Of a DNA stretch of 48,584 nt, positions 1 through 48,584 are shown in pieces (within the stretch, counting starts at the first letter, position 1; each line of letters starts with the position of its first letter). Source of the stretch: a virus; IMG/VR virus record IMGVR_UViG_3300022200_000072, positions 1 to 48,584 of that record; one strand, 5' to 3'. Position numbers and translations under genes: made by a program. A model generated the notes under the pieces. That model was given only the letters and a program-made list of their open reading frames with translations, searched no databases and had not been told where the DNA came from.

Positions 1-75
1 TAATAAAGATAGAATGATTAGTAACGTTAATAAAGTATTTAGTGATTAATGAATAATTAATGCTTAATAGATTAA

Positions 76-131
76 AGTATTACTAGTATATACTATTATA
101 CCCCAGTTTGGGGTGTTTTGTGTAGATTATT
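76..131. promoter_or_regulatory. Conserved intergenic element, copy 1
   Basis: First of six copies of an element shared with 14166-14220, 22003-22060, 25105-25150, 33111-33170 and 47811-47866. On the minus strand it reads TACACA, 18 bases, TATAAT, then the near-palindrome AGTATATACT, which looks like a sigma70 promoter pointing left, away from the holin gene. On the plus strand the spacer forms a hairpin, CCCCA-GTT-TGGGG (101-113), followed by TGTTTTGTGT, which resembles a weak terminator. The function in this orientation is unresolved. Confidence 0.6.
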
Positions 132-156
132 TTAAAATAAATATTTTGGAGCGTCC

Positions 157-597
157 ATGAGTATATGGGGTAAGATATTTGGTTCTGACGAAGCCATTAG
201 CAAAACTATAGATACAGTGTCACGAGGTATAGACTCTTTGGTGTATACAGACCAAGAGAAAGCTGTTACAGCGTCTCAGGAGCTCTCTGAGGCACGTTCT
301 ATGGTAGTCAAGTGGATGGAGTCAACTCAGGGACAAAACCTCGCTAGGAGGCTCATAGCTCTCTCTGTGACGTTTGTATGGCTAGTCCAGTATATAGCTG
401 CGCTAGCCATATCACTAGTAGCTGTGTGGGTGGATAATCCTGCACAGTGGAGAGATTCAGCTAATGTAATAGGAGACTATGCGGAGGCTATGAATGGCGC
501 TATGATGTTAATACTTGCCTTCTACTTCGCAGCCCCACACATGGGAGCTATAGTGGGGGCAGCAATGAGTAAGTTTTCAGGTAAGGGGAAAGTATAA
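157..597 (+). CDS. Holin-like membrane protein
   Basis: 146 residues. A hydrophilic, charged N-terminal half (residues 1-65) is followed by two adjacent hydrophobic stretches (about 66-92) and a third near 112-133, ending in a short basic tail (KFSGKGKV). This is the layout of three-segment phage holins such as the GTA-type 3TM family, which permeabilise the inner membrane to release endolysin. The ATG has GGAG five bases upstream. The stop TAA overlaps the next start (TAATG), so the two genes are translationally coupled. The lysis context fits, because a T4-type lysozyme lies at 46980-47804 on the same strand across the contig ends. Family assignment rests on topology and sequence feel, not on a search. 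Confidence 0.6.
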   Translation: MSIWGKIFGSDEAISKTIDTVSRGIDSLVYTDQEKAVTASQELSEARSMVVKWMESTQGQNLARRLIALSVTFVWLVQYIAALAISLVAVWVDNPAQWRDSANVIGDYAEAMNGAMMLILAFYFAAPHMGAIVGAAMSKFSGKGKV

Positions 598-884
598 TGG
601 CGAAGAAAGGTCAAACTAAAGCTACAGCTACGAAACGCAGTAAGCAACAACGAGCATATAACAGTTCCCCAGAGCAGAAGAAGCGTAGAGCACAACGTAA
701 TGCTGCTAGAGCCAAGATGGAGAAGGAGGGTAAGGTATCTAAGGGGGACGGGAAAGATGTGGACCATAAGGATAAGAACACCTCTAATAACTCAAATGGT
801 AATCTGAGGGTTAAGTCTAAGAAGGCTAACCGTGCGGATAATCGCTCTACAGGAGGTAGGAAAAAAGGGAGTAAAAATAAGTGA
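597..884 (+). CDS. Small basic HNH-like protein, copy A
   Basis: 95 residues, very rich in Lys, Arg and Asn. Residues 53-78 carry a DVDHKDKN...NNSNGNLRV...KKANR pattern, which is the core of the HNH_3/AP2-type HNH fold (D-x-DHK-D-x-N ... N-x-x-NL). It is probably an HNH-derived DNA-binding or nicking protein common in podoviruses; activity is unknown. A second copy at 48182-48469 has the same first 89 residues but many synonymous differences, so they are alleles or recent paralogues under protein-level selection. The last few codons differ: copy A ends GSKNK, copy B ends KGAKK. The change lies exactly where the HNH gene at 881-1432 was inserted. Confidence 0.7.
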   Translation: MAKKGQTKATATKRSKQQRAYNSSPEQKKRRAQRNAARAKMEKEGKVSKGDGKDVDHKDKNTSNNSNGNLRVKSKKANRADNRSTGGRKKGSKNK

Positions 885-1432
885 GGGTTTGTACAGGGTG
901 TTTAGAAACCTTGCCAGTATCCATGTTCCACAAACAAAAATCCAGATTAGATGGCTTGAGGGCTAAGTGTAAAGACTGTAGGAATACAGAGAAAGAATCT
1001 TGGAGGGCAGCTAACCCAGATTTAGTTAAGGCTCAAAATAAAGTTAGTAATTCTAATAAGACTAAGACTGGGTATAGGATTAAACATTACAAAGTTAATA
1101 GAGATAAGATTAGGGAGCAATGTAGAGAGTCTTACGCTAGGTCTGGCCTAAAGGCGCAAAGGTTATGGCAAGAGGCTAACCGAGGTAAGGTGAGGGAATA
1201 CTGTGCCAACCGCAGAGTTAAGCTATCTAAGGCAACAGCAGGGTGGGCTAACAGGGAAGAGATGGCCTACATACATCAACTAGCTTTTGAAAGGGGCTTA
1301 GTAGTTGACCACATAGTCCCAATAAACTCCACACTAGTTTGTGGTCTTAACGTGCAAGATAATTTGAGGTGCATAACAAATGAGCTTAACATTAGAAAAA
1401 GTAATAAGTATTGGCCAGACATGCCTAAGTAG
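881..1432 (+). CDS. HNH homing endonuclease (insertion)
   Basis: 183 residues, GTG start inside the stop of the preceding gene (GTGA overlap). The N-terminus has a four-Cys zinc finger (CTGC at residues 4-7, CKDC at 30-33) followed by a long basic helical region. The C-terminus carries the HNH core: VVDHIVPINS about residues 142-151, then LNVQDNLRCIT and an Asn in LNIRKSN. This matches phage homing endonucleases that cut an intron-less or insert-less allele. The copy of this locus at 48182-48584 lacks the gene altogether, so this is a recent insertion. It brought a substitute 3' end for the upstream gene and left the old 3' end behind at 1437-1472. Confidence 0.85.
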   Translation: MRVCTGCLETLPVSMFHKQKSRLDGLRAKCKDCRNTEKESWRAANPDLVKAQNKVSNSNKTKTGYRIKHYKVNRDKIREQCRESYARSGLKAQRLWQEANRGKVREYCANRRVKLSKATAGWANREEMAYIHQLAFERGLVVDHIVPINSTLVCGLNVQDNLRCITNELNIRKSNKYWPDMPK

Positions 1433-1436
1433 TGGG

Positions 1437-1472
1437 ACTGGTGGACGTAAGAAGAAAGGTGCTAAGAAATGA
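1437..1472 (+). pseudogene. Orphaned 3' end of the HNH-like basic gene
   Basis: These bases encode TGGRKKKGAKK and a stop in the frame of the 95-residue gene, and match 48434-48469 at all but two positions. They are the original 3' end of copy A, cut off when the HNH gene at 881-1432 was inserted. No start codon belongs to this fragment. The final bases still overlap the ATG of the next gene (ATGA), as they do in the uninterrupted copy. Confidence 0.75.
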
Positions 1473-1587
1473 TAAAGGAGCGTATCTTAGAGGGGATTAT
1501 AGCCTTATGTGTACTAGCCATAGCTGCCCTAGGTAATAACTACTACGATTTATTGAAGGCTGTAGATAAGCAGGAGCTTGAGGGGAT
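1461..1587 (+). repeat. 127-base exact repeat with the right end
   Basis: Bases 1461-1587 are identical to 48458-48584, the last bases of the window. The first mismatch to the left is t1460 against c48457. An exact 127-base match that ends at the contig terminus is what a de Bruijn assembler using k=127 leaves when a contig closes on itself or stops at a branch. It suggests a circular map of 46,997 bp. Confidence 0.9.
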
Positions 1588-1804
1588 ATACGTCCTCAAG
1601 GAGATGGAGGTGCTGAAAGGTGTTGTCCAAACTGTTCACAGTATGCAAGTAGAGTCTTCTAAACGTGGTGAGTGGATGATGTGGGTTACTAATGAAATAT
1701 TAGACGTTAAACAGAATATGAAAGAGATGCACACCAACAGTGATGCAGCTAAGGATTTTAAAATGGTAGACCAGAGAATTAAATACTTGGAGGGGAATAA
1801 ATGA
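1469..1804 (+). CDS. Membrane-anchored coiled-coil protein, possible i-spanin
   Basis: 111 residues. A single N-terminal hydrophobic segment (residues 7-24, IIALCVLAIAALG) is followed by an acidic and helical region with heptad-like spacing (about 30-110). This N-in, periplasmic coiled-coil topology is typical of Rz-type inner-membrane spanins, and the gene sits just after the lysis genes. It could also be a tail-associated membrane protein, since a tailspike follows. Its start overlaps the stop of the previous frame (ATGA). Its stop overlaps the next ATG by four bases. The 5' part is repeated exactly at the right end of the window (48466-48584). Confidence 0.5.
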   Translation: MIKERILEGIIALCVLAIAALGNNYYDLLKAVDKQELEGIYVLKEMEVLKGVVQTVHSMQVESSKRGEWMMWVTNEILDVKQNMKEMHTNSDAAKDFKMVDQRIKYLEGNK

Positions 1805-2088
1805 TTATTACGTTCCAAGATATAGCAGATGCCCTTAGGGGTATGGGGTATGTGGGGTCTACTAATGATATTATGTATGCTTGGCTTAGAGGGTTGGGGT
1901 ATGAAGGGGCACTTCCTGACATGCTGTACCAATACTTATCAAGCTTGGGGTACGCAGGGTCTATCTCTGACATGCTGAGTAGGCTGGTATTAACAGATAT
2001 AGGTGGTAATTCAGCAATATTGCTGACTACTAGTGATGGGAAAGCTATAGAGTTTTCTGATGGTAAATATTTAGGAGTGAGAATATAA
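1801..2088 (+). CDS. Protein with three 17-residue tandem repeats
   Basis: 95 residues. Residues 13-63 are three consecutive 17-residue units beginning LRGMGYVGS, LRGLGYEGA and LSSLGYAGS, each ending in a (D/N)(I/M)(M/L) helix-like segment. The shared core is L-x-x-(M/L)-G-Y-x-G-(S/A). The C-terminal 30 residues (ILLTTSDGKAIEFSDGKYLG) look like a small beta domain of the sort found in tail proteins. It lies directly upstream of, and overlaps, the tailspike start (shared base at 2088), so a role as a tailspike-linked structural or connector protein is likely. The family is not recognised. Confidence 0.45.
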   Translation: MIITFQDIADALRGMGYVGSTNDIMYAWLRGLGYEGALPDMLYQYLSSLGYAGSISDMLSRLVLTDIGGNSAILLTTSDGKAIEFSDGKYLGVRI

Positions 2089-4235
2089 TGGGTTCAATTA
2101 CAGAATTCCCTATAGTAACAGCAGAGTCCACAGCATTGACTGGGGCACAGGCTGTATCTAAGTTAGAAAATGGTGGTATGATTACGCAGACCCTACCCCA
2201 AGCTGTAACACTTGCAGGTAGTGGTGGTATGGGTGTTGGTGGGGTTGTTAATGTTGTTGACAGTGGTGCAAGTTATAAGTTAATCGACGCTGGCAGTGCT
2301 GGTGCAAGGCCAACACCAATTCAAGGCATATACACCAATATTGGCGCGGCTGGGCTTTATCTTGCTGCGGTAGATGTTAAAAACGTAAGTCTGCAAACAT
2401 TAGGATTAACTGACTCTGATGATGCTGGGCCAACACTCAATGCATTATTAGCTTTATCCCCTAAGCGTATATATTCAAACTTACCAATTACAATTCAGCT
2501 ATCTGAGGGTATTGACTATTCTAATAAGACTGTTGAATGGGATTTAACAAACATTAAAATAATTAATGAGTCAAATAGCCCATCAATAAGATTCGATGGC
2601 GGCATTGACAGTGTATTGGCTGTAAGTTCAGTAGTGCCATCAACTAGACGCATCAACCTTACATCAACGGGAATTAAAGTTGGTGAGGTTGTAAAGCTTA
2701 TCTCTGATGACAGATTACCCTTTACCCGTCCTGCTGTTGCCCTTGAAGATAACCGCATGGGACAGATGTTTACAGTTTCTAGCGTGGCAGTTGGCTATAT
2801 CATTGTTCATCAAAAGTTTGACACAAATCAGGCGTTTGCAACAAATATGCGCCTAGTTAGATACAGCGGGCATACGATTAAAGTAATTGGTGGGGATATG
2901 AGTTATGATGCCTCTATAACAGCAGAGAACTCTAGCTTCTACATAACTAATGCCATTAGACCTGTCTTTGAAAGAATGAGATTTGGAACAATTCCATTTG
3001 TAGGATTGAATATCTTTGGTTGCTATAGTCCTGAAATTATATCACCTATCTTCAATGCAACAGATGATTCAACTAACCTTAGTCATAATATTAGTTTCTG
3101 GGCTTGTGCTTACCCTAAGATTACTGGCTTGGTATCAACCAAATGTAGACACTCATACACTAATAATCAGCAACCTATTGTAGCTGCTTCAACTGAAGTT
3201 GAGTATTATGGCCCAACTTATGGAATGCAGGTGACTGGCGCTATTGCTGACGGAGAGTTTGATTCAGCGTTTGACACTCACCACGGTATTTATAGTGGTA
3301 CATTTACAGATTTACGGGTTATTAGTAGCACACAGGGCGGGGTAAGTGTTCGCGGCAATAATCTCACTTACAACAATCTAATTATTGAAAATGCCGAGGG
3401 TTCTGGCGTTCTTATTTTTTCAGAAGTGGGTGTTGCTGCTATTGATTATACGTCAAATATAAAGCTGGATTGCGATATACACAGTGATACTTTACCACTG
3501 CAAATTTTAAGGGCAAATAATGTTAAAATTTACGGGGTAATATCTGCTAATGATTTTAAAGCAATTATAACAACAGACTCTGTTGTTGATTTTTACAATG
3601 TGACTATTAATATGGTAGGTACTGCTAATACTGCGGTTTCAATGATTGAGTGCAACGCATCAATTCTTAGATTTCACGGCACTACAACTATTAACTGCCC
3701 TTCACACAGTGGCACAGCATCAAAATTAGCAACACTAACAGGTTTAAATCCTGTTGTTACATTTGATAAGCTTGTAATAAATGGTAACGCTGACTTTCCT
3801 GACTTCTTATTTGCAAGCGCAACTGCTACTAACGCTTATGCCTTAGCTAAAGATGTAACTGTGGTTTCTGGCCCTTCTTCTATTTCCTCAAAAACAGGAA
3901 CATTTAATGAGGCCACCGCTATTGCATTTTATGGCCCTGTCAGCAATCAGTCTTTCTTTAATACATTAACAACGGCAGAGGTTATTACCCTTAACAGTTG
4001 CGCACATCCAGTAGTTACAGTTAGAGCTGGTGCTGCATCAAATGTAACCGGCATAGAGATAGAAGACGGTTTATTTGTAGGTCAGGTAATAGAAATTGAA
4101 AATACCACCACTTCATTCACAATGAGTTTCCCCAATGCTGGCAATGTTGTTAATAATGGGGCGGCAACTTTTGTATTAGCGGGCAAAACAACGGCGCGTT
4201 GGCGTTGGACAAACGGAGTATGGAGGCAGTTATGA
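2088..4235 (+). CDS. Tailspike / receptor-binding beta-helix protein 1
   Basis: 715 residues. The N-terminal 80 residues are a Gly-rich anchor region (GSGGMGVGGVVNV). About residues 190-520 form a right-handed beta-helix-like domain rich in N, T, V and I, with a ...DTHHG... motif near 393 and NNQQP near 357. The C-terminus (about 620-715) is a compact beta domain. The central domain aligns by eye with the tailspike at 26771-28939: shared blocks are ISDDRL, SGH(T/S)I, G(L)N(I/L)(F/Y)GCY, CRH..TTNNQP, YYGP(T/S)YG and DTHHG. This class of protein binds and often degrades surface polysaccharide. No catalytic residues can be assigned by eye. Codon use in the central domain (CGC, GGC) differs from neighbours, hinting at module exchange. 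Confidence 0.75.
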   Translation: MGSITEFPIVTAESTALTGAQAVSKLENGGMITQTLPQAVTLAGSGGMGVGGVVNVVDSGASYKLIDAGSAGARPTPIQGIYTNIGAAGLYLAAVDVKNVSLQTLGLTDSDDAGPTLNALLALSPKRIYSNLPITIQLSEGIDYSNKTVEWDLTNIKIINESNSPSIRFDGGIDSVLAVSSVVPSTRRINLTSTGIKVGEVVKLISDDRLPFTRPAVALEDNRMGQMFTVSSVAVGYIIVHQKFDTNQAFATNMRLVRYSGHTIKVIGGDMSYDASITAENSSFYITNAIRPVFERMRFGTIPFVGLNIFGCYSPEIISPIFNATDDSTNLSHNISFWACAYPKITGLVSTKCRHSYTNNQQPIVAASTEVEYYGPTYGMQVTGAIADGEFDSAFDTHHGIYSGTFTDLRVISSTQGGVSVRGNNLTYNNLIIENAEGSGVLIFSEVGVAAIDYTSNIKLDCDIHSDTLPLQILRANNVKIYGVISANDFKAIITTDSVVDFYNVTINMVGTANTAVSMIECNASILRFHGTTTINCPSHSGTASKLATLTGLNPVVTFDKLVINGNADFPDFLFASATATNAYALAKDVTVVSGPSSISSKTGTFNEATAIAFYGPVSNQSFFNTLTTAEVITLNSCAHPVVTVRAGAASNVTGIEIEDGLFVGQVIEIENTTTSFTMSFPNAGNVVNNGAATFVLAGKTTARWRWTNGVWRQL

Positions 4236-4323
4236 CAATTAATGTAACTAGAGCTGGTTTTTAATGGCTTAGCTACATTTATCGGGTTATTAGAATAAAT
4301 GGCAGAACAGCCTAGGGGGGTAA

Positions 4324-4602
4324 ATGTCAATAGAGAGAGAAGTAGCGCATGAAATATGGCGTGGTAAAAACTTCACTCTTGATGTATTCTTTCTGACTAG
4401 TGAGTCAGTTTGTATTAAGGGCTTGAGGGGTAGTGATTTAACAATAAAGGATTTTATAGAGATAGCTGGAATATTAGCTAGGGAGGGCTTTGAACGTATC
4501 ATCTACGATACTATGCAGGATTCAGGGAGGACTATAGAGAAGGTAGTTGCCCTTACAGAACGTTTTAAGAAATGTAAGGGCGGTTATACTAGACTACGTT
4601 AG
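4324..4602 (+). CDS. Hypothetical protein at the end of the late block
   Basis: 92 residues, not recognised. Mixed alpha/beta character with charged helices and no membrane segment or Cys cluster. A GGGGGG tract lies three to four bases before the ATG, a strong ribosome site. It is the last rightward gene. Its stop TAG (4600-4602) overlaps the start of the bidirectional terminator. The 88 bases between the tailspike and this gene hold only a ten-codon frame beginning at 4231-4233 that I do not regard as a gene. Confidence 0.55.
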   Translation: MSIEREVAHEIWRGKNFTLDVFFLTSESVCIKGLRGSDLTIKDFIEIAGILAREGFERIIYDTMQDSGRTIEKVVALTERFKKCKGGYTRLR

Positions 4603-4626
4603 GGGCTTAATTGCCCCTTCTTTTTG
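4601..4626. terminator. Bidirectional intrinsic terminator
   Basis: AGGGGC-TTAATT-GCCCCT followed by TCTTTTT on the plus strand. On the minus strand the same stem is preceded by AAAAAGA and followed by AACG. It separates the converging rightward late block and leftward early/middle block. The stop codon of the rightward gene (4600-4602) touches the stem and the stop of the leftward gene (TAA, 4609-4607) lies in the loop. Confidence 0.85.
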
Positions 4627-4864
4627 CGTGGAAATAAGTACTAGCCATACAACCTAAGCCACCACCTAAACCTATTGGAATGAATATCCATATACTAGTC
4701 TTTACGACAAATGCCACCACAGTTACTTCGCACAAGGCCATCAGGAATGATATAGGGAGCATCAACTTGTACTCCCCGTGCATTACATTCAGTTGTTGGT
4801 ACGCTTTTAGAGCGATGTAACTTAAGCTCACTAGGAATGCCGTCCCGAATATAGCGATTGTCAT
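4607..4864 (-). CDS. Small inner-membrane protein
   Basis: 85 residues with about three hydrophobic segments (residues 2-20, 34-55 and 58-75) and a basic C-terminus (HAKRRGN). The start ATG has GGGAG upstream. The family resembles small phage membrane proteins seen near nucleotide-pool genes, but I cannot name a function. It overlaps the preceding gene by about 170 bases in a different frame, which is unusual. Its convincing membrane topology and ribosome site argue that it is the real product of this stretch. It is the last gene of the leftward block and ends in the terminator loop. Confidence 0.6.
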   Translation of the reverse strand: MTIAIFGTAFLVSLSYIALKAYQQLNVMHGEYKLMLPISFLMALCEVTVVAFVVKTSIWIFIPIGLGGGLGCMASTYFHAKRRGN

Positions 4865-5150
4865 GTTTTACCATCTCCCATTGTTGTTGGCAGTATAAGA
4901 ACATGAGTTCACACGCTGCATGTAATAAATGATTCTTCTTCGTCTCTTCATCTAAATCATACCCCATGTGCCAAGCACCTAAGTGTCTCTGTGCTGCGTC
5001 ATACAATCTATCGTAGTCAATACCTTCAGCCCAGTTATATGAGCCATACTTCTCAGCACCAAAGGTGAGCACCTCAGCTATCCCCTGAATAAACTCAGGA
5101 GCTACAAGACCCACCCTTGGTTTCTGTGTATCAAACTTAGTTCCTGCCAT
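4695..5150 (-). CDS. dATP/dGTP diphosphohydrolase-like protein
   Basis: 151 residues from the chosen start. Residues 1-100 match the phage dATP/dGTP diphosphohydrolase N-terminal family (DUF5664-like): KFDTQKPR at the N-terminus, then FGAEKYG..NW, a conserved RH-x-GA block and a HLLHAAC(E)LMFL helix. The family is thought to hydrolyse purine dNTPs and shape the nucleotide pool. The start is the ATG preceded by GGAGG six bases away; an ATG six codons upstream has no such site. The last 55 or so codons are overprinted by the membrane protein at 4607-4864, and this tail (CNARGVQVDAPYI...) looks non-domain. There is no PurZ gene, so this is not evidence for a base-modified Z genome. Confidence 0.7.
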   Translation of the reverse strand: MAGTKFDTQKPRVGLVAPEFIQGIAEVLTFGAEKYGSYNWAEGIDYDRLYDAAQRHLGAWHMGYDLDEETKKNHLLHAACELMFLYCQQQWEMVKHDNRYIRDGIPSELKLHRSKSVPTTECNARGVQVDAPYIIPDGLVRSNCGGICRKD

Positions 5151-5394
5151 TATACACCTCCCCTTCAAAGTTTATATCAACACAAATAATATCTTTAAGT
5201 TCTAGCATACTCCTTACATGCTCAACGTTACCTATTACTACAGCGGATACTGCATCTCTTATGTATGGCTCCATAGAGGCTCTAAAACTCTCAATTAAGT
5301 CTTGCTCTAACTTCTCAGCTACTTGCTTTCTGAGATTAAATTCAAGGCCATCTGATATAAGACCCACTAAATCTTTTGATATAACACCTGCCAT
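5137..5394 (-). CDS. Hypothetical helical protein
   Basis: 85 residues, not recognised. Largely alpha-helical (residues 12-70, with acidic and basic faces), ending in a short beta-like ICVDINFEGEVY segment. AGGGGG lies six bases before the ATG. Its 3' end overlaps the start of the nucleotide hydrolase gene by 14 bases and it follows the 58-residue gene at 5398-5574 by three bases, so it belongs to the same operon. Confidence 0.55.
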   Translation of the reverse strand: MAGVISKDLVGLISDGLEFNLRKQVAEKLEQDLIESFRASMEPYIRDAVSAVVIGNVEHVRSMLELKDIICVDINFEGEVYNGRN

Positions 5395-5397
5395 TAT

Positions 5398-5574
5398 CTA
5401 CCCCCTCTCATATTCTGCAAACAATCTAGCTTTAGCCTTAACATGTTCTGTACTATGTACATAGGTGGTAGCTAACTTATACGCTAGCTCCACTAAGTCA
5501 TCATGCTCCTGCATCATCTTCATCTTATCAGCACATGTCCCACAACAGAACGCTATCTCTTCTCTAGGAGTCAA
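5398..5574 (-). CDS. Small Cys-containing protein, TTG start
   Basis: 58 residues read from a TTG start with GGAGG six bases upstream. It opens with TPREEIAF, followed by CCGTC (residues 10-14, a CxxC-type pair) and a long charged helix (about 16-57). It fills the gap between 5394 and 5564 exactly and overlaps the end of the upstream gene by 11 bases, as its operon neighbours do. The CxxC suggests possible metal binding, but two Cys pairs would be expected for a zinc finger, so this is uncertain. Not recognised. Confidence 0.6.
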   Translation of the reverse strand: MTPREEIAFCCGTCADKMKMMQEHDDLVELAYKLATTYVHSTEHVKAKARLFAEYERG

Positions 5575-5890
5575 GCATTACCTCCACGTACTTACCATCA
5601 AAGAACCCACCCTTAGTCTCAGCACGTCCCTTGTTAGTCTTCGTGAAGGCTGTATACCTAGCTAAGCTAGCCCTCTCTGTCTTCATCGTTAGATGCTGTG
5701 TACCAATACAATTGGTAAGCTCTGTTATATCAGAGAGAAGAACATACATCTCCTCCTTAGTCTTAGCGTTATGCTGTAACGTAGTTAGCTTACTATGTAA
5801 CGTATCAAAGAGGAGAGTTTTATACTCCTCACGACTAGCTACCTGTAGCTCTGTGCCTTCTCTATCTCGTACTAGTATTTTACGCTTCAT
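5564..5890 (-). CDS. Hypothetical protein
   Basis: 108 residues, not recognised. Basic N-terminus (KRKILVRDREG), a long central helix (about 20-75) with many Leu and Thr residues, and a C-terminal GGFFDGKYVEVMLD strand. It overlaps its operon neighbours by 11 bases on each side. GAGGAG lies a little far (about 12 bases) before the ATG. Confidence 0.5.
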   Translation of the reverse strand: MKRKILVRDREGTELQVASREEYKTLLFDTLHSKLTTLQHNAKTKEEMYVLLSDITELTNCIGTQHLTMKTERASLARYTAFTKTNKGRAETKGGFFDGKYVEVMLDS

Positions 5891-6116
5891 TTAATTTTAA
5901 CTCCTCTTCCTCACACAAATCCATGTAAACCTCTTCATTCAAAGACTCCAACCTATTAGCGAGATAAGAGATTAATGATTCATCAAAGAAACCTAGGTGT
6001 GATGGACTAAAGGCAAAATAGCCATCACTCACAACCTGTATCTTACCGCACACCACACCATTGTCTGCCACTACGTTGGCGATAGTTTTATCCACCACCC
6101 AATCTAAGTAAAACAT
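5880..6116 (-). CDS. Hypothetical acidic protein
   Basis: 78 residues from the ATG that overlaps the stop of the metallophosphatase gene (TGATG). A GTG one codon upstream is possible. The N-terminal half looks like a small beta barrel (VCGKIQVVSDGYFAFS) and the C-terminal half is a strongly acidic helix ending EEEELKLNEA. Not recognised. It lies in the tightly packed leftward operon. Confidence 0.5.
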   Translation of the reverse strand: MFYLDWVVDKTIANVVADNGVVCGKIQVVSDGYFAFSPSHLGFFDESLISYLANRLESLNEEVYMDLCEEEELKLNEA

Positions 6117-6901
6117 CACAAGTACTTCCTCAGTAGGTAATTCATATTAACAACACAAGGACTATAATCCCCATTATTAACTTCATGTTTCATAACTACA
6201 CCGTGCCAGTGGTCGTTGGCTTGCCACCCCTTGTAGTTCTCTCTGTGCATGTAGAAGCTACCAGCCACCATCCCCCATATCTTACGACCTGAGTTGGTAG
6301 TCTCTGTAGCAAGCTCAAACCCTTGCACATGACCCATAGTGAAGCTGCCCTTTATCTTGTTCAGCTTATTATTTATAGTGCCCCCGTAAGGTCTACCAGA
6401 TAATGGATTATAGAAGTAGTGGGCATAGTTAATACCATCAATATCTATAGGCTTTAGGAAGGGATTGACAGTCCAACCAAACTCCTCTAAGCATAAGTCA
6501 TCATAACCTAATGACCCATCAAGCTCTGGGTGACACTCAACGTGCCTCTCAATACGTTGTTCATGGTTTCCTAATAGGAACTCCATACGGGGCTGGTACA
6601 CTTTCTTCTTATTAGCCCGTTGTTGAGCCTGTAAAGCCCGTAGTGGCCCTAACAACCTCTCCATACCCACTTGCCCAGCCTCTATGTCTTTAAGGACTCT
6701 GCGGCCCTCTGCGGACTTCTTACCCATGTCATAGGTACTGAGGGAGGGCATATCGAAGTGGTCTCCCAAGTGAATGATGACATCTGGCCTCTTCTCTACT
6801 AGGTAGTTACCACATGCCTCTAGGTGCTGCATAGGGACACCCTCTTTTACCTGAGTGTCTGGGATGATGAAATGGGATGTTGGTTTATTGCACTTACTCA
6901 T
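6116..6901 (-). CDS. Calcineurin-like metallophosphoesterase
   Basis: 261 residues. The metal-binding motifs appear in order: PDTQ near residue 14 (D-x-Q variant of D-x-H), IIHLGDHFD near 39-47, a LLGNHE block near 108-113, a lone HYFYN near 163 and GHVQ near 191. This is the metallophosphoesterase core. Phage members are usually annotated as metallophosphatases or DNA-repair-like nucleases, and the substrate here is unknown. The ATG lies inside the 3' end of the HNH gene at 6894-7409 (8-base overlap). The GNHE and GDH spacing is intact, so it is probably active. Confidence 0.75.
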   Translation of the reverse strand: MSKCNKPTSHFIIPDTQVKEGVPMQHLEACGNYLVEKRPDVIIHLGDHFDMPSLSTYDMGKKSAEGRRVLKDIEAGQVGMERLLGPLRALQAQQRANKKKVYQPRMEFLLGNHEQRIERHVECHPELDGSLGYDDLCLEEFGWTVNPFLKPIDIDGINYAHYFYNPLSGRPYGGTINNKLNKIKGSFTMGHVQGFELATETTNSGRKIWGMVAGSFYMHRENYKGWQANDHWHGVVMKHEVNNGDYSPCVVNMNYLLRKYL

Positions 6902-7409
6902 ATTTCCAATTACTCCCTCTTCCAGCCATTAGTATTGTGCTGTAACTTAGGTGGTTGAATAGCTCTTTCCACAAAGCTCTTAACGACCCACCTTTCTTTT
7001 TGTGCTCTCTTATGAACTTAACATCCTTTGATGTTAATTTGGCACTATGATGATTCTCACCCTGTAGGTTTGGCTTTTCTTTAGCGCCCCTGCCCCTATC
7101 TTTTACATCAGCCATATTATCTGCTTGTGTGCCTTGGTACAAGTGTACGGGGTTTACGCAAGATGGGTTGTCACAAGTATGGTTAATCTGCATGCCATCT
7201 TTTAACTCCCCTTTAAAAACTAAGAAACTTAGCCTGTGGGCAAAGAAATTCTTATTTATTTTCTTTGTGCCATACCTGCGAGTACCATAGCCATTTTTAT
7301 CTATAGCCCCATTCCAAATCCAACACTCCTTACCCATAACAACACCAGACTTCTTTATTATCTCCCGTTGTATATCTACCCTATCTGGTAAACAGAAATG
7401 CTTAGTCAC
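6894..7409 (-). CDS. HNH homing endonuclease (HNH_3 type)
   Basis: 171 residues, GTG start with GGAGG six bases before it. An N-terminal CWIWNGA...GYGT block (residues 28-42) leads into AHRLSFLVFKGEL and the nuclease core INHTCDNPSCVNPVHLYQGT (about 75-94). That core has the paired Cys and the N-P-x-H-L signature of HNH_3 enzymes. A helical DNA-recognition segment (ENHHSAKLTSKDVKFIREHKKKG) follows. It sits between two otherwise adjacent operon genes and overlaps both, as homing endonucleases inserted in phage operons often do. Confidence 0.8.
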   Translation of the reverse strand: MTKHFCLPDRVDIQREIIKKSGVVMGKECWIWNGAIDKNGYGTRRYGTKKINKNFFAHRLSFLVFKGELKDGMQINHTCDNPSCVNPVHLYQGTQADNMADVKDRGRGAKEKPNLQGENHHSAKLTSKDVKFIREHKKKGGSLRALWKELFNHLSYSTILMAGRGSNWKYE

Positions 7410-7566
7410 GTATAACCTCCGTACCTTTTAATAATACATTATTAGCTTTGTCAGTGTCTTCTAAGTCGAAGTATAGTTGCATAGAGTCGCTGGTAAGCTT
7501 ATCTAGTTTCTCCCTCTGTTCCTTAGTTAAGTCTTTAGGACTAGGGAAGTCGTGATTAACCTGCAT
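7402..7566 (-). CDS. Small hypothetical protein
   Basis: 54 residues from the ATG preceded by GAGG six bases upstream; a start seven codons earlier lacks a ribosome site. Highly charged and helical (KDLTKEQREKLDKLTSDSMQ), with no recognised family. It overlaps the upstream gene by 11 bases and the downstream HNH gene by 8. Confidence 0.5.
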   Translation of the reverse strand: MQVNHDFPSPKDLTKEQREKLDKLTSDSMQLYFDLEDTDKANNVLLKGTEVIRD

Positions 7567-7735
7567 TAGCAGCCTCCTCAAACCCACGTTGCACCATAGT
7601 TTGTTTATAAGCTTGGTATGTAGGTTTCTTATCTACCTCTGGGACACCGGCAAAGTACCCCAGTATCATTGCAGCACCCCTCTGTGAAACAGAACGAGAG
7701 CCTTTCTTAATATTATCTTCAAATAGATTAGCCAT
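7556..7735 (-). CDS. Small hypothetical protein
   Basis: 59 residues from MANLFEDN, chosen because GGGGG lies five bases before this ATG. The frame stays open 37 codons further upstream without a ribosome site. It contains a GSRSVSQRGAAMILGYFAGV segment and a basic-aromatic C-terminal helix. Not recognised. The 64 bases between 7735 and 7800 hold nothing clear. Confidence 0.45.
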   Translation of the reverse strand: MANLFEDNIKKGSRSVSQRGAAMILGYFAGVPEVDKKPTYQAYKQTMVQRGFEEAANAG

Positions 7736-7799
7736 AGTGACCCCCCTATTTCTATTACGTAACTCAGAGTCTTCAATACTATTGAATGTGTGCAGCCCT

Positions 7800-8216
7800 T
7801 TACTTACTCTTTGAACGTCTTGCTTTTGCAATAGATTTTTCCTCATTAGATTTTTCTGTATGGCATTTGTGGCATAAGGCTTGGAATCCTTCTAGTTCTA
7901 TGAAGGCTCTAGTTATCCAATCATCATACGTTGTAAACCCTATCTCTGGGTCTACGATAGGGCTGATATGGTCAGCCACTATATTCTTAATACGCCTCTT
8001 CTTACCTGCTGGTGGGGGTAGTGTAGGTGGGCCTACTTCCCCACAACATTCACACTTATATAACCCATGCCCCACCTTAGCTCTTTGTATACACTTTTGC
8101 TTTGGCCCCCAACGTTGTGTTGCACTTCTTAGTTGCCCCACTATAAAGCTCTTGAACCTTGCTGGTGTCCATTGCCCGTTGTTTACCTTTGCAGTTGTCA
8201 TGGTAACATCCCGCAT
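7800..8216 (-). CDS. HNH endonuclease of the replication operon
   Basis: 138 residues. A CECC pair (residues 52-55) and an ALCHKCH pair (about 112-118) hold a zinc around the core IVADHISPIVDP (about 78-89), giving the ββα-Me HNH layout with DH as the catalytic pair. The conserved FKSFIVGQLRSA helix near residue 24 is typical of the HNH proteins in T7-like phages, where such an enzyme can replace endonuclease I in branch resolution. That role is inference. It follows the exonuclease gene by 14 bases, on the same strand. It is less likely to be a homing enzyme than the one at 6894-7409 because it is not wedged into another gene. Confidence 0.75.
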   Translation of the reverse strand: MRDVTMTTAKVNNGQWTPARFKSFIVGQLRSATQRWGPKQKCIQRAKVGHGLYKCECCGEVGPPTLPPPAGKKRRIKNIVADHISPIVDPEIGFTTYDDWITRAFIELEGFQALCHKCHTEKSNEEKSIAKARRSKSK

Positions 8217-8230
8217 CTACTTTACCCCCT

Positions 8231-9064
8231 TCACAACACACCCACCCCATTAGGAAACTCCCACATAACAGCTCTACCTTTAATCTTATCTCTACACATC
8301 CACAATAACCTACCTTGCTCTAGGAGCCTCTCAGAAGCATTCTCAGCGTACTTCTCTGTATAGGCTTGCATCACCCTTTGGAACATCTCAATCTCTGTTG
8401 TAGTGTCTTTGAGTAGCTCATACGCGAGGGCTGCTCCTTTACCTTCGAGGCCGGGGATGTTATCCGTGCTATCTCCTGTAATACACTGAGTGTAGAACCA
8501 CTTGAGACCTGTGCCACTGATTTTCTTAACAGCCTTACTAGGTAAGCCACTCTTAAGGAGTTTATCTTCCAATTCAACTTCTATATCCCCTATCTCTGTT
8601 ACAAGTTCTGGCCCCCATTGAGGCTGATTGTAACACTCCCATGAGAAGTGTGTACAAGGAACTTGCTTTAAATCTTTATCACGGGAAGCAATGATAGTAT
8701 TCTCATACCCAAGCTTCTTAGCTGTAATAGCTAGAGCATCATCAGCCTCCATACCATTCACCATAATAGCGTTATGACGTACCTGTAGATACTTCCTAGT
8801 GCTTTCTAGGTAAAAAGGTTTCTCTGTTTGTCTGTTGCCCTTGTAAGGCTTAACTGTAGCTATATCGAAACGGAAGTTATCTTTCCCCGTAAGGAAGATG
8901 GAATGGGGGGAATCAACCCCACACTCCTCGCAGATATGAGCTATGAGAGAATCTACCTTCTCCATAACCCAATCAAAGCTTCGTCGTTCCATTCCCTCGT
9001 CTACAGTGTCAGCCCCAGCAGCAGCTTCATACGCAATTAAATCCGCATCTACTAGGAGGTGCAT
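8231..9064 (-). CDS. 5'-3' exonuclease (flap/T7 gp6-like)
   Basis: 277 residues. The PIN-like nuclease core shows VDADLIAYEA at residues 5-14, MEADDALAI near 103-111, SRDKDLKQV near 125-133, and a helix-three-turn-helix with TGDSTDNIPGLEGKG near 196-210. These are the metal-binding acidic residues and DNA-binding turn of the bacterial polymerase I 5' nuclease and T7 gp6 family. It would remove RNA primers and degrade host DNA. GGAG lies seven bases before the ATG. It is co-transcribed with SSB, polymerase and primase-helicase. Confidence 0.9.
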   Translation of the reverse strand: MHLLVDADLIAYEAAAGADTVDEGMERRSFDWVMEKVDSLIAHICEECGVDSPHSIFLTGKDNFRFDIATVKPYKGNRQTEKPFYLESTRKYLQVRHNAIMVNGMEADDALAITAKKLGYENTIIASRDKDLKQVPCTHFSWECYNQPQWGPELVTEIGDIEVELEDKLLKSGLPSKAVKKISGTGLKWFYTQCITGDSTDNIPGLEGKGAALAYELLKDTTTEIEMFQRVMQAYTEKYAENASERLLEQGRLLWMCRDKIKGRAVMWEFPNGVGVL

Positions 9065-9065
9065 C

Positions 9066-9749
9066 TTACCACTCCTCGTCAGTATCAGCCTCTTCTTCCT
9101 CTTCTACAGGTTCAGGCTTGGCCTTCTTAGAAGCTTTAGGCTTACCACCCAGCAACTCCTCTAGTGGGCTACCAGTGTACTCAAGGTTGCCCTTAATCTT
9201 ATCCTGTAACCACTCAGGGAGTGCATTAAACACTTCCATGTCAGGCTCACCTAAGTCAAACACCTTAGCTGGGTTGACAAGTGGGGGTAACTCTGGGTTA
9301 CGCTTAGAAACAATGTAGGGGGTTACAATGCCAACGTTAGCGTAAGTCTTGTCTTTAGACTGCTTATGAGCAACCATAACGTAACAAGGACTCTCTACTA
9401 ACTCAGCCCAGTTGTAGTCATAAACTAACTCAGGGTCAATGGACTTATAACGCTGATTACACTTAGCCTTGTCAGCATCAGGGCTGAACATGTTAAGTTC
9501 CTCACTAATCCAACGAGGCTTATCCTCTACATCATTACCCTCAGCATCTTGCATAAAGGAGTCAACTAGCTCATACGTAATGTATAACTTATTGACAGGA
9601 GGCTTCTTCTCGCCCTTCCACTCACCACCATCTTGTAAGCCTAGGTCAATAACCTGCACTACTCGTGCTGGGTAGTTATCTACTGGCAACAAAGCTTGCT
9701 CTACGAAGTTGCCACCTTTTGATTTAATCTTTTTAGAATTTAAAGCCAT
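9066..9749 (-). CDS. Single-stranded DNA-binding protein (T7 gp2.5-like)
   Basis: 227 residues from the second ATG, which has GGAG nine bases upstream; the first ATG, three codons earlier, is too close to it. The body is a beta-rich OB-fold-like region with many aromatic residues. The C-terminus is a Lys-rich linker (KPKASKKAKPEP) followed by a strongly acidic tail EEEEEADTDEEW ending in Trp. An acidic tail closed by an aromatic residue is the hallmark of T7 gp2.5-type SSBs, which use it to contact polymerase and helicase. Its position between the polymerase and exonuclease genes agrees. Confidence 0.75.
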   Translation of the reverse strand: MALNSKKIKSKGGNFVEQALLPVDNYPARVVQVIDLGLQDGGEWKGEKKPPVNKLYITYELVDSFMQDAEGNDVEDKPRWISEELNMFSPDADKAKCNQRYKSIDPELVYDYNWAELVESPCYVMVAHKQSKDKTYANVGIVTPYIVSKRNPELPPLVNPAKVFDLGEPDMEVFNALPEWLQDKIKGNLEYTGSPLEELLGGKPKASKKAKPEPVEEEEEADTDEEW

Positions 9750-9750
9750 A

Positions 9751-10140
9751 TTACACATTCTCCAACTGTTGTTTAATTATTTCTTCTAATACTGGGTCAA
9801 ACGTACCATACATATCTGGTATATCTAACACTATTACAGGTTTAAACTTAGTTAAACCTAACTCATCTAATACCTCTGTGATTATGGGAGCTTGCTCCTT
9901 AACTACGTATATCTCATCAGCCCAGTGTATAAGGGCATGGCTTAGTGGTATTAGAGCGTAGTCCTGTGATGTACCACATGCTCTAGTGTTGTAACCCAGT
10001 CCTGTTAAATACTTAGCTATTGTAGGACTACGTAATAACCCAGCAGAACATACACACAAAGCTTTCTTAGTTGTACCTTGGTATGGGTTATTAGCGTTAC
10101 CCATTTGATTACGCTTACTATCTTGGTATAGTAGTGCCAT
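9751..10140 (-). CDS. Low-molecular-weight phosphatase-like protein
   Basis: 129 residues. CSAGLLRS at residues 31-38 is a C-x5-R-S phosphate-binding loop in the place expected for low-molecular-weight tyrosine phosphatases, preceded by a KALCV strand and followed by the helix PTIAKYL. A DIPDMYG segment near residue 107 could supply the general-acid Asp (DP-type loop). The substrate is unknown. The start shares the stop of the DNA polymerase gene (TAATG), so it is co-translated with replication genes. Confidence 0.65.
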   Translation of the reverse strand: MALLYQDSKRNQMGNANNPYQGTTKKALCVCSAGLLRSPTIAKYLTGLGYNTRACGTSQDYALIPLSHALIHWADEIYVVKEQAPIITEVLDELGLTKFKPVIVLDIPDMYGTFDPVLEEIIKQQLENV

Positions 10141-11996
10141 TAATGTATCTCACTATATCTTGTGCCTATTTGAACGTCTACGTCCAAGTCTCTATTGAGA
10201 CCTAATAATTTATTTACTGCTTGTACGGAATCTTTTAGTTTCTTCTCAGTAGTAGCCTCCTCACCAATCTTCACTAAAGATATTGTTTCATCGTGGAACT
10301 GGCCAATAGGCATAATACCACGTTTCATCATTTGTTTAACCCAACAGTCAAAGGCGTACACCCCTGTCCCTTGGTTTAATGTGGAAAATCTATCTTTGTC
10401 GTACCTCAAAGAATACCACATTTGACTTACAGGATTGAACAACCACATCTGGCTACCAATCTTCTTAACTACACAATCCTCCGCTATAGCCTTAACAGAC
10501 CAGTTACGTTTCCAATAAGCGTCTAGTAACTTCTTAGCCTCTGGCTCTGTAACACCAGTAGACCTAGCTATACTAGTAGCCCCTACCCCATAGATAGCTG
10601 AGTAGTTAACCTGTTTGTATACATGACGCTCCTTTTTATAACTAACCTTGCCATCCTTGTGGTCTTGTACTTGTTGCTTGGTTAAACCCCCTGCTGCTAT
10701 AGCCATATCTAAATGTGGGTCAAAGTCTGCTGTGTTCATTTCTGTAACATAGTCAGGGTCATAAGGCCACATATAATGCTGCTTAGTTCTATCCTCAAGA
10801 GAAGACATATCAGAGCCACATAGAACGTATCCGTCAGGGCATATAAGACATCCCCTCACTTCTTTACCGTAAGGTTTATCGACCCCTATAAGATTAACTA
10901 ACGTTCTATGCTTAAACCTGAGGGTGTTGGTTAAACCACCTACCTGAGCCTTAATATACCCATCTTCGTCAACATCTCTGAGGAATCCCTCGAAGACACC
11001 TATCCTGTGGGTTATTATAGAAAGACCTTCAAAGGTTTCTAAGGCTGGCTCTTTGTCGTACAGCTTCTTGATACTAGGGCATATATCCCCCCCACTATTC
11101 TTAATACCAACCTGTGGTATCTGCCTAACTTCCCCTGTCTCCTTGTTACGTTTAAACTCAAACGTCTCAGGAATCCAACCTAGTGAGTACAGCCAATCCT
11201 TAACTTGTACATGACTAGCTGGGTTAGGCTCTTCTTCCCTGTCTACTACCTCAACCTCTTCTGTGTCTTTAGGTAGTGATAACTTATCAAGCAGAGTAAA
11301 CCAGTCAACACCAGCAACAGATAGCTCACCAGACTTCTTGTACGGCTTAGCAGGGCGTTTCTTAACCTTAGTAATAACCTTGCTAGGCATAACCTTTATA
11401 AGCGTCTGGAAGGCTTCCTGTTGAGCCTGAGTGAGCTTGTCTAGTGTCTCCTTAGCTAATACACTGTCTAACTTCCACTTCAAGTCTTCTTGTATCTGTG
11501 CACATTTCATCTTGAAGGAGAGGTAGCGTATTAACTTCCACATAGAAGCTTCATCATCATAGATTAGGAGTAGGTCACGTTTCATCTTCTCCCAAAGGAG
11601 AGTATTAATACGCACATCTTCCTTAACACGATGGAGATACACCTCAAGTGGTTGGTTGTCCCAATCTTCTACTTTAGGCTTAGGTACTCCGAAGTATTCC
11701 CCCCACTCCTCTAGTCCATGCTTAACCTTAGTGGGGTATAGATACCAAGAGATAGCTAACGTATCAACTATCTGAGCTTCCACTTTAATATCTAATAGAC
11801 GTTCTACTACAGGTATGTCATACCTCATGCAGTTGTGGGCTATTAGTATATTATCAGGGTTAGTGAAGAACTTACGCATATTGGCATAGTTAGCTGTAGC
11901 TCTAACTGGTACGTCAGAGCTAGGACATGCCCCTAGACAATGTATCTTGGTTGGGGTGAACCCATTAGCCTCAATGTCAAATATTTGTTCATTCAT
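10140..11996 (-). CDS. Family A DNA polymerase with 3'-5' exonuclease
   Basis: 618 residues, slightly shorter than T7 gp5 (704). The proofreading domain starts at residue 7 with DIEANGF (Exo I D-x-E), and the Exo II block is near YDIPVVERLL (about 59). The polymerase domain has motif A as CGSDMSSLEDR (about 393-403), motif B as KQVNYSAIYGVGATSIAR (about 461-478) and motif C as GQFHDETISLV (about 567-577, catalytic HDE). All key residues are present. The ATG lies within the last codons of sigma-like factor 1 (8-base overlap). A GGGAG site precedes it. It replicates the phage genome with the primase-helicase and SSB encoded beside it. Confidence 0.95.
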   Translation of the reverse strand: MNEQIFDIEANGFTPTKIHCLGACPSSDVPVRATANYANMRKFFTNPDNILIAHNCMRYDIPVVERLLDIKVEAQIVDTLAISWYLYPTKVKHGLEEWGEYFGVPKPKVEDWDNQPLEVYLHRVKEDVRINTLLWEKMKRDLLLIYDDEASMWKLIRYLSFKMKCAQIQEDLKWKLDSVLAKETLDKLTQAQQEAFQTLIKVMPSKVITKVKKRPAKPYKKSGELSVAGVDWFTLLDKLSLPKDTEEVEVVDREEEPNPASHVQVKDWLYSLGWIPETFEFKRNKETGEVRQIPQVGIKNSGGDICPSIKKLYDKEPALETFEGLSIITHRIGVFEGFLRDVDEDGYIKAQVGGLTNTLRFKHRTLVNLIGVDKPYGKEVRGCLICPDGYVLCGSDMSSLEDRTKQHYMWPYDPDYVTEMNTADFDPHLDMAIAAGGLTKQQVQDHKDGKVSYKKERHVYKQVNYSAIYGVGATSIARSTGVTEPEAKKLLDAYWKRNWSVKAIAEDCVVKKIGSQMWLFNPVSQMWYSLRYDKDRFSTLNQGTGVYAFDCWVKQMMKRGIMPIGQFHDETISLVKIGEEATTEKKLKDSVQAVNKLLGLNRDLDVDVQIGTRYSEIH

Positions 11997-12501
11997 ACTT
12001 CTCCCTCAATTTAGCTAAGAAATTCTTAACTGTTGTTCTAACGTACGTACTATTATGTCCAGTAATCTGGACTATCTCCCTAGGCTTATACTGATTGATG
12101 AAGTATAGCTGGCATATCTGCTTAACATCCCCATCTAGCTTAGCTACGTCACGTTTAATCTCCTCAAGGAGTTTATTATCTGTGCCGAAGCATGACTCAA
12201 CTATGTAGTCACTATCTTTTATCTCATCAGCTAAACCACCTAAGCGTTCCTCCTTTCGGAAGTCAATGGCACATCCATGCAATATCCTATTGAACCACTT
12301 AGTAAGAGAGCCTAACCTGTGGTCAAAGGAATCCTTGTAGTATAAAGCTCTTGTAAAGGCTTCTTGCACTACATCCTCTGGCCCCCATTGTGCTAGACGC
12401 TCTGGGTTATAACTCCCTTGGCTGATAAGCCTAGAGGCTATACGTACAAAGTCTAACCTTCGTTCTTCGTATAGCTTAAGTATCTCTGCTTCTACATTCA
12501 T
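11989..12501 (-). CDS. Sigma-factor-like protein 1 (ECF type)
   Basis: 170 residues with the two-domain layout of extracytoplasmic-function sigma factors. The region 2-like block is WGPEDVVQEAFTRALYY...GSLTKWFNRILHGCAIDFRKEER (about residues 39-85). The region 4-like helix-turn-helix is QICQLYFINQYKPREIVQITGH...VKNFLAKLREKYE (about 127-170). The DFRKEER end of region 2 fits -10 binding. Such a factor would redirect host RNA polymerase to phage promoters, as phiEco32 gp36 does; that role is inference. It sits between primase-helicase and polymerase, overlapping the latter, so it is probably a middle gene made before late transcription. Confidence 0.7.
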   Translation of the reverse strand: MNVEAEILKLYEERRLDFVRIASRLISQGSYNPERLAQWGPEDVVQEAFTRALYYKDSFDHRLGSLTKWFNRILHGCAIDFRKEERLGGLADEIKDSDYIVESCFGTDNKLLEEIKRDVAKLDGDVKQICQLYFINQYKPREIVQITGHNSTYVRTTVKNFLAKLREKYE

Positions 12502-12506
12502 ACTAC

Positions 12507-14150
12507 CTATACCTCGTTGAATTGAGTTGTACGTTTGTCCCAGTAAAGGTCTATCTCACCTACCTCACCAAACTCCCTGTCATCAAGTAACACAAGCTTC
12601 CTCATGTTCCTTTCTTCTGGAGAGAGGTCAGGGTCTTTGTTACCTTCAAGACCAAACATGTAATTACATGACCTACCCATAGCCCTACTCCCAGCAAACT
12701 GGCTAGTAAGAACACGCCCACCCCTATCGTGAGAGAGGCCAGAGTCAGGGTTCCTGAGATGGCAAAAGATAAAAATGACAATATCGTGGTCGAGAGCCAT
12801 AGCAGACAGCTCTTGAGCGATTTCTTGAAGCTTTGTATTAGCATCAGCAGCATTAATCCCATTGGTTAAGTTGGTAATGGGGTCAATAAATACAGCTTTA
12901 CAACCTGCTTGTGCAGCAGCAACAATGTCTGTCTTTAACGTCTCCCAACCAACGTGTTGATATAGATTAACCATACACAACTTACCGTGTAGGATTGTCC
13001 CAGCTTTGTCATAGGCTTCATAGTCAAACTCCACTTTGGGGTCATGGAATATTTTACTAACTATTTTACCAGCTACAAGCTTGTATGTTTTCTTATTAGC
13101 CTCTTCAGGCTTGGCCATCATCACTTTCCAGCCATGCTCTTTGATAAGCCATGCTGCTAGTGTGTTAACCACCTCACTCTTACCCATCTTCTGAGCAGCC
13201 CCTAGATAGATAGTCTCCCCTGTACGTATCCCCCTAGTAAGCTCTGTTACCTGAGGCCAAGGCCACGACACACCAAACACAGCTTGCTCTTTAGCTGCTT
13301 CATGTAAATCCTCGCCCCATACAAGCTTAGTGTTTTTAGCTTTGCTAGATTTAAACATGATAGCATTGAACGCCCCCTTGATGTGCCCTTTCATAAGGCA
13401 CTCATTAGCATCCTTGCATGGTAGGTCAGCCACTAGGAAGTCAGGGGCTATCTTCAATACCTTGTCTACAGCTAGTCGTCCAGCTTCGTCTTGGTCAAAG
13501 ACAAGAGCCACTTCCTTGAAGTTCTTACGTATCTTGCCAAGCCACTTACCAATAACTTTATCAGCATTCCCAGCACCGTAAGGTAGAGACACAATAGAAG
13601 GGTCAGAGTCCTTATATTGAGCTGTCTGCTGTTTCTTGATGATTGTGAATAACGCTGCTGCATCAAGTTGCCCCTCTGTAATGTATAAGCGCTTAGCATT
13701 AGCCTCAACAGCTTGTGCCCAACCAAATAGGTCAGCCCCCTTACCTTCCCCTACAGTCCAAGGTTTACCTCCATTAAGAGGCTTACACATATAGGCAGTA
13801 ACTACCCCATCAACTGTTGTGGGTTGGTAGGCTATTGTTGGTGTAACCCCATCCTTCTCAGAAAGCCCCACTTTAATACCAAAACGTTCTAAGGCTTTAA
13901 CTCCTAACTTACGCTTAGGTAGTGCATGGAAGCCACACTCATTAATCTCTGCCAACTCAGCGTCTATCTCTTCCTTAGACTTCTTCTTGATGATTGGCTT
14001 GTAATCAGGTGGCCTGTCTTTGTAAGGGTCTTTTACATTAGTGCCACAACCGAAGCAATAGCCATTGTATGTGCCATCTTCTGCTTGGAATACCTGTAGG
14101 TTCTTGCTCCCACAAGCATCATGTGTTATCTTTTCTACGCAATTACTCAA
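12507..14150 (-). CDS. Primase-helicase (T7 gp4-like)
   Basis: 547 residues. The N-terminal zinc ribbon has Cys residues near 4, 13, 33 and 36 (CFGCG). A TOPRIM block follows, with YITEGQLDAAA near 154-164 and a VFDQDEAG block near 219-226. The helicase domain has Walker A as GAAQKMGKSE (about 316-325) and Walker B-like AVFIDPITN (about 419-427), with an arginine-finger region near 478-495. It primes and unwinds at the replication fork. The start is TTG, with AGGAG eight bases upstream; the only nearby ATG is followed by a stop in its frame. The promoter-like element at 14166-14220 would start transcription about 15 bases upstream. Confidence 0.9.
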   Translation of the reverse strand: MSNCVEKITHDACGSKNLQVFQAEDGTYNGYCFGCGTNVKDPYKDRPPDYKPIIKKKSKEEIDAELAEINECGFHALPKRKLGVKALERFGIKVGLSEKDGVTPTIAYQPTTVDGVVTAYMCKPLNGGKPWTVGEGKGADLFGWAQAVEANAKRLYITEGQLDAAALFTIIKKQQTAQYKDSDPSIVSLPYGAGNADKVIGKWLGKIRKNFKEVALVFDQDEAGRLAVDKVLKIAPDFLVADLPCKDANECLMKGHIKGAFNAIMFKSSKAKNTKLVWGEDLHEAAKEQAVFGVSWPWPQVTELTRGIRTGETIYLGAAQKMGKSEVVNTLAAWLIKEHGWKVMMAKPEEANKKTYKLVAGKIVSKIFHDPKVEFDYEAYDKAGTILHGKLCMVNLYQHVGWETLKTDIVAAAQAGCKAVFIDPITNLTNGINAADANTKLQEIAQELSAMALDHDIVIFIFCHLRNPDSGLSHDRGGRVLTSQFAGSRAMGRSCNYMFGLEGNKDPDLSPEERNMRKLVLLDDREFGEVGEIDLYWDKRTTQFNEV

Positions 14151-14165
14151 TACATTTCTCCTTTA

Positions 14166-14220
14166 GTATAACATTATACCTGTGTTGGTTGCGTTTTGTG
14201 TAAATTATTTTTTATTATAC
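14166..14220 (-). promoter_or_regulatory. Conserved element, copy 6: promoter of primase-helicase
   Basis: On the minus strand it reads TACACA (14202-14197), 18 bases, TATAAT (14178-14173), preceded by an AT-rich tract of the UP-element kind. The predicted start lies near 14166, 16 bases before the TTG start codon, leaving room for AGGAG. Here the element points towards its gene, as in copies 4 and 5. It separates sigma-like factor 2 from the replication genes. Confidence 0.7.
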
Positions 14221-14658
14221 AGCCCATTCCAATCTAAACTTCTTAAAATCTTTCTCAATAGCTTGTCTAGTAACACCAAACTCCTTGGCCGCTTCCTTAG
14301 TACTATGTAACAAAGCATAGTACATACGCTGAGTTAGTTTAGGCAATATCTCTGACAAATATACGACATTGAAATTGTAGTTCTGGTGGCTCTCGCCCTC
14401 TATACGTAAGTCTTCCCAGCTCTCAGCTATACTTTCCTCATCACGACCCTTAGACTTATACTTACGTGCCCTCTCACTCATTACTTGACGCACTTGTAAC
14501 ATTAGATAGGGGAACTCCTCCCCTTCAATATACCCAGCCATGTTAGATAGAGCCTGCACAAATACATCATGGCAAATATCTTCTACATCTTGCTCAGGTA
14601 CAAATCTAAGTCTAATCTGTTTACAGATAAACTTCCTGTATGAGTATAGGTTATCCAC
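14215..14658 (-). CDS. Sigma-factor-like protein 2 (ECF type)
   Basis: 147 residues from a GTG start preceded by GGAGG six bases away; an ATG five codons upstream (14673) lacks such a site. The region 2-like block is FVPEQDVEDICHDVFVQALSN with FPYLMLQVRQVMSERARKYK (about residues 20-70). The C-terminal LTQRMYYALLHSTKEAAKEFGVTRQAIEKDFKKFRLEW (about 108-146) is a region 4-like helix-turn-helix. It resembles sigma-like factor 1 in layout but is clearly diverged in sequence. It follows the ATP-grasp gene with a short overlap, so its expression is tied to the amidoligase island, unlike factor 1, which lies in the replication operon. Confidence 0.6.
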   Translation of the reverse strand: MDNLYSYRKFICKQIRLRFVPEQDVEDICHDVFVQALSNMAGYIEGEEFPYLMLQVRQVMSERARKYKSKGRDEESIAESWEDLRIEGESHQNYNFNVVYLSEILPKLTQRMYYALLHSTKEAAKEFGVTRQAIEKDFKKFRLEWAV

Positions 14659-15403
14659 TAAACGCCTCCACATATTTCTCTAACGTAGTGCCCATTAAGC
14701 CACACGCTGTATTAACTTCCAGTACCATAACTCTACCAGCCTTAGTCCATACTACATCTACTGCCCCGAAGTCTAGCCCTAGAGCTGCTACGGCTCTCAC
14801 AGCAGCATCCTCAATACCATCTTCTGGTTGACAATCACCTCTAGCGAATATAAACCCACCAGCTAGGTTACGTACCTTCCAATTTACTTGGTCATCAGGA
14901 ACATCACGACTACGTGCCTTACGTTGTCTATCAATAACCTTACCATTGAATACATGGATACGGTATTCATTAGCTATACGTTCCCAGACAGTGTACAAGG
15001 GGGCAGGCACTAGCTCATCTACAGTGGATGCAATAACTATACCAGCTCCAGAGTTACCTGTCAACGTGGTACGGCAGAATATTTTAGACTTGTGGTCTAA
15101 CTCCATGTGCAACTGAGCGTTGTCTTTCTGTGTGTAAAAAACTGGAGCTGGTATCTTTGCATCTTTTAAACAACATAGTGTAAGAAACTTATTAGCGGCA
15201 GTTTCTACACATAGTGAATCATTCAAAACTACAGCATTGCCCTCAATATTAGCTGGTAGCCTACTACACCCCCAGTTAATAACACGTTTACCAGCAGGTT
15301 TAAACTTACTACCCTCACGCTTAATTTGCTTAATACCTAACGCTTGAGCTAATGCCTTAGCAGACTTACTGCCCTTCTTGTATGGGTATATAAATGTTTT
15401 CAC
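14651..15403 (-). CDS. ATP-grasp ligase
   Basis: 250 residues. The ATP-grasp signs are NKFLTLCCLKDAKIPAP (about 91-107), a glycine-rich TLTGNSGAG loop (about 133-141), NEYRIHVFNGKVIDRQRKAR (about 164-183) and the metal-binding end DFGAVDVVW...VMVLEVNTACGL (about 209-236). This fold joins a carboxylate to an amine through an acyl-phosphate. Phage ATP-grasp proteins of this kind occur with amidoligases in predicted peptide or amide modification pathways (Iyer and colleagues described such neighbourhoods). It is the last gene of the amidoligase island in transcription order and overlaps the membrane-protein gene upstream by four bases. Confidence 0.8.
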   Translation of the reverse strand: MKTFIYPYKKGSKSAKALAQALGIKQIKREGSKFKPAGKRVINWGCSRLPANIEGNAVVLNDSLCVETAANKFLTLCCLKDAKIPAPVFYTQKDNAQLHMELDHKSKIFCRTTLTGNSGAGIVIASTVDELVPAPLYTVWERIANEYRIHVFNGKVIDRQRKARSRDVPDDQVNWKVRNLAGGFIFARGDCQPEDGIEDAAVRAVAALGLDFGAVDVVWTKAGRVMVLEVNTACGLMGTTLEKYVEAFSG

Positions 15404-15606
15404 AAACTTCTCCTAATACTTCTCCTAATTCTAGCGTCTAGACGGGTGAGTTTTAGATAATAGAATATCAGAGCGTCAATGGCCAATGCTAGAAGTATAC
15501 CAAATGTAAATAGTATCCTTAGTTCAGCCCCCCAGTCTGCCATATCAGACATAAACAACCAATCCCATGCGCCTACTGCACAGAATATATACAGAATTAT
15601 AATCAT
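15400..15606 (-). CDS. Small membrane protein in the amidoligase island
   Basis: 68 residues with two hydrophobic segments (about 1-18 and 29-50) and a strongly basic C-terminus (RLDARIRRSIRRSL), which should lie in the cytoplasm by the positive-inside rule. It overlaps genes on both sides by four bases (ATGA). Because it is embedded in the island, it may anchor the pathway at the inner membrane, but that is inference. Not recognised. Confidence 0.5.
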   Translation of the reverse strand: MIIILYIFCAVGAWDWLFMSDMADWGAELRILFTFGILLALAIDALIFYYLKLTRLDARIRRSIRRSL

Positions 15607-15938
15607 TGGCCTTGCTTCTTTGGTGATGCTGCTTTGTTAATCAAATCAACTAATTCGTTGTAGTCATCAACAGCAACCATTAACATGCCATCACAACCAA
15701 TTTTTGATTTAAAGCACTTATTCAAAGCTGGAGCTAGTTGATCACTAATCCACTGGCTTTGTGTGCGAGTGTTTTGCATATTTTCTATTTGCTTGTAAAG
15801 TCTGTCATTAACATATTTAAGGTCATCAACCTCTTTCTCAAGCTCTGCAATGCGTTTCTTTAACACTTCCGCTTCTAGCCAATCAGTAACTCTACTATCT
15901 TTCTTAGCAGCTCTGAGTATATCTTCATCACTAGTCAT
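15603..15938 (-). CDS. Coiled-coil protein in the amidoligase island
   Basis: 111 residues from the ATG that overlaps the stop of the amidoligase gene (GAATGA). A TTG two codons upstream is less likely. Residues 20-60 (EAEVLKKRIAELEKEVDDLKYVNDRLYKQIENM) form a clear heptad coiled coil. The C-terminal part is a short globular region with one Cys and ends KKQGQ. It could be a scaffold or partner for the enzymes beside it. Not recognised. Confidence 0.5.
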   Translation of the reverse strand: MTSDEDILRAAKKDSRVTDWLEAEVLKKRIAELEKEVDDLKYVNDRLYKQIENMQNTRTQSQWISDQLAPALNKCFKSKIGCDGMLMVAVDDYNELVDLINKAASPKKQGQ

Positions 15939-16678
15939 TCCCAATCCCCTGTAAATGCGAAATACTGAGCAATACGTACACCAGCCTCAATATCTTTATG
16001 TAAACCTAGTGTGCCAAACTGTGCAGTATACTCCCCCATAACCTTTGTGAACAACCCAGCGTGAGTAGATATACTACTGTCTAGTATGATGTTGTCAGGG
16101 GTAAGACCCTCAGTCATGGCATACTCTTTTAACTTAATGTGTACGTTTACCCAGTTCAGTATCTCCTCAGCGTTAGCTGTGCCATGTAATGACCTGAACT
16201 CTAAGCTTCCTAACTTACGCACACTGGCTAAATTCATGCCAGCATACTTCCACTCATCAAGGTCTAAGTCATTGAAACTTAACTCTTTATTAGCTAACTG
16301 ACCTAGCACCTCCTCTGTGGCTACAGAGTCAAACACTGGTAAGCAGAACAGATTACCAACCCGCATTTCATTAACTAATGATAGTATTACTCGCTCAAAC
16401 ATAACGTATAATGTTATGAAGTTGAACATTTGTGTGTGAGTCATACCACGTACATCTATGTGAATATGAGTGGAACAACGTTGGCTAAACTTCTCAGTTG
16501 TAAACTTCCCACACAATTTATCTAGTGCAGCCTTTAGGTCATCCCCAGCTAAAGGTTTAGCTAAGACATACTCAATACCGTCCCTAAGAGAGCCATCCTC
16601 AGTGACTTTCCACTCAGGTACTTTTATTACGCTAGGTACATCTTCACACTCAATCTCAATACCAACTAATGTAGTCAT
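15935..16678 (-). CDS. Amidoligase (glutamine synthetase-like fold), type 1
   Basis: 247 residues. LVGIEIECED at residues 4-13 is the first metal-binding strand, CSTHIHIDVRG near 68-78 is the central His motif, and EFRSLHGT near 159-166 is the third. These are the signature motifs of the COOH-NH2 amidoligase family (PF12224-like), which uses ATP to link a carboxylate and an amine. All the expected acidic and His residues appear present. It overlaps the upstream gene by four bases (ATGA). Its partner of the phiEco32 type lies at 17194-18222, so the island has two distinct amidoligases. Confidence 0.8.
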   Translation of the reverse strand: MTTLVGIEIECEDVPSVIKVPEWKVTEDGSLRDGIEYVLAKPLAGDDLKAALDKLCGKFTTEKFSQRCSTHIHIDVRGMTHTQMFNFITLYVMFERVILSLVNEMRVGNLFCLPVFDSVATEEVLGQLANKELSFNDLDLDEWKYAGMNLASVRKLGSLEFRSLHGTANAEEILNWVNVHIKLKEYAMTEGLTPDNIILDSSISTHAGLFTKVMGEYTAQFGTLGLHKDIEAGVRIAQYFAFTGDWE

Positions 16679-17184
16679 GCCACCTCCATATACTCTTGCA
16701 CAGCTTCTTTAAGAAACTGTAAGTCATTTCTTAGGTGAGCCTTACCATCAATTACGTAGCCCACCTCTCTCAACCTATACCACAATACCTTACCAACAAC
16801 AGCAAAGTCCTTACTAATAACCTCCCCGTCCTTAGGGATAAGGTTGACTAGGCCACCTTTAACGACAGCGCCAAGTAATCTTTGGAAACTAACCTCCCTA
16901 CTATTGTGGTCATACACCCTAGTATTATCTTGGCGTAGCCCTTGGCGGTAACGTCTGGTTGGCCTACGGGAGATAAAGAATATATCTCCACCAATAGTTA
17001 CGTAACCCGTTGGTATACAACGTATTTTAAGAAGCTTACTAGAGATTGGTATCTGCAAGTCCCCAGAGATAATATGTGTATCTCCCCCTATAGTCTTGCA
17101 CCTCTCTACAAGCAAGTATCTATTCTTATAGAACACTACAGTTCCATCAAGCCTGAAGCTTGCATCCCTCAATGTCTCGTACAT
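16675..17184 (-). CDS. Hypothetical beta-rich protein between the two amidoligases
   Basis: 169 residues, not recognised. The first 75 residues are short strands with repeated GGD turns (IGGDTHIISGDLQI and TIGGDIFFIS), suggesting a duplicated small beta domain. A basic stretch RRPTRRYRQGLRQ (about 74-86) and a charged C-terminal half follow. GAGG lies before the ATG. It is wedged between the two amidoligases with only a ten-base gap and a four-base overlap, so it very likely serves the same pathway, perhaps as substrate carrier or adaptor. That is inference. Confidence 0.5.
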   Translation of the reverse strand: MYETLRDASFRLDGTVVFYKNRYLLVERCKTIGGDTHIISGDLQIPISSKLLKIRCIPTGYVTIGGDIFFISRRPTRRYRQGLRQDNTRVYDHNSREVSFQRLLGAVVKGGLVNLIPKDGEVISKDFAVVGKVLWYRLREVGYVIDGKAHLRNDLQFLKEAVQEYMEVA

Positions 17185-17193
17185 AACACCTCA

Positions 17194-18222
17194 CTAGGCT
17201 GCTTGTCTGTAAACTAAACGGTATACTTCTGCTAACAAACTCTTAGCGCCCACTGGGTCACTGTTGTTGATACAGTTAGGTAAGCCTTCATAATACTTAC
17301 TACCTGTCTTACGCTCTACAAGCTCAATGATTGCATTGAAGTTGTCTAAGTTATTGACAGCCTCTACAGCACCATCAAAGACACGTTTACGTAGCTTAGT
17401 GTCACTTACCCAAGCATTAGACATTGTGCGGTATTCAATGCCGTAAGGCTTACTACGGTAGCAACCAGCTTTGCCATACATACTACGTCTTAGTGTGTCA
17501 GTGTCCCAAGATAGGCTATCTAGTCCTAGGAATATATCACACAAGATAACAAGCTTACGCTTCTCTACTTCTGACAACACACGGTCAATACCGATATGAA
17601 CATGCCCTGCTGCTGTACGAAGCCCTGCTGCCCCATCAGGTTTATCATTAGCTTCCCCTAGGTAAGCATTGTAATCAGGCTCACAGCCAAGCTCAAGAGC
17701 TTCAGGAGGCTGTTTAGCCATGTGTAGTGGTGTAAACTTAGCTGTGGGTACAAACTCAAAGCTGTACTTAGCTGGTACTATGTCACGTATTTGTGATAGT
17801 ACTGATGTAATACAAGAGTCAAACTTCTCTGCTGTATCACATGGGTCAATGTTAAACTCAAGAGCTAACCCATCAACCTGTACTGCCCCATCTTTAAGAG
17901 GGGAAGGCTCTGCCTTAGTGCCAGCAACTAGACCATGTGCTGACTTAAATGTACGCCCTAGCTTAACAAAGAACTCTGGGTCTGCCCCAATAGTAATCTT
18001 ATGTGATGGGGGCTTAGGCAACACAATCTCTGGTATTGGTGGTGGGGGTGTTATGGTAGTCCGTTTCACTAACCTCAGGTCTTTGGCTCTCGTCCAGAGT
18101 CCCGTCTCCATTGCATGCACTCTGTCCCCCCCAATCTTACTCACCGTAACTGTGTAAGCATTATTATTGAAAGGAAGGCCACTTATCTTTCTAACAATAT
18201 CACCAATTTGAAATTCACCCAT
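17194..18222 (-). CDS. phiEco32-type amidoligase (COOH-NH2 ligase type 2)
   Basis: 342 residues. Residues 1-55 form an SH3-like domain (FQIGDIVRKISG). After a proline-rich linker (TPPPPIPEIVLPKPP), the catalytic domain has IGADPEFFVKLG (about 77-88), GAVQVDGLALEFNIDP (about 110-125), AAGHVHIGIDR (about 204-214) and PYGIEYRTMSNAW (about 257-269). These are the metal- and ATP-binding motifs of the phiEco32 COOH-NH2 ligase family. The family is predicted to form amide or isopeptide bonds, and its target is unknown. AGGAG lies six bases before the ATG. The fused SH3-like head suggests docking to another island protein. Confidence 0.85.
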   Translation of the reverse strand: MGEFQIGDIVRKISGLPFNNNAYTVTVSKIGGDRVHAMETGLWTRAKDLRLVKRTTITPPPPIPEIVLPKPPSHKITIGADPEFFVKLGRTFKSAHGLVAGTKAEPSPLKDGAVQVDGLALEFNIDPCDTAEKFDSCITSVLSQIRDIVPAKYSFEFVPTAKFTPLHMAKQPPEALELGCEPDYNAYLGEANDKPDGAAGLRTAAGHVHIGIDRVLSEVEKRKLVILCDIFLGLDSLSWDTDTLRRSMYGKAGCYRSKPYGIEYRTMSNAWVSDTKLRKRVFDGAVEAVNNLDNFNAIIELVERKTGSKYYEGLPNCINNSDPVGAKSLLAEVYRLVYRQAA

Positions 18223-18231
18223 AACAATCTC

Positions 18232-18372
18232 CTAATAAGAATTTAATAGAGGTATGTACTCTTGTACTTCCTCTAGTTTTTCACACTCTTTACAAACGTA
18301 ATCATCATCACTGACAGGGGTGCATTCTTCATACACTGTGGGACTACCACACCAGCAACAACCTTTCTCCAA
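18232..18372 (-). CDS. Zn-ribbon microprotein
   Basis: About 46 residues, found by reading the gap between the class II amidotransferase and the amidoligase. The Cys pattern is CCWC (residues 5-8) and CKEC (27-30), which gives two CxxC knuckles of a zinc ribbon, followed by an acidic tail EKLEEVQEYIPLLNSY. The start is uncertain: I use TTG at 18372, but the frame is open further upstream into the preceding gene. It stops nine bases before the amidoligase start. It may be a metal-binding accessory of the island. Confidence 0.5.
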   Translation of the reverse strand: MEKGCCWCGSPTVYEECTPVSDDDYVCKECEKLEEVQEYIPLLNSY

Positions 18373-18389
18373 TATTCTACTTACGTGAC

Positions 18390-19457
18390 CTAGTGAGAGT
18401 TCTCTACTAAGCCACTGGTAGGCTTTTTTCCAGCTATAAGCTCCTGTTGCTTGTAGTCACCCATAGCCAACACAGACTCACCACCCATCATGTGGTAGCC
18501 AACACACTTAGCTGAGTAGATAAAGCTCATATCTACAGGCTTAGGTGCTCTTAATGTAATTCTAAACTTACCATCAGTTGTATTGCCCTCATACAAATAA
18601 CCTGAAGCACCACTGACGGAAGTTACGGAGCGGGTTATTATAAATCTGTATGGTTGACCAAAAGAATTAAATGGTGTTCCTTTGTCACTAGGCTTAGCAA
18701 CATTCCCGTTAACTACTAAGGCAGGGGGAGCTTCATACATATCAAGCTCTTTAGTAGTGATATAATCATCAATATCTAGTATATTGTTATGAGATATATC
18801 AATCTTCATCAGCATACCAACTGGTAAACTTTCAATCTTACCAACTACCTCAAGGCCAGCTTTCATACAAGCTACATGAATCATCCAAGATTCACTAGCC
18901 CACACCAACCCATTTGCTGTCTTACCCCACCCCTTAACCTTAGCTGTGAATAATGGCCTCTCTGCGTTTCTAACGAGGTTTATTGTGTTATCCACACCAT
19001 CGTAGTAGGACAAGGCGAAAGCCCCGCACAATCGCTTTACGGTGGCTTCTATGCCGTCTTTATCAATAGCATGAGCAATGTTCTCGCTATCTACCTCAAA
19101 ATCCTTAGAATCGGGCAGTAAATGTTGCTTACGTAGTGTGCCATTATGAGCTAACACAATGTTACCCACCTCAAATGGGTGAGCATTAGCGCTATTGACA
19201 GCCCCCTTAGTAGCTGCACGGTTGTGGCCGATGATAGCATTGTACTTGAAACTCTTGATTATATCCTCAGTACGACCAAACTCTAAGAAGTCTGCTGCTG
19301 TAACAGCTTTCTTAAACATAGACAACCCACCATCTGGTGTTAGTGTAGCAATACCTGTACTGTCTACACCACGTAATTGGTCAAAGAACAACATAAGTTT
19401 AAAGGCATCTTGTACCTTAACATTAACATTACCTACAAAACCCACTAAGCCACACAT
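18390..19457 (-). CDS. Class II glutamine amidotransferase (Ntn hydrolase)
   Basis: 355 residues starting MCGLVGFVG, so Cys2 becomes the N-terminal nucleophile after Met removal. I therefore reject the longer frame that adds 30 residues. Further conserved blocks are RGVDSTGIAT (about 35-44), HNRAATKG (about 78-85) and HNGTL (about 104-108), typical of the GlmS/PurF-type glutaminase domain. GGGAG precedes the ATG. No sugar isomerase or synthase domain follows; the C-terminal 150 residues are unlike those enzymes. It probably supplies ammonia from glutamine to an island ligase, or acts as an amide hydrolase or transferase. Confidence 0.85.
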   Translation of the reverse strand: MCGLVGFVGNVNVKVQDAFKLMLFFDQLRGVDSTGIATLTPDGGLSMFKKAVTAADFLEFGRTEDIIKSFKYNAIIGHNRAATKGAVNSANAHPFEVGNIVLAHNGTLRKQHLLPDSKDFEVDSENIAHAIDKDGIEATVKRLCGAFALSYYDGVDNTINLVRNAERPLFTAKVKGWGKTANGLVWASESWMIHVACMKAGLEVVGKIESLPVGMLMKIDISHNNILDIDDYITTKELDMYEAPPALVVNGNVAKPSDKGTPFNSFGQPYRFIITRSVTSVSGASGYLYEGNTTDGKFRITLRAPKPVDMSFIYSAKCVGYHMMGGESVLAMGDYKQQELIAGKKPTSGLVENSH

Positions 19458-19458
19458 A

Positions 19459-19671
19459 TTAATCTCCCACCCTATTACTGTAAATATCTTCCCAAAACTC
19501 ATGCCCTTGTGGAGTATCAGACCAACGAAAGGTTGCAGCAACATCATCCCTACATAAGTTTATGTCATCTTCACCCATCTCATCAATACATAGCTGTAAT
19601 TGATATAAAGCCTCAATAGTACCTATTACCCACTCAACTTGAGAGAAGCAACCAAAATCTGTTGGTTTCAT
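19459..19671 (-). CDS. Small hypothetical protein of the island
   Basis: 70 residues from the ATG that overlaps the stop of the class I amidotransferase gene (ATGA), with GGGGG close upstream. It is acidic and helical (EWVIGTIEALYQLQLCIDEMGEDDIN) with a C-terminal aromatic segment (GHEFWEDIY). It ends one base before the class II amidotransferase start. Not recognised. Its tight packing between two amidotransferases suggests a partner role. Confidence 0.5.
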   Translation of the reverse strand: MKPTDFGCFSQVEWVIGTIEALYQLQLCIDEMGEDDINLCRDDVAATFRWSDTPQGHEFWEDIYSNRVGD

Positions 19672-20291
19672 ATATCCCCCTCCATTAGTGCACTCACTTG
19701 CTCCATGAACCACTTTCTAAATTCCCCACCAGCAGACCTAAACTCTGGGTGTCCTTGAACACCTAAGCTACGGGTATGCTCCCAGTATACAGCCTCAACA
19801 GTTGGGGTAGTTTTACCCACCGTAGCTTGTACACCATCAGCGTTCATGTAAGAACGTGTGCTGCCACTTTGTGCAGTCATCAGTATCTTTCCATGCACTG
19901 GATTCATCTCTTGGTGGTGAGTTGATGTGACACGTATAATGTCACCACCTATTGTTAATGTCCAATGGTCCCCTAAGTGACCATCAATGTCTTGCCACAG
20001 TGTGCCATAGTTAGCTACACATAAGAACTGTGAGCCACGACATATACCAACCATAGGTATGTCACGCTCAACACACTGGTTAAACAAATCCATACAATGC
20101 TTGTCACGTTCTACGTTGTTGTACGTAGTTGGGTGCTTAGCTTGTTTATACATACTAGGGGTTACATCAGAACCACCTGTGAAACAAACTAAATCAGCTT
20201 TGGTAATGTCGTCAGTGGTATCAATACCAAAAGCCTTAAACATGATAGCATATTCACAGCCACCATAACTACCTTCAATCAGCACTAACAT
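19668..20291 (-). CDS. Class I glutamine amidotransferase-like protein
   Basis: 207 residues from the ATG preceded by GGAG five bases away. The fold signs are LVCFTGGSDVTPSMY (about 35-49), the nucleophile elbow VGICRGSQFL (about 86-95, Cys in GICRG) and the QGHPEF His-Glu pair (about 183-188). These give a complete Cys-His-Glu triad of the peptidase C26 / GATase1 type. The gene follows the 291-residue unknown with a 17-base overlap. Such proteins hydrolyse gamma-glutamyl or amide bonds, or deliver ammonia. Together with the class II enzyme it gives the island two independent glutaminase-like activities. Confidence 0.8.
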   Translation of the reverse strand: MLVLIEGSYGGCEYAIMFKAFGIDTTDDITKADLVCFTGGSDVTPSMYKQAKHPTTYNNVERDKHCMDLFNQCVERDIPMVGICRGSQFLCVANYGTLWQDIDGHLGDHWTLTIGGDIIRVTSTHHQEMNPVHGKILMTAQSGSTRSYMNADGVQATVGKTTPTVEAVYWEHTRSLGVQGHPEFRSAGGEFRKWFMEQVSALMEGDI

Positions 20292-21150
20292 AATCACTCC
20301 AAAATTTATTAAGTTGTTCAACAGTTACAAGTGTACCCTTAACCTTACCTAGACAACGACCCATTAAGTCCTCACCTAGACTAGTACCAGCTAGCTTAAC
20401 GTCACAAGACTTAGCTATTAAGTCTAACACTAACCCCCCACCTAAATCCTGTAAGTAACCTGAAGCCCCTTGATAGGTCTTCCTAGAGTGGAAAGGTTCA
20501 TCAGAATAACCCTCATTAGGTAGTGTCTTACCTGTCAGTAGGTTAAGCATATCCACACTACCGGTATTATTAAGTATGCTATGTGACCAATAGTTCCTAT
20601 GAACACCAAAGGTAATCCCTATGTCACTAACAGTTACGTTATAAGAACATAGTGAGAAAGCTAAGCTCTTATTAACACCAGCTTTTACTAAAGCTAACCA
20701 ATTGTGGTATTTAGAGGGGTTCTCAATACCAATACGTAGTATGTTGTTAGCAGTAGCTAGGTAGTTACTGCTTATGTCACAACGACTCACTAAACACCCG
20801 TTAATACTAGGGGACACTTCATCAAGCATTACAAAGCAATGTCTCCAAGGGGATTCTTTGCTAACCCAATCACCCCACAACACCCTGTCTTTATGTAAGC
20901 TAACGGAGTTTTTAGTGCAAGCCATATCATACACTACAAGCACTGGTGAAGCCCCTCTACTATCTTCCTTGTAATATATCATACCTGATAAACAAGCTGT
21001 GGAGGAATCACGTCTGTTAAGTAAGACCTTCTTCTCACTAACCTCTACATACCCATAGTTAGCTACACCACTAATCTTAGAACGTAATACTGGTAGGAGT
21101 TTGCTTACCTCTGTAATTAACTCCTCTTTGTTGTACCCAAGTATCTCCAT
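20275..21150 (-). CDS. Unknown protein of the island (291 residues)
   Basis: 291 residues from the ATG that shares a base with the previous stop (TAATG), with GGAG eight bases upstream. An ATG eleven codons earlier lies inside the preceding gene and lacks a ribosome site. The sequence looks globular and alpha/beta with several Cys residues and a GASGYLQDLGGGLVLDL segment near 236-252. SYGVHRNYWSHS-like aromatic-His patches (FGVHRNYWSHS near 181-191) could be catalytic. I do not recognise the family. Its place between the GATase and the SH3-like protein marks it as a core member of the pathway. Confidence 0.55.
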   Translation of the reverse strand: MEILGYNKEELITEVSKLLPVLRSKISGVANYGYVEVSEKKVLLNRRDSSTACLSGMIYYKEDSRGASPVLVVYDMACTKNSVSLHKDRVLWGDWVSKESPWRHCFVMLDEVSPSINGCLVSRCDISSNYLATANNILRIGIENPSKYHNWLALVKAGVNKSLAFSLCSYNVTVSDIGITFGVHRNYWSHSILNNTGSVDMLNLLTGKTLPNEGYSDEPFHSRKTYQGASGYLQDLGGGLVLDLIAKSCDVKLAGTSLGEDLMGRCLGKVKGTLVTVEQLNKFWSDYVSAD

Positions 21151-21977
21151 TAGACTTTCTCCAAATACCCTTCTTTGTAACAATTCTTAATACCACCAAA
21201 GTCTACGGTGATACACCAAGCACCCTTAGTGCTAACTTTTATAACCACACCACTTATGTCAATTGGATTTAGTACATTATTCTCACGATATACCTCACAA
21301 CCTTTCTTGATACGTACAGCATCACCCAATTTGAAGAGTGTGGGAGTTGGTTGTTTGGTTTGTAACACACCCACCCCTTTAGTTAGGCAAGGGAATACTG
21401 CTCTTTTTTCAACACTCCACCCCATATAGCCCCACTCTAATACTAATCTTTCGCCATCAGTTTTAATTACCTTAGAAGAAGAGCCTTTCTTAAAAGAACC
21501 CCAACTATTAGTCTCCATAAATGGCATTACTAAATCCCCAACCTTTGGCTCCCATGCTTCATAAGCAGCAATGTTACGTTTGATAGAGGGTAAGTCTAGG
21601 CTTGTTGGAATTAACCAACCCTTGTCTATATACTGGTTTAGATGGTGTATAGTATGACCAGTGCCACCATCAATAGCTCTTACCACTAAACCACTGCCAT
21701 TTGAGTCATGCCCTAAAAACCGTACTACAGGCTTCTTATCTGCCCAGTTTTTAAAGCCTTGTGTAACATCTTGTGGCAATTGATTAGCGCATGATAGCAT
21801 ATCATCTACAGCAACCACCCCATCGAATGGAGCTAAGTGGGAGGCGTCAACTGAGTGCAGTCCTAGGGAGCCCTCATGCAAATCCTTTATAACTAATATG
21901 CGGTCTTTTAGCAGGGATACAAACTCTAGGACATGCCCATAATAACTAAGCGCTGGGTTAGTACAAACAAATAACAT
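21150..21977 (-). CDS. Unknown protein with C-terminal SH3-like domains
   Basis: 275 residues. The N-terminal 100 residues look like a Rossmann-type alpha/beta domain (MLFVCTNPALSYYGH, then VVRFLGHD). Two SH3/KOW-like modules follow: PKVGDLVMPF near 144-153 and FKLGDAVRIKKG near 217-228. The second closely resembles the N-terminal FQIGDIVRKISG head of the phiEco32-type amidoligase, so the two proteins may dock on the same partner. It is the first gene downstream of element copy 3 in the leftward direction. The family is not recognised. Confidence 0.55.
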   Translation of the reverse strand: MLFVCTNPALSYYGHVLEFVSLLKDRILVIKDLHEGSLGLHSVDASHLAPFDGVVAVDDMLSCANQLPQDVTQGFKNWADKKPVVRFLGHDSNGSGLVVRAIDGGTGHTIHHLNQYIDKGWLIPTSLDLPSIKRNIAAYEAWEPKVGDLVMPFMETNSWGSFKKGSSSKVIKTDGERLVLEWGYMGWSVEKRAVFPCLTKGVGVLQTKQPTPTLFKLGDAVRIKKGCEVYRENNVLNPIDISGVVIKVSTKGAWCITVDFGGIKNCYKEGYLEKV

Positions 21978-22002
21978 ACAATACCTCTCACATTTAATTT
22001 AA

Positions 22003-22060
22003 AAATAAATTACACAAAACACCTCTAACAGAGGTATAATAGTATATACTAGTAATACAT
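22003..22060. promoter_or_regulatory. Conserved intergenic element, copy 3
   Basis: On the plus strand: TACACA (22011-22016), 18 bases, TATAAT (22035-22040), AGTATATACT. As a promoter it would point right, against the local leftward genes. In the leftward direction the spacer forms a perfect hairpin CCTCT-GTT-AGAGG followed by TGTTTTGTGT, which looks like a terminator before the unknown SH3-like gene. The arrangement is the same as in copies 1 and 2. Confidence 0.6.
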
Positions 22061-22067
22061 TAAACCA

Positions 22068-22211
22068 TTAACTAATTAGTTCTAGTCCTAATGGCTTAAC
22101 ATTCTTTCTTACAAACTCGTTAACAATATGTTTCTTATCACGAAGGATAAGGATACCATTAACAAATAAATCATACGATTGCATGGTTAATGCTTTCTTA
22201 ATCTGATACAT
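22068..22211 (-). CDS. 47-residue hypothetical protein
   Basis: Read from the gap between the GNAT gene and element copy 3. The ATG has GGGGA five bases upstream and lies one base after the GNAT stop. The product begins MYQIKKALTMQS and has a LFVNGILILRDKKHIVNEFVRK core, which suggests a small beta-hairpin plus helix. Not recognised. The strong ribosome site and close packing support it as a gene. Confidence 0.55.
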   Translation of the reverse strand: MYQIKKALTMQSYDLFVNGILILRDKKHIVNEFVRKNVKPLGLELIS

Positions 22212-22212
22212 A

Positions 22213-22614
22213 CTATTCCCCAATACTCATATAATAAACAGGTGGCTCACCTTCAAAATAGTTAGCCTCTACTCTGTCAACCTTAAATCCAAACCCTGCG
22301 TAATAGTCCCTCAGAGCCTCCCCAAAGCAATTTAAGTGTGTAGCCCCCCTACCTATTGCCTCAACAACTAACTCCTTACCACAGCCCTTACAGAGCGAAT
22401 TAAGCAGTATTAGTTCATGGTCATAGGTAATGGCACAACTGCCAGCATATAAATTCTTTTCCCCTTCCCTAGCTAACAGGCATACCTCTAGGTCTACCTC
22501 TTCCACTTCATGTGTTGGTGTTGTATTAGCTGCCACAACTTTAGACATACGCTGTACTATGCCTAGCATAGACAGGAAGTGTGCCTTGTTTACTACACGT
22601 ATGTTACATTGCAT
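22213..22614 (-). CDS. GNAT-family acetyltransferase-like protein
   Basis: 133 residues. The C-terminal half has the GNAT layout: a LILLNSLCKGCGKELVVEAI segment (about 74-93) in the place of the acetyl-CoA loop and helix, then HLNCFGEALRDYYAGFGFKVDR (about 98-119), typical of phage GNATs. It is followed by GEPPVYYMS, the last strand. The canonical Q/RxxGxG/A loop is altered (KGCGKE), so binding needs testing. GNAT-like proteins occur beside amidoligases in several phages. The N-terminal 60 residues are poorly conserved in feel. It lies upstream of the island in the same leftward block. Confidence 0.6.
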   Translation of the reverse strand: MQCNIRVVNKAHFLSMLGIVQRMSKVVAANTTPTHEVEEVDLEVCLLAREGEKNLYAGSCAITYDHELILLNSLCKGCGKELVVEAIGRGATHLNCFGEALRDYYAGFGFKVDRVEANYFEGEPPVYYMSIGE

Positions 22615-22643
22615 GATAGCATTTCCTCTTGTTGTTTGACGTA

Positions 22644-22702
22644 TTCAACTACACACTTATTAGTGTATATGTGAATACGCCCTACACGTTAATGTAAGGC
22701 GT
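22644..22702 (-). promoter_or_regulatory. Hairpin pair in the mRNA leader of the GNAT gene
   Basis: On the minus strand, ACGCCTTAC (22702-22694) pairs over nine bases with GTAGGGCGT (22685-22677). One pair is G-U and exists only on this strand. A second small hairpin, ACACT-AATA-AGTGT, follows immediately. There is no run of T residues, so this is more likely an RNA processing or stability element than a terminator. Confidence 0.45.
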
Positions 22703-22707
22703 TAGTG

Positions 22708-22905
22708 TTATGCTTTGAAGTTGGCCTCATTCACATAAGGTACGCCCTTACTAATCTTGGTAAATGGTGGTACAACTTTACCATCTCTCATAGTATGACC
22801 ATCAGCCCCAGCAAACCGTGGGTTAGACGGGCCTGATATGTTGTTAAGAGCAGTAGCATAGTTCATACCATTAGCTACTTTACGCATCTTCTTAGTTACT
22901 TTCAT
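22708..22905 (-). CDS. Small basic hypothetical protein
   Basis: 65 residues, basic N-terminus (MKVTKKMRKVANG) then a Gly-, Asn- and Pro-rich segment with little predicted helix. Not recognised. The start overlaps the stop of the 45-residue gene upstream (ATGA). It lies in the early region close to the main leftward promoters, where phages often place small host-takeover proteins. Confidence 0.5.
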   Translation of the reverse strand: MKVTKKMRKVANGMNYATALNNISGPSNPRFAGADGHTMRDGKVVPPFTKISKGVPYVNEANFKA

Positions 22906-23039
22906 ACAGCTTCCTCTTCAATAAGGAACACACGGTCACGACGACTATACTGTATATGAGCATAGATAGCCTCAATCTTAGTGTCGAACATAGCAAGCAA
23001 TTTACGCTTGCCGTCTTTCTTTTGTATAAGCTTGAACAT
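22902..23039 (-). CDS. 45-residue hypothetical protein
   Basis: Found by reading the gap between 22905 and 23050. The ATG has GGGGA upstream, and the stop overlaps the next ATG (ATGA). The product is basic and helical: MFKLIQKKDGKRKLLAMFDT then IEAIYAHIQYSRRDRVFLIEEEAV. Not recognised. Position and ribosome site make it a likely early gene. Confidence 0.6.
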   Translation of the reverse strand: MFKLIQKKDGKRKLLAMFDTKIEAIYAHIQYSRRDRVFLIEEEAV

Positions 23040-23049
23040 ATTAGTTCCC

Positions 23050-23271
23050 CTAGTTTTTATTTGTTAAGATTGTACGTTTGATGGTGTAATACAACCCACC
23101 TACTAAAGATATAACTACAAACAATGGCCAAAAGGTACACACCATCATACTTTCAGACGGTGTGTGTTCTAACCCTTGACGCTCTGACCAAGCTTGTAGA
23201 CACATACCTATTACTACATAAACCAGTAGCGCTAGGCATACCAAGAACACATGTAACATATTGTCGTGCAT
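23050..23271 (-). CDS. Small two-segment membrane protein
   Basis: 73 residues with hydrophobic segments at about 6-26 (LHVFLVCLALLVYVVIGMCL) and 43-61 (VCTFWPLFVVISLVGGLYY) and a basic C-terminus. AGGAG lies six bases before the ATG. It is an early-region gene. It may act on the host envelope, for example in superinfection exclusion, but nothing in the sequence proves it. Confidence 0.5.
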   Translation of the reverse strand: MHDNMLHVFLVCLALLVYVVIGMCLQAWSERQGLEHTPSESMMVCTFWPLFVVISLVGGLYYTIKRTILTNKN

Positions 23272-23279
23272 ACTAACTC

Positions 23280-23870
23280 CTATTGCATTGGTATATCGAA
23301 GTTTGTATCAAGTTTAGCGGCATCATCCGCCATGAATTGTAACGCCAAGCCTAAGTCAGTGCTAGTCACACCACCAGCCATAATAGCTTCCATTACTTCG
23401 GCAATAGTCATACCACCTTTGGTTTCATCAAGCGCAGCCTTTACTGTACTAGTAAGCTTTTTACCATAGTCAAAAGCCTCCTTAACAGCGGGGTCTTTAC
23501 CAAAGTCATACCAGCTAACTTCTGGCGCAAGGTTATATTCAAGCACATCAGCACTAGGTGATTTCTTAAGCGTCAACTTCTTAACATCCCAAGCAACTGA
23601 TTTGCAGCACAATACTTCTTTGACATACAAGGCAATCTTTTGACCATTCACACCCTTGGTTTCATCAGCCTTGGCTAGTACAGCAGACAACCAAGATAGG
23701 TTATTAGTTACCTGACCACCAGATATACGGGCAGCCTCATTCACCGCTACAATAAGCAACTGTTGTAGTTGTTTGTTACGTCCAGTAATACCAGCAAATA
23801 CATCTGATAAAGCTGAGTTGAACTGCTTGCTAGTTTGTACGTTGTTAACATCGAATTGTTTTAAAGCCAT
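23280..23870 (-). CDS. First early protein, unknown function
   Basis: 196 residues from MALKQFDVNN, chosen because GGAG lies nine bases upstream. The frame is open 27 codons further, into the structured leader, without a ribosome site. Soluble and mixed alpha/beta, with a SWLSAVLAKADETKG helix-turn and an acidic C-terminus (DDAAKLDTNFDIPMQ). Not recognised. It is the first gene after the leftward promoters and the structured RNA region, so it should be among the earliest and most strongly expressed. Confidence 0.6.
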   Translation of the reverse strand: MALKQFDVNNVQTSKQFNSALSDVFAGITGRNKQLQQLLIVAVNEAARISGGQVTNNLSWLSAVLAKADETKGVNGQKIALYVKEVLCCKSVAWDVKKLTLKKSPSADVLEYNLAPEVSWYDFGKDPAVKEAFDYGKKLTSTVKAALDETKGGMTIAEVMEAIMAGGVTSTDLGLALQFMADDAAKLDTNFDIPMQ

Positions 23871-23904
23871 GATAGCATTCTCCAAATAAATTATGTTGTT
23901 ATGT

Positions 23905-24579
23905 TCCAAGTGAACACAAGAAAGCCCCCTGAATATGCTTGACATATCCAAGAGGCTTGAATTCTATTCACTAGTTTAAAGACGTAGCCTTTCCCGTGCT
24001 ATTGGTACTTGCTTGCCTAGACCTATAAGATATACCAAGCAATACATGCTAGGTGTATAAGTCAATCATCCTACGTCTGAAGGTTTACCAGAATTTCACT
24101 GGTTTCTGCCCTTTCCAGTTTATTACATTCAAACTGGTAAATTCATGCTCATTAACCCCACACCATACGTGGTCAGCATACATCGGACAACCTACAAGGC
24201 CCGCTGTTTCAATAGTATTTTGTTATGGCCTGATAACATTACCAACACTGATATATTGTGAGGGCGCAGGTATCCACCAAGATAGGAACTATCTAGTCAC
24301 TTGTTTAAGGCACAAGTTACACATAAGCCTAGCGGGTTAACAACTCAGATGTATCTTACTGGTCATATTAACAAGCTACAATTTGTCCTGTACACATCTG
24401 GCTAGACGTCTTAGGTTTATTCTAAATCGTTGTACTGGTATCCACTATACACTATCTGTTTACGTTGTCAACCATTTTGTTATTCGCTCAATCCGTTAGG
24501 ATGTAATTGCTATTAGTAGGCACTCAGTGCTATGCTTCTGGCATTTAAGTGGAGCAATCCACTACCTACTAACTAACTG
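23905..24579 (-). ncRNA. Candidate large structured RNA (leader or independent ncRNA)
   Basis: No gene lies between 23870 and 25372. On the minus strand 23905-24579 contains many helices. A 16-bp hairpin (23922-23937 with 23943-23958) includes three G-U pairs that exist only on the minus strand, which fixes the sense. It is nested in AGTGAA/TTCACT (23909-23914, 23967-23972). A domain is closed by AGACGTAG/CTACGTCT (23980-23987, 24071-24078) and holds two crossing helices (24009-24015 with 24036-24042; 24016-24020 with 24049-24053), an H-type pseudoknot topology. Others are ACCAG/CTGGT (24087-24103), CCAGTTT/AAACTGG (24115-24137), AGATAG/CTATCT (24280-24294), ACTTGT/ACAAGT (24299-24317) and CAGATGT/ACATCTG nested in CTAGC/GCTAG (24329-24405). 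Size and style recall GOLLD or ROOL phage RNAs; identity is untested. Confidence 0.55.
24444..24471 (-). promoter_or_regulatory. Early promoter P2 (sigma70-like)
   Basis: TTGACA (24471-24466), 16 bases, TATAGT (24449-24444) on the minus strand, with a predicted start near 24437. The bases TAGTG before and TACCAGT after the -10 box are shared with promoter P1 142 bases upstream. It would drive the structured RNA and the early genes. Confidence 0.7.
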
Positions 24580-24585
24580 GTAGAC

Positions 24586-24613
24586 ATCATACACTAATAG
24601 TATCTAGTGTCAA
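24586..24613 (-). promoter_or_regulatory. Early promoter P1 (sigma70-like)
   Basis: TTGACA (24613-24608), 16 bases, TATGAT (24591-24586) on the minus strand, with a predicted start near 24579. It is preceded by GG and followed by TCTACCAGT, matching P2. Near-consensus boxes fit use by unmodified host RNA polymerase at the start of infection. Confidence 0.7.
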
Positions 24614-25371
24614 CCTTTAAGTGAAGGCCGCTTAACCGGTTGACTTACTTAACTTGGGATAAGCTTATAGGTAAACTAAACATAAGTCAATAACTATTTA
24701 CATTAATAGTCAAATTAATATCTATACATTTATATGTAACACACACGTGAATAGCATATACAACGCAGTATGTAAACAGCTTTGTTTAGCCCTGCGTATA
24801 CTAGTATATAATAAGCATATAACCTTAGCTTATACTTAGCGTTAACCTATTGATATATAAGGGATTGCAACTGGTGTATGTCACGGGAGTGTATTGCACC
24901 ACATACCCCAATGGTACAACTACTACAGGATACTAAAGGGGGTAGGAGGGGGTATGGGGGTACACTGGTAGTAGTGCATTGCAACTACAAATTTTCTCAC
25001 AGAAATTATGACATCTTGACTATGCTTAGTATATGCTTAGCTGTATACATTCTCCGAATGAGGTATGTTAGGTTACGTTAGAAAAGAAGAAAGAAAATAT
25101 ATTTGAAAAATATTCTACACAAAACTGATTATTCTAGGTATAATACCATAGGGATTAAAGATTTATCTAGTATACACTCGAAGAGTGAATTAGGCTAGAG
25201 TATATTAATTATTAAGAATGAATTATGAAATAGTTTGATTCGTTCGAAGAACGTATACATTAGGCAATGGGGAAGTCTATGAGGGTTGGGAGTGTCCTAG
25301 CCGAAGAACCACACATAATAATAATGGACTAAACAAATGGAAAGGATAATAATGTTTAATGAGAAAACACA
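24614..25371. other. Gene-free divergent control region
   Basis: This AT-rich stretch lies between the leftward early block and rightward late block. On the left, 24614-24645 forms a hairpin with 24607-24613 (GTCAACC/GGTTGAC around TTAAG/CTTAA). A partial core of the conserved element, CTAGTATATA, occurs near 24800. Simple hairpins with three-base loops occur at 25048-25060, 25175-25187 and 25241-25253. The last two share the loop context TCGAAGA and lie in the leader of the late mRNA. A seven-codon frame (25351-25374) with its own AAGGA site overlaps the first late gene (ATGA) and may couple its translation. I see no convincing gene; a 67-codon frame at 24878 is rejected. Confidence 0.5.
25105..25150 (+). 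promoter_or_regulatory. Conserved element, copy 5: late promoter
   Basis: TACACA (25116-25121), 17 bases, TATAAT (25139-25144) on the plus strand, preceded by an AT-rich tract. The predicted start is near 25151, about 220 bases before the first late gene. It lacks the AGTATATACT palindrome next to the -10 box, although TAGTATACA occurs 25 bases downstream. Its orientation agrees with the genes, as in copies 4 and 6. Confidence 0.65.
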
Positions 25372-26745
25372 ATGAGCGATATTACGCTAACAGAAGTACG
25401 TTCTGGTTATAATCTAGGAAAGATAAACGAGAACTTTGAGAAAATAGAAGATGTTGTTAATGATGATATATTACACCTAAGTGGTGGTAATAACATTATG
25501 CGACAGAGTCTAGATATGAACAACTATAGTTTATCTAATTTACCAGAGCCAATATCCGACACTGACCCTGTAAGACTTAAGGATATAAGTGGTGCAGGTG
25601 ATGGGTTGTCTGTGGCTGTTAGTGAGGAAGTATTAGTAACGGTAGCAGGGCAAACAACCTACACTTTTACAAGCGACAGAGAACTAGCAGGTAGTGCAAT
25701 ATTCATCCGAGACTCAAATGGGGACACAGGAGCCAAGCTTCTCAGAAACTATGACTACGACCTTCGACCTGACATTGACGCATATACGCTGACGTTACGT
25801 AGAGCGTGGGAAGGGGGGCTACTGCTCCAGCGTATTTATAGCGTAGCTTATGCCGAGTCATCTGACCATGCATCACTAGTATCACTAGAGTCTGTAGTAT
25901 ATAACGTCACGACAGGGCTACTCGCTACTAATACTCTGGCGCAGAATGCTACACCCAATTCCGCATTCCTTACTATTAGTAACGCGGTAACTGATGAGAC
26001 TTCTGGGCTGGCAGCCACCAACACCATAGCTCTAGCTGCCACCCCTAATAGTTCGTTTATAACCTTGCAATCAGCAGTTAATGATGAGACTACTGGGTTA
26101 GCAGCTACCCTATCTTTATCAAGTGGACTAGATACTGCGCTGGGTGAGTACCGTTCTACTGCTCAGCTAACTGTTGATGTGGATGGTAACTTAGGTTTGG
26201 TGCAGCTTGATGGAACTGCTACTCTTACTACGTTCAAAGTACAGACTGACTTAGTGCAGTTCTTAGATGACAATGGAGTACCTTTCATAGAGTTTGATGT
26301 GGGCCTTAACAAGGCGTCTTTCTTAGGTGCAGTATATGCTGATGAGATAATAGGAGATACAGCAGCGGGAGCTGTAACTACGCTAGCTGCAGTAATCGTA
26401 AGCTCTGGTAGCCCTGCTGAAACTGATATAGTAGAGTTTACCGTTAGCGCCCAGAGTTATGCTAGAGAAGTGTTCATTCCCATGCCGTATATAGCAGCTT
26501 TCTCCGCAGGTACTCTTAGCGCAGCGCTAGTTAAAATATATAAGGGGGGAGTTCTCCAGAGTTCACAGGCGTTGTCAGGGGACTACTCTCACGGAGGTGC
26601 CCCATTTGTATTCGCACTTGCCGCACTTGAGGCTGCAACATTTAAGTTAACTCTTACATATACAAGTGGTGGGGACACCGTAGCATTTGGTAGAGGTTAC
26701 GCAGTGTCAGTATTCAGAGCTTCTGACCAAATTACATTCATCTAA
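25372..26745 (+). CDS. Tail fibre / tailspike adaptor protein
   Basis: 457 residues. The N-terminus (NLGKINENFEKIEDVVNDD then MRQSLDMNNYSLSNLPEP...DTDPVRLKDI) is the motif set of many phage tail fibre or adaptor heads. Residues about 100-160 resemble T7 gp17-type head domains (TYTFTSDRELAGS, DYDLRPDIDAYTLTL). About residues 180-245 hold two and a bit copies of a 30-residue repeat (T-x-GL-ATNT...ATPNS-F-T). The C-terminus is beta-rich and probably a distal tip. It is followed after 25 bases by the tailspike, which it may link to the virion. It is the first late gene. Confidence 0.7.
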   Translation: MSDITLTEVRSGYNLGKINENFEKIEDVVNDDILHLSGGNNIMRQSLDMNNYSLSNLPEPISDTDPVRLKDISGAGDGLSVAVSEEVLVTVAGQTTYTFTSDRELAGSAIFIRDSNGDTGAKLLRNYDYDLRPDIDAYTLTLRRAWEGGLLLQRIYSVAYAESSDHASLVSLESVVYNVTTGLLATNTLAQNATPNSAFLTISNAVTDETSGLAATNTIALAATPNSSFITLQSAVNDETTGLAATLSLSSGLDTALGEYRSTAQLTVDVDGNLGLVQLDGTATLTTFKVQTDLVQFLDDNGVPFIEFDVGLNKASFLGAVYADEIIGDTAAGAVTTLAAVIVSSGSPAETDIVEFTVSAQSYAREVFIPMPYIAAFSAGTLSAALVKIYKGGVLQSSQALSGDYSHGGAPFVFALAALEAATFKLTLTYTSGGDTVAFGRGYAVSVFRASDQITFI

Positions 26746-26770
26746 CAGCGCAGCCTAGCAGGACATAACT

Positions 26771-28939
26771 ATGATTAATTTTAAAACAACACAAGACTTC
26801 ATAAATAACTTCTCTGGTAATGTGCCAGTAGGGACAGTACTTAAAACTAATGGCTATTACAGCACTGCTGATGCTGGCGGAGCTAAGTGGGTTAAGACTA
26901 CTACTGCGGTAGGTACTCCTAACCAGTCCCCAATGCAGTTAGCTGATGGATTACTAACTGACGCTGCGGGATATGAGTGGGAGTTATCTGGTAAGTCGTA
27001 CATAAGAGCCAGCCAGCTCGGAGCAATTAATGGTGCGGATAATACTCTCGCATTGCAAGCTTGCTTAAATGCAGTAAGTGATAAAGGGGAGGTGGTAGAT
27101 GATACGGAGTCCACTTTACTATCTGCGGTCTTGGAGTGTGCTGGTAAATCCGTGGAGATAACACTTAACGACATAACTCAGACCGCTGAAGCCAGTGTCC
27201 TAAACTACAACGGAGGGGTTGAGTTCATTCGTAGTATAACCGCTATAGATTTAGATAACGCTGTAAGGACTGTGACCTGCGACGTTACTGACCTAAATGT
27301 TGGCGACTTTGTAAAGATTATTTCTGACGATAGGCTTGTTGGTACACGGCCAGCGGAAGGTGTGGTGAGTGGTAGACAAGGGCAGTTTGCAACAGTTAGG
27401 TCAATTGACACAGAGGCAGGCACTTTTAGGACGCAAGAAAGATTTAGGTTTGATTACGCCACTAATCCGCGATTGGTAAAATTATCAGGTCACAGTATTA
27501 ACTTAACAATTAAAAAAGCAAAGTTCCATGATTCTGTTGTTGGCTTAAATACAGCAGTTAGAGTATACAACGCTGTTAATTCCGAGTTTGATTTGCGCTT
27601 TGGCCGCCTGCCATTTATTGGCTTAAATCTTTATGGTTGCTATCGCCCGTGGGTTAAGCGCGTTTATATATCATTTAATCCTTTATCATCCCCAACCTTC
27701 GGACATGGAATATCTGATTGGTCATGCTATGGAATACGTGTCGATGGCATAGGCTCTTCATCATGCAGGCACTTATTCACAACCAACAACCAACCCCTTG
27801 CTGTTGGCTCTACAGATGTACATTATTATGGCCCAAGCTACGGCGGCGTAGTTAACTGTATGCAGGGAGATGGACTTCAAGATGCTTTTATTGATACACA
27901 TCACGGTTGTGAAGATTTTACATTCATTGGCGGCAATTACACAGGGCATTCCCCTTCGTGTAGTGTTCGAGGGCGGCGCATTACATGGCACGGGTTGCAA
28001 GTGAACGGTGCCGCAGCAGGCCCAATCGCATTTAGTGAATCTGATATGTCAGAAGTTGATTTTTCAGAAGACATTGTTTTTATAAACCCAATTCTAAGAA
28101 ACATAAAAGGTAGCCCTTTCAGAGTTCAGAGAACTAAACGGTGTAAAATAATTAATCCAACTATTGTTGCAGAATCTGGCTTTTCAGAGCCCTATAAGAT
28201 TTTTGAAATAAACAATTCACAGGTTGATATTTACGGTGGAACCCTTAGTTGTGCTGGTAATGACGTTGACTTTCAAGCAATTTTTTTACTGTTTTTTAGT
28301 AGTGATGTAACGGTTCACGGCAGGTGCGAAATTACTATAGATAATCACACCGGGATAAGCCCGCGAATTGTCGGCAGCGGAGGGGTTGGATCTAATTCTT
28401 TTGTCGCTGATGATTTAGTAATTAAAAACATCGGGCCAGACATAGGACTTATAACCGCGAGTAATACCGCAACAATAAACGATGTTGACCCAGACCTTGC
28501 GCCGTTATATGTGCGAATGAAGATGAGGTGGGAGAATATAACGCAGTTTAGACGCATAGTGTCTGGTAGTTTACTAGACCCCGCAAGCTCTATGGATTGT
28601 GACGGCCCAGATATGACAACGGGCGCAAGAGACAGCATAGCAACAATCGTTGCAGACCAGATAATTGGTGATAATCTATTTATAGGCTGTAGCTCTTACC
28701 TATTTACTATACAGGCAGCGGGAGATTTATCAGCAGGAGGTTTATATAGACCTACTATTGACGGGTCTAGACTAGTATTAAGAAGTAACACACCAAATGA
28801 TGTAACAATCCCAGAAGGGGTTGGATTGAATGGGGTGGCAGTACTACATAAAGATGGGTTATCTAAGGTTTTTACTGCATCTAAACAGTCTGCGTCATAC
28901 ATTTACTCTAAGAGATATGACACTTGGTATGAAGTGTAA
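26771..28939 (+). CDS. Tailspike / receptor-binding beta-helix protein 2
   Basis: 722 residues. The N-terminal 100 residues (MINFKTTQDF...GGAKWVKTT...GYEWELSG) are a typical tailspike head-binding segment. A beta-helix domain follows (about 150-560), paralogous to that of the protein at 2088-4235. Shared landmarks are ISDDRL, SGHSINLT, GLNLYGCY, CRHLFTTNNQPLAVGS, YYGPSYG and DTHHG. The C-terminal domain differs. Such proteins recognise or degrade host surface polysaccharide. The central part uses CGC, GGC and GCG codons far more than adjacent structural genes, which suggests that the module was acquired or exchanged recently. Catalytic residues cannot be assigned by eye. Confidence 0.75.
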   Translation: MINFKTTQDFINNFSGNVPVGTVLKTNGYYSTADAGGAKWVKTTTAVGTPNQSPMQLADGLLTDAAGYEWELSGKSYIRASQLGAINGADNTLALQACLNAVSDKGEVVDDTESTLLSAVLECAGKSVEITLNDITQTAEASVLNYNGGVEFIRSITAIDLDNAVRTVTCDVTDLNVGDFVKIISDDRLVGTRPAEGVVSGRQGQFATVRSIDTEAGTFRTQERFRFDYATNPRLVKLSGHSINLTIKKAKFHDSVVGLNTAVRVYNAVNSEFDLRFGRLPFIGLNLYGCYRPWVKRVYISFNPLSSPTFGHGISDWSCYGIRVDGIGSSSCRHLFTTNNQPLAVGSTDVHYYGPSYGGVVNCMQGDGLQDAFIDTHHGCEDFTFIGGNYTGHSPSCSVRGRRITWHGLQVNGAAAGPIAFSESDMSEVDFSEDIVFINPILRNIKGSPFRVQRTKRCKIINPTIVAESGFSEPYKIFEINNSQVDIYGGTLSCAGNDVDFQAIFLLFFSSDVTVHGRCEITIDNHTGISPRIVGSGGVGSNSFVADDLVIKNIGPDIGLITASNTATINDVDPDLAPLYVRMKMRWENITQFRRIVSGSLLDPASSMDCDGPDMTTGARDSIATIVADQIIGDNLFIGCSSYLFTIQAAGDLSAGGLYRPTIDGSRLVLRSNTPNDVTIPEGVGLNGVAVLHKDGLSKVFTASKQSASYIYSKRYDTWYEV

Positions 28940-29007
28940 TAAAACCCTATAGTCTTTTTAATTGTACATAACTACTTTATTACACCAGTAAAAAAAGGAA
29001 AAACAAA

Positions 29008-29514
29008 ATGGCAGTACCAAAAAGCCAATTAAAAGGCAGCACTGGGCTGCCAATTACTGAAAGCTTGTTTCTTGAGTGTGGTTATAACCCAGATGCAGTC
29101 TACTCTTTAAAAGAAGAAGATTGTGATTATAATGGTAAGATATACCCATCTATTAAACTCTTGTATTTATCTGAAGTAACCTCCCCAGTTGATGGGGAGT
29201 ATGACTTTGCCAACAAATACTTCTTAAACTGGAGTCATTGGGAGCGTATATGTCGTAATAAGCGCTTAAGAGCTTATATTGATGAGTGGAGGGATGAACT
29301 AGAGGTAAAACTGCGCTCTAAAGGGCTTTCACAAGTCATATCACATGCAGAGGAAGGTAATTACCAAGCAGCCAAATGGCTTGCTGAGGGTATGTTCTCT
29401 AAACGTGGTGCTGGAAGACCAACTAAAGAAGAAAAAGAACGTAAGTTAGCTCAAGATAGTCGTATTGCCGATGAATGGCAAGCTGACTTAGATAGAGTAA
29501 ACGCAATACAGTAG
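29008..29514 (+). CDS. Terminase small subunit
   Basis: 168 residues directly upstream of the large subunit. It carries a FLNWSHWERICRNKRLRAYIDEWRDELEVKLRSKGL helical region (about 72-108) and a YQAAKWLAEGMFSKRGAGRPTKEEK segment (about 117-141) typical of podovirus small terminase proteins that bind the packaging site. The C-terminus is acidic and helical and may oligomerise or contact the large subunit. The 68 bases upstream are A-rich with an AAAGGA ribosome site. Confidence 0.8.
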   Translation: MAVPKSQLKGSTGLPITESLFLECGYNPDAVYSLKEEDCDYNGKIYPSIKLLYLSEVTSPVDGEYDFANKYFLNWSHWERICRNKRLRAYIDEWRDELEVKLRSKGLSQVISHAEEGNYQAAKWLAEGMFSKRGAGRPTKEEKERKLAQDSRIADEWQADLDRVNAIQ

Positions 29515-29521
29515 AGGTAGT

Positions 29522-31123
29522 ATGGAAGATTGGCTAAGAGTTGCTAAACAAAAGCTAGATAAAATGCCTAAAGAAGCAAAGGAGCTTAGGGAAGCAGCCT
29601 TAAACGATTTATATTCCTTTGCTAAGCTTGTAAATCCGGGGTATATGTATGGGCAAGTGCACATTGACATATACAAGTGGATGCAAGACTACACCTTATA
29701 TGGCCGTGGTGATAATATCACAGCTAATAAGCTTATTATGCTACCTAGGGCACACCTTAAGTCCCACATGGTCGCTACGTGGTGTGCATGGATTATAGCA
29801 CGTCACCCAGAAGTAACTATACTGTATGTATCTGCAACAGCAGGTCTAGCAGAGACACAGTTGTACGCTATACAGAACATATTAGCATCATCTGTGTTTA
29901 TGAGATTCTTCCCTGAGTACATTAACCCACAAGAAGGTAAGCGTGAAAAATGGTCTTCGACTAAAATATCTGTTGACCATGAGCGTAGACGTATTGAAGG
30001 TATAAGGGATGCTACAATATCTACAGCAGGTTTGACTACCAACACAACTGGTTGGCACGCTGATGTAATTGTGGCAGACGATTTGGTAGTGCCAGAGAAT
30101 GCCTACACTGAAGATGGCAGGGATAGTGTATCTAAGAAATCATCTCAGTTTACGTCTATACGTAACGCTGGGGGATTTACTATGGCTTGTGGTACTAGGT
30201 ATCACCCCAAAGATGTGTACGCTACATGGAAAGCACAGGAGTATGACATATACAATGATGAAAATGAAATTGTAGGCAAAGACCCTGTATGGAACATTAA
30301 AGAGTACGCAGTAGAACAAGATGAAATGTTTATCTGGCCTCGTAGAGTGAGAGGTGATGGTAAAGCGTTTGGATTTGACTTACAAACTCTAGCTAGGATA
30401 CGTGCAGAATACTCAGACAGAACCCAGTTCTACGCTCAGTATTACAATGACCCGAATGATAAAGGGTCTAATCGTATACAGAATGAACGATTCATGTATG
30501 CTGACAAAAAGTTCTTAAAGTCTGATGGTGGTAATTGGTTCTATAAACGTGATAAACTAAATATATATGCCTCTATAGATTTTGCGTTTAGCTTAAGCAA
30601 GAAAGCCGATTTCACGGCTATTGTGGTTATAGGCATAGACTCAGAAGGTTATATATACGTAGTAGATATAGCTAGATTTAAGACTGATAAAATAGACGAC
30701 TACTTCCGTGAGATATGTAGACTACACTCTAAGTGGAACTTTAAGAAGCTAAGGGCAGAAGTAACTGTAGCGCAAAGTGTTATAGCTAGAGACCTAAAAG
30801 ACCGTATACGCGCTGACGGACTACGCTTGTCAATAGATGAGTATAGGCCTAACAGACACCAAGGTCGTAAGGAAGAGCGTATTGCTGCTGCACTAGAGCA
30901 TAGATATGAGAACCAGACTATGTACCATTTTGAAGGTGGTTACACAAGTGAGCTTGAAGAAGAGTTAGTATTGGCTAGACCAACACACGATGATATAAAA
31001 GATGCTTTAGCGAGCGCTGTAGAGATTGCAGTTAAACCTAGGAAATCCAAATCCTTAGATGGGTTCTTAGAAGATAATATAATACCCATACATTCTAAAT
31101 TTGGAGGAGTACAATGGCAGTAA
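29522..31123 (+). CDS. Terminase large subunit
   Basis: 533 residues. The ATPase has an atypical Walker A, LPRAHLKSHM (about 75-84), and Walker B VIVADDLV (about 181-188), with a coupling region near MACGTRYHP (about 222-230). The nuclease domain has IDFAFSLSKKADFTAIVVIG (about 352-371), an acidic strand near LRAEVTVAQS (about 413-422) and DDIKDALA near the C-terminus, consistent with the RNase H-like packaging nuclease. This is the DNA-translocating motor that fills the procapsid. GAGG lies before the ATG. The gene overlaps the portal gene by ten bases. Confidence 0.9.
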   Translation: MEDWLRVAKQKLDKMPKEAKELREAALNDLYSFAKLVNPGYMYGQVHIDIYKWMQDYTLYGRGDNITANKLIMLPRAHLKSHMVATWCAWIIARHPEVTILYVSATAGLAETQLYAIQNILASSVFMRFFPEYINPQEGKREKWSSTKISVDHERRRIEGIRDATISTAGLTTNTTGWHADVIVADDLVVPENAYTEDGRDSVSKKSSQFTSIRNAGGFTMACGTRYHPKDVYATWKAQEYDIYNDENEIVGKDPVWNIKEYAVEQDEMFIWPRRVRGDGKAFGFDLQTLARIRAEYSDRTQFYAQYYNDPNDKGSNRIQNERFMYADKKFLKSDGGNWFYKRDKLNIYASIDFAFSLSKKADFTAIVVIGIDSEGYIYVVDIARFKTDKIDDYFREICRLHSKWNFKKLRAEVTVAQSVIARDLKDRIRADGLRLSIDEYRPNRHQGRKEERIAAALEHRYENQTMYHFEGGYTSELEEELVLARPTHDDIKDALASAVEIAVKPRKSKSLDGFLEDNIIPIHSKFGGVQWQ

Positions 31124-32877
31124 CAGTCGCAGAATTTTTAAAGGTTAGCAATGCTGAACCAGATACGTATGCTAAAGAGATTGCATACCTATGGAGTAAG
31201 TATAATAACCAACGAGCTACAAAGATAGAAGAGTGGAAAGAGTTACGTAATTACATCTTTGCCACAGATACTTCTAAAACATCTAACGCAACATTGCCTT
31301 GGAAGAATAAGACAACATTACCTAAGTTATGTCAAATACGAGATAACTTACACTCAAACTATATTAGCTCGTTGTTCCCAAATGATGAGTGGTTACGTTG
31401 GGAAGGTTACACCACAGAAGACAGCTTACTAGAAGTTGCTGAAGCAATAGAGGGATACATGCGTAATAAGACGCGTGTAAGCCACTACAGGACAGAAATA
31501 AGCAAGGTGGTATACGATTACATTGACTATGGTAATTGTTTCGCTACAGTTGATTTTGAGAACTCCTACACAGAGAACGCCCGTGGGGAGAAAACAGTAA
31601 AATACATTGGCCCTGTTCTCCGCAGGATTAGTCCCCTAGACGTAGTCTTCAACCCTTTGGCAGATTCTTTTGAAGACAGCTTTAAGATTATCCGCAGCAT
31701 CAAGACTGTTGGTGACCTTAAGAAGATGGCTAAAGACCAGCCAGACAATGCTTACCTAGCAGAAGCTTTAGACCGGAGAGACCGTATAGCTAAGAACATG
31801 GCTGGACATTCTATTGAAGATAGACATAAAGCAGAAGCTTATGCTATTGATGGTTTTGGTAGCCTAACTGAGTATTACCAATCTGGTTACGTAGAGATAC
31901 TAGAGTTCTGGGGTGACTTCTACGACACACAGACACATGAAGTATCAGAAAGTAAGGTTATAACGGTCATAGACCGAGCTGTAACCCTCCGTATTGATGA
32001 CATCCCTAGTTGGATGGGCACTGCCCCTATATACCACGCAGGATGGCGTAGACGCCCTGACAACTTGTGGGCTATGGGGCCACTAGACAACTTAGTTGGT
32101 ATTCAATACCGAATTGACCACCTAGAGAACTTAAAAGCTGATGCTATGGACATTGCTGTCTTGCCACCACTTAAAGTGATTGGAGAGGTTGAGCAGTTTA
32201 AATATGGGCCGGGGGTCAAGATTCATTGTGATGAAGGCGGGGACGTAGAGGAGCTTGGGAAGAATACCCAGTGGGTTATCACAGCCCTTAATGAGATAGC
32301 GTCCCTAGAGTCCCGTATGGAGCAATATGCAGGTGCTCCGAGTGAGGCTATGGGCATACGTACACCCGGTGAGAAAACAGCCTTTGAAGTTAACCAACTC
32401 CAGAATGCTGCTGGACGTATTTTCCAAGAGAAGATTAGTACGTTTGAGATAGAGCTACTAGAACCTACCCTCAATGCTATGTTAGAGACTTCTGCTAGGA
32501 ATATGGATGCTGGGGATGTTATCTCTGTAATGGATGATGACTTTGGGGTAACTAAGTTCATGGAGATTGACAAGGACTTAATCACTGCTACGGGCAAGGT
32601 TAAGCCAATCGGCTCACGCCACTTTGCAGCACAAGCTCAGTTAATCCAGAACTTAAATATGTTAATGAACTCGCCTATGGGTCAATTACTAACTCCACAC
32701 ACGTCTAGCATCAAGCTGGCTAAGTTAATTGAAGATGCTTTGAACCTAGGTAGGTTTGATTTGTTCTCACCTAATATAGCCGTACAAGAGCAACAACAGA
32801 CTCAACAGGCAATGCAAGCTACTCAAGAGGACGCCCAAGTACAACAAGAGTTAGCTGCTGGCGGAGACTTAGGGTGA
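31114..32877 (+). CDS. Portal (head-tail connector) protein
   Basis: 587 residues. The N-terminus (EIAYLWSKYNNQRATKIEEWKELRNYIFATDT) and the following LPWKNKTTLPKLCQIRDNLHSNYISSLFPND are typical of podovirus portals. A long crown region ends in the Gln-rich tail EQQQTQQAMQATQEDAQVQQEL. The dodecameric portal forms the DNA entry pore and binds terminase and tail. It lies between terminase and scaffold, the usual order. GGAGG precedes the ATG inside the terminase gene. Confidence 0.9.
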   Translation: MAVTVAEFLKVSNAEPDTYAKEIAYLWSKYNNQRATKIEEWKELRNYIFATDTSKTSNATLPWKNKTTLPKLCQIRDNLHSNYISSLFPNDEWLRWEGYTTEDSLLEVAEAIEGYMRNKTRVSHYRTEISKVVYDYIDYGNCFATVDFENSYTENARGEKTVKYIGPVLRRISPLDVVFNPLADSFEDSFKIIRSIKTVGDLKKMAKDQPDNAYLAEALDRRDRIAKNMAGHSIEDRHKAEAYAIDGFGSLTEYYQSGYVEILEFWGDFYDTQTHEVSESKVITVIDRAVTLRIDDIPSWMGTAPIYHAGWRRRPDNLWAMGPLDNLVGIQYRIDHLENLKADAMDIAVLPPLKVIGEVEQFKYGPGVKIHCDEGGDVEELGKNTQWVITALNEIASLESRMEQYAGAPSEAMGIRTPGEKTAFEVNQLQNAAGRIFQEKISTFEIELLEPTLNAMLETSARNMDAGDVISVMDDDFGVTKFMEIDKDLITATGKVKPIGSRHFAAQAQLIQNLNMLMNSPMGQLLTPHTSSIKLAKLIEDALNLGRFDLFSPNIAVQEQQQTQQAMQATQEDAQVQQELAAGGDLG

Positions 32878-33110
32878 AGATTAACTGGACTAAAGGTTTA
32901 GATAAAGACCAGACCAAGCAAATGGAGGACGCCTATGATGCGTCCGCCTTACTTCGTAAGAGGCTGGGGGAGTTACTAACTGATAAATATGAGACTTGTG
33001 AGAAAGTTTCTATATCTAAAGAGTTATACAACTCCCCTAATTGGGCTTACTTAAAAGCTGACGAAGCTGGTTATAAGCGTGCTATTTCAGAAATATTAAA
33101 AATAATTTAA
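32874..33110 (+). CDS. Small hypothetical protein after portal
   Basis: 78 residues, GTG start overlapping the portal stop (GTGA). Charged and helical (KGLDKDQTKQMEDAYDASALLRKRLGELLTDKYETCEK), with a Trp-Tyr patch (NSPNWAYLKADEAGY). Not recognised. It occupies the place where many podoviruses have a small head-assembly or packaging accessory protein. Transcription restarts just downstream at element copy 4. Confidence 0.55.
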   Translation: MKINWTKGLDKDQTKQMEDAYDASALLRKRLGELLTDKYETCEKVSISKELYNSPNWAYLKADEAGYKRAISEILKII

Positions 33111-33170
33111 AAATAATCTACACAAAACGTAAAATTCTAGGTATAATAGTATATACTAGAAATACTTTAA
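33111..33170 (+). promoter_or_regulatory. Conserved element, copy 4: capsid-operon promoter
   Basis: TACACA (33119-33124), 17 bases, TATAAT (33142-33147), AGTATATACT, with AT-rich DNA upstream. The predicted start is near 33154, about 40 bases before the scaffold gene. This is the best-formed copy pointing at its genes and would boost transcription of scaffold and major capsid. Confidence 0.7.
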
Positions 33171-33194
33171 TAATATTAAGGATATAAATAATTA

Positions 33195-33938
33195 ATGTTT
33201 ACTGATAAAGATGACCAATCTGATAAAGTAACAGAAACACCTTCAACTGTTAGCTTAGACGACCAATTAAAGTTAATTGTAAATTCAGAAGGTAAGCAAA
33301 AGTATGAGTCTGTAGACAAAGCAATTGCTGCTTTGAAAGCGTCACAAGAATTCATCCCACAATTAGAGAACGATAATAAAACCCTCAAAGAAAAGCTCGC
33401 AGAGCTTGAAGCGGAGTTATCTAAACGTTCAAGTGTAGAGGATGTAATTTCTAAACTTTTGCCAAAAGAAGATAAAGAAAAAGCAGAGCCAGCCAAGGGC
33501 ACACCACCCGATAATGGTATCAACGAAAAATCTGTTGAAGAACTTTTATCTTCTCTATTAAATAAACGTGAAGCAGAAACATCTCGCAAGAGTAATCAAG
33601 AGACTGTTGAGAAAGCGTTTATAGAGAAGTTTGGAGATAGTGCAAAGACCAAGTTCTCTGAGTTAGCTAAAGAGTCTAACTTATCAATTGCTGAACTACA
33701 AGAGTTAGCCGCTAAGTCCCCGTCAGTAGTGTTAAGACTATTGCCAGAGTTTAAGCAAGCTCCTAAGACAACCTCTGGTGGATTTAATACATCAGCATTG
33801 TTTAGTAGACCGCAGCAAGAACAACCTTTGCAAGACCCCAACAAGTCACTGCTAGCAGGGGCCAACTCCAAAGAGGTACGAACCGCTTGGAGAGCACATG
33901 TCGAAGCAGTACATAAAAAACTAAATGTTGAATCATAA
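33195..33938 (+). CDS. Scaffolding protein
   Basis: 247 residues, strongly charged and helical. A coiled-coil segment (FIPQLENDNKTLKEKLAELEAELSK, about 53-77) is followed by acidic-basic linkers and a small basic C-terminal region (REVRTAWRAHV-like, about 228-247) of the kind that binds capsid protein. It lies directly upstream of the major capsid gene, the standard place for a scaffold. The assignment rests on composition, size and position. Confidence 0.8.
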   Translation: MFTDKDDQSDKVTETPSTVSLDDQLKLIVNSEGKQKYESVDKAIAALKASQEFIPQLENDNKTLKEKLAELEAELSKRSSVEDVISKLLPKEDKEKAEPAKGTPPDNGINEKSVEELLSSLLNKREAETSRKSNQETVEKAFIEKFGDSAKTKFSELAKESNLSIAELQELAAKSPSVVLRLLPEFKQAPKTTSGGFNTSALFSRPQQEQPLQDPNKSLLAGANSKEVRTAWRAHVEAVHKKLNVES

Positions 33939-33953
33939 TTGGAAAACAACTAA

Positions 33954-34904
33954 ATGCAATTAACGAACAATACTCGTGCTTTTATCGAATCAGAGGTATA
34001 TAGCTCCTTTATCATTACCAACTTACAAGATGGCTTAATGCCAGCCAGTTGGTATCGTGACGTAAGTGACTTCGGCTCTGGCGAAACATTAAACATCAAA
34101 ACAATCGGCTCAGCTACTATCCAAGAAGTTGAAGAAGATACTCCTATTACTTATAACGCTATCGACACTGGCACAGTGACTTTAAGTATTACTGACTATG
34201 TTGGTGATGCTTGGTATGTTACTGACATCCTTCGTCAAGATGGCTCACAAGTAGAGCAATTGATGTCAGCTCGTGCAGCGGAAGCTACTCGTGCAATCCA
34301 AGAGAACTTTGAGACCCGTTACTTTGAAGTGTGTAATAGCGTACAAACTAACGCTAATGCTAACGCAGTAAATGGTTTTGCTCACCGAGTTTCTTCTACT
34401 GTAGCTACCTCTGGCTCAGAGAACAGCCTAAGCTTGTCTGACTTAATTAAACTTAAGTTAGCCTTTGATAAAGCTAACGTACCATACGCTGGTCGTGTTG
34501 CTGCTCTAGACCCAATCTGTGCTGCTACTCTAGATGAAAAAACTACTATTACACATGATGTAACTGAGTTTGGTAAAAACATCTTAATGAATGGTTTTGA
34601 CCGTGACCACCAGTTCTTAATGAACTTGTACGGCTGGAACATTATCACCTCTAACCGCTTGGCTAAAGGTACATTCAGTGATGGTACTACCTCAGTATCT
34701 AATGCTGTAGCTAACGTGTTCATGTCTATCTTAGATGACAACACTAAGCCTATTATGGCTGCATGGCGTCAAATGCCTTCAGTCGAAGGTGAGCGTAATA
34801 AAGACCGCGCTCGTGATGAGTTTGTTACTCGTGCTCGTTGGGGTATTGGTGCACAGCGCTTAGATACACTAGCTATCTATATCACCTCAGCCGTTAACGT
34901 TTAA
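33954..34904 (+). CDS. Major capsid protein
   Basis: 316 residues with HK97-like capsid character: an N-terminal helix (NTRAFIESEVYSSFIITNLQDGLMPASWYRDVSDF), a beta-rich middle (TIGSATIQEVEEDTPITYNAIDTGTVTLSITDYVGDAW), a spine-helix-like stretch (SLSDLIKLKLAFDKANVPYAGR) and a C-terminal region rich in Arg. Codon use is biased towards CGT, GCT and GGC, more than in neighbouring genes, which fits very high expression. It follows the scaffold gene by 15 bases and is preceded by the short leader of element copy 4. Confidence 0.85.
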   Translation: MQLTNNTRAFIESEVYSSFIITNLQDGLMPASWYRDVSDFGSGETLNIKTIGSATIQEVEEDTPITYNAIDTGTVTLSITDYVGDAWYVTDILRQDGSQVEQLMSARAAEATRAIQENFETRYFEVCNSVQTNANANAVNGFAHRVSSTVATSGSENSLSLSDLIKLKLAFDKANVPYAGRVAALDPICAATLDEKTTITHDVTEFGKNILMNGFDRDHQFLMNLYGWNIITSNRLAKGTFSDGTTSVSNAVANVFMSILDDNTKPIMAAWRQMPSVEGERNKDRARDEFVTRARWGIGAQRLDTLAIYITSAVNV

Positions 34905-34914
34905 GGAGTAATTA

Positions 34915-35343
34915 ATGTCTAAAGAATTATCAAGCCGTGGCGTATACGCTAACTATGGCACACGCGAAGTTGGTGGGGTGACAGGGGTTCAAAAGACCTC
35001 TGGTGCAGATAACGAGATTATCTTTGAGGTTTTCGCTGGCGACACTGTAGGCGACAACTATGCGTTCACCCTACCACCTTTCTACCTAGTTGAAGCCATC
35101 TATGTAGAAGTTGAGGAAGTGTTTGCAGCTAGTTCTACTGCTGATTTAAGTATCAACGGTGGTACAGCTCTAACTACTAAAATCCCATTAACCACTTTAG
35201 GTGTTGCTAGTTCAGCACTTACTGGTTTAGCTAACGTGAAAGGTGGTGCAACAGCAGTTGACCTAGTAATCACACCTAATGCTAATGCTCTAGCTTCTGC
35301 CACTGGTAAAGCTCGTGTAATGGTTAAGTTTAAGAAAGTATAA
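34915..35343 (+). CDS. Probable head decoration or minor capsid protein
   Basis: 142 residues, beta-rich and low in charge, with many Ala, Val, Thr and Gly residues (FTLPPFYLVEAIYVEVEEVF, TTLGVASSALTGLANVKGG). AAGGAG lies before the ATG, and codon use matches the capsid gene, so it is highly expressed. It ends 20 bases before a strong terminator. Position and composition suggest a capsid decoration or fibre protein, but the family is not recognised. Confidence 0.6.
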   Translation: MSKELSSRGVYANYGTREVGGVTGVQKTSGADNEIIFEVFAGDTVGDNYAFTLPPFYLVEAIYVEVEEVFAASSTADLSINGGTALTTKIPLTTLGVASSALTGLANVKGGATAVDLVITPNANALASATGKARVMVKFKKV

Positions 35344-35361
35344 TTAAGCGATAAAACCTAA

Positions 35362-35391
35362 GAAGGGGAGGCAATGTCCTCCCTTTTTTTA
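35362..35391 (+). terminator. Intrinsic terminator after the capsid genes
   Basis: GGGAGG-CAATGT-CCTCCC (35366-35383) followed by seven T residues (35384-35390). It should end most transcription from element copy 4, limiting high expression to scaffold, capsid and the decoration protein. Read-through would serve the tail genes. Confidence 0.9.
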
Positions 35392-35415
35392 TATCTAAAA
35401 TTAAGGAGTAGTCCT

Positions 35416-36099
35416 TTGGCTATTGAACACGTAAACATAACAGACCCCAATATACATGAACCAAAGGGAGTGGCAGTAGCTACATCTGGTGAAGTTTATG
35501 TAGCCAATGGCTCTGGCTCAGGGGCATGGAGCTTACCTAAGGTAGCTGGACAAACAGGAGCTACAATAGGTCAAATATTCACATCAGATGGTGCTGGCAG
35601 TGGAGTATGGAGGCATATACCGCAAGGTTGGGGCTTCTATAAAGATGATGCAGCTTCCCAATCTTTTGGGACAACTTACGCCAAACTGTCTATTGATGCT
35701 GCTAACGTACTAACAGATGAGTCGTGGCTACCAAGAGTTATCCGAGGGGCTGGCAGTTTGTGGGATAGTGTGGCGGATAAAATAACCCCCATAAACATTG
35801 GGGATACGTACACAATAAGGATAGATTTACCTATTACGGTAACATCTGGTACACCAGATAAGATTACTTTAGGGCTTGACATAGGTGGGGCTGCCAGCCC
35901 TACAATATTTATTGTAGAAGATAATGTTAATGTCACTGGCTTTCCATCTACGTATTTACTGTCCTTATCTTACCCAATCTTTTGTAAAACAGATTTTAAG
36001 ACTAATGGGGGTCAGATTTTTATAAAGTCTAATACTGGCACTATTGGGATACTAAAACCGGGGATATTTATTGACCGTAACACTGATGGGACATTCTAA
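35416..36099 (+). CDS. Hypothetical structural protein, TTG start
   Basis: 227 residues. I choose the TTG at 35416 because AAGGAG lies seven bases upstream; an ATG at 35374 falls inside the terminator stem. The N-terminus (ITDPNIHEPKGVAVATSGEVYVANGSGSGAWS) is the HEPKG..A..G.(V/T)Y.A(N/D)G motif seen at the start of phage tail-associated and fibre-like proteins. The rest is beta-rich. The stop shares a base with the next start (TAATG). It is probably a virion fibre or neck-associated protein; the exact role is unknown. Confidence 0.6.
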   Translation: MAIEHVNITDPNIHEPKGVAVATSGEVYVANGSGSGAWSLPKVAGQTGATIGQIFTSDGAGSGVWRHIPQGWGFYKDDAASQSFGTTYAKLSIDAANVLTDESWLPRVIRGAGSLWDSVADKITPINIGDTYTIRIDLPITVTSGTPDKITLGLDIGGAASPTIFIVEDNVNVTGFPSTYLLSLSYPIFCKTDFKTNGGQIFIKSNTGTIGILKPGIFIDRNTDGTF

Positions 36100-36887
36100 T
36101 GGCTAAGATGACGTTACTTGAAATGGTACAAGACATATTATCTGAAATGGATAGTGACGAAGTTAATAGCTTATCGGATACTGTCGAATCAGAGCAAGTC
36201 GCACAAATACTAAGAACAACTTACGCTGAGTTAATGTCGAATAGAAATTGGCCACACTTAGCAAAATTAATACAGCTTAACTCCTCTACTGACATCAATC
36301 TCCCAACGCACCAGACCTTAGGGGCTGATGTAAAGGAGTTACTATTTGTACGTTATGATTGCCGTAAAACAGGTATAACAAAACGTGACTACAAAGATAT
36401 GAAGTACTTAGCCCCACTAGACTTTTTAACTAAAACAAATGCTAGGGACAGTGACTCAGCTAATGTGCTTATAGTTAATGACCCAACTAGTGTTGAGGTG
36501 TTGATACTTAATGACAAAGCCCCTGAGTATTTCACAAGCTTTGATGAAGAGACACTAGTATTCGATAGCTATGATTCAAATGTAGGTTCTACGTTAATCA
36601 CAGACAGATTCCAGTGCCAAGCTTACGTAATGCCACAGTGGGTGCATGAAGACGATGCTTATCCAGACCTCCCCTCAGAGGCATTCTCAGCATTACTAGA
36701 GGAAGCTAAGAGTGTATGCTTCCATACGCTTAAGCAAGTTAACAATGATAAAGCAGAGCAGAAAGCACGTAGACAACAACGTTGGTTGTCACAGAAAGCT
36801 TGGGCTGTCTCTGATTTAGAACTTTACCCAGACTTCGGTAGGAAGCCTATTGGAAGTAGAAACAACCCATACATAAGGAAGGATTAA
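36099..36887 (+). CDS. Tail tubular protein A (T7 gp11-like)
   Basis: 262 residues. The N-terminal region MTLLEMVQDILSEMDSDEVNSLSDTVESEQVAQILRTTYAELM with RNWPHL (about 47-52) is characteristic of podovirus tail tubular protein A (gatekeeper/adaptor), which joins portal to nozzle. The C-terminus QQRWLSQKAWAVSDLELYPDFGRKP is also typical. It stands in the usual place before tail tubular protein B, with a small gene between. Confidence 0.85.
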   Translation: MAKMTLLEMVQDILSEMDSDEVNSLSDTVESEQVAQILRTTYAELMSNRNWPHLAKLIQLNSSTDINLPTHQTLGADVKELLFVRYDCRKTGITKRDYKDMKYLAPLDFLTKTNARDSDSANVLIVNDPTSVEVLILNDKAPEYFTSFDEETLVFDSYDSNVGSTLITDRFQCQAYVMPQWVHEDDAYPDLPSEAFSALLEEAKSVCFHTLKQVNNDKAEQKARRQQRWLSQKAWAVSDLELYPDFGRKPIGSRNNPYIRKD

Positions 36888-37108
36888 TGTCTGAACAATA
36901 TAAAGGCTATGAGATAGTCTCAAACCAATTCTCTAATAAGCTTATTAAGGCTATTGGCAAAGGTTCAGTACATAAAGAATTACGTGGGTTGTACACAAGC
37001 TTAGGTATGGCTAAACAAGCTATTGACTCTATAAAAGAAAACTCAAGTGAACCTACAGAAGAGGTGGTAAAAAATGTCACAACAAAAAACACCCGTAGAG
37101 CTAACTAA
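36887..37108 (+). CDS. Small hypothetical protein between tail tubular genes
   Basis: 73 residues beginning MSEQYKGYEIVSNQFSNKLIKAIGKGSVHKELRGLYTS, a small alpha/beta fold with a basic C-terminal tail (NVTTKNTRRAN). It resembles small phage proteins of the YKGYEI type but no function is known. It starts at the shared base of the preceding stop and overlaps the next gene by 35 bases in another frame. Confidence 0.55.
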   Translation: MSEQYKGYEIVSNQFSNKLIKAIGKGSVHKELRGLYTSLGMAKQAIDSIKENSSEPTEEVVKNVTTKNTRRAN

Positions 37109-39425
37109 CTTTTCTAAAGGTTTAATAACAGAAGCTAACCCACTATCCTTCCCCCCAGATGCGTCAATAGATGAGCTAAACTTTAACGCCAATAGAGATG
37201 GCTCTCGCTCAAGACGTTTGGGTATGGACTATGAAGCAGACTACTCCTTAATATCTACTGGGGAAACTACAGCAGATATATCAACGTTAGATGTTGGTGT
37301 GTACCGTTGGGAGAATGCTGGGAATAACTCAGACCTAACTATTGCTGTAGTGTGGGTTGGTAATGAACTACACTTCCACGACTTAGATGGGCAAGTCTTA
37401 TCTGACGCTGAGTTGTTCAACAGTGTAACACTAAGTAGTTTTGACAAGTTCTCCCGTTTATCATTTGCTTCAATTGATGGTAACTTGGTCGTTGCTGCTG
37501 GTGCAGAGGAAGTCGCTATACTTTCTATAGGATTTGGTCAAGTACTAACTAACTATAAACGTTTACTAGTAAGAGACCTATTTGGTGTAGCTGATTTATA
37601 CTTTGGGGAAACTGGGTTAGAAACCTTAGATTTACGGGACAGTAACAACATACAGTTCAGACCTAAGTTTAAGACAGACACGCACATATACAACTTACGT
37701 AACCAGAGTTGGGGTAATATAAGACGCCCTTACTTGGAAACTAAGCAAAGCTTTGACCCCATACAGAACTTCAACTCTGCTGCTTATGCATCTGATGATA
37801 AGTATACCGATATAAAAGTCGTTGGGGTTAATAATAACCTACTCCCATCTAACAGTGATGTAGTACATTACGCTATGATGGCTGATGGTAATGATGAACC
37901 AGCGGCAGATAACTTCTTCCCTAGGATGTTAATACAAGACCCAATAGGTAATATAGAAGCCCCAAGAGGTTACTTCATAATTGATGCCTTACGGAGAGGC
38001 ACATCTAGGCTATCTGCTTATAAAGATTTAATGGCTAGGAATCCACCAGCAGGTACAGTAGAAGGTCTACGTGTAGACATTGATACATTACCAAGTGACA
38101 TAACCCCTACAGGGGCTTCCCAGATAGAGGAGTTCGCAGGTAGGGTGTGGTATGCTGGATTCTCTGGCCAAGTAATAGACGGAGATGACTACAGCCCAAG
38201 ATTAAACAGCTATGTATTGTTTAGTAGGTTAGTGTCTAACACCACAGATATTAACAAGTGTTACCAAGAGGGAGACCCAACATCAGAAGACACCCCAGAC
38301 ATAATAGACTCAGACGGAGGCTACGTAAGAGTCTCTGGTGCTTATGGTATAAAGAAACTCTTTAACATAGGGGGTGGGCTAGTAGTACTAGCTAAGAATG
38401 GCGTGTGGGTAATCCTAGGGTCTACAGAGGATGCAGGTTTTACTGCTACTGGCTACCAAGTAGCTAAGATAACAGACTACCCGATACTCTCAGCTAAATC
38501 CGCTGTGCCAGTTGATTCAGGTTTATTATATTGGAGTGACGATGGTATCTACTTATTAGCTAAGAATGATATTGGAGCTTACTCAGTAAAGAACTTAACA
38601 CAACCAACAATACAAACTTTCTATGAGTCTATTAGCTCAGAAGAGAAAGATAAATGCGTAGGAACATTTGACCCTTATGAACGTAAGGTTAGATGGTTAT
38701 ATGGGGATAACAAAGAACTCATCTTTGATACTAACTCTGGTGCATTCACCAAAAATGAGATTAGTACATTAGGTGGGTTACTTAAAGCCCCTGTACGCAC
38801 AACATCCTTCTCCTCTGGCACAAGAACTGAAGATGTTATTGTGGGTGGTGTGCAAGTTGTGGTTGGAGCTTTAGAGGTACAGTTTACAGAGTCGATACGC
38901 CAAGGTGGTTTTAGGAGCATAAAATATCTAACCACAGTTGATGTCAGTGGAGACTCTTCTTATACTTTCTCTCTATACGATAACCAGAGCTTCAAAGATT
39001 GGGAGTTATATAATGGGGTTGGTGAAGATGCGGAAGCCTATTTAGTTACTGGCTATATGTCTGGTGGTGATTCCCAACGCAACAAGCAAGTCCCTTATAT
39101 AACTACCCACCTATTACAAACAGAGACAGGGTTAGACGTAGACTTTAACTTAGTTAATCAGTCTAGTTGTTTACTGACCTCTCAGTGGGATTGGACTAAC
39201 AATGCCAATTCAAATAGGTGGGGTAGGGAGTTCCAAACCTATAAGCTAAGCAGACATTACATCCCAGAGGGTTCGTCTTTTGATAATGGGCACACAGTAG
39301 TGAGCACTAAACATAAGTTACGAGGGAAAGGTAAGGTGGTTAGCCTTAGGTTTAGAACTGAGCCAGAAAAGGATTGCCGTATACTTGGGTGGTCTATGAT
39401 TGTAGGAACTAATGTAAATGTCTAA
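37074..39425 (+). CDS. Tail tubular protein B (T7 gp12-like nozzle)
   Basis: 783 residues. The N-terminus VELTNFSKGLITEANPLSFPPDASIDELNFNANRDGSRSRRLG is the highly conserved opening of podovirus tail nozzle proteins. The long beta-rich body and a C-terminal GWSMIVGTNVNV also fit. It forms the tip of the short tail through which DNA and internal proteins exit. The ATG has GAGG upstream within the preceding gene. Confidence 0.85.
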   Translation: MSQQKTPVELTNFSKGLITEANPLSFPPDASIDELNFNANRDGSRSRRLGMDYEADYSLISTGETTADISTLDVGVYRWENAGNNSDLTIAVVWVGNELHFHDLDGQVLSDAELFNSVTLSSFDKFSRLSFASIDGNLVVAAGAEEVAILSIGFGQVLTNYKRLLVRDLFGVADLYFGETGLETLDLRDSNNIQFRPKFKTDTHIYNLRNQSWGNIRRPYLETKQSFDPIQNFNSAAYASDDKYTDIKVVGVNNNLLPSNSDVVHYAMMADGNDEPAADNFFPRMLIQDPIGNIEAPRGYFIIDALRRGTSRLSAYKDLMARNPPAGTVEGLRVDIDTLPSDITPTGASQIEEFAGRVWYAGFSGQVIDGDDYSPRLNSYVLFSRLVSNTTDINKCYQEGDPTSEDTPDIIDSDGGYVRVSGAYGIKKLFNIGGGLVVLAKNGVWVILGSTEDAGFTATGYQVAKITDYPILSAKSAVPVDSGLLYWSDDGIYLLAKNDIGAYSVKNLTQPTIQTFYESISSEEKDKCVGTFDPYERKVRWLYGDNKELIFDTNSGAFTKNEISTLGGLLKAPVRTTSFSSGTRTEDVIVGGVQVVVGALEVQFTESIRQGGFRSIKYLTTVDVSGDSSYTFSLYDNQSFKDWELYNGVGEDAEAYLVTGYMSGGDSQRNKQVPYITTHLLQTETGLDVDFNLVNQSSCLLTSQWDWTNNANSNRWGREFQTYKLSRHYIPEGSSFDNGHTVVSTKHKLRGKGKVVSLRFRTEPEKDCRILGWSMIVGTNVNV

Positions 39426-39930
39426 TTTCTTTATACTAGGTATGCCAAGATGTAGAACAACATGGTTAACAGCTTTTCTTAACTCTGAGGCGGTCTTTTG
39501 TGGGCATGAGTTATTCTCACACAAAGACCAAGACCCAAAGGAGTTCTGGAACTTATCCTTCTATAGATACAGCGGGTCAGTTGATAATGACGCTAGGTTT
39601 GCTAAGCCATACCTAACTGATTTAGATGCCCCGCTGGTGGTAATAGAAAGGGATTTACATGATGTGTACAACAGCTTACTGAAAGAGCATAACTTCGACA
39701 GACAAAAACTAAAGAGTATATTATACGATATACATGATGCTATGGCAGTGGCTAAAAAGAATGCCACCCTAGTAATAAACTTTAAAGATGTAGATAATAA
39801 GTTAGAAGATATATGTAACCTCTGTATCCCAGAGGTAGGGTATGATAAAGTTAAACATGAAATATACAAACAGATGCACATAGAACCTATGGGTATAGAT
39901 GCAGAAGTATTTAATAGGAGTGCTCACTAA
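39418..39930 (+). CDS. Sulfotransferase-fold P-loop protein
   Basis: 170 residues. The N-terminus FFILGMPRCRTTWLTAFLNS (residues 4-23) has the strand-loop-helix of the sulfotransferase 5'-phosphosulfate loop (G-x-x-R-x-x-T-T/S-x-L). A later VVIERDLHDVYNSLL block (about 75-89) resembles the 3'-phosphate-binding region with its R-D and S. This fold uses PAPS, but phage members may simply be nucleotide-binding. It is embedded in the virion gene cluster with overlaps of 8 bases and 1 base, so it may modify or accompany a virion protein. Confidence 0.65.
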   Translation: MSNFFILGMPRCRTTWLTAFLNSEAVFCGHELFSHKDQDPKEFWNLSFYRYSGSVDNDARFAKPYLTDLDAPLVVIERDLHDVYNSLLKEHNFDRQKLKSILYDIHDAMAVAKKNATLVINFKDVDNKLEDICNLCIPEVGYDKVKHEIYKQMHIEPMGIDAEVFNRSAH

Positions 39931-40376
39931 TGGCAGCATTAGCAATAGCAGCAATAGCAGTTGGTGTATTAGGTACGGCAGTATCAATAAACGCCAATAA
40001 GAATGCAGCAGAAGACCAACAGAAAGTCCAAGCTGCTGCTAATTTTGAAAATAGACAAACAAGCTTACGTAAGCGTATACGGGAGCAAAGAATACTAGAA
40101 GGTAGGATACGTAATGCTGCCATACAACAAGGCTCTGGGGGCAGCTCAGGAGAGGCTGGGGCTATTAGTTCTATGTCTTCTCAGTTTGCCACAGGTAGTT
40201 CAGCAGATGCCTTCTCTCAAGCAGCTAGCGCTAGGTTAGGTCAGATAGAATCTAACAGACAAAGTGGTATGGCAACTGGCTCTTTAATCTCAGCAGTGGG
40301 TGGGGCTATAGGAGCTTATGGCTCATATAAAAATACAGTACCAGCTCCAGAAGTGACACCTAAACCAATAGGGTAA
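39930..40376 (+). CDS. Internal virion protein (T7 gp14-like)
   Basis: 148 residues. A hydrophobic Ala-rich N-terminus (AALAIAAIAVGVLGTAVS) is followed by an amphipathic basic helix (NRQTSLRKRIREQRILEGRIRNAAIQQG). Near the C-terminus is a Gly-Ala-rich hydrophobic segment (GSLISAVGGAIGAYGSYK). This is the layout of the gp14 class of ejected proteins that form a pore in the outer membrane. It lies just upstream of the giant internal virion protein, as expected. Confidence 0.75.
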   Translation: MAALAIAAIAVGVLGTAVSINANKNAAEDQQKVQAAANFENRQTSLRKRIREQRILEGRIRNAAIQQGSGGSSGEAGAISSMSSQFATGSSADAFSQAASARLGQIESNRQSGMATGSLISAVGGAIGAYGSYKNTVPAPEVTPKPIG

Positions 40377-40381
40377 TATAA

Positions 40382-43300
40382 GTGATAACAACTCCAGATA
40401 CAGATAACACTAGCACTGATAACTTCTCCATAGAAGATTTAAACGGAGAGACTTTCTCTTTAGATGATTTAGCCACCTCCCCTTTATACAATATCAAAAC
40501 TAGTGATTTGTCTAATAAGCAGTTGGCTATCAATACAGCATTACTTAAAGAAGACCCCTCAGCGGTAGGCAAAGCTTTCTCTGACATTAATGATGAAATG
40601 TCAACAGAAGGTACACAGGTAGTACAGAAACAAATAGCTGGTGAGGCTAAAGCTGAAAGCTTAAAGAATGTACAAGACCCTTTAGTGAACATCTTATTAG
40701 ACCCAGAAGCTACAGACGAACAGAAGGTTAATGCCTCACGTTATGCCCTAGATAAGACTTCTGAGATGTTCAGTGTACGTAAAGAGCTTATGACTAAGCA
40801 GTTGTCTAAACCTATTAACTCTGGTAACCAAGAGGTTGACCGTGTTAGGGAGAGCTTTGCCGCCCAAATAGATTATGTAAATGACCAACTAGAGTGGAAA
40901 CAAAATTTATTAAACCAACAAGTAGCTGCTGTAGATAATAACATGGCTGGGGCTACAGTTGAGTTCTTTGAAGCAATGATTCCCTTCTCACGTCAGAAAC
41001 TTATTTCTGGTATTATAAGTGATTTAAAGGACAAACTTGGGGAGAATAGTGGCTTAGAGTCTGGTCGTATCTCCTCTTTCTTAGCACTAGGTGATTCTTT
41101 TGAATCTGTGCAAGATATGATTAAATCTGTGCCGCTAGAAGAACGCCCTAAGATTACACAGATGTTAGCTGACATTATTGATGACAACTCTGAGATAATC
41201 ATTCCTGATGAGAATGGGTATGCTAAGGTAGACTTACTACGTACATTCCTAGAGGAAGGGTATTATGGGGAGTCTGAGAAGTGGATTGACAACGTTATCG
41301 GACTACTAGACATAGCCTTACTAGGGGGTGTTGCTAAACAAGCCTCTAAGGGCTTTAGGGGCACTCGTGATGCACGTAGCTTAGATGACATTATAGCTGA
41401 CCTTAAAACTAAGCGTACATTCTACGGTGGCTCACCTACATCTGCTGGGCGTAATGCTGAGAATGCTAACCCAGACACAGCCCGTATTATGTTTGATGCG
41501 TCTATGACTGATGATAAGGTGGCTAAATCTTTCTATGGGGCTAACTCAGATGAAGTGGCTGCTAGGGCTATGAATCCAGAACCAATGGTTAGGGGGGCTA
41601 CTACAGAGGCTAGACCTTCCGCTATGGGGCGTAACCAAGAGGTTGAACTCTCTGGTGACCCAGATATGCTTGAGTATAGCAAGACTGATGGTAAGATATA
41701 CTATGCTCAGTCAGAACTTAAAGCTATGCGTAGCCAAGTGTTTAATGATTTTGAAAGTGTTAATGGCCTTACATTACGTGAGAACATCACACAAGTTGGC
41801 AGGGATGACTCAGACAATTTAGCTATACGTGCTATATATGGCCCTAATGCCGATGCAGGTTGGTCTAACGTAGAAGATGCTGTCAAGCAAACTATGTTTG
41901 GCTTACGTAAGTATGGTATTAAGCCAGAAGATGTAGAAGTGTTAGTTCGTTCAGGTGACGAGTATGTTGCTATATCCCCTGACTCTAACTTACCAACTAC
42001 AGCAGATTACGTAGTGGCAGTAAACTACAAGTATGAATACAACCCATTAGACGTAGCTAACTTTGAAACTAGTGACGTAAACCTAAACTTATTTGATAGA
42101 CACATTGGTCAGATTACTGTTGGGCAGAATATTAACTTAACTAGGATGATTAAAGACCCCTCTAGTTTGTTCGACACTAAGATTAGTAAAGGGGCATTAC
42201 GTTCAGAAGACCGCTCAGCAGCCATTGAGAAGCGTCTGGTGGAACTTTCTAAAGAGTTTGATGCAGTGTACCTAAAGCTTCCTAAAACCTCACAGGCTAG
42301 CGTACACGAGTACGTAAAGGAAGCTAACCACAAGGGTATTAAGTTTAATAGAACATACCTGCAAGGTAGAGGGTTTAACACCAAAGAGATAGATGCTTTA
42401 CAAGAGTGGAAGAACTACTGGGACACTATGTATGTCTTAGAGAACTCTGACATGACACGTAAGTTATCTGCACAAGGTTGGCAGTTGTGGGATAACGGAG
42501 CTAGCACACTAATAGCTCGTCCTATGGCTCGTGGACAAGTAGGTAAGAGCAGACAGTTCTATGACTCAGCTACAGACTCACTGGTACGATACTCAGATGA
42601 AGACTTAGCTCAGTTGTATGAAAATGGTGGTACTATCTCTGAGCTACGTACAGCAGTAGAGATTGATGGTAAGTTTGTAGAGCAAATGATTGTTCCACAG
42701 AGTACTGAAAGCTACACTAGACGTATTAGGGAAAGTGACCACATCTTAAGTTACAGACACGGTTATTACACAGTTAAGTATGACTCACCTTGGTTTATTG
42801 ACAAAGAGATATTAGATGATGCTGGGAATGTTACTCGCACAGAGACAGTGGCAACTGCTGGTAGTCAAGCTGAATCTAAACAATTCGTAGAAAGAGCTTC
42901 TGCCCAAGCAGAGAACGCTAGATTTATTACTAGAGCTGACCGTAACTCAACACGCACAATAGAAGATGACTACATTAACGTAGCTATTAATAATGGGCGT
43001 ACACCACAGAGATTCCGTGGTAAGCGTTTGAGAGATTCCTCTGGCACTACTGACGTTAACGAGAAGTACGTTAAAGACCCAGTAGAGGTTATGATTGAAG
43101 CAGCTCGTAACATAGCTAACCGTGTTGGCTACAGAGACTACCTAGAGACTACTAAGCGTAGATTCACTGAAACATACCGTAGCGTACTACCCAAGCAGTA
43201 TGGCAGATACACATTCCCTAGTAACATTAATGACATTAACTATGTTGATATTGCTGATAAGAGAATGTATCAAGATGCTAGACAAACTTGGGAGTATATT

Positions 43301-45088
43301 AACTACTTAGAGAATGCTTACATTAATGGTATTGACGAGATATTTAAGAGTACATTACGTGGACTAGCTGAGACAGTTGGCACTAGGAGTGCTGTTGGGG
43401 AGAAATCTCTAATGTGGGCTTCTAAACAGAATCCTGTAGCCTTCTCTAAGAATATAGCGTTCCAAGCTTTACTAGCCACTAACCCACTTAGACAATTCGT
43501 TGTACAAGGACACCAGATGATTATGCTGAGTGCCCTTGCTCCTGAGTATGCTACTACAAGATTGGTTAGGGATACATCAGCTTTACTGCTTTACAAACTT
43601 GGGCACAAAGAAATAGCAGCTAAGTATTTTGGTAATATTGGTAAATTAACTGATGAAGGTGCTAAAAACCTAAGTGGTAAGATGTTAGGTATTAGCAGGA
43701 AGGAAATGGATACGTTAGTAAAAGCATTTGATGATTCAGGACTAACAGCTAACGTAGACAGACATGCTCTTATACAGGGCGCTCTAACTCAAATGGCTGA
43801 CTCTTGGAGTGTTGGGAGTAAGGCTAAGCGTGTTACCTCGAAGATATTATCAGCTCCACGTAAGGTGGGGTTTGATGCTGGGGAAAACATCAACATGATG
43901 ACTGCTTGGCTTACTATGAGAGACAGAGCCATTAAAGCTGGTAAAGACTTCTCACGCTCAGATGTACAAGCTGAGGTGGCTGCGCTAGCTAGGGACTTTA
44001 CCTATGGTATGAACTTTGCTGGTGATATGCCTTATAACCAGAACTCAATGTCATTGATTATGCAATTTATGCAAGCCCCTCACAAAGCCATGTTACAAGT
44101 TACTAGCAATAGGAATTTGACTGGTGCAGAGAAAGCTCGTATAGCAGCATTCTCTTTAATGCAGTTCACATTGCCACCAGCAGTTATGTACACAGCGTTT
44201 GCTCCTATACTAGCTATGATTGAGAATGAAGAACTTAAAGAGGCTATAGTGTTTGGTCTTGAGAGTTATATTCTTAACGCTAGCCTAACAGCGGTTACTG
44301 GCGAAAAGACTAGAATAGATTTCTCTGGTCTAGCCCCATTAGATATGTATGGTATGTATGAGACGTTAACAGAGTTATGGACAGGTGGTATTGGCGAAGG
44401 GTTTGCTAACACAGCTTCTATGGGTCTTATGTTTGGGCACAACCCAAGGATGAGAGATGCCATTATGGGGGCAGCTAGATTCTTTAACTTAGCAGAGGAT
44501 GAGACAGAAAGTCCAGAAGACTTCCTTAAGGTAGCGGAAGGGTTTATGAGTGTATCATCTGGCTATTCTAACTACATGAAGTGGTCATACGCTAATGAGG
44601 TTGGTAAGAAGATGAGTAGCACTGGTAAACTTTCTAACGTAAACAAAGCTGAGTCTATAGCAATACTATTTGGCTTCCCCACACAGGAAGAAACTAAGAA
44701 GTATATATTTGACAAGTTACGCTATGGCAAGAGTGAAGACTTCAAGGACGACTTTAACAAATGGTATAGTGAAAACAAACGTATTGCTGCCAAGTTAGGT
44801 ATTGCCAATAATGATGTTGAGTTTGAGTCTAGGATGATTAATAGCGCCTTAGTACACTTCCAACAGTTCCCACAAAGGTTTAATGAGATGTTGCTACAAA
44901 AGCTAGAGCAAGATGCACAAGATGGTGATACAGTATTCTATGAATCTGCTAGACGCCTGATGGGTATCAGCACAGCAGATGAGTTTAAGAATATGATACA
45001 AGCATCTCCACTCGATGAGGAAACTAAAAGTAACTTATTACAAGAGATGGAACTTGCAGATAAAATTAACAGAGAGGGGTATAACTAA
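40382..45088 (+). CDS. Giant internal virion / DNA ejection protein
   Basis: 1568 residues, GTG start five bases after the gp14-like stop. Mostly helical. The C-terminal third has features of podovirus gp16-like ejection proteins: SKNIAFQALLATNPLRQFVVQGHQMIM, then NQNSMSLIMQFMQAPHKAM and hydrophobic stretches near residues 1255-1310. I see no convincing lytic transglycosylase Glu motif in the first 200 residues, so peptidoglycan cutting may be left to the lysozyme at 46980. It would be packaged in the core of the capsid and help carry DNA across the envelope. Confidence 0.75.
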   Translation: MITTPDTDNTSTDNFSIEDLNGETFSLDDLATSPLYNIKTSDLSNKQLAINTALLKEDPSAVGKAFSDINDEMSTEGTQVVQKQIAGEAKAESLKNVQDPLVNILLDPEATDEQKVNASRYALDKTSEMFSVRKELMTKQLSKPINSGNQEVDRVRESFAAQIDYVNDQLEWKQNLLNQQVAAVDNNMAGATVEFFEAMIPFSRQKLISGIISDLKDKLGENSGLESGRISSFLALGDSFESVQDMIKSVPLEERPKITQMLADIIDDNSEIIIPDENGYAKVDLLRTFLEEGYYGESEKWIDNVIGLLDIALLGGVAKQASKGFRGTRDARSLDDIIADLKTKRTFYGGSPTSAGRNAENANPDTARIMFDASMTDDKVAKSFYGANSDEVAARAMNPEPMVRGATTEARPSAMGRNQEVELSGDPDMLEYSKTDGKIYYAQSELKAMRSQVFNDFESVNGLTLRENITQVGRDDSDNLAIRAIYGPNADAGWSNVEDAVKQTMFGLRKYGIKPEDVEVLVRSGDEYVAISPDSNLPTTADYVVAVNYKYEYNPLDVANFETSDVNLNLFDRHIGQITVGQNINLTRMIKDPSSLFDTKISKGALRSEDRSAAIEKRLVELSKEFDAVYLKLPKTSQASVHEYVKEANHKGIKFNRTYLQGRGFNTKEIDALQEWKNYWDTMYVLENSDMTRKLSAQGWQLWDNGASTLIARPMARGQVGKSRQFYDSATDSLVRYSDEDLAQLYENGGTISELRTAVEIDGKFVEQMIVPQSTESYTRRIRESDHILSYRHGYYTVKYDSPWFIDKEILDDAGNVTRTETVATAGSQAESKQFVERASAQAENARFITRADRNSTRTIEDDYINVAINNGRTPQRFRGKRLRDSSGTTDVNEKYVKDPVEVMIEAARNIANRVGYRDYLETTKRRFTETYRSVLPKQYGRYTFPSNINDINYVDIADKRMYQDARQTWEYINYLENAYINGIDEIFKSTLRGLAETVGTRSAVGEKSLMWASKQNPVAFSKNIAFQALLATNPLRQFVVQGHQMIMLSALAPEYATTRLVRDTSALLLYKLGHKEIAAKYFGNIGKLTDEGAKNLSGKMLGISRKEMDTLVKAFDDSGLTANVDRHALIQGALTQMADSWSVGSKAKRVTSKILSAPRKVGFDAGENINMMTAWLTMRDRAIKAGKDFSRSDVQAEVAALARDFTYGMNFAGDMPYNQNSMSLIMQFMQAPHKAMLQVTSNRNLTGAEKARIAAFSLMQFTLPPAVMYTAFAPILAMIENEELKEAIVFGLESYILNASLTAVTGEKTRIDFSGLAPLDMYGMYETLTELWTGGIGEGFANTASMGLMFGHNPRMRDAIMGAARFFNLAEDETESPEDFLKVAEGFMSVSSGYSNYMKWSYANEVGKKMSSTGKLSNVNKAESIAILFGFPTQEETKKYIFDKLRYGKSEDFKDDFNKWYSENKRIAAKLGIANNDVEFESRMINSALVHFQQFPQRFNEMLLQKLEQDAQDGDTVFYESARRLMGISTADEFKNMIQASPLDEETKSNLLQEMELADKINREGYN

Positions 45089-46983
45089 TGGCTGGATTAT
45101 TTTCTCCAACTATTGAAACTGGGGGTGGTCAGCCTGTACAAGCGACTAATGTGCAATCCCCATCAACAGCAACACAGTTAGCCCCAGCAGTGGCTCAGGG
45201 GGCTTCACAGCTCCTTGACTTCTTCGGAAGGAAGAATGTAGCTGAAGCTAAGGTTAGTGCTGTACAACAAACTGACAAGGCTAAGAGTGAATATGCTAAG
45301 GAAATGCTGTACCTAAGCAACATTGCTAGGACAGGTAAAGGGGTTAACACTTCTATGTTACGCAGTAAAGCTGATAGGCTTACTATGCAGTATATGGAAA
45401 AGTACCCCTCCTTAGTTGATGACTTCACTAAGATACGTAAGGACTATTCCTCTATTGCTGGCCTAGGTAAGGCCCTAGCTGAGGGTACTCCAGAGGAACA
45501 ACAAGCAGCTTCTAACGCTAAGTCTGCTAGTGATGCTGGTTTTGTACTGCCTTCATTCACAGAAGAAGAGAAGCAGAAGGGGGTCAATGACTACCTTAGA
45601 ATTAAGCGTAGTGTAGCTGAACTAGACTACGTTGGTAAGCAACAAGGGGTAGATGCTGCAACTAAGAAGGTTGAGTCACAGAAAGCCTTAGTTGGGTTCT
45701 TCCGTTCAACTACAGCAGACTTTAGTAGAAAGGCTAAAACTGTAGCTGAGAAGTTTGAAAAGGGGGAGTTGGATGCAGCTCAAGCCAAAGCTGAGTTAGA
45801 CCTTCTATATGAGACTACATCTGTTACAGCAGGGCAGATTGGGGCTTATGCTGGTAGTGAGTTTATCTCTGGTCAAAGTGCTGGTGTTAAAACGTTATAT
45901 GATAATGCTACAGCTATGATTAAAGGGGACTTTAGCTTACAAGCCCTACAGAATAAAAATAAGAGCACCCTAGCACTACAGGAAAGTCTTATCTTAGAAG
46001 ACCCTGAAATGGCCCCCTTAGTAGCATTTTCTAATTTAGTAGATAATCAAAATGTAGGGTTTTTACAGAAGCTAAATGTTAAAGCCACCCAGTATTTACT
46101 GTCTATGGATAAGACCACACCTAACAATCCCGACCCATTTACTGATAAAGAGTCTGCTAAAGTTGGGTATGAAGCTCTTATGAATAAGGTTAAAACTTTC
46201 AACTCTAACCCTGCTGAGTTGTCTGAGGCAGAGCTAGGAGCTTTAGATACGTCTGTCAATAGTTTACTAAATGGTGTGTATGAGAACCAACTTAAGATTA
46301 CGTCTCCTAAAGACTTAAAAGACTTTGTAACGTTCTTTGCTAACCCACAGATGGGTAAACAGGTAGAGAAGTCTGGTGGGATGCTTCCAGATGCGTCTAG
46401 GAAGGCCAAGGAAGTGATTAAGATGGAGTACACTGATAAGGTTATGCCTAAGCTAAGAACACGCTTAGAACAGGCTGTAGTGACCCAGATAGACACATCC
46501 CTAAGCCCACTTACTAGTTCATACATTAATAGGTCTTCTACTGCTAAGTCCACTAAGAAAGTTCCACTAATGGATTACGTAGATATAGATACCAGTAATG
46601 GCACTATTAGTTTCCAAATGAAACAGGGACTAGAGAACTTAGACTCAGTAGCTAAGAGTGAAGTGATTAATAGTTTAAGGGGTTTGAACAAGGAGGTATC
46701 ACCACTTATGAATGAGATGGTGAGATTGGGGGCACACTTAGAGGGGAGCACTAACTATAAGCAATTCTTAAATGATAACGTAGATAGTGTGTTTGGTTTA
46801 CGTTCACAAGAAGAGCCAGCTAAACCAGCCCCTAAAGTTAATGATAGCATTGACCCTATAGCCCAGTTGAATAAACAGGCGCAGGAGCAAAATGTAGATT
46901 TGACTTCGTATGAAGATGGGGATTATACGGATGGCAATCAGGTATTCACTATTAAAGGTGGTAAGGTTGTTGGTGTGAAATGA
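45088..46983 (+). CDS. Internal virion protein, helical
   Basis: 631 residues, helical and charged, with few Cys. The N-terminus is a Gly/Ser/Thr/Gln-rich segment (GLFSPTIETGGGQPVQATNVQSPSTATQL). A long helical body follows. The C-terminal SYEDGDYTDGNQVFTIKGGKVVGV is a small beta unit. Position between the giant protein and the lysozyme makes it the counterpart of T7 gp15. Its ATG overlaps the previous stop (TAATG). Confidence 0.65.
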   Translation: MAGLFSPTIETGGGQPVQATNVQSPSTATQLAPAVAQGASQLLDFFGRKNVAEAKVSAVQQTDKAKSEYAKEMLYLSNIARTGKGVNTSMLRSKADRLTMQYMEKYPSLVDDFTKIRKDYSSIAGLGKALAEGTPEEQQAASNAKSASDAGFVLPSFTEEEKQKGVNDYLRIKRSVAELDYVGKQQGVDAATKKVESQKALVGFFRSTTADFSRKAKTVAEKFEKGELDAAQAKAELDLLYETTSVTAGQIGAYAGSEFISGQSAGVKTLYDNATAMIKGDFSLQALQNKNKSTLALQESLILEDPEMAPLVAFSNLVDNQNVGFLQKLNVKATQYLLSMDKTTPNNPDPFTDKESAKVGYEALMNKVKTFNSNPAELSEAELGALDTSVNSLLNGVYENQLKITSPKDLKDFVTFFANPQMGKQVEKSGGMLPDASRKAKEVIKMEYTDKVMPKLRTRLEQAVVTQIDTSLSPLTSSYINRSSTAKSTKKVPLMDYVDIDTSNGTISFQMKQGLENLDSVAKSEVINSLRGLNKEVSPLMNEMVRLGAHLEGSTNYKQFLNDNVDSVFGLRSQEEPAKPAPKVNDSIDPIAQLNKQAQEQNVDLTSYEDGDYTDGNQVFTIKGGKVVGVK

Positions 46984-47804
46984 TAGACTTTAGCAAGGTA
47001 AAGCCTGTAAGAGCTAATATAGATTTCAAAAAAGTAAAGCCTGTTATTGCAGATGCAGCTACAAAGCCCACTGTTATAAAAGATAGTCCTACAGAATATA
47101 GTATAGACTTCTCACAGTTAAAAGCTGTCCGTAGCTCAGACTCTCCAATACTTCCAAAGGGTGTGTCTAAAGAGCAAATACTTGATGAAGGGTTGCGCTC
47201 TAAGAGAGAAGCTGCTTTAGGTAAGACTTTCACTGATATAGAGGAAAGGAAAGCTAGGGACTTAGAACTTGAGAAAGATTTAAACACTCCTAAGTCAAGC
47301 TTTGGTTGGCCTACAGAGAAAGACCAATCTGGCAAACCTAAAGTGTACCTAGGCGCTAAAGCAGTGAAGAGGGTGTCTGAGTTATCTAATAAGGAGTTAT
47401 CCTTAGCGGAGCGTAGGGTAGTGGAGGAGGAGGGATACGTTGCTGGGGATTATAAGGATGATAAAGGGATACAAACTAGTGGTGTTGGACAAACTGGTAA
47501 GTGGAGTGGAAAAACATTCTCAGAGACATTTGAATCCCACAAGCAAGATGCTAGACGTTTAGTTAAGGATTTCGATAGTATGCCAGAGTACCTACAGGCT
47601 GAGTTAGTACAAATCACATACAGGGGGGATTTACAACAGTCCCCTAATATGAGGAAGTTATTAAACTCTGGTAAGTATAAGGAGGCTGCTAAGGAGTTAT
47701 TAAATAACCAAGAATATATTAAACGTAAGAAGAAAGGTGATGATGGAGTTACTAGGAGATTGGAAGCTTTACATGATGCTATTATTAAATATAGTAGAGA
47801 GTAA
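46980..47804 (+). CDS. T4-type lysozyme with IDF-repeat leader
   Basis: 274 residues. Residues 1-50 contain three spaced repeats of IDF-(S/K)-(K/Q)-(V/L)-K-x-V. The C-terminal domain (about 141-274) is a T4 lysozyme-type glycosidase. E151, D160 and T166 have exactly the spacing of T4 lysozyme E11, D20 and T26, within EEEGYVAGDYKD and GIQTSGVGQTG. It hydrolyses peptidoglycan. The N-terminal extension and its place after the internal virion proteins suggest a virion-associated enzyme used at entry, but it is also the only endolysin candidate I see. It overlaps the preceding gene by four bases. Confidence 0.85.
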   Translation: MIDFSKVKPVRANIDFKKVKPVIADAATKPTVIKDSPTEYSIDFSQLKAVRSSDSPILPKGVSKEQILDEGLRSKREAALGKTFTDIEERKARDLELEKDLNTPKSSFGWPTEKDQSGKPKVYLGAKAVKRVSELSNKELSLAERRVVEEEGYVAGDYKDDKGIQTSGVGQTGKWSGKTFSETFESHKQDARRLVKDFDSMPEYLQAELVQITYRGDLQQSPNMRKLLNSGKYKEAAKELLNNQEYIKRKKKGDDGVTRRLEALHDAIIKYSRE

Positions 47805-47810
47805 TAGATT

Positions 47811-47866
47811 AAGTATTTACTAGTATATACTATTATACCACAATTAGAGGTGTTTTGTGTACAAAA
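47811..47866. promoter_or_regulatory. Conserved intergenic element, copy 2
   Basis: Nearly identical to copy 1 in its core (TTACTAGTATATACTATTAT). On the minus strand: TACACA, 18 bases, TATAAT, pointing left. The spacer hairpin is weak here. The GTG start of the lipoprotein gene falls inside the conserved TTTTGTGTA box, so the element and the start codon are fused. Confidence 0.6.
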
Positions 47867-48189
47867 AATTAAAATATATTTCCTTTGCTCTCTTTCTTAT
47901 AACGTTTAGTGGGTGTTCCTCATTACCATTCATAGGTGGTGGGGTTCCCTCATTGGGCGTAGAAGCTACGCTAGGGGATAAACAAGAGTCAGTGGTAGGT
48001 AGTATAGGGGATAGCCAACAACTCTCCGTAGATAGCGTCTCAGGAGGTATTACGACCAATAATACACAGGAGGTTCCTATAGAGTTTATGCTATTGATGG
48101 TGTTGGGCTGGTTACTACCTTCCCCAAATGAGATATGGAAAGGTTTTAAAGGTTTTATTCAAATATTAAGGGGAAAGGGCAATGGCTAA
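47857..48189 (+). CDS. Lipoprotein, probable spanin
   Basis: 110 residues, GTG start with GAGGTG upstream. A basic n-region (MYKKLKY) and hydrophobic stretch lead to the lipobox TFSGC with Cys20, so it should be lipidated and exported. The body (VEATLGDKQESVVGSIGDSQQ...) is polar. A C-terminal hydrophobic segment (EFMLLMVLGWLLPSPNEIWKGF, about 76-97) follows. An outer-membrane lipid anchor plus a C-terminal membrane segment is the topology of single-protein spanins; an Rz1-like role with the 111-residue protein at 1469 is the alternative. It lies directly after the lysozyme gene. Confidence 0.65.
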   Translation: MYKKLKYISFALFLITFSGCSSLPFIGGGVPSLGVEATLGDKQESVVGSIGDSQQLSVDSVSGGITTNNTQEVPIEFMLLMVLGWLLPSPNEIWKGFKGFIQILRGKGNG

Positions 48190-48469
48190 GAAGGGTCAAA
48201 CAAAAGCTACAGCTACCAAACGTAGTAAGCAACAACGAGCGTACAATAGTTCACCAGAGCAGAAGAAGCGTAGAGCACAACGTAACGCTGCTAGAGCTAA
48301 GATGGAGAAGGAAGGTAAGGTGTCTAAGGGTGACGGGAAAGACGTTGACCATAAGGATAAGAACACTTCTAATAACTCAAATGGTAATCTGAGGGTTAAG
48401 TCTAAGAAGGCTAACCGTGCAGATAATCGCTCTACTGGTGGGCGTAAGAAGAAAGGCGCTAAGAAATGA
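48182..48469 (+). CDS. Small basic HNH-like protein, copy B (uninterrupted allele)
   Basis: 95 residues, the same first 89 residues as copy A at 597-884 with many synonymous base changes, ending KGAKK. There is no HNH gene downstream: the stop overlaps the next ATG (ATGA). This is therefore the uninserted form of the locus. It overlaps the lipoprotein gene by eight bases, whereas copy A follows the holin gene. Confidence 0.7.
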   Translation: MAKKGQTKATATKRSKQQRAYNSSPEQKKRRAQRNAARAKMEKEGKVSKGDGKDVDHKDKNTSNNSNGNLRVKSKKANRADNRSTGGRKKKGAKK

Positions 48470-48584
48470 TAAAGGAGCGTATCTTAGAGGGGATTATAGC
48501 CTTATGTGTACTAGCCATAGCTGCCCTAGGTAATAACTACTACGATTTATTGAAGGCTGTAGATAAGCAGGAGCTTGAGGGGAT
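48458..48584 (+). repeat. 127-base exact repeat of 1461-1587
   Basis: The terminal copy of the repeat described at 1461-1587. The identity ends exactly at the last base of the window on the right and at c48457 on the left. Confidence 0.9.
48466..48584 (+). CDS. Membrane-anchored coiled-coil protein, 5' part
   Basis: The first 39 codons of the gene at 1469-1804, identical in sequence, cut by the end of the window. Not a broken gene: the contig stops here, and the rest is expected to be bases 1588-1804. Confidence 0.8.
   Translation, partial: MIKERILEGIIALCVLAIAALGNNYYDLLKAVDKQELEG

Follow-up and report, generated by a model that had tools for sequence, protein, structure and literature searches.

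The region between positions 23905 and 24579 of the window is probably transcribed as the long untranslated 5' end of the early operon mRNA, a leader that would act in cis as an entry gate for the host RNA polymerase. The window, i.e., the whole stretch of DNA that was analysed, is a 48,584-base virus record from a Zobellviridae podophage; its large terminase shares approximately 70% identity with the enzymes of Salinivibrio phage CW02, Pseudomonas phage PA11 and Zobellviridae Vibrio phages. The early and replication genes, including that of DNA polymerase A, extend up to position 23870, mostly on the minus strand, and the structural genes are located on the plus strand from 25372 onward. The two gene arms are split by 1.5 kb (23871-25371), in which no credible gene was found, as had been stated in an earlier reading made from the letters alone (the sequence-only reading). 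A metagenome contig of the same virus (L001/L004) was 99.97% identical across this gene-free region. The sequence therefore did not arise from misassembly in a single sample. The following features are considered below:

23280-23870, minus strand: first early gene (196-aa product, functionally unannotated PHROG 14737), identified by its translation and homologues
23905-24579, minus strand: untranslated early leader RNA, proposed from the absence of ORFs and from folding
23909-23972, minus strand: long 3' hairpin, resembling a terminator or an RNase III substrate, 38 nt ahead of the early start codon
24444-24471, minus strand: putative early promoter P2, TTGACA-16-TATAGT, 11/12 consensus match
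24500-24579, minus strand: weak 5'-terminal folded domain at the predicted P1 transcript start, suggested by a sliding-window z of about -2
24586-24613, minus strand: putative early promoter P1, TTGACA-16-TATGAT, 11/12 consensus match and tandem arrangement in relatives
24938-24960, plus strand: G-tract (C-tract on the minus strand), which accompanies the conserved element in relatives
24975-25007, minus strand: family-wide conserved DNA element (AATTTCTGTGAGAAAATTTGTAGTTGCAATGCA), outside the leader RNA
25095-25145, plus strand: copy of a dispersed repeat with TACACA-17-TATAAT

Homologues of the first early gene were found in Melvirus and ICP2. Their products begin with MALK or MALQ, and because the homologues begin with MALK, the start codon could be fixed at 23870. 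Both P1 and P2 are read leftward, through the leader, into this gene. Sigma70-type matches at 11 of 12 consensus positions occurred only three times in the whole 48.6 kb, all on the minus strand, and two of them were P1 and P2. By chance, 0.046 such promoters were expected per strand in the region, and none of 500 shuffles contained two. The two strong minus-strand promoters noticed in the sequence-only reading are thus real sigma70-type consensus matches. Transcription would start near 24579 from P1 and near 24437 from P2, which lies 142 bp downstream of P1; in relatives, the two promoters are mostly 129-182 bp apart. No strong independent promoter for the first early gene was found in the window. 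The third 11/12 match (TTGACA-17-TATAGT, minus strand, position 15064) is located inside the early gene cluster.

The longest minus-strand ORF inside the leader does not exceed 32 codons. Tandem sigma70-type promoters directed into the early cluster and a long ORF-less stretch before the first early gene, from which a transcribed leader may be predicted, place the region among the Zobellviridae early leaders, a group defined by position. The tandem promoters, their direction, the first early gene and the layout in relatives all support the minus strand as the RNA strand. The same evidence bears out what the sequence-only reading had offered as a fallback, namely, that the early mRNA has a very long leader. 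Zobellviridae phages have no RNA polymerase of their own (PMC9960094). Two sigma-factor-like proteins are encoded among the early genes, at 11989-12501 and 14215-14673, which fits the use of the host polymerase with a phage sigma factor later in infection.

The most prominent structure of the leader is the 3' hairpin. Its inner part (23922-23958) consists of 17 pairs, including G-U pairs, with a 3-base loop, and, as had been claimed, pairing is complete only with the G-U pairs available on the minus strand. An outer helix of 8-10 pairs extends it to approximately 27 pairs. The extended hairpin has a folding energy of -33.2 kcal/mol (z = -6.35; 0 of 200 shuffles). Only 6 of the 17 pairs of the inner stem are G-C, and the U-tract is broken or weak (UCUUGUGUU), so termination at the hairpin is uncertain. 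Such a long stem with a weak U-tract would be consistent with both partial termination and cutting by RNase III. In 8 of 16 leaders, including that of the window, the final 130 nt before the gene fold strongly (z of -2.4 or lower). A U-tract after the hairpin is absent in most relatives. A terminator-like hairpin precedes the gene in the window, ICP2 and L037; in GP100, L039, PQ867839 and CW02, a strong hairpin without a U-tract was found, which leans towards processing.

The rest of the leader was found to fold no better than shuffled sequence. For the whole 675-nt block, z was between about -2 and -2.6 when the minus strand was folded, compared with -1.4 for the plus strand. After removal of the 3' hairpin from the minus strand, the 602 nt upstream gave z = -0.63, and 30 of 100 dinucleotide shuffles were as stable. 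A scan with 150-nt sliding windows singled out two places alone, the 3' hairpin (z about -5) and, less clearly, the 5' end at 24451-24650 (z about -2); the leader interior ranged from about -0.8 to +1.1. When 24440-24580 was folded alone, z was -0.31, compared with about -2 for the 5' end in the sliding windows. Random sequence of equal length and composition also gives many helices. As the 602 nt upstream are no more stable than their dinucleotide shuffles, the "at least ten helices" noticed earlier correspond to chance expectation, and the folding results give no sign of selected structure in the leader interior of the window phage. The sequence-only reading had itself named folding energy no lower than that of such shuffles as evidence against a structured RNA; this was found for everything but the hairpin, which stood.

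The equivalent region was compared in fourteen other lineages, some of them named phages and others metagenome contigs. Between genera, the leader sequences could not be aligned. Nevertheless, the same layout, in which an ORF-less leader of 0.5-0.8 kb follows two or more TTGACA promoters, recurred in eight of the fourteen lineages (Klyazma, ICP2, PQ867839, L035, L043, GP100, CW02 and PQ867847). The promoters are mostly located about 800 and 670 bp ahead of the first gene: at -857/-728 in Klyazma, -824/-666 in ICP2, -818/-680 in PQ867839, -842/-683 in L035, -830/-699 in L043 and -807/-625 in GP100, compared with -742/-600 in the window. The distances are shorter in CW02 and PQ867847. In PA11, L036, L037, 177E, L015 and L039, promoter spacing or leader length does not fit. 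A motif, TAAGGCCGGCAGGCAT, was observed near the early promoters, in the P1-P2 region, of PQ867839 (L025), PA11 (L022/L052) and, with one change, PQ867847 (L017); it is absent from the window.

Among the named phages, Vibrio phage ICP2 (Zobellviridae, Icepovirus) resembles the window in having three sigma70-like promoters, annotated in its record at the equivalent place, a long ORF-less leader, a hairpin right ahead of the first early gene and the same gene order, with the homologue of the window's first early gene being the second gene there. It differs in that it has two boxA sites and a leader without detectable sequence similarity to that of the window. Similarities of 15-16 bases between the window and ICP2 leaders were out of order and at chance level, and they were rejected.

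In an unsupervised motif search across the leaders, an rrn-type boxA ranked first and was the most widely shared motif. When 10 or more of the 11 positions had to agree with GCTCTTTAACA or GTTCTTTAACA, 20.3 kb contained 12 hits on the sense (RNA) strand versus 0 antisense hits. These were distributed among six lineages: Klyazma, ICP2 (with its relative Saratov-12), CW02, PQ867839, PA11 and L039. Some copies are located upstream of a promoter and would act only on longer transcripts. In the window leader, no boxA was found: the best match was 8/11, which is the shuffle level, and looser matches were also at chance level. In a reporter whose 5' UTR carried a 567-bp noncoding insert, boxA relieved the Rho termination that the insert provoked, and this effect depended on NusB (PMC4807359); an anti-Rho role of boxA is therefore proposed for the relatives. 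For the window, such a role would be an analogy only.

Taken as the early leader, the region may function as follows. The host sigma70 RNA polymerase would enter at P1 and P2, adjoining the genome end, soon after injection, synthesize approximately 530-670 nt of untranslated RNA and then meet the very strong hairpin ahead of the first gene. The hairpin would terminate part of the transcription, or RNase III would cut it, and the leader RNA and early mRNA would thereby be separated. In the six related lineages, boxA would load host NusB/S10 and shield the polymerase from Rho across the untranslated stretch.

Two known systems are comparable. In E. coli rrn operons, the tandem promoters are separated by slightly more than 100 bp, and the leader contains boxA and is processed by RNase III. 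These leaders share with the region studied here tandem sigma70 promoters and a long untranslated leader, as well as, in the six related lineages, boxA; however, the window has no boxA, and its leader runs into protein genes. Lambda nut and HK022 put are antitermination leaders that govern the passage of host RNA polymerase. The likeness is that of an early phage transcript whose leader would control this passage, but no N protein, nut element or put element was identified.

Structure and conservation were also studied in the leaders of relatives. In nearly all of 14 leaders, the sense strand of the last 450 nt before the gene folded better than shuffles (mean z about -3), and it folded better than the antisense strand in most of them, with L035 and GP100 as exceptions. 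An alignment of L039, L051 and PA11 covered sequence located upstream of the leader and was excluded. ICP2-group strains were 96-97% identical over the final 536 nt of the leader, compared with 91-97% for the two adjacent genes and 80-91% for the DNA between the conserved element and the leader. The consensus fold of six ICP2-type leaders contained three pairs with compensatory changes. As 16 of 500 shuffles reached the covariation score and 47 of 500 reached the count of compensatory pairs, the control is only suggestive, and covariation in ICP2-type leaders is weakly supported.

In two Melvirus genomes, a 101-nt three-way junction was found in which 27 positions differ and all 36 pairs are kept, with 0 broken; 8 pairs are kept by double changes and 4 by one-sided changes via G-U that fit the sense strand. 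The structure was itself derived from these two sequences, as their alifold consensus. In random mutants with an equal number of changes, double changes averaged 1.9 and never exceeded 6. Since the antisense strand also folds with comparable double changes, it is the four one-sided changes that carry the argument for the strand. Leader structure is thus supported by covariation in one Melvirus pair, in a leader positionally equivalent to that of the window. A covariance model of the junction gave no match in the window or in other genera.

These data bear on another possibility, in which the region encodes a separate noncoding RNA that is abundant, extends over about 0.5-0.67 kb up to the hairpin and works in trans, e.g., through binding to transcription or ribosome factors of the host. 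Such an RNA would agree with the terminator-like hairpins of the window, ICP2 and L037, with the separate promoter that Klyazma and 177E have between the leader and the gene, with the strong purifying selection on the ICP2 leader and with the covarying Melvirus junction. However, the lack of a strong promoter of its own for the first gene of the window, an interior structure that is not beyond chance and the finding that leaders of different genera share no sequence or structure other than boxA, promoters and one short motif make this explanation unlikely. A broader version would be a family-wide, fast-evolving, rrn-like early noncoding RNA of lytic Zobellviridae, encoded beside the terminus, freed in stable form at the hairpin and acting in trans, e.g., in the boxA lineages, as a boxA decoy drawing NusB/S10/SuhB off rRNA operons; it is put forward here as a speculation with a small chance of being correct.

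The DNA upstream of the promoters was also analysed. The 33-bp element at 24975-25007 and the C-tract that follows it were the best conserved DNA of the region, and the element was found in 33 of the compared loci and in 20 stretches of a viral contig collection. Klebsiella phage Klyazma has 711-bp terminal repeats with Sanger-verified virion ends (PMC9960094). In this phage, the element, with two mismatches to the pattern, is located 78 bp from the terminal-repeat boundary, and the repeat holds both early promoters and a boxA. It follows that the region adjoins the packaging terminus, which, by the Klyazma offset, is predicted near 24900 in the window, outside the leader. L005, L045, L049, L008, GP100 and Vibrio phage 1.235.O all terminate no more than about 140 bp from the element, counting only true contig or record ends, since locus ends are not always such; this fits the predicted terminus. 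The element is probably a packaging site and near-terminus marker for Zobellviridae, judging from its conservation and position.

It was also considered whether the region serves mainly as a DNA signal (a packaging terminus, terminal repeat or replication origin), with the leader being an untranslated spacer with a hairpin. The short distance between the element and the verified Klyazma repeat, the record ends clustered near the element and the unstructured interior of the window leader are in its favor. However, the element and the predicted terminus (about 24900-25010) lie outside the leader, and relatives conserve the leader sequence and its pairing on the RNA strand. This explanation is therefore regarded as improbable, and an early leader RNA adjoining the genome end remains the preferred reading.

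Homologues of the leader were searched for in several ways. A DNA search found none. Searches through the neighbouring proteins in viral and genome contigs returned the same virus again, leaderless relatives or leaders that could not be aligned. Judged by its terminase (83%), L005 is the closest relative, and its sequence stops 41 bp beyond the conserved element, short of the leader. In Rfam searches at the gathering score, and at E up to 10 over 23850-25400, no family matched; neither GOLLD, ROOL, HEARO and OLE nor the phi29-type packaging RNA family gave a covariance-model match. At the gathering score, twelve relatives likewise showed no leader family, only tRNAs and one type II hammerhead ribozyme in GP100 (L031:573-644; 39.8 bits, gathering 37), located on the early strand between the conserved element and the early promoters.

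The headline proposal of the sequence-only reading, a large ornate RNA in the style of GOLLD and ROOL, was therefore not upheld. The leader resembles these RNAs in its size of several hundred nucleotides and in being phage-encoded, and only this size and its place in a gene-free phage region argue for such an identity. GOLLD and ROOL are often found near tRNA islands (PMC12286853), but the window contains no tRNA genes, and its leader has neither an Rfam match nor a demonstrated extended structure, its interior being at the shuffle level. With the known classes already refuted by the Rfam search, membership in one of them or in a new class of the same style is very improbable. A packaging RNA similar to phi29 pRNA and encoded beside the genome end would fit the adjoining predicted terminus, but it is hardly credible, as no Rfam family of any kind matched, the terminase is of the Zobellviridae type, and we know of no packaging RNA for a terminase of this type.

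For the window, the analysis mainly corrects the earlier proposal: the region is best read as a long early leader that has a single strong hairpin and not as a giant ornate RNA. The comparison across the family is the more useful part. The shared leader, tandem promoters, boxA in several genera, the covarying Melvirus junction and a location inside or next to the terminal repeat give future tests a concrete basis, also in the well-studied phage ICP2. In the searchable literature, which leaves most subscription journals outside, no description was found of how Zobellviridae use the host polymerase early, and the searchable papers held nothing relevant on ICP2 transcription or on boxA in phage early leaders. 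As far as this literature shows, the family-level leader pattern is modestly new.

Two further observations were made in the window. A dispersed element around GGTATAATAGTATATACTAG, with TACACAAAAC nearby, is present in six copies in both orientations close to gene starts (64-141, 14164-14212, 21994-22071, 25095-25145, 33098-33196 and 47802-47879) and is probably a phage-specific promoter or operator; the copy at 25095-25145 is the probable promoter of the tail-fibre and structural genes. In addition, the record end (48167-48584) repeats 582-868 (90% identity) and then 1437-1587 (99%), skipping an HNH-like gene at 881-1432. The end of the record thus looks like a circular or redundant end that carries a version of the genome without the HNH-like gene.
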